Shown here: positions 1 to 38,147 of the stretch, piece by piece
How positions within the stretch are numbered: the stretch's first letter is position 1
Layout of the letters: every line of letters starts with the position of its first letter
DNA from: a virus
Length of the DNA stretch: 38,147 nucleotides
Strand: one strand, 5' to 3'
IMG/VR virus record: IMGVR_UViG_3300047094_000756
Span: 1 to 38,147 of that record
The notes under the pieces: generated by a model
Told to the model about the DNA's origin: nothing
Database searches by the model: none
What the model saw: only the letters and a program-made list of their open reading frames with translations
Made by a program: the position numbers and the translations under genes

Positions 1-1108
1 TATTTATGAGATCGTATAAAGGTTGACCGTGTCCCTCTACTCTTGAAAAGAGAATCAGAGTATTGCCTTTAAGATCTAGGGCAAGATTCTTGATAAACTT
101 ATTGCGTTTCTCGTGATTGATAATATACTGAACCTCATCCTCAAAGGTCTCAAACTTATTTGGTGGGTGTTTCAATAGAAGAATATTAATGTCCAGTTTG
201 GCAACGTGACCCTTCTGCATCAGTTCTTCTGTTCTGATGATTTTGTATGAAGGACCAAATAAACCTTCTAAAACCCATTTGTGTGTCTGAGTGCCATCAA
301 GGGTTCCTGTAAATCCAAAACGATATTTTGCATCAGAAAGTTTTGTCATTATAGATACTAATGACTTTGATTTAAACTGGTGTGCTTCATCTCCAACGAC
401 CACATTAAATCTTGAAAAATATTGTCGGGGAAGTTTGTAGATGGACTGCCAGGTCGTAATGATCACCTGAGAGTCCGTTTCTCTTTCTTTACCCGCATAT
501 ATCTTGTGGCAAAATGAACCCACATCCCACCCATAATCTGCAAAGTCTTTATACATCTGTTCTACAAGGGATGTCGTCGGAACGACTATCAGAGTATTTT
601 GTCCTTTCTCAACGTAATATCGGACAATCGAATATATCATCAACGACTTTCCAGAGGCAGTTGGAGATATCAACAACTTTCGATTATGTTTTAAAGCGTC
701 GTATACTCCCTCAACTTGGTACTCACGGGGAGCATACTTGCAAATAGAAGTCATATAATCTTTTACACCTTCCTTTGAAATCATTTCATTGACTTCAAAA
801 GGAAGACCATAAAACTTATTGTTTACAAACTCATAAGTATAATTGTAGTCGTTACAAAATTTAGTTAATCTGTCTAACAAACCACAGTATATTTCTCCAG
901 TATTAACATTAAACAAATAAATTCGCCCATCCCACCATTTATTTTTATATGCTGGTGAAAATTTTGCGTTAGGAACTTCAAATTGGAATGCGTCTCTTAG
1001 TTCATAATAGATATGAGGTTCTGCTTTTACTTGTAAAAAAACTTCATTCTTTTTTGAAATAATAATGTGCCCATTAGAGGTGCTTCGTTGACCTGTATTT
1101 TCCATCAT
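1..1108 (-). CDS. uvsW: UvsW recombination helicase (partial, 3' end beyond left edge)
   Basis: This is the T4 UvsW-type superfamily 2 helicase, which branch-migrates recombination intermediates, unwinds R-loops and drives the switch to recombination-dependent replication. About 369 codons are visible; T4 UvsW has about 500, so the C-terminal third lies off the window. The N-terminal region reads HIIISKKNEVFLQVKAEP and later WWDGRIYLF, as in the UvsW substrate-recognition domain. Helicase motifs follow: Walker A SPTASGKS at residues 148-155, motif II DEAH at 240-243, and a motif III-like FTGTLDG soon after. The start is uncertain. A stop (TGA) lies at 1118-1120, then two in-frame ATGs at 1108 and 1105; both lie inside the end of the upstream nuclease gene and lack a clear ribosome binding site. 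The first residues (MMENTGQRSTSNG) have no T4 counterpart that I recall. Confidence 0.93.
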   Translation of the reverse strand, partial: MMENTGQRSTSNGHIIISKKNEVFLQVKAEPHIYYELRDAFQFEVPNAKFSPAYKNKWWDGRIYLFNVNTGEIYCGLLDRLTKFCNDYNYTYEFVNNKFYGLPFEVNEMISKEGVKDYMTSICKYAPREYQVEGVYDALKHNRKLLISPTASGKSLMIYSIVRYYVEKGQNTLIVVPTTSLVEQMYKDFADYGWDVGSFCHKIYAGKERETDSQVIITTWQSIYKLPRQYFSRFNVVVGDEAHQFKSKSLVSIMTKLSDAKYRFGFTGTLDGTQTHKWVLEGLFGPSYKIIRTEELMQKGHVAKLDINILLLKHPPNKFETFEDEVQYIINHEKRNKFIKNLALDLKGNTLILFSRVEGHGQPLYDLIN

Positions 1109-1727
1109 AAATTCTATTCATTTGTTTTTTGTTGGAAAATGAACGACCTTCTTTAATATATCTTATTGCGGTGTTCCTTCCTATACCATATTTATCCATC
1201 GCCCAACGAGCAGCATCATTAATACTTTTAAATTTTATTCCTTCAATTTCAATTTCAATTCTTTGACTATTGGAATTTAATTTGCTATTAGATACTTCTA
1301 TTTTTTTATTTACATTCTGATTTTTCCAACCTTCTTTAATTTTTTGACTTCTCCATCTTTTATGCTCTTCACTTTCTTTTCTACCTAGTGTTGATAGTCC
1401 ACATTTTATTTTCGTCTCTTCTGTATGCTTATATCCAAGTATTCCCTCACCACCTAATGTAGAATTATATTCTGGTTTTAGTTCTTTTATCAATCTAGGT
1501 TCTTCTACATTGAGTAAAAATTTTTCTTCTCCTTCCAAAAGGATTTCAAAAGAAAAATTTTCTTCCCCATATTTTCTTATTGCTCTGATAATAGGTTGAT
1601 TATTTTTTCTTTCAGAACGAGCAGATGATAGGTGTTGATTAAATCTACGCATAGGGATTTTTTGACCTGTAAACCCTATGTAAAATTTTTGATTTATATT
1701 ATTAGTTATTTTGTATATAAATGCCAT
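1074..1727 (-). CDS. GIY-YIG homing endonuclease (Seg-like)
   Basis: This 217-residue protein is a free-standing homing endonuclease. The GIY-YIG nuclease domain occupies about residues 1-90: IYK at 4-6, YIG at 16-18, a conserved arginine in RRFNQH, and the usual KYGEENFSFEIL segment. A NUMOD3-type DNA-contact motif follows (GYKHTEETK and GRKESEEHK, about residues 98-125). A C-terminal helix-turn-helix of the NUMOD1/IENR1 kind follows that (GIKFKSINDAARWAMDKYG, about 163-181). Such enzymes cut phage genomes lacking the insertion and spread their own gene. It sits between the 228-residue leader-bearing gene and uvsW, with its own late-promoter box and a terminator just upstream. Its last 35 bases overlap the start of the uvsW reading frame. 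Base composition is strikingly AT-rich, in keeping with a mobile gene. Confidence 0.9.
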   Translation of the reverse strand: MAFIYKITNNINQKFYIGFTGQKIPMRRFNQHLSSARSERKNNQPIIRAIRKYGEENFSFEILLEGEEKFLLNVEEPRLIKELKPEYNSTLGGEGILGYKHTEETKIKCGLSTLGRKESEEHKRWRSQKIKEGWKNQNVNKKIEVSNSKLNSNSQRIEIEIEGIKFKSINDAARWAMDKYGIGRNTAIRYIKEGRSFSNKKQMNRIYDGKYRSTKHL

Positions 1728-1749
1728 AGAGCATTTTTCCGTCCCATAT

Positions 1750-1757
1750 TATTTATA
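1750..1757 (-). promoter_or_regulatory. T4-type late promoter box TATAAATA
   Basis: An exact TATAAATA on the minus strand lies 22 bases before the endonuclease ATG at 1727. It sits just behind the terminator at 1757-1782, so the endonuclease could be transcribed even when upstream transcription stops. The match to the T4 late consensus is direct; its use is inferred. Confidence 0.65.
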
Positions 1758-1782
1758 ATAAAAAAGAGGCATTTCTGCCTCT
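1757..1782 (-). terminator. Rho-independent terminator after the 228-residue gene
   Basis: On the minus strand a 7-base-pair stem (AGAGGCA/TGCCTCT) with a GAAA loop is followed by a run of six T and an AT-rich tail. The upstream arm touches the TGA stop codon of the 228-residue gene (1782-1784). It should end the uvsY-228-residue transcript. Confidence 0.85.
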
Positions 1783-2468
1783 CAGTCTGCAAGACCAATA
1801 CCACTTATTCCATATCTGTCACCTGGTTTATGTCCAACATCCATTTTAAATCCAATTCCAGGACGTCCTAAATTTGGTAATGATGAAGAACCACCTCTTG
1901 TTCCTCTGGGTTTGGGGAGTGGTTTTGGTTGTGTACTAGCAGATTTTATAACTGCAAACGGATCATCGCCAACAGAAACGCCACTTACAGATTGTCTATA
2001 AAGTTTTGGACCTTTTGGTGTTGAACCTTGACCAGATGATCCTGCTGCTGCTCTTCTTTCATCTCTAACAGAAGGAGTTAAAGGATTTTGAGTGCTTCTA
2101 ACTGGTTGATAAGTTCTTGTGAGTGAACCACTACTAGTCTTCACTGCATTTGGTGGAGTTGGTCTACTTCTAATTGGATTCTCTCTTGTTCTTTGCGAAT
2201 GTTTTGTTTCTGGATAAATTCCTTGTGCTCTTTGTTTTGCGTAATTGAATAAATTATGTAATGTATCTAAACTAGTTTGTCCAGGTTTTAAATTACCAAA
2301 ATCTCTTCGACGATCTGCAAGTTCTTGTGGACTTGGATTTGAAGAAGTATATGGTGCAGACAAACTTGTTGGAGTATTTCGAGAACGGTTAATAATTTCT
2401 TGTGTTCTTATACCCAATCTTGTAGAAGTTGCCCCCGCCTCTGATATAAACTCTCTAAAAGTTTTCAT
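1782..2468 (-). CDS. Putative packaged internal head protein with capsid-targeting-like leader
   Basis: This 228-residue protein has no enzymatic fold that I recognise. It begins MKTFREFISEA, very close to the T4 internal-protein leader (MKTYQEFIAEA as I recall it), which sends proteins into the prohead and is then removed by gp21. The I-S-E/A site at residues 8-11 fits the gp21 rule (L/I-x-E) and resembles FLSE/AP in this phage's gp23. The rest is low-complexity, rich in Ser, Pro, Thr, Arg and Gly, with almost no hydrophobic core and a net basic look, as expected of a disordered DNA-associated internal protein. It follows uvsY by 18 bases and ends in a terminator. A CTAAATA box lies 16 bases before the ATG. 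The packaged role is inferred; an unrelated disordered virion protein is the alternative. Confidence 0.6.
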   Translation of the reverse strand: MKTFREFISEAGATSTRLGIRTQEIINRSRNTPTSLSAPYTSSNPSPQELADRRRDFGNLKPGQTSLDTLHNLFNYAKQRAQGIYPETKHSQRTRENPIRSRPTPPNAVKTSSGSLTRTYQPVRSTQNPLTPSVRDERRAAAGSSGQGSTPKGPKLYRQSVSGVSVGDDPFAVIKSASTQPKPLPKPRGTRGGSSSLPNLGRPGIGFKMDVGHKPGDRYGISGIGLAD

Positions 2469-2483
2469 TTAACTTTTTATTTT

Positions 2484-2490
2484 TATTTAG
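2484..2490 (-). promoter_or_regulatory. Possible late promoter variant CTAAATA
   Basis: CTAAATA overlaps the uvsY stop codon and lies about 16 bases before the ATG at 2468. The same heptamer, often embedded in the previous stop codon, occurs at 4078, 9570 and 17821. It differs from the T4 consensus only at the second base. Confidence 0.4.
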
Positions 2491-2918
2491 TTAAACCCTG
2501 CTTGGAACCTATGCCACTCAATAGCATTTTTGATTTGGAATGTTCGATTAGAAATAGTCTTAATAACTTCTTCTAAAAACTTCAACATAATGTCATAGTA
2601 TCTTATTTTGAGTTCTACTTTACTTAACTTCTCATCGCCATCCATATGCCTCTGCAATGCCTCTTTGTCCCGAACTTTATATGGGAACGGTTCTTCTTCA
2701 TAAACCTCTATGGGTGCCTTTCCAGTGTAGTAGTTATACCTTTCAAGTTTAACTCTATTGTAAGTCTCTCTTGCTTTTTCTCGCAACAAAGTGATTGTAT
2801 TATAAATGGTATAATACTTGGAGTGAAGTTGAGGAATTTTTAAAGACTCATCGTGTAAATTATCAGGATCAATGACAGAATCTCTCTGCCACATCTCCTG
2901 AATTTCATCAAGATTCAT
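2487..2918 (-). CDS. uvsY: UvsY recombination mediator
   Basis: This 143-residue protein matches T4 UvsY (137 residues) in length, charge pattern and position next to uvsW. UvsY loads the UvsX recombinase onto single-stranded DNA covered by gp32 and is needed for recombination-dependent replication. Diagnostic features are the N-terminal helix MNLDEIQEMWQRDSVID, the LHDESLKIPQLHSKYY segment, and a mixed-charge C-terminal helical region ending near NAIEWHRFQAGFN. Its ATG overlaps the stop codon of the gp3-like gene (ATGA), which suggests translational coupling. A recombination gene in a late structural transcript fits the late-stage role of recombination in replication. Confidence 0.9.
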   Translation of the reverse strand: MNLDEIQEMWQRDSVIDPDNLHDESLKIPQLHSKYYTIYNTITLLREKARETYNRVKLERYNYYTGKAPIEVYEEEPFPYKVRDKEALQRHMDGDEKLSKVELKIRYYDIMLKFLEEVIKTISNRTFQIKNAIEWHRFQAGFN

Positions 2919-3454
2919 TTAATCGAACTAGTTATAGTGTATACAGTATACTTGAAAGATGCCTGTGCTGTAAAGTACTGGATGTCAGTTGGTGTGGCAT
3001 CAAAATCAAGAGAACTTAATGATGTTGGGAATAAATCTAAAAACTTAACTTTTGCAACTTCTCTATAATTACTGTTCAGAATACGTAAAGTTCCATCACT
3101 GAATGCTTCCAACATATCTCTCTGACCAGCATCATCTGTGGTCAAATTTTTAAATTGTTGAGTTGTTTCTGGAAATCCAAGTCCAGTTAACCATTCATAC
3201 ACTGCAATATAATTTTCCATATTCTCATCAACAATAAACCTAAGAGTTAAATCTCCATAGGTTAATTTTTCACCTGGTACGTCAATATCCTTTAAGTATG
3301 AAGGTTGTATTGTAGTTGCAAGAGAAATCTCTGGTATTCTGGCACTATTGGCAAAGAAATCTACTTGGGGATATTTTGCCAAAGTAAATTTAAACCCAAC
3401 AGTTGTTAGAAAATTTCTATTTGAAATTTGTCCAGGAAAATTACAATTAGACAT
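2915..3454 (-). CDS. gp3-like tail completion / sheath stabiliser protein
   Basis: This 179-residue protein occupies the place where T4-like cyanophages usually carry gp3, between gp23 and uvsY. Its length equals that of T4 gp3 (about 176). The pattern F..TVGFKFTLAKYPQVDFF, then the conserved DLTLRFIVDENMENYIAVYEW block at about residues 68-88, is typical of the tail-tube-fold family that caps the tube end. T4 gp3 terminates the tail tube at its head-proximal end and helps anchor the sheath. The start codon overlaps the preceding stop (TAATG) and its own stop overlaps the uvsY ATG. An additional tube-like virion protein is possible, since gp3 and gp19 share a fold. Confidence 0.7.
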   Translation of the reverse strand: MSNCNFPGQISNRNFLTTVGFKFTLAKYPQVDFFANSARIPEISLATTIQPSYLKDIDVPGEKLTYGDLTLRFIVDENMENYIAVYEWLTGLGFPETTQQFKNLTTDDAGQRDMLEAFSDGTLRILNSNYREVAKVKFLDLFPTSLSSLDFDATPTDIQYFTAQASFKYTVYTITSSIK

Positions 3455-3894
3455 TATTTTTTCCAGTTAAAGATTGATTTTGGTTTTTCTGGATATTTAA
3501 AAATAGGACTTAGTTTTGGTTTTGGTAATGGTCCGACTTTAAGGGTTCTTGCACCAAATTCTTTATAATTTGGATAACCGAGTTGTTGAGTGGTTCCTGT
3601 TGTCAAATCATACTCTCTATTACCGTGATATGGACCCCTATCAATAACAGGTGCAGTCACTGATCTTCCAGTTCTCGGATCTGTAATTCTTACCTGAGTT
3701 CCAAGTGGTAAAGTTTTGTGAGCAACTCCTCTTGTTTTTGGAGTTAAAACAGTTCCATCTGCTGTCTTGTTTCCGTAAAGTCCTGGACCATAAGAACTAG
3801 TTTCAACATTTTTGTCCGTTGACTCTGGTCTTTTGGTCCACTTAAATATTGAACTTGGTTGTGCTTGTTCTTGAAACTGTTTAAAAGTTTTCAC
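3454..3894 (-). CDS. RlpA-like double-psi-beta-barrel protein with possible head-targeting leader
   Basis: This 146-residue protein starts at a GTG (3894) three bases after the previous stop; MKTFKQFQ only reads as an N-terminus from there. Residues about 34-118 form an RlpA-type double-psi beta-barrel: SSYGPGLYGNKTADGTVLTP, RGVAHKTLPLGTQVRIT, the hallmark VIDRGPYHGNREYDLT, and the LGYPNYKEFGARTLKV end. Bacterial RlpA is an outer-membrane septal lytic transglycosylase acting on peptide-free glycan; the aspartate of DRGP and the histidine of AHKTLP are conserved here. There is no signal peptide or lipobox. Instead the N-terminus resembles the T4 internal-protein leader, though without a clean I/L-x-E site. 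A short motif recurs three times: SSIFKWTKRP, SPIFKYPEKP and KSIFNWKK. Cell-wall cleavage by a virion protein is inferred. Confidence 0.75.
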   Translation of the reverse strand: MKTFKQFQEQAQPSSIFKWTKRPESTDKNVETSSYGPGLYGNKTADGTVLTPKTRGVAHKTLPLGTQVRITDPRTGRSVTAPVIDRGPYHGNREYDLTTGTTQQLGYPNYKEFGARTLKVGPLPKPKLSPIFKYPEKPKSIFNWKK

Positions 3895-3897
3895 TTA

Positions 3898-4056
3898 TCA
3901 GTCGGCAATGATTAGATTGAACCACGCTTCACTCATACCTGAGATAATGCTATCAGCAGACTCTTTGTCTTCTGCATAACCTTCACTGATTAGGTGCTCA
4001 ACAACTCTTTCGTAGTTCTTATGAATTTCTTGTGATTGTCTTGGAGTTGGTTTCAT
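3898..4056 (-). CDS. 52-residue conserved cyanophage protein
   Basis: A short gene coding for 52 residues (MKPTPRQSQEIHKNYERVVE to NLIIAD). It is acidic and mostly helical, with no cysteine or membrane segment. It lies between the gp23 terminator and the RlpA-like gene, with a possible late promoter 22 bases upstream and an in-frame double stop (TGA TAA) directly before the next GTG. I recognise it as the kind of small protein found beside gp23 in T4-like cyanophages but know no function. The clean reading frame, promoter spacing and tight coupling to the next gene support it. Confidence 0.75.
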   Translation of the reverse strand: MKPTPRQSQEIHKNYERVVEHLISEGYAEDKESADSIISGMSEAWFNLIIAD

Positions 4057-4077
4057 TGTTACTACTAGTTTTATTTT

Positions 4078-4084
4078 TATTTAG
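4078..4084 (-). promoter_or_regulatory. Possible late promoter variant CTAAATA
   Basis: CTAAATA sits directly after the gp23 terminator T-run and 22 bases before the ATG of the 52-residue gene. A terminator followed at once by a promoter would let the downstream set be controlled apart from the very strong gp23 transcript. Confidence 0.45.
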
Positions 4085-4085
4085 A

Positions 4086-4114
4086 TAAAAAAAGACCCCC
4101 CTTTCGGGAGGTCT
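4086..4114 (-). terminator. Rho-independent terminator after gp23
   Basis: On the minus strand AGACCTCCC, a GAAA loop and GGGGGGTCT form a 9-base-pair stem (one G-T pair) followed by seven T. It lies about 20 bases after the gp23 stop and is the strongest hairpin I see in the window. Confidence 0.93.
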
Positions 4115-4134
4115 GACAGATATGTGAATCGAGA

Positions 4135-5532
4135 TCACATTAAATTGGTAACCTTGACTCTTCTGTAGTAACGGTTTGCGTTACGATCAAGACCAGCACC
4201 GCTGATTGCGCTAGTACCCTGCGAGAATGGGTTAGCAACAATTCCATAACGAGTCTTGAAGCCGATCTTAGGCTGGAAGGTGTCCTGACCAACTGCACGT
4301 ACCATCTGGAGAGGTACATATGGGCAGTAGAACAGACCAGCATCATAAGGAGAAGAACCTTTATAACCAACAACGTAGTACTGGTTAGCAGATACGTTTG
4401 CAGCATAAGGATCGATATAAACACGATACTTACCTTGCAGAACACCAGCGAAGGTGTTACCAGTGTCATCAACGTTGAGGTTAGCGTTGAGTGCAGGGGT
4501 GTAATCAAGAACACCTGCCATGGTGAGTGCCGAAGCAACGTCAGCAGAGCAGAGGATCATGTTACCCTTGCCACGACGAGTTCTCTGGGCGATAGCGTTT
4601 GCGTCACGCTCGATCTGGAAGATCAGACCCTTGAACTTCTCAACTGACCAACGACCGTTGGAGTCAACGTCGAGGTCGAAAGTACCAGCGGTAGCAACGT
4701 TTGCCTGAGCACCAGACTCAGCAACGTTATAGATGGTACGGATAACTTCGCGGTTGATTTCAGCGAGGATCTCAGTGCTGAGGATGTTAGCAAGCTCAGC
4801 TTCTGCATTCAGACCGTGAATTGCCTTCAGGTCTTGTGCGAGTTCGAGCGAGTACTCAGCTTTCAGAGCACGTGACTTAGCAGTAACGGTGACTTTCTCG
4901 ATCGAGAATGCCATCTCGTTAAAGTGGTCGCCACTGGTCTGACCAAGATTCTCTGCATCATCGGTACGCATACCCTGACCTACGTTGTAGGTAGTTGCGT
5001 CACCGGTTGCAGGATAGGTAGCATCCAGAAGACCAGGATTGGTTCCACGCTGAGTGGTTGTACCCATACCAACGTTACCTGCGGTAAATCCGTTGGTGAG
5101 GTTGAATCCGCTGTCCTGTCCAGAGAATGCAGTATCTGCTTCGTTGAACAGTGCTTCGGTGCCGCTCATGTTGGTGTACTTAGAGCGCATTGCGAAGATC
5201 AGTCCAGTAGGACCGTTCATTGGTTGAACGCCAGCGAGGTCATAAGCGACCAGGTTAGGCATTGAACGTCTAATCAGGGAGATCAGAACAGGGTCGAAAC
5301 CAGCAACAGGGGCAGAAGCACCAGCAGAGAAACCTGCATTAGCGCCACTGTTGGTGTTTACGGTTGGAGCTTCGGAGAGGAATGCTCTCTCTTCACGAAG
5401 TTCTCTTTCTTGGTTTTCAAGCAGGATTGCGGTTACCGCTCTACGATGTGAATCTTTGATTGGATCAAGACCATCATAGTCGAGGATTGGTGCCCACTTC
5501 TCCTGCAGATGCTCGGCATTGAACATTTGCAT
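4135..5532 (-). CDS. 23: Major capsid protein gp23
   Basis: This 465-residue protein is the T4-like major head subunit, which forms the hexameric shell. Hallmarks are FDPVLISLIRRSMPNLVAYD at about residues 79-98, VQPMNGPTGLIFAMRSKY just after, and the C-terminal region with QMVRAVGQDTFQPKIGFKTR and YGIVANPF. T4 gp23 is 521 residues. The N-terminal propeptide is visible, and FLSE/AP (cut after Glu54) fits the gp21 protease rule. The start at 5532 is preferred over the second ATG at 5526 because GAGG lies 10 bases before it. Codon use is clearly richer in G and C than in the neighbours, as expected of the most highly made protein. No TATAAATA box lies directly before it, so transcription probably comes from the gp22 promoter or further up. 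A strong terminator follows. Confidence 0.98.
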   Translation of the reverse strand: MQMFNAEHLQEKWAPILDYDGLDPIKDSHRRAVTAILLENQERELREERAFLSEAPTVNTNSGANAGFSAGASAPVAGFDPVLISLIRRSMPNLVAYDLAGVQPMNGPTGLIFAMRSKYTNMSGTEALFNEADTAFSGQDSGFNLTNGFTAGNVGMGTTTQRGTNPGLLDATYPATGDATTYNVGQGMRTDDAENLGQTSGDHFNEMAFSIEKVTVTAKSRALKAEYSLELAQDLKAIHGLNAEAELANILSTEILAEINREVIRTIYNVAESGAQANVATAGTFDLDVDSNGRWSVEKFKGLIFQIERDANAIAQRTRRGKGNMILCSADVASALTMAGVLDYTPALNANLNVDDTGNTFAGVLQGKYRVYIDPYAANVSANQYYVVGYKGSSPYDAGLFYCPYVPLQMVRAVGQDTFQPKIGFKTRYGIVANPFSQGTSAISGAGLDRNANRYYRRVKVTNLM

Positions 5533-5584
5533 TTGATTTTTACCTCTTTTTAAAAAGTGTTGTTGTTTGAGTATAATCTAAAAA

Positions 5585-6667
5585 TCACTTTTTAGAAGCT
5601 CTTGAAAGAGTCTGTAAGTAAGCAGCCATCATTGGAGAAATGGACTCATTAAGAGCCTCTTTCTCATCTGTGGTTACTTCTTCCGAAAGATTCTCACTTG
5701 CGCTTCTTTGAGTACCAGCGTTTGATGGGAAATATGATTCCCTCAGAGTTACTAGCTTCTCACGATAGTCTGCTTCACTTTCAAACTCAACATTTTCAGC
5801 AAGAGAAGCGAGTTTGTCCTTCTGAGAAAGTGCGAGACCCTCAGCGACATCTGCAAAGATTACATCAGCAACCGACTCAGCTAATCTTCTATTCAGAGCA
5901 ACGTTTCTTTCGATTTGCTCGTTGAGTTTTTCTTCCATTTCATCAAGTTTATCTACCATGCTCTCGATTACATCATATCTATCTTCAGGGATTGTTACAT
6001 AATGATCTTCAAAAAGACTCTTCATTCCTACAAGGAATGATTCAGTCATTTCGGTCTTAAGACCGTGCTCTACTGCGAGTGCATTCTCTTGGAACCACTC
6101 ATCAGCAACATACTCAAGATAAGAATCAACTCTTTCGGTGAGTTGAGTCTTAATTGCATCAAGCTCTTCTACAAGAGCAGCAGCATACGATTCTTGAAGG
6201 GATTCTTTGATTTCAGCAACTCTTGATTTAATTGCTGCCTCAAAGATTGTACGTGCTTTCTCTTGGAATTCTTCAGAGAGTTCTTCACCCGCTAGAAGAG
6301 CATTAACATCTTCTTCGATGTTGAAATCTTCTTCTACGACTTCTTCTTCTTCCTCTTCAACTTCCTCTTCACCACCTTCTTCGCCACCTTCAAGATCCTC
6401 TTCCTCTTCAGTCTCCTCTTCGATGACTTCTTCCTCTACTTCGGTCTCTTCTGCTCTTACCGCTTTTGCGTTAACAACATCTTTGACCTGAGCAAGAGTT
6501 GCGCCAGGAGTTTTGAGTGCTGCTGAATCGTCGTCTGGACGATAATTATCAGGAGTAGGACCGCCGAGATCTTCAACTGGAATACCAGCCGAAGGCATTG
6601 GCTCAGCAGGTGCAGCCCCTTTGGTTACTACGTTTTCCATTTCTTGTAAATTGCTACCAACGGACAT
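5585..6667 (-). CDS. 22: Prohead core scaffolding protein gp22
   Basis: This 360-residue protein lies between protease gp21 and major capsid gp23, exactly as in T4. Scaffold gp22 fills the prohead core and is then degraded by gp21. The sequence fits: no cysteine, very acidic, long helical and coiled-coil stretches (for example EDRYDVIESMVDKLDEMEEK), and L-x-E sites such as ELSEEFQEK. About residues 75-120 form an almost pure Glu tract with some Val and Gly, encoded by imperfect GAA/GAG repeats. T4 gp22 is 269 residues; the N-terminal 110 residues, including the acid tract, account for most of the extra length. A TATAAATA box lies 31 bases before the ATG. Confidence 0.9.
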   Translation of the reverse strand: MSVGSNLQEMENVVTKGAAPAEPMPSAGIPVEDLGGPTPDNYRPDDDSAALKTPGATLAQVKDVVNAKAVRAEETEVEEEVIEEETEEEEDLEGGEEGGEEEVEEEEEEVVEEDFNIEEDVNALLAGEELSEEFQEKARTIFEAAIKSRVAEIKESLQESYAAALVEELDAIKTQLTERVDSYLEYVADEWFQENALAVEHGLKTEMTESFLVGMKSLFEDHYVTIPEDRYDVIESMVDKLDEMEEKLNEQIERNVALNRRLAESVADVIFADVAEGLALSQKDKLASLAENVEFESEADYREKLVTLRESYFPSNAGTQRSASENLSEEVTTDEKEALNESISPMMAAYLQTLSRASKK

Positions 6668-6697
6668 TTTTGTTTAGATTCTGTGATAATCTATATT

Positions 6698-6705
6698 TAT
6701 TTATA
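6698..6705 (-). promoter_or_regulatory. T4-type late promoter TATAAATA for gp22
   Basis: An exact TATAAATA on the minus strand directly follows the gp21 stop codon (6708-6710) and lies 31 bases before the gp22 ATG. It probably drives gp22 and gp23. Confidence 0.75.
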
Positions 6706-6707
6706 AA

Positions 6708-7358
6708 TTAAAGATTTGAGAGGAAATCGTTGAATAAATTCAACTTATGCTCTTCAAGTCTTTTTTGATCTACGAGAGTATTAATTCTCTTTTGAGTTTG
6801 CTCGGCAAGTCTTTCACGAAGAATTCCACCTTCCCAAACCCACTCTTTACCTTCCATAATTCCCTGAACAAAAGCGTCAGGAGCAGAAGGGTCGGCAACG
6901 ATATCAGCAGCAGTTGCTAACATAAAATCTTCACCAACAACTTTATGACCCTCATTGGTCATCTTTAATGAACCAACACCACGAGAAGAAACGCCAAGGC
7001 AAACTCCCTCACTAATGAGAGATTTTGCAATCTTACCCATTGGAGTTTCTAAAAGTTGTGCCTTACCAATAAAATTATTACCATCTTTATAAAGTTCACA
7101 AATTTTATGTGAAACTCTATCAAGATTTACGGTAGGTCCATCAGGGTGACCGAGTTCTCCAAGAGCACGACCTTTTTGAACAAATGCTTCATTATAGCGA
7201 TTTACCTCTCTTTCCATAATAGAAAGAGGATACATTCTGCCATTTCTGTTGACTTGTTCTGCCTGCAAGAAAATACCTTTGATATAGGATTTTTTTGCAG
7301 ATCCTTTACCTTCGGTAATAAATTCTACTTTTGAAATTTCTTCTGTGATGAGTTTCAT
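6708..7358 (-). CDS. 21: Prohead core protease gp21
   Basis: This 216-residue protein is the maturation protease that cuts scaffold, capsid and internal proteins after L/I-x-E. It matches T4 gp21 (212 residues) in length, position and sequence: NRNGRMYPLSIMEREVNRYN near residues 38-57, the GELGHPDGP block with a probable catalytic His71, and LGVSSRGVGSLK with the probable nucleophile at Ser124 or Ser125. The family belongs to the herpesvirus-protease-like (U9/S80) group. An FITE/GKG site at residues 14-19 would suit self-processing. The substrate rule of this enzyme is the basis for reading the leader-like N-termini elsewhere in the window. It lies four bases after the 88-residue gene and just before the gp22 promoter. 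Confidence 0.96.
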   Translation of the reverse strand: MKLITEEISKVEFITEGKGSAKKSYIKGIFLQAEQVNRNGRMYPLSIMEREVNRYNEAFVQKGRALGELGHPDGPTVNLDRVSHKICELYKDGNNFIGKAQLLETPMGKIAKSLISEGVCLGVSSRGVGSLKMTNEGHKVVGEDFMLATAADIVADPSAPDAFVQGIMEGKEWVWEGGILRERLAEQTQKRINTLVDQKRLEEHKLNLFNDFLSNL

Positions 7359-7362
7359 TGTT

Positions 7363-7629
7363 TTAGTTTGTAAATCCTACTTTTGCACCTTTGACCTTAT
7401 TGCTATCAGCAAATACACAATGACTTGCAATCTTAACAATTTGCTCAACTGTTCCAGCAGGCATTGTGATTGAACCAATACCCGTTCCACTTTGAGTTTC
7501 AACTACTGTTACAATATGTGGAGTCGTATCTGTATTCACAAGACGAACAACTGTTGCTGCACTAAAACTTGTAGCTGTTCCTGTTGTGGTTGGCAAATTT
7601 AGCTCATCTGCTAAAATTTTTGTTGTCAT
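7363..7629 (-). CDS. 88-residue conserved protein in the gp68 position
   Basis: This 88-residue protein lies between the gp67-like core protein and gp21, the place of gp68 in T4, but it does not look like the acidic helical T4 gp68. It is rich in Thr, Val, Ala and Ser and predicted by eye to be beta-stranded (TVVRLVNTDTTPHIVTVVE, then GSITMPAGTVEQIVKIAS and a final KVKGAKVGFTN). Its ATG overlaps the preceding stop (TAATG), so it is translationally coupled to the gp67-like gene. I know this sort of short beta protein from structural modules of other tailed phages, but not its function. A minor virion or core component is a reasonable guess. Confidence 0.75.
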   Translation of the reverse strand: MTTKILADELNLPTTTGTATSFSAATVVRLVNTDTTPHIVTVVETQSGTGIGSITMPAGTVEQIVKIASHCVFADSNKVKGAKVGFTN

Positions 7630-7808
7630 TATTCCTCTTCCTGAGTTTGTGCATCTTCATACTCACTTTCACCAAACATTGATGAGGCAACGATTGGTTT
7701 TGCAAGTTCAATTCTTTCTGCTGCTTTTGAATAAAGAACATCGTGAATTTTGTCACGAATATCGGATGCAGCAGCATCTGTCGCAATCAAATCGATAAGG
7801 TCTTCCAT
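7629..7808 (-). CDS. 67: Prohead core protein gp67-like
   Basis: This 59-residue gene begins at ATG 7808 and ends in TAATG, overlapping the next gene. It begins MEDLIDLIATDAAASDIRDK and ends in an acidic tail (EYEDAQTQEEE). T4 gp67 likewise begins with a MEGLIEAI-type helix, has a middle helix followed by an IAR- or AKPIVA-like segment, and ends in an acidic tail; it lies directly after gp20. gp67 is an essential small prohead core protein cleaved by gp21. This copy is shorter than T4's 80 residues because the acid tail is reduced. A TATAAATA box at 7834-7841 precedes it. Position and sequence pattern agree, so the call is fairly safe despite the size. Confidence 0.85.
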   Translation of the reverse strand: MEDLIDLIATDAAASDIRDKIHDVLYSKAAERIELAKPIVASSMFGESEYEDAQTQEEE

Positions 7809-7833
7809 AAAATTAAAATATATTCCTATTCTT

Positions 7834-7841
7834 TATTTATA
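7834..7841 (-). promoter_or_regulatory. T4-type late promoter TATAAATA for the head-core genes
   Basis: An exact TATAAATA overlaps the gp20 stop codon (7837-7839) and lies 26 bases before the gp67-like ATG at 7808. It would serve gp67-like, the 88-residue gene and gp21. Confidence 0.75.
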
Positions 7842-9540
7842 TCTCAGCCTTTTTGGCATCTTTTTGCATCTGAGCATCTGTTACTGACGCTTGTGCATCT
7901 AGGTTTGGTTCAGATGGAACTTCTCCCATTCCCATTGCATCTTGACCCATTCCCGCCATACCATTACCTTCTCCTGGTTGTGGTAGTGGTGCTCCGGTAA
8001 TTGGATCTATTTGAGAGGGATCTGGAATAATACCCTTTTGAATTTCATCTTCAATTTGCTCATCAATTTCAATAATTTCAGAATCAGTTTGACGAAGAAT
8101 TTTCTTTCTTACATATTCTGTTGAGAAATATTTTCCAATATAAGGTTCAATGGTTGCTAGTGTTCCTAAACGACCATTAAGAAGTTCTGCCTCTTTAAGT
8201 TCAGCAAACTGGTTATCATACAAGAAATCATATTGAATATGATCTGCCATCATTTCCCAATCATCGGGAGAAACAATGTTTTTGAGAATCAATTGCGTTC
8301 TCAACATGTCATTAAACATTTGAGCAAATCTTTTTCTCAAACGACCGACAAACTTAGCAAATTTAAGTTCATCTCTTAAAATTTCAGAAGATCTGCCAAG
8401 ATTAAATCCATCTCCACTTCCGGCGATTCTTGACTCTGGAACTCCAAGTGCTCTATACAGTTTTTTCTGGAAATACTCAATGTCTGCAAGTTCTCCAAGA
8501 TTTTGACCGCCAGGAAGAGTAGTAATTTCAGTTCCTCTACCTCCTTCACGACGAGGAAGCCAAAAATCCTCCATCATAGACATAAATTTACGATCATCAC
8601 GAACTTCACCAGTTCCTGCATCATAAACTAGTTTATTGCGATAGCGATTCATTACTTCTTTAAGGTATTGCTCTGCTTTTACCTTTGGAAGGTTACCAAC
8701 ATCAATATAAAAAATTCTACGCTCAGGTGCTCTCGATAATCTATAGATTACAAGAGAGTCCTCAATCATACGAAGTTGATTAAGTGCTTTAATTGCTTTA
8801 TGTAGATATGAAAGTACGGTATTTTTATTTCTATCTACAAGACCAGAAGTGCAATAGACAATGGAATCCTTTGCAATTTTTACTGCTTTACCAGAACCAG
8901 CACCAGAAACCATTCCTGTTGGATAATTTGGAGTCGGAGTATAGAGAAAATATTCTTCAAACTCTATATTCTGTGGCAAAGAATTTTCAGTATTTTTTAC
9001 ATTTACTCTTGCATATGGATCTTTATTCTTCTTTTCTTGACGAATATATCTCATCTTCATAGGATCAATATATCTCAAATCCTGAATCCCTGCCTGAGGA
9101 TTTTTGAGATCGATGACCTTTAAATAATAAATTCTACCATCAATATACCAGTTTCTAAAAATTTCATGGCACTTTCTATCAAAGTCCATGATTTCTTTTA
9201 GATACTTAAATTCCTCTCTTATTTTTTTCTTTAACGATTCACTTACATTCAAATTAGAAAGTTCAATTTCAACTGGAGAATCGTAAAGATCGCTGACAAG
9301 TGCTTCATTGACAACATCTTCAATAGCACCATCACACTCTGGGTGAAGTGCCATTTCTCTGTATCTTTTAATTAAATCATGTTCAGTTCGATAAACTCCT
9401 TCAATATCAACATACTGTCCATAAAAACCACTAGCAATATAATTATCAAACCCGTCCTCATTGGTTTGAGGAACGGGCGATATTATTGAAGGAGATTTAT
9501 TTTTATTATCATCAATAGAAAAACCAAAAAGTTTTGCCAT
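7837..9540 (-). CDS. 20: Portal vertex protein gp20
   Basis: This 567-residue protein is the dodecameric head portal through which DNA enters and leaves and on which prohead assembly starts. T4 gp20 is 524 residues. Recognisable segments are YRTEHDLIKRYREMALHPEC near residue 50, the following AIEDVVNEALV, the stem and wing region with IVYCTSGLVDRNKNTVLSYL, then RAPERRIFYIDVGNLPKVKA and a FWLPRREGGRGTEI block, and LGVPESRIAG. The C-terminus is rich in Gly, Met and Pro. It follows gp19 with a 32-base gap holding a CTAAATA box, and precedes the gp67-like gene. This gene is the common marker for cyanomyovirus diversity. Confidence 0.97.
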   Translation of the reverse strand: MAKLFGFSIDDNKNKSPSIISPVPQTNEDGFDNYIASGFYGQYVDIEGVYRTEHDLIKRYREMALHPECDGAIEDVVNEALVSDLYDSPVEIELSNLNVSESLKKKIREEFKYLKEIMDFDRKCHEIFRNWYIDGRIYYLKVIDLKNPQAGIQDLRYIDPMKMRYIRQEKKNKDPYARVNVKNTENSLPQNIEFEEYFLYTPTPNYPTGMVSGAGSGKAVKIAKDSIVYCTSGLVDRNKNTVLSYLHKAIKALNQLRMIEDSLVIYRLSRAPERRIFYIDVGNLPKVKAEQYLKEVMNRYRNKLVYDAGTGEVRDDRKFMSMMEDFWLPRREGGRGTEITTLPGGQNLGELADIEYFQKKLYRALGVPESRIAGSGDGFNLGRSSEILRDELKFAKFVGRLRKRFAQMFNDMLRTQLILKNIVSPDDWEMMADHIQYDFLYDNQFAELKEAELLNGRLGTLATIEPYIGKYFSTEYVRKKILRQTDSEIIEIDEQIEDEIQKGIIPDPSQIDPITGAPLPQPGEGNGMAGMGQDAMGMGEVPSEPNLDAQASVTDAQMQKDAKKAEI

Positions 9541-9569
9541 AGTATAATCTTTTTTGCCTGTTATTCTAT

Positions 9570-9576
9570 TATTTAG
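9570..9576 (-). promoter_or_regulatory. Possible late promoter variant CTAAATA before gp20
   Basis: CTAAATA overlaps the gp19 stop codon (9573-9575) and lies 30 bases before the gp20 ATG, the same arrangement as the exact TATAAATA boxes before gp22 and the gp67-like gene. Confidence 0.4.
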
Positions 9577-10163
9577 TTGATGTCTTCACCACCAGCATTT
9601 GTGCCAGTTCCTTTAATTGCTTCCCACCATTGAACTTGAAGTTCTACGGTGAACTCTTCAATTCCTTGACCATCATATGTAAGTTCAATAGGAGCAACCT
9701 GAGTTGGAAACACATCATAGAAACGATAGGATCTTAGAGCAGATCCATCACGATCAAGTTGATAAACATAAGCATCCGCTTGATAATCTGCTGGGTTTGT
9801 TAAACCTGTGTTATCAGACACTCTGTTAATAACATTCATCCACTTTTCAAAAGCAGAACGAATCGCAAAGTCAGTGTCGTTGATGACGGTAACAGTCCAA
9901 GAATCAAATGTTCTGTCTCCTGCAATTTTTAATACTCTTCCTCTAAAAGGAACTTCAATTTGAGCGACGTTGGATGCTGGTAGATTTGCACCTTTTACTA
10001 AGAATCTTGATTTATCAAGAACATCGGTACTTGGTTGTGCAGCATCTGGAAAAGTTAGAACAACCTCAAAGAGATTAGGGCGAGCACCACCACCAGTTAA
10101 CTTACTCTTGAAATCGGTAATCTTTCTTAATGGGGGTGGGTTAATTTGGTTTCTAGCTGGCAT
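9573..10163 (-). CDS. 19: Tail tube protein gp19
   Basis: This 196-residue protein is the tail tube subunit that stacks in hexameric rings inside the sheath. Identity is clear from RPNLFEVVLTFP at about residues 28-39, then KGANLPASNVAQIEVPF and the signature KIAGDRTFDSWTVTVINDTD at about 78-97, equivalent to NVAGDRTFDDWTVTVMND in T4. The C-terminal EEFTVELQVQWWEA matches the T4 ending. T4 gp19 is 163 residues; the extra residues are mostly an N-terminal proline-rich extension and a Gly-rich tail. AGAGG lies about 9 bases before the ATG. It follows gp18 by 20 bases. Confidence 0.97.
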   Translation of the reverse strand: MPARNQINPPPLRKITDFKSKLTGGGARPNLFEVVLTFPDAAQPSTDVLDKSRFLVKGANLPASNVAQIEVPFRGRVLKIAGDRTFDSWTVTVINDTDFAIRSAFEKWMNVINRVSDNTGLTNPADYQADAYVYQLDRDGSALRSYRFYDVFPTQVAPIELTYDGQGIEEFTVELQVQWWEAIKGTGTNAGGEDIN

Positions 10164-10183
10164 GATTTTTAACCTCTAGTGAA

Positions 10184-12352
10184 TTAAACTGAACCGATTA
10201 CTTCTTCAAAAGCAACACCAGTTCTGGTGGCAATGAAGGTTAGACCGATATAATTAATCGATCTTGCTGGTTTAATATAAATGTCAGCAACAAATTCATT
10301 TGAATCAATAACTGCTGCTGTATTATTTGTTTCATCACAAATAACAACATAATCAAAAATACCTCTCTTAGATTGAACATCGCGGAGAAATGGTTCAACA
10401 ATATTTACAAAACTTGTTCTTGTGATTTCATCATTGAACTCAAAGAGGAAATCTTTCGCCGCAGCGGAAATAGCATCTTCGAGGTAAATAAAGAGTCTAC
10501 GAACATTAATTCTATCAAATGCAGATGACTTAGCAAATCCAGTTTTATCACCGAACAGGATAATTCCAGCACCTGGTGAAAAGATGACTGGGTTAATTCT
10601 GTTTGAATACAGAATATCTCTTTGACTCTTACCTGGATTATATGCGAGTTTAACTGCATTAAGAATTGCACCTCTTGAAGTTCCTGCTGGTGAGAACCAA
10701 GGGAACTGTTGAATATCAGTTCTTGCACAAGTTCCAGCAATATCACCATTCAATGGAACATAACGGAAAGTATCATTAAAGCGGTCGTACATATACTTAT
10801 AACCACTATCAAATACACCATAAGTTGATGATGTTACTGGCGAATAGAAACTTATAATATTGTCTGTGATTGTATCTACACTATTAACAGTTACAGTTCC
10901 AACAGAAGAATCATTCAGGAATGCTTTTCTATAAGGTGAAATAAATGCGACTGCATCTTTTCTAACTTCTGCAACAGCAATACACTTATTGGCAAGTGCC
11001 TGAGCATCTTCTTTTTCATAGTTTGCTGATCCCATCAAAATGAAGTCTACTTCATATTCCTCAGTATTTTCAAATAGAGTTAAACCACTTACAATATCGT
11101 CTAAACCAGAATTTAGAGCACCTGATGTTGTTAGATCGGTTTTTCCACCATAATTTGTACCACCTGCCATTGTATAAGTATTTGATCCAGTGCCTGCAAA
11201 GATTACACCAGCGGCATCTTGATCCCAACCAGTATCTGTATTTAATTCAAATTGTGCAGAACCGTTTCCACTAAATCCAGTTGTAACAACCCCAACTGGT
11301 TGAGAACCACCAAATACATATTGCGAATTGGTCTCAAGATACTTTCTCCAATAAGAAGGACTTCCTACTGAATATTCTGCATCAGTTGCCTTAGAAAGGT
11401 TTAGATGCTTCTCAAGAATACTTCCAGCATTTCCTGTAATAGTTCCCAAATCATCAATTACAACAACGTGAACTTCATCAAATCTACCGCCTCTTCCGGA
11501 AACATATGCAGAAGTAGATGGTCTATTTGAAATAGTATCCCACTCAATGCTTCCTACACTAAGAGTAATGCTTTGCTGCTCAAACCAATCTGCTTCTCCT
11601 GTGTATGCTCTTGATGCAAATGCTGATGACTGCCCGTTAGTATGAATGGCAACAGTACCAGTGTTTGGAAGTGCATAAACGCCATTTTGCTGATAATCAA
11701 CTGCGGTTTCTGTACCAGCAGCAGAGACAACACTTACAAGTTTGGTAGAAATTCGAGAAGTTCCAACTTCTGTAATAACACCTTTAAAATATCCACCAAT
11801 TAAAGAAGTTGATCCAACACCTGGTAAAATTGTTCCAGATGGAATAGCAACTGTAAATCCATAACCAACTTGAACATTAGTTGTTGTAACTCCTGTTAAA
11901 ATTTGGTCTGCTTTCGCATCGATAATTGCAACCTTAATTCCATTCGCCCAAGTACCAGGATTCTTTGCAGCAAAGGTTACATTAGTGATAGTATTTTCAT
12001 CATATCCTAATTGATTATAATGCTCACCACTTTTAATTTTTACACTCGAAGCTGCACCAACAAAAGCATTTTTCAGAAGAGTATCATCTGATCTGCTAAT
12101 TCTCATTACCCCGCCATAAGCAAGATATGAGGATGCTACCATCCAGTTCTCATAATGCTTATCCGTAGAATATGGTTGACCAAAAGTCTGATAGAGATCA
12201 TTCTCATTTTCTATTAATTGAGGAAGATCTACAGGTCCCTTTGCGAATGGTGCAACAAGTGCCGCAACAGAACCAGAAACTGGATCTACCCTACCAATAG
12301 TTAAATCAACCTCTCTTACTACAATTCCAGGAGATGCTAAATTTAGAGGCAT
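10184..12352 (-). CDS. 18: Tail sheath protein gp18
   Basis: This 722-residue protein is the contractile sheath subunit (T4 gp18 is 659). The N-terminus LASPGIVVREVDLTIGR and the strongly conserved C-terminal domain identify it: RINVRRLFIYLEDAISAAAK, FEFNDEITRTSFVNIVEPFL, then DVQSKRGIFDYVVICDETNN and IYIKPARSINYIGLTF. The middle, Ser-, Thr- and Gly-rich part (roughly residues 130-400) is the variable surface-exposed region. GGAG lies 7 bases before the ATG and a CATAAATA late box lies 34 bases upstream, so gp18 probably begins a late transcription unit running into gp19 and gp20. Confidence 0.97.
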   Translation of the reverse strand: MPLNLASPGIVVREVDLTIGRVDPVSGSVAALVAPFAKGPVDLPQLIENENDLYQTFGQPYSTDKHYENWMVASSYLAYGGVMRISRSDDTLLKNAFVGAASSVKIKSGEHYNQLGYDENTITNVTFAAKNPGTWANGIKVAIIDAKADQILTGVTTTNVQVGYGFTVAIPSGTILPGVGSTSLIGGYFKGVITEVGTSRISTKLVSVVSAAGTETAVDYQQNGVYALPNTGTVAIHTNGQSSAFASRAYTGEADWFEQQSITLSVGSIEWDTISNRPSTSAYVSGRGGRFDEVHVVVIDDLGTITGNAGSILEKHLNLSKATDAEYSVGSPSYWRKYLETNSQYVFGGSQPVGVVTTGFSGNGSAQFELNTDTGWDQDAAGVIFAGTGSNTYTMAGGTNYGGKTDLTTSGALNSGLDDIVSGLTLFENTEEYEVDFILMGSANYEKEDAQALANKCIAVAEVRKDAVAFISPYRKAFLNDSSVGTVTVNSVDTITDNIISFYSPVTSSTYGVFDSGYKYMYDRFNDTFRYVPLNGDIAGTCARTDIQQFPWFSPAGTSRGAILNAVKLAYNPGKSQRDILYSNRINPVIFSPGAGIILFGDKTGFAKSSAFDRINVRRLFIYLEDAISAAAKDFLFEFNDEITRTSFVNIVEPFLRDVQSKRGIFDYVVICDETNNTAAVIDSNEFVADIYIKPARSINYIGLTFIATRTGVAFEEVIGSV

Positions 12353-12385
12353 CTTTATTCTCCGTTTCCAGAATTAATCTGAAAA

Positions 12386-12393
12386 TATTTATG
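12386..12393 (-). promoter_or_regulatory. Late promoter CATAAATA before gp18
   Basis: CATAAATA, one base off the T4 consensus, lies in the 82-base gap between the zinc-ribbon gene and gp18, 34 bases before the gp18 ATG. The rest of the gap shows no hairpin or reading frame that I can support. Confidence 0.6.
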
Positions 12394-12434
12394 AAAAAGA
12401 CTACTTTCATTGGGGAAACAATCAATGAACACGA

Positions 12435-12671
12435 TTACCAATCAGGATATTCCCACTCAACTACTTTTAAAGTACCTTTTCTATTCGATATAACTCTTTT
12501 CTTTGTACACTCTTTGCACTCATATGCATATGCCGAAGGAAATGCACCCCTACCTTTACGAGTGAGATAAAAGTCATCTATCAAACTTTTTGTTTCTCCA
12601 CAAATCCTACAAGTTCTTTCTAGAAATAATAAGTGTTGTGTATTAATTTGATCGTCTATATCAAAATCCAT
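12435..12671 (-). CDS. Small zinc-ribbon protein, endonuclease VII-like zinc module
   Basis: This 78-residue protein carries two CxxC knuckles, CRIC (about residues 21-24) and CKEC (52-55), separated by FYLTRKGRGAFPSAYAYE. This layout resembles the zinc-binding N-terminal part of recombination endonuclease VII, but the catalytic HNH residues are absent. Its ATG follows the gp17 stop directly (TAAATG), so it is coupled to the large terminase. Endonuclease VII (gp49) in T4 resolves branched DNA during packaging, so a DNA-junction or terminase helper role is possible. That role is inferred from the motif and the position. I know similar small zinc proteins between gp17 and gp18 in cyanophages. 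Confidence 0.8.
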   Translation of the reverse strand: MDFDIDDQINTQHLLFLERTCRICGETKSLIDDFYLTRKGRGAFPSAYAYECKECTKKRVISNRKGTLKVVEWEYPDW

Positions 12672-14348
12672 TTATCTATATTCCCACATATAAGATCTAT
12701 CACCATACTCATCCAAATTCCAATTATCTTCTGATTTTTTCGCAAGCATCCATCTATCACCAGTTACCTCATCTATAAATGTATCATCATCCAAACCATC
12801 TAGAATAAATCCAAAAGGTGCCATATCCTGTTCTATCTGATTTTTCTGTTCCTCATAAATTCTCTTACGAACATCATTGTCCGTCATTTCCTTGAAGTAA
12901 TCCTGAGCAACTAACCAAGAAAAAATAACTAAACACATTGCAAGGTCATCATTACATCCCTCTTCCGCTTCAAAAGAATTGTGCCTCTGTGCAAATGTTG
13001 TAAGTTCTGATATAATGTCATAATCAACAGTCAGTAACTTATCATCTTCCAACAAAGTCTTTAAATTAGAGCAACCCAACTTCTTAACGGCAGAAGTCAT
13101 TCTTACCCCAAGTTGAGATTTCTTTCCACTAAATCCAGATCCAACAATTTGCCCAGCACGTCCTCTCATTGCACACATAAGAACGTTATCATATTCTAAA
13201 TCAAAATGTAAAATATTAGCAACCTGATCACCAATATCATTAACCTCAATTAACAACCAAGAATTATTATATGCCTTTGCTACTTCGTGAATAATACTTG
13301 GAAATAACATCGGTTTAATTTCATTATTTCTATACTTTGCTACAACTTTGTATGGAAACTGTGTAATATCAAAAACAATAAAAGCAGAGTAATCATTACC
13401 TAGACCTCTGGCAACGTCCACAGTTATCAGATAATTATTTTCTTCTATTGGATTTTGATAAATGTCTAGTCCAGCATTTCTTTTAATTGGATCCTCATAA
13501 ACTAAATTTCTTAGTTTGGATGGATTAATGAGAGTATTGACAGATCCTAAGAATTCACACTCAAACTCAACCTTAAACTGCTGCTCAGAAGTGTTGGCAA
13601 TAGTTTGCTGTTTCCATAACTCATCCCTACCAGGAACTTCTGACCAATGAACATCAGTTGGCACGTATTCATTTTTTGATCTTTCAGCATCATGCCACAT
13701 TCGGTAGAAGTGATTCATACCGCGTGGAGTAGATACGATAATTACTTTCGTGCTCTGTCCAGAAGAAATAGTAGGATAAACAGAGGCAAAGAAGTCATCA
13801 GCAATGTGATTCGGGATGAAAGCGAACTCGTCAAGAAAGATGACATTATAGGATCCGCCTCGGACAGCAGATGAAGAAGTAGAGTTAGATGAAATCTTGG
13901 AGCCATTTTCTAATTCTAAACTACCCTTATTCCAAGATATAATACCTTGTTGCATCCATTTAGGCAAGTTTTCGTAAGCAAGTTGTAATCTTCCAAGAAG
14001 ATCCCTAGCAGTTGATGCTTTGTTTGCTAGAATTGCAATATTAACATTATCGTTAAAAACTGCATAATGTAAAAGATATGATACACAAGTAGTAGACTTA
14101 CCCGTCTGTCGGGGCATCTTACAGATGTTAAATCTATTCTTATGAAAGTTTTCAATCAATCTTTCCTGAAAAGGATACATCTCAAAAGGAACTAGACCGT
14201 GATCAAGAGACACAATCTTAATATAATTCCTTGCAAAATAAACAGGATCTTCTTTACATTTGAGGAACTCAATAATTTGTTCTTCTGTAAATTCAATTTG
14301 AGTATTTGCTTTTTTTAGATTGGGATTACCAAGATAAACTTCACTCAT
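12672..14348 (-). CDS. 17: Terminase large subunit gp17
   Basis: This 558-residue protein is the packaging motor and headful nuclease (T4 gp17 is 610). The ATPase has Walker A MPRQTGKST at residues 78-86, Walker B NVIFLDEF at 168-175 with the catalytic glutamate after the aspartate, and a coupling motif STPRG at 206-210. The C-terminal RNase H-like nuclease has its acidic triad in TVDVARGLGNDYSAF (Asp311), LIEVNDIG (Glu368) and CNDDLAMC (Asp467 or Asp468). All key residues are present, so it should be active. In T4 gp16 and gp17 are adjacent; here about 3.4 kb of other genes lie between them. Confidence 0.98.
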   Translation of the reverse strand: MSEVYLGNPNLKKANTQIEFTEEQIIEFLKCKEDPVYFARNYIKIVSLDHGLVPFEMYPFQERLIENFHKNRFNICKMPRQTGKSTTCVSYLLHYAVFNDNVNIAILANKASTARDLLGRLQLAYENLPKWMQQGIISWNKGSLELENGSKISSNSTSSSAVRGGSYNVIFLDEFAFIPNHIADDFFASVYPTISSGQSTKVIIVSTPRGMNHFYRMWHDAERSKNEYVPTDVHWSEVPGRDELWKQQTIANTSEQQFKVEFECEFLGSVNTLINPSKLRNLVYEDPIKRNAGLDIYQNPIEENNYLITVDVARGLGNDYSAFIVFDITQFPYKVVAKYRNNEIKPMLFPSIIHEVAKAYNNSWLLIEVNDIGDQVANILHFDLEYDNVLMCAMRGRAGQIVGSGFSGKKSQLGVRMTSAVKKLGCSNLKTLLEDDKLLTVDYDIISELTTFAQRHNSFEAEEGCNDDLAMCLVIFSWLVAQDYFKEMTDNDVRKRIYEEQKNQIEQDMAPFGFILDGLDDDTFIDEVTGDRWMLAKKSEDNWNLDEYGDRSYMWEYR

Positions 14349-14353
14349 AATAA

Positions 14354-15730
14354 TTACCTACTAATTTCTTCCCAGTCCATTGATGCGTGAATATCTGCAC
14401 CATTAGCATCAGAGGCACATACAATAGAAAGTTCATATGGTGTTCCACTTAACGCATCCCTTTCTAACTGGAACTTAAATAATGCTTCTTTAAGAATATC
14501 TACTGGCGTTGAACCTTGATTGGAACCGTACAGATATCCAGATGCTAATATTCTTCCACCACTATAAGTTCCTCCATCAATCTTATATTCAACAGCACTA
14601 TCGAGACCAGTATCAGTCCAAGTTCCACCATTAGATATTCCAGTTGCTCTTACTTGCCAGTTATAAGTTGCATTATTTGTAATACCAAGAATTGAAAGTG
14701 CAGTTAGAATTACAATTGCATCTAATCTATTTGGTGTTGCTTTGAGGCGAATTGATATAACTGTATAATAAGTTCCTGCTGTTGTTAAATCGACTGGTGT
14801 TTGAACTGGTGTTCCTACTGCTTGTTGCAATCCACGAAGTTCATAACCACCTTCTGAAATTACAGTAGAACAAACTTGTTTGAGTGTGCTAGCACTAGTT
14901 GTAATTCCGGTATTTGCAATCTCATATCTCAAAGGTAATGATGCTGTTGTAATATAAGTTGTATTGATAATATTTGCGTGATGGAATGAATGGCAATGAA
15001 TAAACTGCCCATTAACTACAAATCCTAGTCTTACAGTTCCAAGTCCTAACCATTCAATATCCATCCACATAATCTGTGCTTTGCTAATATCTAATGTGAC
15101 ACCAGATGGATTTAAATGTCCAGCACCAAGCATTGTATCAATGTTCCAGTTTGCTTGTGCTACTCTTGTTTCTGTTGTAATTCCTGGAACATATGTTCTT
15201 TCTACAAAATATAAATTACTTCCATCAAGTTCCAAATACATCCCATTATCTGCACCAAAGTATCCTACTCTTTGGCGAAGATTTGTTTTTGATGGGTTGA
15301 ATACAAATGTATTTAATATTTGTAATGATTTTCCTGGTTGATATGAAAATACTTTTGTCGTTTCTCTGATGACTGATGCAGTGCTTCCAACACCAACAGT
15401 AATATTGATCAGACCTTGTGCCGTTACAAATCCAACTGTGGAACCAGTACCAACAACTAAACTACTCCAAAGATTATTGTCCCTGTATCTGTGGGAACTA
15501 TCAAAAAGTGTGAGTGGGGTAGACATTCTTTGTCTACCAAATGCATCAGTTGATGTTGAAGGTAGAGTAACTGATACTGTTGATGATGTAGAAATTCCCA
15601 TTGTCCCAGTAACTGGAAATGGGTTGTCAAGTGTAACTACCTCGCCATTTTTATTAGCGATCATATTCACTTCAAAAAGAGTTCTCTCTTGATTTAAAAA
15701 ATCTTGAGTATTTTTATTAAATTGTGCCAT
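14354..15730 (-). CDS. Beta-rich virion structural protein of marine T4-like phages
   Basis: This 458-residue protein is of a type I recognise from cyanophages and other marine myoviruses. Marker segments are TDAFGRQRMSTPLTLFDSSH at about residues 61-80, VIRETTKVFSYQPGKSLQIL, and RQRVGYFGADNGMYLELDGS. It is rich in Ser, Thr, Gly and Val, has few cysteines and looks like a large beta-sandwich protein ending in a domain (PYELSIVCASDANGADIHAS) typical of surface or fibre proteins. It lies between the 102-residue leader protein and gp17. A capsid-surface, whisker or fibre role is possible; no enzymatic motif is visible. Confidence 0.75.
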   Translation of the reverse strand: MAQFNKNTQDFLNQERTLFEVNMIANKNGEVVTLDNPFPVTGTMGISTSSTVSVTLPSTSTDAFGRQRMSTPLTLFDSSHRYRDNNLWSSLVVGTGSTVGFVTAQGLINITVGVGSTASVIRETTKVFSYQPGKSLQILNTFVFNPSKTNLRQRVGYFGADNGMYLELDGSNLYFVERTYVPGITTETRVAQANWNIDTMLGAGHLNPSGVTLDISKAQIMWMDIEWLGLGTVRLGFVVNGQFIHCHSFHHANIINTTYITTASLPLRYEIANTGITTSASTLKQVCSTVISEGGYELRGLQQAVGTPVQTPVDLTTAGTYYTVISIRLKATPNRLDAIVILTALSILGITNNATYNWQVRATGISNGGTWTDTGLDSAVEYKIDGGTYSGGRILASGYLYGSNQGSTPVDILKEALFKFQLERDALSGTPYELSIVCASDANGADIHASMDWEEISR

Positions 15731-15733
15731 TAA

Positions 15734-16042
15734 TCACTCACTCCAAGACAATCTTTCTGGTTGATACCTTTGTGCGTTTTTAATTCTTGAAGTATTTACC
15801 TGACTTGGATAAACGTTATGAACAATTGCACCAGGATATTCTCCTTGAATTTGCTCTGCTAGTTCATTCTTAGAAAGAATTTTGCCTTCTACTTCTAAAC
15901 GATACATCTTTCCTTCCCAAACTACATCAGCAAAGAAAGACTCGCTTGCTTGTTCGGGTTGAGGGGAACCTACATTGAGAGTTCCATTAAAATCACCATT
16001 GATGGTGATACTTTCTGAAATAAACTGCTGAAAACTTTTCAT
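15734..16042 (-). CDS. 102-residue protein with T4-type capsid-targeting-like leader
   Basis: The frame is open from 16057, but the start is taken at ATG 16042. That ATG overlaps the stop of the 585-residue gene (TAATG) and has GGAGG 8 bases before it, while the earlier ATG has nothing similar. The protein then begins MKSFQQFISESI, close to the T4 internal-protein leader, with an I-S-E/S site as expected for gp21. The remaining 92 residues hold a small mixed fold (SFFADVVWEGKMYRLEVEGK, then NELAEQIQGEYPGAIVHNVY) that I recognise as a recurring cyanophage domain without known function. It is translationally coupled to the modular basic protein. Removal of the leader and packaging in the head are inferred. 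Confidence 0.75.
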   Translation of the reverse strand: MKSFQQFISESITINGDFNGTLNVGSPQPEQASESFFADVVWEGKMYRLEVEGKILSKNELAEQIQGEYPGAIVHNVYPSQVNTSRIKNAQRYQPERLSWSE

Positions 16043-17799
16043 TATCTGCACCTCCAACGGCGTAATGCTTTGTTAATTCTTGAATCTGGATCTCTTGCTG
16101 TTTTTGATGATGTGAGTTTTGATTTCATCCCTTTCATACGTCGGCAGAAATTAGCACGACGCTTTGCTCTCTTTCCTTTTGGTTTCTTTTCAGTTACCGC
16201 AGTTTGAAGTTTTGAACCTGGATTCTCACGACGATAAGCATCAACTGCTGCTTGACTTAGACCATCAGTTTTATCTTTACGATTTACTGATTGCCAATCT
16301 TCGGAAATCTCTGTTCTCCAATCAGAATATCCTTCCTTTACACAACGGTTGTAAGTTTTACCAAACAGTTCTTGTGTTCCTGATTTTTTGTAACCTTTCC
16401 AGCACTTTTTACCTGCCTCATCTAAAATTTCACTTCCAATACCCTTTGATGGTTGTAATGGTTGTGGTTCAATAATATTTACAGATTCAACTTCTGTTGG
16501 GAAGAATTCATCTCTCCAATTAGAAAATTCATATCCTTCTTTTTTAGTTTTATTTCCCCAATTTTTTGCACCAACTTTGCGGCACTTGACTAGTGCGCCA
16601 GAAGCATATGCACTTGGCCAAACATCATACCTTGCCTTTACCTTCTTATAACAAGCGTCTTTTTCTTCTACCATATCACCTTCTGGTTCATAAGAATTTT
16701 TTTGAGTTGCTTTATTAATAGCATCTCTTTTTTGCTTCATTTTATCAATCAAATCATCAGAACCAGTTGCAGGAGAATCAATTGCTTTATCAACTGCTGG
16801 TTTTGCGAACTTTTTTAAAAGATATGGAATAAAGGCAGCACCTGCACCGATAGCAACTTTACCCCACAGTTCATCTAGTTGTTCACCTTCTGGTTCAAAA
16901 TGTGCTTTTTGTAAACCAGTTTTAATTACTTGTCCACCACCGTATTTGTTTGGTCCTTTTTTATCTTTATCTATAATATCCTGTAAGATCTGATCTGGGG
17001 TTTTTCCATACTTACTGGCATCAACTTGTTCAACAGTTACAAACTTTGCCTTTCCTTTTCTATTTGGATTTGGGTCTTCTTTACGTTTTTTTGCTGCTCT
17101 TTTATTTCTTTCTTCCTTACTCATTGATGCTCTATCGTCAGCATCGCGGCAGAATGGTTTTGTTTTTTGTCCAGGTTGTTTAGCACAAGGTTTTCCATCA
17201 TACTTACCACCTGCTTGAACCCATCCACCACCTTTAAACCAATCACGAAGAGAATAATCTTTATCTTTTGCTGATTTCCCGTCTCTCTTACCTTCTAATA
17301 TTTCAACTTCTTCTTTATTCATTTCACCACTATCTACATAATCTGCTGCCGTATCAATATAGTCTGCTGCTTTTGTAATCTTTGATTGAACCCATGCTTC
17401 AATCTCACCCTCACCTTTCTTCATTTTTTTCTGAAGTTTTTTAGTCGCCTTCGCAATGGTTGATAACTCTGAGCGAGCCATTGAATATTCATGATCTTTT
17501 GACTCATTGGCAGGATGAGGTCGGTTTCGATCATATTTAATCTGATTCATGGTAAGAATCGGCGTAGAATATCTATCCCACATTAAAGGTCCATAGGAGC
17601 ATCCATCCCTTTGCTCTATTTTCCTACACAACTTACAGTAACGGGTTTCGCTCATTTCTTTTTGTTCGCTAAATGGTGATTTAGACTTGGTTTCTTCACC
17701 TCTTTTTCTTTTCCTACGAGCAGCACAATGTGCCTTTTGCGAAAATCCTTTTGGATTTCCACAGTCTATTGATTTTTTATAATCGTTAGACCAACTCAT
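16042..17799 (-). CDS. Modular cysteine-pair basic protein, possible processed head polyprotein
   Basis: This 585-residue Lys/Arg-rich protein looks like a string of small modules. They are SIDCGNPKGFSQKAHCAARR (10-29), CKLC with a third Cys (55-67), a helical GEGEIEAWVQSKITKAADYI (129-148), GKYDGKPC to FCRDADDRASMSKEE (198-230), an amphipathic VAIGAGAAFIPYLLKKF (315-331), ACYKKVKARYDVWPSAYASG (382-401) closing at Cys406, KKCWKGYKKSGTQELFGK (464-481) closing at Cys486, and a C-terminal NFCRRMKGMKSKLTSSKTAR block ending RRWRCR. Several such modules are familiar from marine phages and large viruses as domains of unknown function. Between them lie L/I-x-E sites at EILE (167-170), QLDE (307-310), EILDE (457-461) and EISE (497-500). 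Processing by gp21 and DNA binding are inferred. A CTAAATA box lies 22 bases upstream. Confidence 0.7.
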   Translation of the reverse strand: MSWSNDYKKSIDCGNPKGFSQKAHCAARRKRKRGEETKSKSPFSEQKEMSETRYCKLCRKIEQRDGCSYGPLMWDRYSTPILTMNQIKYDRNRPHPANESKDHEYSMARSELSTIAKATKKLQKKMKKGEGEIEAWVQSKITKAADYIDTAADYVDSGEMNKEEVEILEGKRDGKSAKDKDYSLRDWFKGGGWVQAGGKYDGKPCAKQPGQKTKPFCRDADDRASMSKEERNKRAAKKRKEDPNPNRKGKAKFVTVEQVDASKYGKTPDQILQDIIDKDKKGPNKYGGGQVIKTGLQKAHFEPEGEQLDELWGKVAIGAGAAFIPYLLKKFAKPAVDKAIDSPATGSDDLIDKMKQKRDAINKATQKNSYEPEGDMVEEKDACYKKVKARYDVWPSAYASGALVKCRKVGAKNWGNKTKKEGYEFSNWRDEFFPTEVESVNIIEPQPLQPSKGIGSEILDEAGKKCWKGYKKSGTQELFGKTYNRCVKEGYSDWRTEISEDWQSVNRKDKTDGLSQAAVDAYRRENPGSKLQTAVTEKKPKGKRAKRRANFCRRMKGMKSKLTSSKTARDPDSRINKALRRWRCR

Positions 17800-17809
17800 A
17801 AGAAAAAAT

Positions 17810-18229
17810 CTATTCTTTATTATTTAGAAAACCTTGTTTAAGTAACTTTGAAAGTTCCGAAGTTGATCCAACAAACACTGCATTATTAGTAACATTATTA
17901 GTTGTTTTTACAGTATCTTCCTCAACATCTTTTAATTTCTTTTGTAAGTCAATCAATTTATCTGTTACATCACCTACACTCTTAATCAACTGACCAGCAA
18001 CTTCATATGCTCTTGGTTGATCACTCTCTGCTGCAAGTTCCATTATTCCATTAATGGCTTCTTGCCCCTTTTCTATAAGAGAATATAAATTTGCTCTTGT
18101 ATATTCATAATCTTTTTTAATGTCATTACTAGAACTTTCAACCTTAACAATTGGAGTTTCTTTTTCAACATTAACTATTTCACTTTTTATATTCAAGGCA
18201 TTGTCAATGCTATCATAGTTATTTGACAT
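17810..18229 (-). CDS. 16: Terminase small subunit gp16
   Basis: This 139-residue protein matches T4 gp16 (164 residues), the ring-forming subunit that recognises packaging DNA and stimulates gp17. The central helical part (DYEYTRANLYSLIEKGQEAI, then ESDQPRAYEVAGQLIKSVGD and TDKLIDLQKKLKD) corresponds to the coiled coil of T4 gp16. NNAVFVGSTSELSKLL near the C-terminus matches the T4 segment QNATVFMGSPTELMDEI. It lies between gp15 and the 585-residue gene, 6 bases after gp15. Confidence 0.92.
   Translation of the reverse strand: MSNNYDSIDNALNIKSEIVNVEKETPIVKVESSSNDIKKDYEYTRANLYSLIEKGQEAINGIMELAAESDQPRAYEVAGQLIKSVGDVTDKLIDLQKKLKDVEEDTVKTTNNVTNNAVFVGSTSELSKLLKQGFLNNKE
17821..17827 (-). promoter_or_regulatory. 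Possible late promoter variant CTAAATA
   Basis: CTAAATA lies in the last codons of gp16, 22 bases before the ATG of the 585-residue gene. The frame constrains the sequence only loosely (Leu-Asn-Asn), so the box could be chance. Confidence 0.3.
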
Positions 18230-18235
18230 AATTTA

Positions 18236-19036
18236 TTAGATATCTATTTTACGAGTTGGACTAAATTCTTTTGAGTCTCCAAAGAATTCCCAATTTTCAT
18301 TAAATCCGAAGTCATCATCTGGATTTGCATCATAAGGATCAGGAGTAACTGTATATCTTACTTCACGTTTAGCATTAGCAACATCGGTATTTGTATAAAG
18401 ATCAACCTGTACCTTGCGAATAAGACCTTCTGAACTTTCTGCAATTGGTCCAAACAGATAAGTCTTTGCTGTAAATGATAAAGTATATATTAAAGCTCTT
18501 CTGGTAGAAAAATCACCCTCATAATCATCCTGAAAAGATATATTTTCTAAAACCATGGGAATATCCCTTTGTTCACCAATAGAATCAACTAAATCTATTG
18601 TTAAATTAAATCCTGGTTGAAAATACGGTAAAACTTGCTCTACGATCTGCAAAGCATCATCATTTAACTTAGTTAAAATATTTAATTCGAATCCAATATT
18701 ATATGGAACAGGCATAAAAACTTTTTTTATTTTTCCACCATCATCACATGCTTTAAATGTTTGAGTTACACTTGTTTTCCTTGTTGGGTCGTATTGAATA
18801 GAAGTCATCTCAAATGACATTCTTGGTAACGAAATTTGTGTTGCTTTATTTAATTCTGGTTGCTGTTGAATTCTCGCAAGAAATTTTTGTCTTGGACCAT
18901 AAGCAATAGGAACCCTCATATCACTAACGTTATTTCCACTCTGATCAGTGTGACGAATATGAATTTGATTAAAAAGTGTACCGAAAGCAATTATGGTCTT
19001 TCTTATAATTTCGTGATAATAATAGGTTCCTAACAT
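18236..19036 (-). CDS. 15: Tail sheath stabiliser / tail terminator gp15
   Basis: This 266-residue protein matches T4 gp15 (272 residues), the hexamer that caps the tail and joins it to the neck. Shared features are the N-terminal YYYHEIIRKTIIAFGTLFNQ, RVPIAYGPRQKFLARI near residue 40, the very conserved QIVEQVLPYFQPGFNLTIDL at about 130-150, and EGLIRKVQVDLYTNT. Its ATG overlaps the gp14 stop (TAATG), consistent with coordinated production of neck proteins gp13, gp14 and gp15. Confidence 0.95.
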   Translation of the reverse strand: MLGTYYYHEIIRKTIIAFGTLFNQIHIRHTDQSGNNVSDMRVPIAYGPRQKFLARIQQQPELNKATQISLPRMSFEMTSIQYDPTRKTSVTQTFKACDDGGKIKKVFMPVPYNIGFELNILTKLNDDALQIVEQVLPYFQPGFNLTIDLVDSIGEQRDIPMVLENISFQDDYEGDFSTRRALIYTLSFTAKTYLFGPIAESSEGLIRKVQVDLYTNTDVANAKREVRYTVTPDPYDANPDDDFGFNENWEFFGDSKEFSPTRKIDI

Positions 19037-20484
19037 TAGTAATTACCAAAAGGATTTGATTCTGAAAAATCTACAATGAGATCTGCTTCTTCTTCAATCT
19101 CATCATTTTGACTATATTTATCATATGTATCCATTCTTTCAAAACCTTGAACAGTGTAAAGAGCTCCCGATTCTGTTCCAATGATCGTTTCACCTGGTAT
19201 AAATGTAAGTTGTGTCGCACCAATTCCAACATTTGAAATTTTAAGAATATTAGTATCTTTGTCCCAACTTTTAACTCTTGCTCTAATTTGTGATCTAGAA
19301 CCTCTTATAACCTCATTAAACAGATAAGTTCCAAATCCAGTAAGTGTTTCTGGATTTGCAATAGTTATTGTTGGTGCTGAAGTATATCCAAAACCAGGAT
19401 TAGAAACATATATTGCTCTTACAACGTTTGAACTACCAACTATACCCATGGAAGCAATACCAACAGCAGTTTGTCCTATACCATTAATTGATAATTGCCC
19501 AGGTGCGGAGACTGTAACAACTGGTGCAGTTCCATATCCAACACCTGAATCATTTATAGTAAATCTTATAACACCATTATAAGTTGTTTCTATTGAACAT
19601 GTTGCAGCAGCACCTGCCCCTCCTCCACCAGAAATCGTTATGGTTGGTGGAACAGTATAACCTGCACCAGCATTTGTCAAGTAAATTCTCTCAACAGATC
19701 TAACTCCACCTCTAACTGTCGTAATAGCAACTGCCGTTGCATTATCCCCAGATAATCCTGTTGGTGAACTACTTATTGCAACTATTGGTGAGGAAGTATA
19801 TCCATAACCATCATTATTTAAGAAAATTTGTTTAATATAACCCGAACCAACTGAACCAAGTATTGATCCTGATGCTGTTGCTGTTCTACCAACTCCAATC
19901 AATTTTAAAGTTGTAATATAACCTTCTTCCTGAACTTGGGTATCAATTTCATCGATAGAGGTATCAATAATCTCGTCTTCATATTCAAAGAGTTCACATT
20001 TTAATTCATAAACATAATTCTTACCTAATTGGTAAAAAGGTTGTTCATGTTCTACAAATTTAACTTCAAAAAGTCTTTGACCAAGAGGAAAATAAATTAA
20101 ATCTCCTTCTCTTGGTCTAGTGCTTAAAATAACTTCACCTTCACCACTACCATCATCCAATGCACCTAGAAATGGTGCAATAAAATCTTCAAATCTTTCC
20201 TTTGAGATTGTAATTAATAATTCATCCCTCAAACTCATTCCAAACTTTGTTAAAATATCTCCTGCCCCAGAATACCCATCATATGAGTTTACATATGCTT
20301 CAATTGCAAAGTTATCATCAAATCTAGAAGTTTGTACTTCTTCTATGATAGTTTTTCTATTAACAAATTTTCTTGGAATATAAACAACCTCAATTCCATG
20401 CATTCTAAGATGCTCATTTACCAAATCCTGAATAAGTCTTTGTTCAGAAGATGTTCCCTGTAAAAAGAAAGGATTAAGTGCCAT
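19036..20484 (-). CDS. 14: Neck protein gp14 with a four-repeat insertion
   Basis: This 482-residue protein is a head-completion neck protein. T4 gp14 has only 256 residues. The N-terminal 170 residues align well with T4: NEHLRMHGIEVVYIPRKFV, EGDLIYFPLGQRLFEVKFVE and QPFYQLGKNYVYELKC. The T4-like C-terminal ending (SESNPFGNY) is also kept. Between them, residues about 200-390 hold four repeats of roughly 45 residues, each with a G-x-G-Y-T-x-x-P-x-I/V-x-I/V-S core: DGYGYTSSPIVAIS (225), AGAGYTVPPTITIS (272), GVGYGTAPVVTVS (314) and PGFGYTSAPTITIA (363). A second module (ARVKSWDKDTNILKISNV, 402-419) resembles part of this phage's gp8. It is coupled on both sides through TAATG overlaps with gp13 and gp15. 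Confidence 0.93.
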   Translation of the reverse strand: MALNPFFLQGTSSEQRLIQDLVNEHLRMHGIEVVYIPRKFVNRKTIIEEVQTSRFDDNFAIEAYVNSYDGYSGAGDILTKFGMSLRDELLITISKERFEDFIAPFLGALDDGSGEGEVILSTRPREGDLIYFPLGQRLFEVKFVEHEQPFYQLGKNYVYELKCELFEYEDEIIDTSIDEIDTQVQEEGYITTLKLIGVGRTATASGSILGSVGSGYIKQIFLNNDGYGYTSSPIVAISSSPTGLSGDNATAVAITTVRGGVRSVERIYLTNAGAGYTVPPTITISGGGGAGAAATCSIETTYNGVIRFTINDSGVGYGTAPVVTVSAPGQLSINGIGQTAVGIASMGIVGSSNVVRAIYVSNPGFGYTSAPTITIANPETLTGFGTYLFNEVIRGSRSQIRARVKSWDKDTNILKISNVGIGATQLTFIPGETIIGTESGALYTVQGFERMDTYDKYSQNDEIEEEADLIVDFSESNPFGNY

Positions 20485-21320
20485 TATCCAATAAAGTCGT
20501 ATGGTGGAAGTTCATAATCCATTGACATTCTCTTGGTTATTTCATCAATTTCTCTTTCAGCATCTTCATAGATTTCTCTACCATTAAATTCCAGTCCACC
20601 TGGCAATTTAACTCCTCTAAACTTGATTAAGTTTTGACCCCACTGCCTCTTAATTAATGCAGTTAAATATCTTTTTACAAAACTATCATTATAGACTTTT
20701 GTAAAATCATTTGGATTTAAAATTCTATAACAATCCAAGACAAGAAAGTTTCCGGCAGATTGTGCTCCCCATTCAATATCCAAATATAATCTATTTTGTC
20801 TTTTATTAAATCTTAACTGTTTATCTGTTGTAAGTAAAAAATCAATATCTGATAGATATGATTTAACCATGGAATATTGTAAAAGCTCAACCGAGTTAAA
20901 ATAATATAAGTCATTTAAAAATAACTGATATTTGATACTAAACATTCCACCAGAGATGGAACTAGTATCAAACTTAAATACATTTTCAATACCAATTACT
21001 GAATCTGGAACTTGAATATAATTTGAAGACTCATACCAATTATATGTTGTTCCAGTTGTCGATGTTGCTGTTGATGTTGTAATTCCAGGTCCTCTTGGTG
21101 TCTTTGAAGTTGCTTTACCCCTATCAATATCATCTTGTGTTATTTGATACTTTAAATACATTCTTTCAACACCATCAAAATGGCGCTCATTGAAGTATTG
21201 AAGGGCATCGTCGACTAGATCATCAATTTGATCATCATCAACATTAATTTCCAGCACAGGCGCTCCTAGACGCCTTAGACAGTAATCAATAAGTTCTTGC
21301 CTACTTGCTGGTTTTGCCAT
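20484..21320 (-). CDS. 13: Neck protein gp13
   Basis: This 278-residue protein matches T4 gp13 (309 residues), which with gp14 completes the filled head before tail joining. Markers are the N-terminal RQELIDYCLRRLGAPVLEIN and DDQIDDLVDDALQYFNERHF, then YLKYQITQDDIDRGKA, IQVPDSVIGIENVFKFD, and the C-terminal ALIKRQWGQNLIKFRGVKLP with LEFNGREIYEDAEREIDEI. The end overlaps the gp14 start (TAATG). All expected segments are present. Confidence 0.96.
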   Translation of the reverse strand: MAKPASRQELIDYCLRRLGAPVLEINVDDDQIDDLVDDALQYFNERHFDGVERMYLKYQITQDDIDRGKATSKTPRGPGITTSTATSTTGTTYNWYESSNYIQVPDSVIGIENVFKFDTSSISGGMFSIKYQLFLNDLYYFNSVELLQYSMVKSYLSDIDFLLTTDKQLRFNKRQNRLYLDIEWGAQSAGNFLVLDCYRILNPNDFTKVYNDSFVKRYLTALIKRQWGQNLIKFRGVKLPGGLEFNGREIYEDAEREIDEITKRMSMDYELPPYDFIG

Positions 21321-21328
21321 TTTTCTCT

Positions 21329-21541
21329 TTACTCTTCAGATTCTTTGGATTTCTTCAACTCATCATACTTATTTTGAAGTTCAAGATTTGCTGCTAAAAG
21401 TTCATTTTTTTCTTGAGCAAAATCATCAGATAAAGTTTGGAGTTTTGCTTCTAACAAAACATTTTGATTTGTTAGTGTTGATAATTTTTGATTATACAAA
21501 CGCACTAAAACATTAATATCAACTTCACTATCTCTTGTCAT
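21329..21541 (-). CDS. 70-residue coiled-coil protein
   Basis: A short, highly helical protein: from about residue 12 to the end it shows regular heptad leucines (VLVRLYNQKLSTLTNQNVLL, then LQTLSDDFAQEKNELLAANL) and a charged tail. It contains no cysteine, signal peptide or membrane segment. It lies three bases after the fibre-like gene and eight bases before gp13. A small trimeric or dimeric helper of the fibre or neck is possible, as are chaperone roles; I do not recognise the family. Confidence 0.75.
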   Translation of the reverse strand: MTRDSEVDINVLVRLYNQKLSTLTNQNVLLEAKLQTLSDDFAQEKNELLAANLELQNKYDELKKSKESEE

Positions 21542-21544
21542 GAA

Positions 21545-23224
21545 TCAAAAAGTTCCCCCGTCTAGAGTTGATGTCCAATGTGGCTTATTAGTATATATGG
21601 TCGAAACGGTAGAGGGTGTTATGGAGAGATTTTGAATTGCTCCATTATCACCTTCTTTTCTAATATTATAAGTATTAGTAAATGTACCCTCAACACCTAT
21701 CAGACTTACTGATACTAATGTTCCACCAGTTTCAACAATTCCATATGCATTACTCGTATCCTGGCGAATTAAATCACCTGCTGTAACAGTAATAGAAGAT
21801 GGTAATGCAAGTGTAATTTTTGTGATAGCAGTTAATACCTGCTTAGATGTGATTACTGGTGATGCTGGATTATTTGTAGATGTTTGAAGTCCGTCAGAAT
21901 CAAAATATACAACACCGTGAGTATTAAAATCACCTGTTTGGTAATAGATACCCTTAACATCAAGATATCCTCTTGTTCCAGTTACATTTCCAGGAGATGT
22001 AATTGTAGAATCTGGAATATAAGTCCATGATCTTGCTGGTGCGGCACTACCAGTATTTGTACCATCAATATAACCAAAAAATCCAGTCTTATTGTTTGCT
22101 GTACCTACGCCAGTATTATAATCAAAAGCAACACCACGATCAGTATTAGTATCAAATGCATGTGTAATTGTTAATTGTGTAGTTGTACTAATTCCAGCAG
22201 TTGTGGTTCCTTGAATAGTAATAATTTTTGTGGTACTATTATATGCTGTAATAGTTGTTATACCACTATTTGGTAATGATGCACTACCTTGAATAATATC
22301 TCCGGTATTGATGCCAACTACAGAATCAATAGTAATTGTCGAAACACCAGATGCCACTGGCGACATAACAGTTCTAGTGCTTGTTACGTCACCAATAACA
22401 ATTATTGGATCATTAATTGATAGAACTGTTGAGTTTACTGATGTGGTTGTTCCATCAACATGCAGATTACCTTTAATAACAACTGTTCCATCACTACTTA
22501 ATCCATCAGGATATGGATCAATGTATAGGGTATCACCACTACCAGGTAATGTCGATATTACATTATTTTCAATTCTAACAGAGTCAAATATTGATGTTCC
22601 ACTAATGTTTATTGATCCACCAACATTCAGATTTTTATCAATTCCAACACCACCCTCAACTACAAGAGCACCGGTGTCTTTATTGGTAGATTCAGTTATA
22701 TCGCCAATGTTAATTGCTACGCCATCGGCAAATGCCCAATCAGCACCTTCTATTTCAAATCTATTATCAGTTGCTTCATCATATCTAAGTTTTACATCTT
22801 TATCATTACCAAAACTTAGATAATTATCATCAACAATATTAACTTCACCAGTTCCATTTGGATCTAAAACAATATCACCATCAGTATTAGTTGATAATAA
22901 TGTATTACCATCAAGACGTAAGTTATCTACGTTCCACTGATCTACTTTTCTATTGCTATCAAGAACAGCAACTATACCACCATCACTATTTCTTGTATTT
23001 GAAACACCAGCAATAGTGCCTGGTTGGTGCTCCATCATGGAGGTATAATAATATCCACCTACTGGATTTACATTATTACCATCATCACCAACATAAATTC
23101 TATCTTTATATTGATTAAGACCCCCGTAACTTCCAATACCTGTTACATATGCTAATTCACCCCAATTTAGACTAGAAGGTTTGTTAGTACCTGAGGATCT
23201 TTTGATCCTAATAATACTTGCCAT
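21545..23224 (-). CDS. Fibre-like virion structural protein
   Basis: This 559-residue protein begins ASIIRIKRSSGTNKPSSLNW and GELAYVTGIGSYGGLNQYKD, a start I know from short-fibre-like and collar-like proteins of T4-like cyanophages. The middle holds beta-helix-type segments seen in phage fibres: NTDGDIVLDPNGTGEVNIVD, GALVVEGGVGIDKNLNVGGS, then DGTVVIKGNLHVDGTT. It ends HWTSTLDGGTF. It is rich in Ser, Thr, Gly, Asn and Asp with no cysteine. The gene starts directly after the stop of the 75-residue gene. In T4 the comparable position holds gp12 (short fibre) and wac (whisker); sequence alone does not decide which, if either, it replaces. Confidence 0.8.
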   Translation of the reverse strand: MASIIRIKRSSGTNKPSSLNWGELAYVTGIGSYGGLNQYKDRIYVGDDGNNVNPVGGYYYTSMMEHQPGTIAGVSNTRNSDGGIVAVLDSNRKVDQWNVDNLRLDGNTLLSTNTDGDIVLDPNGTGEVNIVDDNYLSFGNDKDVKLRYDEATDNRFEIEGADWAFADGVAINIGDITESTNKDTGALVVEGGVGIDKNLNVGGSINISGTSIFDSVRIENNVISTLPGSGDTLYIDPYPDGLSSDGTVVIKGNLHVDGTTTSVNSTVLSINDPIIVIGDVTSTRTVMSPVASGVSTITIDSVVGINTGDIIQGSASLPNSGITTITAYNSTTKIITIQGTTTAGISTTTQLTITHAFDTNTDRGVAFDYNTGVGTANNKTGFFGYIDGTNTGSAAPARSWTYIPDSTITSPGNVTGTRGYLDVKGIYYQTGDFNTHGVVYFDSDGLQTSTNNPASPVITSKQVLTAITKITLALPSSITVTAGDLIRQDTSNAYGIVETGGTLVSVSLIGVEGTFTNTYNIRKEGDNGAIQNLSITPSTVSTIYTNKPHWTSTLDGGTF

Positions 23225-23452
23225 TTAGAAATTTCCCCCGTTGATGTCTAAATTCTGTGTTGCCCCTGGTGTAAGGGTTAATGTAGCGTCCCATTTTCTA
23301 GTGGCACCATTATAAACTAGAACCATACCATCAAGTAGATTTGTGGCATTAACATCACTAAGTTCAGACAAAGAAAGACCTTGAGCACCAGCAAGTGAAG
23401 ATATAACTTTTACTGCGGGTTGTTGCCCTACTCTGACCTTAATTTCTGCCAT
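23225..23452 (-). CDS. 75-residue fibre-associated structural protein
   Basis: This small protein (MAEIKVRVGQQPAVKVISSL, then LSELSDVNATNLLDGMVLVY) contains the LSDV..LLDG.VLVYN..T.KW element common at the start of modular phage fibre proteins. It ends LDINGGNF, resembling the LDGGTF end of the next gene's product. A TATAAATA box lies 27 bases before its ATG, and its stop touches the next ATG (TAAATG). It is probably a small virion protein made together with the 559-residue fibre-like protein. Confidence 0.75.
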   Translation of the reverse strand: MAEIKVRVGQQPAVKVISSLAGAQGLSLSELSDVNATNLLDGMVLVYNGATRKWDATLTLTPGATQNLDINGGNF

Positions 23453-23478
23453 TTATAAACAGTTCAGGATCTAAAATA

Positions 23479-23486
23479 TATTTATA
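23479..23486 (-). promoter_or_regulatory. T4-type late promoter TATAAATA for the fibre-like genes
   Basis: An exact TATAAATA overlaps the stop codon of the 66-residue gene (23482-23484) and lies 27 bases before the 75-residue gene. It probably drives the fibre-like and neck genes downstream. Confidence 0.75.
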
Positions 23487-23682
23487 CTTGATCAAATCCG
23501 ATAGATTCAAATGAAGTACCAAAAGAAGAAATGACTTCTTGTTGCTTAAAATAAAGTTTTAGATAAGATTTTGCAATGTTTCTTAGAGTATCTAAACATT
23601 CGATATTATCAATTTCTGATGCTGCTTTAAAATATTCAAAACTTTTGCTTAGATTCTCTAAATTAATTTTATCAGGATCCAT
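23482..23682 (-). CDS. 66-residue small helical protein
   Basis: This short protein (MDPDKINLENLSKSFEYFKA to SFESIGFDQV) is acidic and mostly helical, with one cysteine and no membrane segment. Its ATG overlaps the end of the preceding gene by 11 bases, so it is probably translated from the same message, and a late promoter sits over its stop. I do not recognise it; an assembly helper for fibres or baseplate is a guess from position only. Confidence 0.65.
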   Translation of the reverse strand: MDPDKINLENLSKSFEYFKAASEIDNIECLDTLRNIAKSYLKLYFKQQEVISSFGTSFESIGFDQV

Positions 23683-23887
23683 TAATTAACTCCTTTAATA
23701 AAAATTTAATTTCTTCAATATCAGATTTAATCTGATCTATTTCATTTTTTTCTTTCTGCTTTTGATCTTTCATTCTCATATAATTATTGTAAGCAGATTT
23801 GTCTTTATTAAGTATAGCACCAGTATTTCTATCCCTAAAAAGATTATTATAACCTTCAACAGGAATTAAATCATTAGTATCAGTCAT
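23672..23887 (-). CDS. 71-residue conserved cyanophage protein
   Basis: The start is taken at ATG 23887, one base after the stop of the 2540-residue gene, rather than at the in-frame ATG 23902 inside that gene. The product begins MTDTNDLIPVEGYNNLFRD, then RNTGAILNKDKSAYNNY, followed by a charged coiled-coil tail (KQKEKNEIDQIKSDIEEIKF). I have seen this VEGYxNLxRDxxTGAILNKD pattern in small proteins near structural genes of T4-like cyanophages, without a known role. It overlaps the 66-residue gene. Confidence 0.75.
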   Translation of the reverse strand: MTDTNDLIPVEGYNNLFRDRNTGAILNKDKSAYNNYMRMKDQKQKEKNEIDQIKSDIEEIKFLLKELINGS

Positions 23888-23888
23888 A

Positions 23889-26800
23889 TTAGGCAAGAGC
23901 AATACATCTAAAATCTTTAAGTTTTACTGGGGTTGATTCATTTGTTGATGACATTACAATTTTAATTGCAAATCCATCAAATTGTTCTAGATTATTTGCA
24001 GTAAATTGGTACTCTGAATAAGATATTGCATCATTAGGTGATACAAAAGCATCTGCCCTTCCACTATTATTGTTCAAATTGATAACTTGATCACCAAATC
24101 CATCACCATCAGTATCAATTAAGTTGTCATATCCAGGGAATGGTACATAGCTTTGAGGAATATCACTAGAATCTGCCTTAAATAATCTATAGAAGACTCT
24201 AAAATCAGCACTTTCTTGTCTATTTGCTGCAACAAGAACTCTCAAACTAGTTGCTGGTTGAGCAAGAGAAATTATCTGAGTAACAAATACAGATCCATGG
24301 GGATCGTTATTAATTTGATTAGATCTAGAATCATCCACATAATTAGAAATTGGACTATTAGACCTATTTCTACCAAGAATAAAAGTAGAATTTTGAATAT
24401 CCATCACCGGTGATAGATTTTCGTCCTCAGTTTTGAAGTCAACTTTCAAAGTTAAAGATTTATTTGATGGTAATGTTGTTAGTCTTGTAGTCTCATTAAT
24501 CTTAGATGCAACCATTCTTGGTGTTGGATAGTGAACTACAGTATTCAAAGGAACAGGATCGTATCCTTGATCCAGGAATGAAACTTCTGATCCACCAGCA
24601 CTCGTTCCAGAAATAGTTCTAAGTTGTGCAGATGCTGATGTTCCTTTACCAGGAGTAATTATATTGAACATTGGTTGAATAGAACTAAATTGATAGTTCT
24701 GAGAAACACTAACAGTATCTCCACCAAATCCTTTCTGAGATGCAAAATTAATCATTGAACCCCCACTAGATCTATTTGTTGGGGATGATCTATCAAACTC
24801 TAAGAAGTAGTTATCTAGATTTGAATTTTCTGAAGTATAATAAGATGAAGGTATGTCGTGAGTTTTGTTAATTCTCATCAAAGAAACACCATTCACTTCA
24901 TAGGGTTGTATAAATTCATCGGCATCGTGTTGAGTTTTAACTGTATTGTTTAAAGATCTTCCATCAATTGAAAGAGTTCCTGCGTTACCGGAAACTCTGG
25001 TTATATTACTATAAGATACAACCTCATTCTGTATCAACGCATATCCACGACTTGTTGTTATTCCTTCAAATGTTGAGAATATAGTTGTATTTGCAACAGA
25101 TACGACAGTATCATTTAAACCAAATGGTGCAGTAAGTGTTGTTGTTTCTCTATCTGGAGAAACATTATTAACTTCAATCTTATTATTGCCCCCATGGTGT
25201 GCATGATTATACTGCTTAACTCTAAAAACATTTCCAGAGTATTCGTTAGAAATGAGAGATGATGAAGATACAGTTGCAGTAGCAGTAGTCCTTGATGATT
25301 CTGAATTAGGATTTGTATAATAAACAAGAGTCGCACTGTTTGTAAAGTTTTCACCTTGAACATTAGTAAGATAAATTGAATCAGCAGCTCCGCGTGTTTT
25401 GACTCCAATTCTGGCACCACTACCACCACCAACGCTTGTTGAGGTAATTCCTAGTATTTCGCCAGTTACATATCCATTTCCTACTGAAGTAATATTAACA
25501 CCAGAAACGATAGAACCAGAGATAGTGATTGTTGCCTGAGCACCAGATCCTTTTCCAGTAATTGAATATAATGGAACTGATGTATACGTTCCATTTGAAT
25601 AACCAGCTCCAACAGCAACAATACCAACAGAACCAGTTCCTGTTGCAGAAATTGGTCCACCAAGATTTTCAACAATACCAGTAATACTTGGACTGGATCC
25701 CTCACCAATTTTAGTACCTGGAACAACAACAGGGTTTAAAGTTCCTGAGATTGATACTTTTAATTTTCTTGGTAAACCTTCAACTGGATTGCTTTCAAGT
25801 GTCTGAACATTTGTTCCACCAGGTGTAAGATCTGTATTATAGAATGTTAGGGTTCCAGATGGAACAAATTTAGCTTTATAAAGTTTAAATGTAAGATCTT
25901 GATACTGGCTAGCAGTCCAAATAGTTCCATTTTGAGATTTGAATAAACTTCCACCAATATACTGTTTAGTAACAATTACATTCTGAGAATCTGGGAGATT
26001 TTGTGTTTTAACAGTTTTCTTGCCCATTGTGGCAGTCCACATTTCATATGCATCAGATGCTGGTGAAAGAATTACGATTGCATATTCTCTACCTGCTTCT
26101 AAGAATACAGGAGATGGGAAACGAACTCTAGTTGGGACTGGTTCTGGAATAGTAGGTTTGGCATATACTCCCCAACTAGTGTCCATCAAAATCTCTTTCA
26201 TTTTTGTTCCAATATTACCAGTATATACATTTTCTAAGAAATATCTGATATCGGCATCAGAGAAACCTTGTGATTTTGCATATGGATAGTCAACTTCATA
26301 ACCAAATTGACCTGGTGTAGCGCCACTTGCAGCATCATCAAATCCTGCCATACTCTTAACGCCAAATGTTGTCTCAGCAATGTTTATTTGATCAGGATTT
26401 AATGCAACTTGTGTATAATCTTGAACAAGGAATGAAGTTGGAGTTCCTAGTTCAACAGTTCTAAGTTCTACATAAATCTTTGCTTGAGGATCTTTCGCTG
26501 CAAAATATAAATCAAATGATGTTAAAAATACTCCTTTACCATCAACAGTAAATGATTGTGCAAGAGGATCTCTATGAACTGCTTTTGTTTGAACTTGAAT
26601 GTCTGTTGGTTTAGCTACTGGTGGGGGTGGATTTCTAACGGAAACTCTACTTGTCTCTTGAGTTAAGATAGTTCCAGATCCACTATATGTTCCTAGTGCT
26701 TCACTAGCAAATACCGTAGATCCTGGTAAAGGCGTAACTCCTGGTGGTACTGCGGTAACTTTTACAGTTTTTGTTCCGCTTCTGACTTTGGATAGTGGTG

Positions 26801-29800
26801 GTGGATTTGAATTTGGATCTCTAAAGAAGAAGTTTCCAATAACATCACCCCAATTATCTGTTACTAATTCTGCTCTTTTAATTTTTGCAATAGCACCACT
26901 GGTTTCTCCAACAATAATCGAACCATTTTCTACATATCCATAATATCTTTCCTCGTTTGCGAGAGCTCTAACACCAAAGTTAATTAATTTTGATGTTGCA
27001 GAATAAGAATCACCAGGAGCTGGCCTTGTTTTATCATATGGATCAACTGTATATGTTTCAACGAGTACGTCTGGTGCTCCCAACCCAGCTCCAATATCTG
27101 GTCTAGAAGTATCTCCAAACTTATGATTTGGTTTTTGGATTCTAATATATCCTATCTGCTTACCACCAGCATAACGCTTATAAATTCGAGCATTTTCAAA
27201 TACTTGGAAAGTTCCAGATTGCATTTCAATTTCACAAAGTTTTGGAATAATATCAACTTGTTGACTATCCAAATAATGATAATGTTTTGTGAATGGTCTT
27301 AATCCATTTGCTGCAAAATATACATTTCTCGAACGCATAAATGGATCTACATCACCACTAATTTTCACATCTTCTACATAATTAAATTCCCTAGAAGGAC
27401 CAGTTAATTTTGGTGTATATTGAGTAGTTGTAGTAGTAGTTGTTGTAACTAAAGAACCTCTTTTAATGATCCTGGTTCCATCAGCATTAGGATGAGGTCC
27501 ATTAAATTCAGTTACATTTTCATTAACAAAAGTATTTGCCTCTTGTACCCAATTTGCTCCAGTAGATTCGGTTCTGTGCTCATCAATATAAATTGTTCTA
27601 ACCCAATTATCAGATGCTGGATCTAATACTACTCCCCCGACAAAAACTATTACGTTAAATGGGTTAACATTTTCAACATTAGTCGCATGTGGTTGCTCAA
27701 TCCAATCAACTTCAGTATATGCTAATGTTAACAAATCACCAGTTTTTTGAATATTTGGATCTAATAATTTTAAGTTCTGTGTTATATCAGTTGTCGAACG
27801 ATCAATACCAGGATCTAATGCTAATTCAGCAGGAATTGACCAAAAATCAACAGGAGTAATTCCAGTTGGATCAGATTTACTGATATCAATGGTCGTATAT
27901 CTCATATCAGCAAGAGATTTGTCTTTAAAACTAGTAACAACAAATCCTGATTTAAATCTATTGAGACCATTTGCATCAGTAACTTCAAGAGTTTGTGCTT
28001 TAAGTTCGAGCATACTCAAACTTGTAATATCTTCTAAATTCTCAATTCTTTGCTCAAGTTTTCCAATATCTCTCATAGTAAATCTTCTATTATCTCTCAA
28101 TAAGATTTTTGGATCTTTTTGAGGATTATAAAGATATGCTGGATAACTAATTTGAGCCAACTCCATTGCATCATCTGCAAGAAATGGAGCACGTGGAGTG
28201 TCGCTAGGTTCACCTTGAACAATTTCAACTTCGCCAAGACGATTAACTGTTACTAAATCAACTCTTGGCAAATAATAACTATATCCAATAAATGAGGTTT
28301 CATCAGGAGAAATTGCATACCTAAAAGTGCTTTCATAAGATCTTGAACTAAATGCAAATGGTGATGCATTTGTTGTTGAAGGATCAAATTCTTGAACTCT
28401 TGGTCTAAAATCAAGAACATCAGATGCACGAATTTGATCAGGAATTATGGGAATATCATTCAAATATCTATCCTGAGTATATGAATTTACAGTAAATAAA
28501 TCTCCACTATTTCCCGATGCTACTTTATAGTAATCAAAGATAATTAATAATTGGCGAGATGGGATAGAACTTCCTACCTTTCTCCTTATTCTAGAATAAT
28601 CACAATATTGACTCTTATGAGATTTATCCAATGTATAGTCATTAGTCTTATTAATATAACTACCTGGGGTTATTTGCTGTATAACCGCACTGATAGAAGA
28701 TTCTTTAAATATGACAGTTTCGCCAACTTCAAACTTATTTTCATTTAAAGGTACAAATTCTATTGTTGCTGCTGCCTTATTGACAATTTGTGCAACTGCT
28801 CTACTAGTTTGTCCCATCAATTGTTCACCAGTAATTGCATTAGAATCTAATGCTAATCCAGTAGCAAAAGTTAATTTATCTAAAACAGGAGTTGATGTGT
28901 CTGTGGACTCATATACTGCACGAACATTAACAACATCAGGAACGTTTAAAGATATTTCATTATCTTCTACTCTTAGACCATAATACTTACTTGTACTAAG
29001 ACCAGTGGCAGATGATCCTGTTTGTGTGGAAATTCCACTAGTTCTAATAACTGATAGTTGTCTACTTCTTATAAATTCTTTTGATTTATTTGTAACCTGT
29101 CTTTTCTTCAATGTAGCAATTACAGTTATATTTGACTGATTTATTCTTAAACCTGTAAAAGTAATTGAATTGCCATTAGATCCAAGTGTGAATTTGCCTG
29201 AATTTAATTCATCTGTAGTTCCATCACTATAATGAACTGAATATCTTTCAGCATCAAAAGATTCAAAAAATGCACTAGTAATTCCAGATGTAGAATCTAA
29301 AGCATCAGATGCTGTAATTGTTAAGGAACCAAATGCATTTGTTGATCTGCCAGTAATTTGTTTTGTAATTGTAAGTTCAGATTGTGATAAATCAACAGAG
29401 GCAATATTTTCTTTTGGAAGAATTGTATATAATCCTGATGAATCAAGATTTGTTATCTTTGGTTCCATCAAGGAAAATACTGAATCTCCATTATCTACTG
29501 ATACTCTTGCAACAGAAGTAACCGCAACACCAGCAGACGCAAGAGTTATATTAGTTCCATCAGCAGCAATTGCTGTAATTCTATTGTAGTTTGGATCACT
29601 TTGACCACTAAATTGATATTTAATTATTGCTTCCGTTTTAATGCCTGTTGTACCACTGAAAAATCTCCCAGCAACTCTGCCAGTAGTTCCACTACTTATT
29701 GTTAGTTTATCAGTGATAGAAAAATTAGGAGGAGTTCTTTCATATAGAACAGTGTCAGCAAAAAAGTCTGCTTGTAAAGAACTATTCAAAGCAGTCGAAT

Positions 29801-31511
29801 CTTGATAGACTGATTTTATATCCTCCGTTGTGTATGCATTAAGTGCTTGAATACCAATTTTAAGTTCTGGATTTTCATTTATAATAACTTGTTCACCAAC
29901 CAAAAATGTTCCAGAAGTTTGTGACAAACTATATGCAGAACTATTTGGTTTTGCTGCAAGATAACCAGTAGCGCCACTGGACAAACCTCTAATAAATGAA
30001 GAAAGTGGAACTTCTGTTGTAGTATATTCTTTTGCTAGATAAAGAGTCGTATAAGTTTGAACATCAAACAAATACAAGTCCCAAGTTGTGCTATCTCCGG
30101 TATATTGGGCATCAGATACGCCATACCAATAAACTCTCGCCTCTCCAATCTTGGTTCCACCACCACCAGCAGTTCCTGGACCATCTCCAGAAGCATCTCT
30201 TCTCCTATTATAAAGTTCTATAATATTTGCCTGTGTTGTTTGAGCACCACTCTGTGATGCACCAATATTTAAATATGGAACTCCATGAACATTATTAACT
30301 TTTAAAAGACTTCCTGTCGCAAAAGGAACTAAAGCACTATCAACTTTTTTGGTTGTTCTTGGTTTTGGAGCATCGACAACTGCTCCGCCAACTAAATCAA
30401 TATCAAATCCTTTAACATACGCAGTTCCAGCAGATACTTTTACTGACAATAAATCATCAGAAGGAATATTTCCTTGTTCTGTTTTTTCTCCTTCAAGATA
30501 AAGACCTCCATTACCAATTTCATCATTCAATGAATTAGCAACAGATATTGTAAATGGATTTACTGCATAATTTCCAGACTCTTCAAAAGTTCTTTTTGCA
30601 AAATAATCCTTAATTACGCTATAATCTGACTTATTTTGTAGTTTTTTAATTTGACCTTTGTCAATCTTAACTAATTCTACAAAATTTGTATCATTAAAAT
30701 CTGTTAATTGTTTTTTAGATAATTTGACACTTATTTTTAATCTGTCTGCACCAGGTGCAGCATAATTGGTAAATCCTTTTGCATTATCATTTAAATCTAC
30801 ATCATCATCAGAAGTAACAATTTCTTCAAGAATGTCAAAACCAACTCTATATGAAGGTTCATTATTATATGGATCTAAAATAATTTGCGTATTAGGAACA
30901 TCAAGAAAAATACCCCTAATAAAATATACACCCTGCGAAACACCAACTGCATATCCAGTTGCAGTTGAATTTGTTGATACCAATGTTAATACAGAATCTC
31001 CACTGTTAAGTGCAGTATTTCCATAGGTAATATTTTCTTCTAGTATTAAAACCTCTCCATCTAAGAATTCTATACCTTCACCATCATCTGCACCATCACG
31101 ATACTTAACAAATAAAGTTATTTGCTCAACTCCTTCTTCTGGGGGTAAAAGATATCCCTTAATAGTACCAACAACACCTGAAGTTTGACCTCTTACCTTT
31201 GTTCCTCTACCAGTGTTGGCATTTTTTAATGCATCAAGATAGACTGTAACATCGATGCCCAAGTGATCATTATTTACTTTTATTGTTGTAAATGCATTGT
31301 CACAAGTAACTCCCCCAGGAATTACCATAGAACCTTCTTTAAAAATATGACTTCCAAAAGATTCTACTTGATTTTGTAAAATAGACTGTAATCCTGTTAA
31401 CTCTCTTGCCTGAACAGGATATCCAGGTTTAAAAAGAACTCTATAATAATTGTCTGCCTTATCAAAATCATCATAATAAGGACTTACATTGAGATTAGTC
31501 TTTTGTGGCAT
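23889..31511 (-). CDS. Giant DUF4815-type baseplate / fibre-network protein
   Basis: This 2540-residue protein is the largest complete gene in the window. It begins with a DUF4815-type module: YDDFDKADNYYRVLFKPGYP, QARELTGLQSILQNQVESFG, and later SYYLPRVDLVTVNRLGEVEI. A conserved helix RFTMRDIGKLEQRIENLEDI lies near residue 1140 and a DPLAQSFTVDGKGVFLTSFD block near 1645. Around 1957-2030 are Gly-rich repeats (VGAGYSNG and VGNGYVTG) of the same type as in gp14 and the gp7-position protein. The end (VKLKDFRCIALA) is typical of the family. It follows gp8, where T4 has gp9 and gp10, so it probably forms peripheral baseplate or fibre-attachment structures. A run of eight threonines lies near residue 1355. 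No enzymatic motif is visible. Confidence 0.85.
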   Translation of the reverse strand: MPQKTNLNVSPYYDDFDKADNYYRVLFKPGYPVQARELTGLQSILQNQVESFGSHIFKEGSMVIPGGVTCDNAFTTIKVNNDHLGIDVTVYLDALKNANTGRGTKVRGQTSGVVGTIKGYLLPPEEGVEQITLFVKYRDGADDGEGIEFLDGEVLILEENITYGNTALNSGDSVLTLVSTNSTATGYAVGVSQGVYFIRGIFLDVPNTQIILDPYNNEPSYRVGFDILEEIVTSDDDVDLNDNAKGFTNYAAPGADRLKISVKLSKKQLTDFNDTNFVELVKIDKGQIKKLQNKSDYSVIKDYFAKRTFEESGNYAVNPFTISVANSLNDEIGNGGLYLEGEKTEQGNIPSDDLLSVKVSAGTAYVKGFDIDLVGGAVVDAPKPRTTKKVDSALVPFATGSLLKVNNVHGVPYLNIGASQSGAQTTQANIIELYNRRRDASGDGPGTAGGGGTKIGEARVYWYGVSDAQYTGDSTTWDLYLFDVQTYTTLYLAKEYTTTEVPLSSFIRGLSSGATGYLAAKPNSSAYSLSQTSGTFLVGEQVIINENPELKIGIQALNAYTTEDIKSVYQDSTALNSSLQADFFADTVLYERTPPNFSITDKLTISSGTTGRVAGRFFSGTTGIKTEAIIKYQFSGQSDPNYNRITAIAADGTNITLASAGVAVTSVARVSVDNGDSVFSLMEPKITNLDSSGLYTILPKENIASVDLSQSELTITKQITGRSTNAFGSLTITASDALDSTSGITSAFFESFDAERYSVHYSDGTTDELNSGKFTLGSNGNSITFTGLRINQSNITVIATLKKRQVTNKSKEFIRSRQLSVIRTSGISTQTGSSATGLSTSKYYGLRVEDNEISLNVPDVVNVRAVYESTDTSTPVLDKLTFATGLALDSNAITGEQLMGQTSRAVAQIVNKAAATIEFVPLNENKFEVGETVIFKESSISAVIQQITPGSYINKTNDYTLDKSHKSQYCDYSRIRRKVGSSIPSRQLLIIFDYYKVASGNSGDLFTVNSYTQDRYLNDIPIIPDQIRASDVLDFRPRVQEFDPSTTNASPFAFSSRSYESTFRYAISPDETSFIGYSYYLPRVDLVTVNRLGEVEIVQGEPSDTPRAPFLADDAMELAQISYPAYLYNPQKDPKILLRDNRRFTMRDIGKLEQRIENLEDITSLSMLELKAQTLEVTDANGLNRFKSGFVVTSFKDKSLADMRYTTIDISKSDPTGITPVDFWSIPAELALDPGIDRSTTDITQNLKLLDPNIQKTGDLLTLAYTEVDWIEQPHATNVENVNPFNVIVFVGGVVLDPASDNWVRTIYIDEHRTESTGANWVQEANTFVNENVTEFNGPHPNADGTRIIKRGSLVTTTTTTTTQYTPKLTGPSREFNYVEDVKISGDVDPFMRSRNVYFAANGLRPFTKHYHYLDSQQVDIIPKLCEIEMQSGTFQVFENARIYKRYAGGKQIGYIRIQKPNHKFGDTSRPDIGAGLGAPDVLVETYTVDPYDKTRPAPGDSYSATSKLINFGVRALANEERYYGYVENGSIIVGETSGAIAKIKRAELVTDNWGDVIGNFFFRDPNSNPPPLSKVRSGTKTVKVTAVPPGVTPLPGSTVFASEALGTYSGSGTILTQETSRVSVRNPPPPVAKPTDIQVQTKAVHRDPLAQSFTVDGKGVFLTSFDLYFAAKDPQAKIYVELRTVELGTPTSFLVQDYTQVALNPDQINIAETTFGVKSMAGFDDAASGATPGQFGYEVDYPYAKSQGFSDADIRYFLENVYTGNIGTKMKEILMDTSWGVYAKPTIPEPVPTRVRFPSPVFLEAGREYAIVILSPASDAYEMWTATMGKKTVKTQNLPDSQNVIVTKQYIGGSLFKSQNGTIWTASQYQDLTFKLYKAKFVPSGTLTFYNTDLTPGGTNVQTLESNPVEGLPRKLKVSISGTLNPVVVPGTKIGEGSSPSITGIVENLGGPISATGTGSVGIVAVGAGYSNGTYTSVPLYSITGKGSGAQATITISGSIVSGVNITSVGNGYVTGEILGITSTSVGGGSGARIGVKTRGAADSIYLTNVQGENFTNSATLVYYTNPNSESSRTTATATVSSSSLISNEYSGNVFRVKQYNHAHHGGNNKIEVNNVSPDRETTTLTAPFGLNDTVVSVANTTIFSTFEGITTSRGYALIQNEVVSYSNITRVSGNAGTLSIDGRSLNNTVKTQHDADEFIQPYEVNGVSLMRINKTHDIPSSYYTSENSNLDNYFLEFDRSSPTNRSSGGSMINFASQKGFGGDTVSVSQNYQFSSIQPMFNIITPGKGTSASAQLRTISGTSAGGSEVSFLDQGYDPVPLNTVVHYPTPRMVASKINETTRLTTLPSNKSLTLKVDFKTEDENLSPVMDIQNSTFILGRNRSNSPISNYVDDSRSNQINNDPHGSVFVTQIISLAQPATSLRVLVAANRQESADFRVFYRLFKADSSDIPQSYVPFPGYDNLIDTDGDGFGDQVINLNNNSGRADAFVSPNDAISYSEYQFTANNLEQFDGFAIKIVMSSTNESTPVKLKDFRCIALA

Positions 31512-31514
31512 TTT

Positions 31515-33074
31515 TTAAAATTCCAGTACTATTTTGATGTCTTCTTTTTGACGGGCACTCCTACTAATTGTAGGTCTATTGTCGAGGTAGATTATATCTC
31601 CCGATCCTTTATTTATTTCAGGAGTTGCTAACCCAGAAGTAAAGTTAACACCCAAATTAATTAATTTTGATCCTGTTGGATTTGTTGAAATTCCAGAAAA
31701 TCCAGTAAATATTGAAGCAGAAAATCCTGAGGATTTTCCAATAACTTGATTAGCAGAAGATTCGAACGGATAAAGTCTACCATTTGTAGAAATGCCAACA
31801 TAATCTTGTTGATCAAGTGTTGTTTGATTGTAATATAAAGAACGATCCACAAAATATTTTAAAACTTTTGTTTCACTGTCCCAAGAAGCTACATATCCAA
31901 TCGCTTTGGATGATCCACTAGAAACTATCTGCTCAATTTTTTCTCCTACCGTTGGGGTGCCGGTAATAGATGAAAATAACATTGAGTATAAACCAGTAAA
32001 AGTATTGTCAGTATATACTGTCGAAGACCCAAATGCTGTTGGATTTTTTATAATACAAACCTGAGCAAAACTAGTATCTACTGGAAAATCTTTTGTAGAA
32101 TCATCAAATCTAGCATAAACTAAAACTTTATCTGTTCCAAGTTCTGTATAGATATCATAACCATGTCCTCTTGAAGGTGGAATAATAGGAACTAATTTTG
32201 CACTAGTTCCAGTAGAATTTAAATTAATTGATCCTAAATCAACCAATCCATAACTATAATTTTTTCCTCCCGAAGTAACAATTGTATTAGTTACTTTTCC
32301 ACCTTCAACATCAACCCTAACTCTACCACCGCTTCCATCACCAAGTATATTAAATTCTTGCCCTAATCCATTTGAGTAATTTGCTCCTGCCTTCTCAATA
32401 TATACTGTTTTAATCTGGTTATTATTTACTGTGGAATCTGCTGACTCTCTAACTGCTAATATTTGAGAATCATTAGATGTTAACCAACCATTTGGAACAG
32501 TTATATACTCTGTAGAATCAAATTTAACAATATCGCTAGGTGAAACAGTAAAAAGATATTTCCAAATATATCCATCACCACTATCACCTGCCCTTGATGG
32601 TTCTAAATCTGTAAATGTTGGTTCGTCCTGAGATACATTACCTTTTACATTTGTACCATTTGACCCATTTTCAATACAAACATAAACTCTATAATCACTA
32701 TTCATTACATAGTAATTTGCATCATATAGTCTAGATGAATTAGTTAATGGACTTGGATTGAGAATACTATAATCATTTCTATACATTTCATATCTATTTC
32801 CTGCCGTCCAATCTATTCTTCTAATTATCCTTCTAATATTTGCAGAGGTTATTCTTTTACCATATAAAATAGTATCACCATAATGATCCACATATGAAAA
32901 ATTATCTACTGGTGCTGGTGGATTAGTGTTCCAATTTGTGGATCTTCCAAATCCAACTGCAGTTGGATTTGGTAACCCAACTGCAATATAATATGAATTA
33001 TTTGTAGATTCGACAGAATCTACAAAATTACTAGCATTCAAAATCCTAAATTGATCAGTAACAAGTGCTGACAT
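31515..33074 (-). CDS. 8: Baseplate wedge protein gp8
   Basis: This 519-residue protein matches T4 gp8 (334 residues) across the whole family pattern. FGRSTNWNTNPPAPVDN lies near residue 43, IRRIDWTAGNRYEMYRNDYS near 90, and GDGYIWKYLFTVSPSDIVKF at about 168-187 is followed by TEYITVPNGW. It closes with IIYLDNRPTISRSARQKEDI, matching the T4 IYMENRPPI ending. The extra 185 residues are mostly in the middle: a Gly-rich repeat pair (KAGANYSNGLGQEFNILGDG, then VTSGGKNYSYG) and a VASWDSETKVLKYF segment resembling gp14. gp8 is part of the baseplate wedge. A TATAAATA box lies 19 bases upstream. Confidence 0.92.
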   Translation of the reverse strand: MSALVTDQFRILNASNFVDSVESTNNSYYIAVGLPNPTAVGFGRSTNWNTNPPAPVDNFSYVDHYGDTILYGKRITSANIRRIIRRIDWTAGNRYEMYRNDYSILNPSPLTNSSRLYDANYYVMNSDYRVYVCIENGSNGTNVKGNVSQDEPTFTDLEPSRAGDSGDGYIWKYLFTVSPSDIVKFDSTEYITVPNGWLTSNDSQILAVRESADSTVNNNQIKTVYIEKAGANYSNGLGQEFNILGDGSGGRVRVDVEGGKVTNTIVTSGGKNYSYGLVDLGSINLNSTGTSAKLVPIIPPSRGHGYDIYTELGTDKVLVYARFDDSTKDFPVDTSFAQVCIIKNPTAFGSSTVYTDNTFTGLYSMLFSSITGTPTVGEKIEQIVSSGSSKAIGYVASWDSETKVLKYFVDRSLYYNQTTLDQQDYVGISTNGRLYPFESSANQVIGKSSGFSASIFTGFSGISTNPTGSKLINLGVNFTSGLATPEINKGSGDIIYLDNRPTISRSARQKEDIKIVLEF

Positions 33075-33092
33075 TGTTAAACGTTTTTTATG

Positions 33093-33100
33093 TATTTATA
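33093..33100 (-). promoter_or_regulatory. T4-type late promoter TATAAATA for gp8
   Basis: An exact TATAAATA in the 34-base gap between the gp7-position gene and gp8, 19 bases before the gp8 ATG. It would serve gp8 and the 2540-residue gene. Confidence 0.75.
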
Positions 33101-33108
33101 CCTTGTGT

Positions 33109-36100
33109 TTATAAGTTAGAAAGTTTCCTAATAGCACCACTATTTCTTAATCCAAATGTTCTCCTTTGTATAGTTGGGAATGTTGATAATCCAGAGTCAA
33201 CAATTAAACCAGTAACTCCAATAGAAATCGGATTGGTTCTAGAAGAGAAATTATATAATCTACCCCAAGAAATATTTCCTAATGGTAGTGTAAGAGATCC
33301 TGTGGTAGCAATTCCGATAACGTTGCTATTTGATTTAATATTACATATTATTTCTGCATCTGGTCCGAAATTAGTTTTTGAATTAACAATATAAACATTA
33401 TCTAAGAAACTAGTTCCTATTCCAACTACAGAAGAATCGTTACTATTAACAGAGGTAACTCCATTTCCAACAGTTGTGTTGTATACAAATATTGGATATC
33501 CTGCTTGCAAATCATTTGCATCTGAAGCATTTGCTCTAAAATTAATTTTTAGTGCTAATGGATGTCCGCCAGTTCCAGTAGTAGTGCTAATGCCAGTAAT
33601 AATACCACTAAAACCTTGTATATTTGCAATTCCTGTAATTTTTTCACTTGTTACTGGTGGAACCTCAATAATAAGATTTGGTGCCACAGTGTATCCAAAT
33701 CCAGGATTTGTAATGGATACTGAAACTATCTGACTTCCAGAAACATTAGCAATAGCAGTTGCGGTTATTCCAATACCAATACCCACACCCAATCCAACAG
33801 TTTCTAAACTGAATGTTCCAACACCAACTCTAGGATTAGAAATTTTAATAGGAACACTTGTCGAATATCCAAATCCTGGATTTGTTATAGTAATTGCAGA
33901 AATAGTTCCTGCTGCCGAAACTGTTGCAGTAAATGCAGCAGCAACCGGATCTGTTCCTTGAACTATTAGACCATCAACAGAAGTTATTGTAATTCCATAA
34001 TTATTTTCTTCATAATTAAAGAATTGAGCATTATCCACAAAAATATTTGAAGAACTTGCTGTAACATCTCCTATTATTTTTGCAGTTGGATAAACAAATG
34101 GTTCAAGAGAGTCGCGTGTTTTATAAACAACATCTCCTTTAATGTACTTATCTGTTTTTTGTTTGATCCATTCTATTGGGCGGTAATTTGTATCATTAAT
34201 TGAAGTTCCAACATAAAGATCTGTTTCAACAGTATCAGAACCACTAATATCAACAATAGTTCTATCTCTATCTTGATCGGTTATTAATGGATAAAATGGA
34301 TTTTTTCTAACAAATACATCATCACCAATTTTTATTGTTTCATTAACATCAATTATTGAAATATCAACTCCATTTTGACCAATGTAGAAAAAGATATCAA
34401 CTTTATCGGATGATTTTGGTGCCTCAGTAAATTCAAATGATGTTCCACCAAAAAATCTGTAAGCATATGTTGGTTCTTGTATTACTCCATTTACAAAGAT
34501 TAGAAGAACAGCATCAAGATTAATTGCTCCAGAAAGAGGATTATTTGGATCAACTTCAAAACTTAATAACTGTCCATTGTAATAAAGTGGGAATCTTGTT
34601 CTACTTCCATTTTGTAATGTAGAAATGCTATCAATGTAATTCATTTCCCCAAAAGACCAGGAAGAGAAAAAGTCCTGGAATGTTTCAACAACTTCAAGTT
34701 GGAACTCTTCTAATGGTTGAACGTAATCTTTTGCAGTAACAAGTCCAACAGGTTTAAATATATCTCCAACTTGGAATGCATAACCTGGTCTTGAAATTTG
34801 GAAAGATTCAACAAGAAATAGTGTTGAACCAATTCCAACAGTTGATGGAGAAGGACCAATTTTAATATTCATCAACAAATTAGAACCAGTTGCAGTTGTT
34901 GATCCAACACCAACTCTGGAAACTCCAATAACTGGAAGATTTTCATAAATTGGTTCTGGTATTTTAATATATGGTTCAACGTATCCAGATCCTCCACTAA
35001 TAACATTGAATGCTAATGTACCACCAGCACCAACTGTTGCTGTAATAGTTGCTCCTGCACCTGCATGATTAGGGTCAGTAACACCTATTGAAACAGGATC
35101 TCTATATCCAGAACCATAATTTAAATCATACCAAGGGAAAACAGTACCAAATCCAATATAGGAATGTGGTAAAGTGCTAGTTCCTACATTTGCGGTAAAT
35201 GAATTAGAAGAAATAATATTAACAATATCATAAGAATAATCCAATCCTCGTGATGGGAAGTAAGATACAATACCTGCACCTGATGGGCAAGTAAATCCTA
35301 AACCAACCAATTTAATTCTATCACCACCAACAAAATTGTGATTTGATGTAGTTGTTATTTCTATAATACCAGTTTCATTATTATAAGATGCAGTGCTAAT
35401 TGATTGCCCAGGACCAGTATGAGAAATTCCCGTTATACTGGTAATAGTTCCTGATCCATTTAATACAGCTCTTACTTTTGCACCGACTAGTGGAGCATAT
35501 CCTAATCCTGGAGTTGATCCCAGTGAAACAATTAGACCTCCTCTTGGAAGTTGATTTTGGTTAATATCGAAATCAGATTTAATATATGTTCCATCTGTTG
35601 AAGTGATACCTGTAAATACAACACTGGAGATACCAGCAACGTTGTCATTTGCAAATTCATAGTTGTTCCCAGCATTATTAATAGTTGTTGGAGTTTGGAA
35701 TACACCATTAATAAACAATATACCGTTGCCAATAGAAACACCAGTTGTGTTAATTCCTTCAACAGTCATAGTGTATGTTTTTCCAATTCCAGTGAATTGA
35801 TCTGAAACATCATCAAATATCATATTTGTGTCATAGTTTGATCTTAGGAATGTTCTTCCTGCATATTGAGCCCTTACATAAGGAAGATTACTTGCATCTC
35901 TTCTTGCTCTTGTATTTCCTTTGGGTGGATCCACAAACCAAATTTCATTTCCAACTATATTGAATGAACCTCTATAAACCTGAACGGTTGCACCATCAGT
36001 ATGTGTGGTAGCAGTACTGCCAACAGATGCTCTTACAACAGAAACTGTTGGGAAAGTTGAAATTCCAGAAGAATTAATAATACCTGTAATTTTCCCTCCT

Positions 36101-38147
36101 GTATTTGAACTTACACCAACTTCAATAACTTTCATATATTCTTCATCAATTTTTAGAATATCTCTTGGTTGTATTGAGGAAATACCACTAAGGTTGAAAG
36201 TAGAAATTCCAGCACTAATTCCACCACTGTTATAATCTAAACGATGTGATATTGGAGTAAACGTAATGGGTTGCTGTACAATACCATCAAGAGAAATGAC
36301 ACTCTTTGAGAGTTTTTTAGTCATTTCCAATTCATGAGCATTGCCGAGACCAACATCAGTAAATGTTACGCCAATACCTAAAGATGCATAAGATTTTCTA
36401 GTTGCCAACTTAAATGTATCTGGTGTAAGTGCAATAGGATACACTTTTTCTGGTAATCTATTAGTAACAATACCAAGATAATTTGATGTTGCACCAATTC
36501 CCATTGCACTTTGACCAACACCAATAAAAGATGATTTGGGACTATAAATTAATTCTTCTCCTGTATTAAAGAAGTGATTTCTAATGGTGAATACACCAGT
36601 AGATAGGTTAAGTGTAGTAGAATCTGATGGATCAAATACCTTTTTATAAATGGGAATCTCTTCATGTTTTAAGGTAAAGTTGACTTTATTTGCTCTTGTA
36701 CCATTAATGCCATCATATGCGGATAAAAATAGACTTTGAGTCGTATTTCCATACTTTAATGAAGGTGGTTCATTATCAAAATCACTATACGTATAAAGGA
36801 CTTCATTAAATCCTTGAATATTTGTATTGGAACTTGAAGAATCTGGGTAGAAATTTAAGAAGAATTTATTTCCAGAAATTTCTCCTCCAAAAGTTCCAAG
36901 TCCTGTTACATTATTTGTTGGTGAAAAAGGACCAGGAACAACGGTTATATTTTCAGTATCGTTTAAAACTGAAACCTGATGAATTGCAGAACTGTTTCCA
37001 GAAGAAACTCTTACAATAGATGAAACAGATGATATTAAATCTAAATCAAATGTTCCTACTTTAATAGAAGTAGTGCCAAAACCAACGGTTGATTCTAACT
37101 TGGCAGTTCTCTCTGCTCCAATTGGTTGTCCAGGTAAAGAAAATCTATAAGTCCCAATACCAGAACTAGTTGCAGCAAACCCTACAATATTAGATCTAAC
37201 ATCTAGAAGGTTAACTTCATCATTTTGAACTCTAAATGATACAATTCCCGCATTAGGATCGTAGATTGCTGTTACAATGCCAATAGAAGATAGACTATAT
37301 GATTGAGTTCTAGTGTCAAAGTAATACTCACTTAGATACGTATTTGATCCATCAAAATCTAATGCAGCTTCAATATAATTTACTTCTTTGCTTAGAGTAT
37401 TTGTAACTTCAATATTTGCAAATAAACCGTTAAAGTTAGTATCTGAGAACTGTGCGATAGTTCTTATACTATTTGCTGTTCCCACACTGGAAATTCCAAT
37501 GATAGTAGATCCTATTAAATTAATAGAACCGAATGTATTAGTTCCAATTCCCGACCCTACTTCTGGAGATGCAAAAGTTTTCTTCAAAATTTTAATGTCA
37601 TGATCTCTATCAAATCTGTCTGTTGGTGTAAATATTAGAGTTTTTCTTCCAGCATCATCAACATTTGCACTAAACTCCCCAAGCAATTCATTACTATATG
37701 CCGTATATTTTTCAAATAAGATAGAGTCTAATGTTGTTGTTTGTAGCACAAGTTCGGTTATTTGTGAATCATATGTATCAGGATCCACAATCTGAATTGT
37801 ATATCTTACATGAGAATCAATAGTATCAATTTCTTCAATTTCTACAAATGGATCTTCAAACCCTCTGCTTGAAAATCTTGAACTAATATCATCATGAATT
37901 AAAACTCTATTAGTCCTACATTCAGTATAATCAGTTAATTTTCTATTTTGTATTTTTAAGTACTTGGATTGATCTGGATTTGTTCTGATGTCATAGTCAA
38001 TAACATTATCAAAATTATTAATAACATCTACTCTTTTTTCTTCAATAACGTCTAAAACAGCTATGCTATTTGTTGTTCCAGAAAGTCCAACAGAAGCTCT
38101 TGTTGATGATATAATGCCAACATCTGCGAAATTTTTCAATCCAGCTG
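33109..38147 (-). CDS. Very large baseplate wedge protein in the gp7 position (partial, 5' end beyond right edge)
   Basis: The frame is open to the right edge, so at least 1679 codons are present and the true start lies outside; the only start-like codon near the edge is a TTG at 38139. It directly precedes gp8, where T4 has gp7, the 1032-residue wedge initiator. I base the gp7 call on position rather than clear similarity. The protein is rich in Ser, Thr, Gly, Val and Asn. It carries G-x-G-Y-x-x-P beta repeats like those of gp14: PGFGYSTSVPIKISNP and PGFGYTVAPNLIIEVPP near the C-terminus, GGSGYVEPYIKIPEP and YGSGYRDPVSIG further in. A segment with FVNGVIQEPTYAYRFFGGTS also occurs in other baseplate and fibre proteins. 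No enzymatic motif is seen. Confidence 0.75.
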   Translation of the reverse strand, partial: AGLKNFADVGIISSTRASVGLSGTTNSIAVLDVIEEKRVDVINNFDNVIDYDIRTNPDQSKYLKIQNRKLTDYTECRTNRVLIHDDISSRFSSRGFEDPFVEIEEIDTIDSHVRYTIQIVDPDTYDSQITELVLQTTTLDSILFEKYTAYSNELLGEFSANVDDAGRKTLIFTPTDRFDRDHDIKILKKTFASPEVGSGIGTNTFGSINLIGSTIIGISSVGTANSIRTIAQFSDTNFNGLFANIEVTNTLSKEVNYIEAALDFDGSNTYLSEYYFDTRTQSYSLSSIGIVTAIYDPNAGIVSFRVQNDEVNLLDVRSNIVGFAATSSGIGTYRFSLPGQPIGAERTAKLESTVGFGTTSIKVGTFDLDLISSVSSIVRVSSGNSSAIHQVSVLNDTENITVVPGPFSPTNNVTGLGTFGGEISGNKFFLNFYPDSSSSNTNIQGFNEVLYTYSDFDNEPPSLKYGNTTQSLFLSAYDGINGTRANKVNFTLKHEEIPIYKKVFDPSDSTTLNLSTGVFTIRNHFFNTGEELIYSPKSSFIGVGQSAMGIGATSNYLGIVTNRLPEKVYPIALTPDTFKLATRKSYASLGIGVTFTDVGLGNAHELEMTKKLSKSVISLDGIVQQPITFTPISHRLDYNSGGISAGISTFNLSGISSIQPRDILKIDEEYMKVIEVGVSSNTGGKITGIINSSGISTFPTVSVVRASVGSTATTHTDGATVQVYRGSFNIVGNEIWFVDPPKGNTRARRDASNLPYVRAQYAGRTFLRSNYDTNMIFDDVSDQFTGIGKTYTMTVEGINTTGVSIGNGILFINGVFQTPTTINNAGNNYEFANDNVAGISSVVFTGITSTDGTYIKSDFDINQNQLPRGGLIVSLGSTPGLGYAPLVGAKVRAVLNGSGTITSITGISHTGPGQSISTASYNNETGIIEITTTSNHNFVGGDRIKLVGLGFTCPSGAGIVSYFPSRGLDYSYDIVNIISSNSFTANVGTSTLPHSYIGFGTVFPWYDLNYGSGYRDPVSIGVTDPNHAGAGATITATVGAGGTLAFNVISGGSGYVEPYIKIPEPIYENLPVIGVSRVGVGSTTATGSNLLMNIKIGPSPSTVGIGSTLFLVESFQISRPGYAFQVGDIFKPVGLVTAKDYVQPLEEFQLEVVETFQDFFSSWSFGEMNYIDSISTLQNGSRTRFPLYYNGQLLSFEVDPNNPLSGAINLDAVLLIFVNGVIQEPTYAYRFFGGTSFEFTEAPKSSDKVDIFFYIGQNGVDISIIDVNETIKIGDDVFVRKNPFYPLITDQDRDRTIVDISGSDTVETDLYVGTSINDTNYRPIEWIKQKTDKYIKGDVVYKTRDSLEPFVYPTAKIIGDVTASSSNIFVDNAQFFNYEENNYGITITSVDGLIVQGTDPVAAAFTATVSAAGTISAITITNPGFGYSTSVPIKISNPRVGVGTFSLETVGLGVGIGIGITATAIANVSGSQIVSVSITNPGFGYTVAPNLIIEVPPVTSEKITGIANIQGFSGIITGISTTTGTGGHPLALKINFRANASDANDLQAGYPIFVYNTTVGNGVTSVNSNDSSVVGIGTSFLDNVYIVNSKTNFGPDAEIICNIKSNSNVIGIATTGSLTLPLGNISWGRLYNFSSRTNPISIGVTGLIVDSGLSTFPTIQRRTFGLRNSGAIRKLSNL

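Follow-up and report, generated by a model that had tools for sequence, protein, structure and literature searches.

A probable T4-type capsid-targeting leader on unrelated candidate head proteins of a T4-like cyanomyovirus and its relatives

The capsid-targeting sequence (CTS) of the T-even phages has been described before, and internal proteins have already been recognised with its help. According to the T4 literature (PMC9026906), residues 4 and 7 of the internal protein IPIII steer targeting and residues 8 and 10 processing, an aspartate at position 10 stops cutting but not targeting, gp21 cuts after L/I-x-E, and the CTS packages foreign proteins. The internal proteins Ip1–3 are described in a further report (PMC12373910) as each blocking a different GmrSD restriction enzyme. 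In the T4 record ipII and ipIII begin with MKTYQEFIAEA, just as the first-pass annotation of the DNA studied here had given it, and ipI begins with MKTFKEFTSTT. For cyanomyoviruses, four papers (PMC10665884, PMC9602691, PMC3037559, PMC9146016) report virion proteomes that contain enzymes, and the authors working on S-CREM2 and S-SCSM1 consider that such enzymes are either carried by the virion or contaminants.

The window, that is the whole stretch of 38,147 nucleotides analysed here, is a fragment of a T4-like cyanomyovirus (38-kb virus record), and Synechococcus phage S-SRM01 came out as its nearest relative in a search of phage records. The minus strand carries uvsY, tail tube/completion, gp23, gp22, gp21, portal, sheath, terminase, and baseplate genes. 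The gp21-type prohead protease, which had been noticed in the first-pass annotation, is encoded at 6708–7358 (minus strand; Peptidase_S77, PF03420, E 1.2e-39; phrog_207, E 1.5e-81) and is the predicted cutter of the leaders described below. Their predicted docking partner is the gp22-type prohead core/scaffold protein (5585–6667, minus strand; PF25623, E 2.3e-81); both Pfam matches are above the cut-offs. The major capsid protein gp23 (4135–5532, minus strand; PF07068, E 9e-153) has the cut site FLSE/AP at residues 51–56. Together these three genes span 4135–7358, near the leader genes.

Three unrelated proteins of 228, 102, and 146 residues, all encoded on the minus strand of the window, begin with a leader similar to that of the T4 internal proteins, and an aromatic residue 4 and F7 are present in each of them. 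The 228-residue protein (ORF 2468 to 1782, minus strand, ATG start) has the N-terminus MKTFREFISEAG with the leader MKTFREFISE/A; its codons 1–10 (2439–2468, minus strand) form a predicted capsid-targeting leader with a predicted gp21 cut after E10, judged by the residue rules for T4 IPIII (PMC9026906). The 102-residue protein (15734–16042, minus strand, ATG start at 16042) combines the leader MKSFQQFISE/S with a small β-β-α-β domain (phrog_1742, E 4.1e-41; model mean pLDDT 69), and its codons 1–10 (16013–16042, minus strand) are likewise predicted as leader and cut site, here from the conservation of F4, F7, and E10. Positions and residues of both leaders agree with what had been annotated before. 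At positions 4 and 7 (targeting) and 8 and 10 (processing) the two leaders have the residues known from the T4 mapping, and they end with the gp21 motif L/I-x-E (ISE/A and ISE/S), and the previously proposed resemblance to the FLSE/AP of gp23 holds. The third protein, of the RlpA type (146 residues, 3454–3894, minus strand, GTG start), has the leader MKTFKQFQEQA. A late-promoter-like box, CTAAATAA, is found just upstream of the gene of the 228-residue protein (2483–2490, minus strand) and again ahead of the RlpA gene, at a distance of about 180 bp (4077–4084, minus strand).

The occurrence of the leader is not a matter of chance, and it is mostly viral and at gene starts. Two of the 79 first-ATG ORFs of at least 40 residues in the window match the pattern MK[ST][FY]xxF[ILMVF]xE, a count that does not include the RlpA gene because of its GTG start, and 500 column shuffles of the N-termini gave no match. 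As a positive control, MK[ST][FY]xxF recovers ipI, ipII, and ipIII of T4; the other two T4 matches are gp61.1 and a 42-residue ORF. For the window and 13 other phage genomes the column-shuffled mean was 0 to 0.12 per genome, as against 8 matches in S-SRM01, 4 in T4, and 2 in the window; five of the 13 have no leader ORF when ATG starts only are counted. In 12 T4-like genomes (~2.4 Mb) we found 26 full-pattern ORFs versus 1 in the reversed sequences. Four non-T4 cyanophages gave none in ~0.3 Mb with ~3 expected, so they are a weak control; the full pattern was not found in HTVC008M, S-RSM4, and the control phages.

The same picture was obtained from viral contigs, in which a leader pattern with 15 fixed bases has at least 120 matching stretches; one control pattern, made by scrambling the order of its codons, has 0. 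At the 80 viral loci listed, all 84 leader matches begin an ORF of at least 50 residues or run off the contig, and a stop lies less than 25 codons upstream in 80 of these 84. Bacterial and archaeal genomes (257 Gb) yielded 33 matches, and in eight cases the match begins an ORF of at least 50 residues that is preceded by a stop at a distance of less than 25 codons. Some of these eight may be phage contigs in metagenome bins. Among the leader contigs of at least 30 kb (n = 22, all of them fragments) an S77 protease is detectable in nine and gp23 in eight; neither was found in the 132-kb contig L309, and a phrog_207 search gave no match in the other 13 contigs of this size, but none in controls either.

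A count of the families that carry the leader, as suggested in the first-pass annotation, gave 45 single-linkage clusters of bodies at the 80 viral loci listed, based on 82 of the 84 bodies as two are too short at contig ends. The largest cluster (25 members) is a product of single-linkage chaining, in which phrog_1742 is combined with other bodies, for example, two SAM lyases; therefore 45 is an undercount in that respect. At position 11, which is free in the pattern, 22 of the 45 cluster representatives have A or S, versus 14.6% in the bodies (p 5e-8), while positions 12–15 are not enriched (A/S in 6 to 8 of 45 representatives). Such an excess would be expected from a cut after E10, and it is reminiscent of the SE/AP of gp23 in the window. 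The net charge is positive in 36 of the 45 representatives and +10 or more in 17. As had been claimed, the 228-residue protein is basic (net +19); the 102-residue protein is acidic (net −4).

It could be argued that the leader serves another purpose as a common N-terminal helix, such as regulated degradation, binding of a late-gene factor or translation control, and that its likeness to T4 is convergent. The motif is short, both structure models contain a low-confidence helix at residues 4–8 or 4–10, and a few leaders are without a cut site. However, the A/S enrichment lies exactly at position 11, the leader residues match those mapped in T4 (PMC9026906), the leader coincides with mass-spectrometric detection in virions, and it swaps with other E-ending modules in front of DUF6321 (both described below). 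We therefore regard such a convergent helix as highly improbable.

The bodies behind the leader are diverse. We scanned 42 of the 45 cluster representatives (without the partial ones L265, L313, and L314) and three further members against Pfam and PHROGs. SAM lyase, GNAT, HNH, DUF6267, and DUF5661 are above the Pfam cut-offs, strong E-values were obtained for a cytidylyltransferase-like domain (best E 5e-10; three matches, all in one cluster) and for DUF6321 (best E 1.9e-19), and a methyltransferase match is just under the cut-off. The SAM lyases are on contigs L282 and L317 and have full leaders. Candidate cargo of ADP-ribosyltransferase-like (L266/L270/L324), zincin-like (L324), and ParB-like (L289) type was assigned by eye or from sub-threshold matches; L324 contains four consecutive leader genes. 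No window protein that was scanned matched an ADP-ribosyltransferase. The search can also be made starting from the bodies. Of nine T4-like cyanophage genomes which have an ORF with the nucleotidyltransferase motif GR[FYH]NP..GH, eight show a leader-like motif ahead of it; the remaining one is S-SKS1, whose leader ORF lies in another frame and overlaps with the nucleotidyltransferase ORF. Likewise, a leader-like motif precedes a short DGHG-type domain in 13 of 13 ORFs in the genomes and loci searched, a sample that is not independent since six seeds were taken from leader proteins. The kinase-like protein of S-CREM2 has both the leader-like motif and the DGHG-type domain twice.

A further arrangement is seen in the gene that adjoins the gene of the 102-residue protein. 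It codes for a protein of 585 residues (16042–17799, minus strand; DUF6321, E 7.7e-13; phrog_727, E 8.2e-92) with an internal EISE/DW junction (residues 497–502) ahead of its DUF6321 domain. We collected 107 DUF6321 ORFs, 26 of them without the DWQ motif; in all 81 with the motif, which include many close relatives and represent 50 distinct modules, the residue before DWQ is E. Two positions ahead of this E there is L, F, V, M, or I in 45 of the 50 modules. The modules in front of DUF6321 are exchangeable: 15 of the 81 have the leader form (e.g., KTFQQFME), 45 are of the NWRxEL type, and 21 are of other types. One cluster from three contigs (L283, L285, and L311) consists of small leader-headed proteins, and DUF6321 was matched in its representative L285. 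The DUF6321 protein ORF137 is in the virion list of S-CREM2, and the S-SCSM1 gene at the position matching the 585-residue protein gene is marked as a virion protein. From the E-ending junctions and these virion listings it follows that the 585-residue protein is probably a multi-part head protein cut at such junctions.

The published virion lists allow the leader to be compared with mass-spectrometric detection. We used the pattern ^xxx[FY]xxF[ILMVF]xE, which was derived from the T4 residue data and fixed after some S-CREM2 N-termini had been seen, and a match had to start within the first quarter of the open frame. Full-pattern leader ORFs were detected in virions in 4 of 4 cases for S-CREM2, 0 of 1 for S-SZBM1, and 1 of 2 for S-SCSM1, in total 5 of 7 (P 0.004); the proteome denominators were 52/219 (ORF numbering in the paper), 30/218 (from the paper), and 45/290 (assumed from 293 record features). 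A wider pattern gives 7 of 9 (5/5, 1/2, and 1/2; P 2.5e-4), a wholly post hoc figure that omits one internal-start match in S-CREM2 ORF122. The proteins that make up this link are few. The four S-CREM2 proteins are the SAM lyase gp6 (MKDFDSFLEE, 19 unique peptides), the kinase-like gp14 (VKRFDAFLTE, 21), gp136 (MQTFSMFFSE, 8), and the cytidylyltransferase gp154 (MKNFSSFLTE, 3). The fifth protein is the NMNAT of S-SCSM1 (MKSFLQFLKE/A), which is in the published virion list. Variants of the leader are present in S-CREM2 gp13 (MKDLHSFLTE, one peptide), in the cytidylyltransferase of S-SZBM1 (MRFRQFIIE/A), and, about 17 residues into the protein, in an S-CREM2 protein annotated as Cas9 without a Pfam match (LRFASFMAE/AA). 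The other S-CREM2 virion proteins (function-unknown, lytic, and structural) are mostly without the leader, as expected if the leader marks one route only.

Two further phages bear on this comparison. The virion of S-CRM01 is reported to hold a kinase (PMC10665884), and one ORF of this phage begins with the leader MISFDQFLSE and resembles a kinase; the kinase matches of this ORF and of the S-CREM2 protein are both sub-threshold. The same paper reports NMNAT-like and kinase proteins from the virion of S-CBWM1, a cyanomyovirus that is not T4-like. In its genome the leader patterns gave no leader ORF, and the search with the nucleotidyltransferase motif did not find its NMNAT. Enzymes can thus be detected in a cyanophage virion preparation without this leader.

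Both full-pattern ORFs which are undetected in virions code for phrog_1742 members, that is for relatives of the 102-residue protein of the window: SSCSM1_30 of S-SCSM1 and the S-SZBM1 member are undetected in the published lists (0 of 2), and products of the neighbouring genes are in both lists. The leader of this family is strictly conserved. Among the best 80 relatives from viral contigs F4, F7, and E10 are kept in all 79 with an intact start, the 80th (L222) having lost its start at the contig end, and the phrog_1742 proteins of six phages (38–81% identity to the 102-residue protein) have F/Y4, F7, and E10 in 6 of 6 cases. T4 gp67 and gp68 are core/scaffold parts that gp21 cuts up and clears. 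Accordingly, the leader proteins could be core/scaffold parts which dock, are cut up and cleared by gp21, and are not delivered as cargo. This would suit the 102-residue protein, which is acidic, is encoded between structural genes in the phages examined, and is undetected in two virion proteomes, and also the 585-residue DUF6321 protein with its internal cut-like junction. On the contrary, the leader-bearing SAM lyase, kinase-like protein, cytidylyltransferase/NMNAT, and gp136 are in published virion lists, and GNAT, HNH, SAM lyase, and DPBB domains would be odd for scaffold parts. We consider the scaffold explanation unlikely for the leader proteins, though it deserves to be kept in mind.

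The body of the 102-residue protein might give a hint at its function. The best Foldseek hits of its model are to T7 Gp2 (E 0.11, prob 0.99), with none at E 0.001, and the VIA comparison with Gp2 (Z 4.5, 49 residues, 2.5 Å) was tied with unrelated chains for a model of pLDDT 69. The profile comparison lent no support to a Gp2-like protein, and nothing convincing was found in sequence searches of the PDB and Pfam. T7 Gp2 is an RNA polymerase inhibitor. The fold resemblance being weak, a Gp2-like function is possible as an idea only; at a guess, the 102-residue protein may work in the cytoplasm, possibly on RNA polymerase.

The RlpA-type protein has a double-psi β-barrel domain (DPBB_1, PF03330, 39.5 bits versus a curated cut-off of 28.8, E 6.8e-10), and its structure model matches 4avr (Foldseek E 4.4e-9). 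The weaker leader that the first-pass annotation had placed at 3894 stands as far as the targeting residues are concerned, as codons 1–10 (3865–3894, minus strand) encode F4 and F7; Q8 and Q10 take the place of the canonical cut site, so L/I-x-E is missing from FQEQ/A and the FQE at residues 7–9 is the sole near form. Of 29 relatives in viral contigs, 21 begin with an MKTF leader and eight have other N-termini, six of the latter being part of proteins of several hundred residues. The leader-bearing relatives divide into 13 with the canonical I8-x-E10 and eight with FQE at 7–9 as in the window, three of which are near-identical to the window protein. In an alignment of the window protein with 13 relatives (eight leader-bearing members, near-copies or truncated, were omitted) all 14 sequences agree in M1, K2, T3, F4, and F7 though the length of the linker varies. 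FQE leaders also head other bodies: S-SRM01 has four of them, including a pair of paralogues, and P-SSM2 has one, so that this form resembles a second leader class. Leaders that have F4 and F7 but no E10 are not without precedent, as ipI of T4 is of this kind. We predict that the RlpA-type protein is targeted without being cut or is cut at FQE/Q.

A different explanation would be that the RlpA-type protein acts from outside the head, in lysis or on the cell wall, its leader resembling the CTS by accident. RlpA/DPBB proteins of S-PM2, B23, S-CRM01, and phiM12 indeed have, by eye, signal-peptide-like N-termini, and such a domain is also part of a baseplate protein (8kea, cyanophage A-1(L)). The conserved D85 (14 of 14 aligned sequences) and H59 (11 of 14 including the window protein, N in the other three) are presumably the active-site Asp and His of RlpA, and the replacement of H59 by N makes a lytic activity doubtful in these three relatives. 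But the leader-bearing relatives show, again by eye, no signal peptide, and an accidental likeness does not fit well with an MKTF leader in 21 of 29 relatives, 13 of these 21 with the full canonical I8 and E10, nor with five leader residues that stay invariant in front of a variable linker. We judge this explanation quite improbable, and we dropped the reading of this gene as a signal-peptide/lysis gene: the RlpA proteins of other phages have signal-peptide-like N-termini, and this clade does not.

The 228-residue protein has identical copies in L019–L021 (L021 is partial) and a relative with 41% identity in L022, in which the leader is kept as MKTFREFILEA; one further locus has only the C-terminal 18 residues in common with it. 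By eye, the protein is probably disordered, in line with its earlier description. No Pfam or PHROG match was obtained at E 0.001, and a search of the phage collection found no relative; homology to a known family was dropped as a reading.

The first-pass annotation had proposed a set of unrelated, capsid-targeted cargo proteins comparable to IPI–IPIII of T4. The 45 body clusters, the cut-site signature, and the virion detection in S-CREM2 and S-SCSM1 support this proposal, and we think it very likely that the leader is a T4-type capsid-targeting sequence on unrelated cargo that would be cut by gp21 and delivered with the DNA. We suggest that late in infection the 228-residue, the RlpA-type, and the 102-residue proteins are made alongside the head proteins. 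The leader, with its aromatic residue 4 and F7, would dock each of them on the gp22-type prohead core, so that the gp23 shell would close around the cargo. The gp21-type protease would then cut after E10 (I/L-x-E/A or S) and free the mature protein among the DNA, with which the cargo would leave into the next host. The 228-residue protein might act as a basic DNA-associated filler or as an anti-defence protein, and the RlpA domain might trim peptidoglycan at entry. In related phages the same leader would load the cytidylyltransferase/NMNAT, the SAM lyase, and the kinase-like protein.

With less confidence, but leaning in its favour, we suggest that the 10-residue leader is a general loading code for dozens of unrelated head proteins in T4-like phages of aquatic bacteria. 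This set would include NAD-type nucleotidyltransferases, SAM lyases, kinase-like, GNAT, HNH, methyltransferase-like, and zincin-like proteins, and a rerouted peptidoglycan-active RlpA, all delivered before phage gene expression. The module could be used at the N-terminus, internally before a domain, or repeated, and the enzymes in virions of T4-like cyanophages would be cargo and not contaminants. As the metabolic and regulatory enzymes that recur in cyanophage virion proteomes are hard to tell from contamination, the leader together with its predicted cut site provides a direct test. With the leader as a guide, the proteins that a T4-like phage may inject can be read off its genome. The leader also directs attention to effectors of the entry stage in common marine viruses, namely the anti-restriction SAM lyase, kinase-like proteins, and NAD-type enzymes, and it might be usable as a natural packaging tag in cyanophages, like the CTS in T4.

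In the open-licence literature (preprints being outside the scope of the search) we found no paper that ties a CTS leader to cyanophages or to their virion enzymes, and a T4-type capsid-targeting system carrying enzymes in cyanophages is apparently undescribed so far. The closest match is given by IPI–III of T4. Both systems have a leader with an aromatic residue 4 and F7, with I8-x-E10 in ipII/ipIII, on unrelated bodies, and gp21, gp22, and gp23 in the same phage. They differ in the host lineage and in the bodies, as no similarity of the window proteins to IPI–III was found; moreover, the cyanophage leaders also head enzymes and an RlpA domain, F4 and Q6 are the more frequent residues here, and some leaders have FQE instead of I-x-E. 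Compared to the RlpA/DPBB lytic transglycosylases, the window protein shares the DPBB domain with the conserved Asp, whereas its clade has a capsid-targeting-type leader in place of a signal peptide or a tail fusion, and three of the 14 aligned sequences have another residue instead of the His. The ADP-ribosyltransferase Alt of T4 offers a parallel, since this enzyme is packaged in the head and is a substrate of gp21 (PMC9026906 and PMC9503650); the supported enzymes found here are of other classes, the ADP-ribosyltransferase-like L266 and L270 being sub-threshold or assigned by eye. Finally, the virion NMNAT/cytidylyltransferase, kinase, and SAM hydrolase of S-CREM2, S-SCSM1, S-SZBM1, and S-SM1 are known from detection reports, which in their accessible parts report the detection, in two cases allow for contamination, and leave the leader unmentioned. 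In the three phages examined, S-CREM2, S-SCSM1, and S-SZBM1, these virion enzymes carry the leader or a variant of it.

In the leader-bearing viral contig L324, four adjacent genes (6505–9422) each start with MKTFKQFI and the bodies of these consecutive genes are unrelated to one another. One of the four proteins contains a zincin-like HELTH motif, for which the Pfam match is below threshold. In the window, a GIY-YIG homing-endonuclease-like gene (1074–1727) lies immediately downstream of the gene for the 228-residue leader protein. For the leader-bearing 102-residue protein (15734–16042) the best Foldseek matches to its predicted fold are chains of T7 Gp2, and these matches are weak. In the DUF6321 protein encoded next to it (16042–17799) and in its relatives, the modules ahead of the last domain are exchangeable, and whichever module precedes, a glutamate stands immediately before DWQ in all 81 of the 81 DUF6321 open reading frames having this motif.

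The virion protein gp12 of S-CREM2 (L368, 4705–7314) has a leader-like motif about 17 residues from its start, followed by a DGHG-type domain. It is annotated as Cas9 and gave no match in Pfam; this annotation looks doubtful. In S-SKS1 (L156, 72006–73249) an open reading frame with leader and DGHG-type domain overlaps a nucleotidyltransferase open reading frame in a different frame; either the gene is split or the deposited sequence contains a frame error. The leader is absent from the DPBB proteins of the compared loci L043 and L045–L049, which are several hundred residues long, carry the domain at the N-terminus (MADV[KR]PRG[VI]ASWYGPG) and are possibly tail or baseplate proteins.

In T4 itself, the hypothetical 54-residue gp61.1 (NC_000866, 18966–19130) begins with a full capsid-targeting leader including the cut site (MKTFKEFIKE/D), and judging from its sequence it is a candidate for a further T4 internal protein. 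Finally, a basic leader protein of 296 residues in another leader-bearing viral contig (L256, 2677–3564) ends with a second leader-like motif, KNFAQFMLE/GGG. A C-terminal propeptide has been reported for T4 Alt, and by analogy this end may be one as well.
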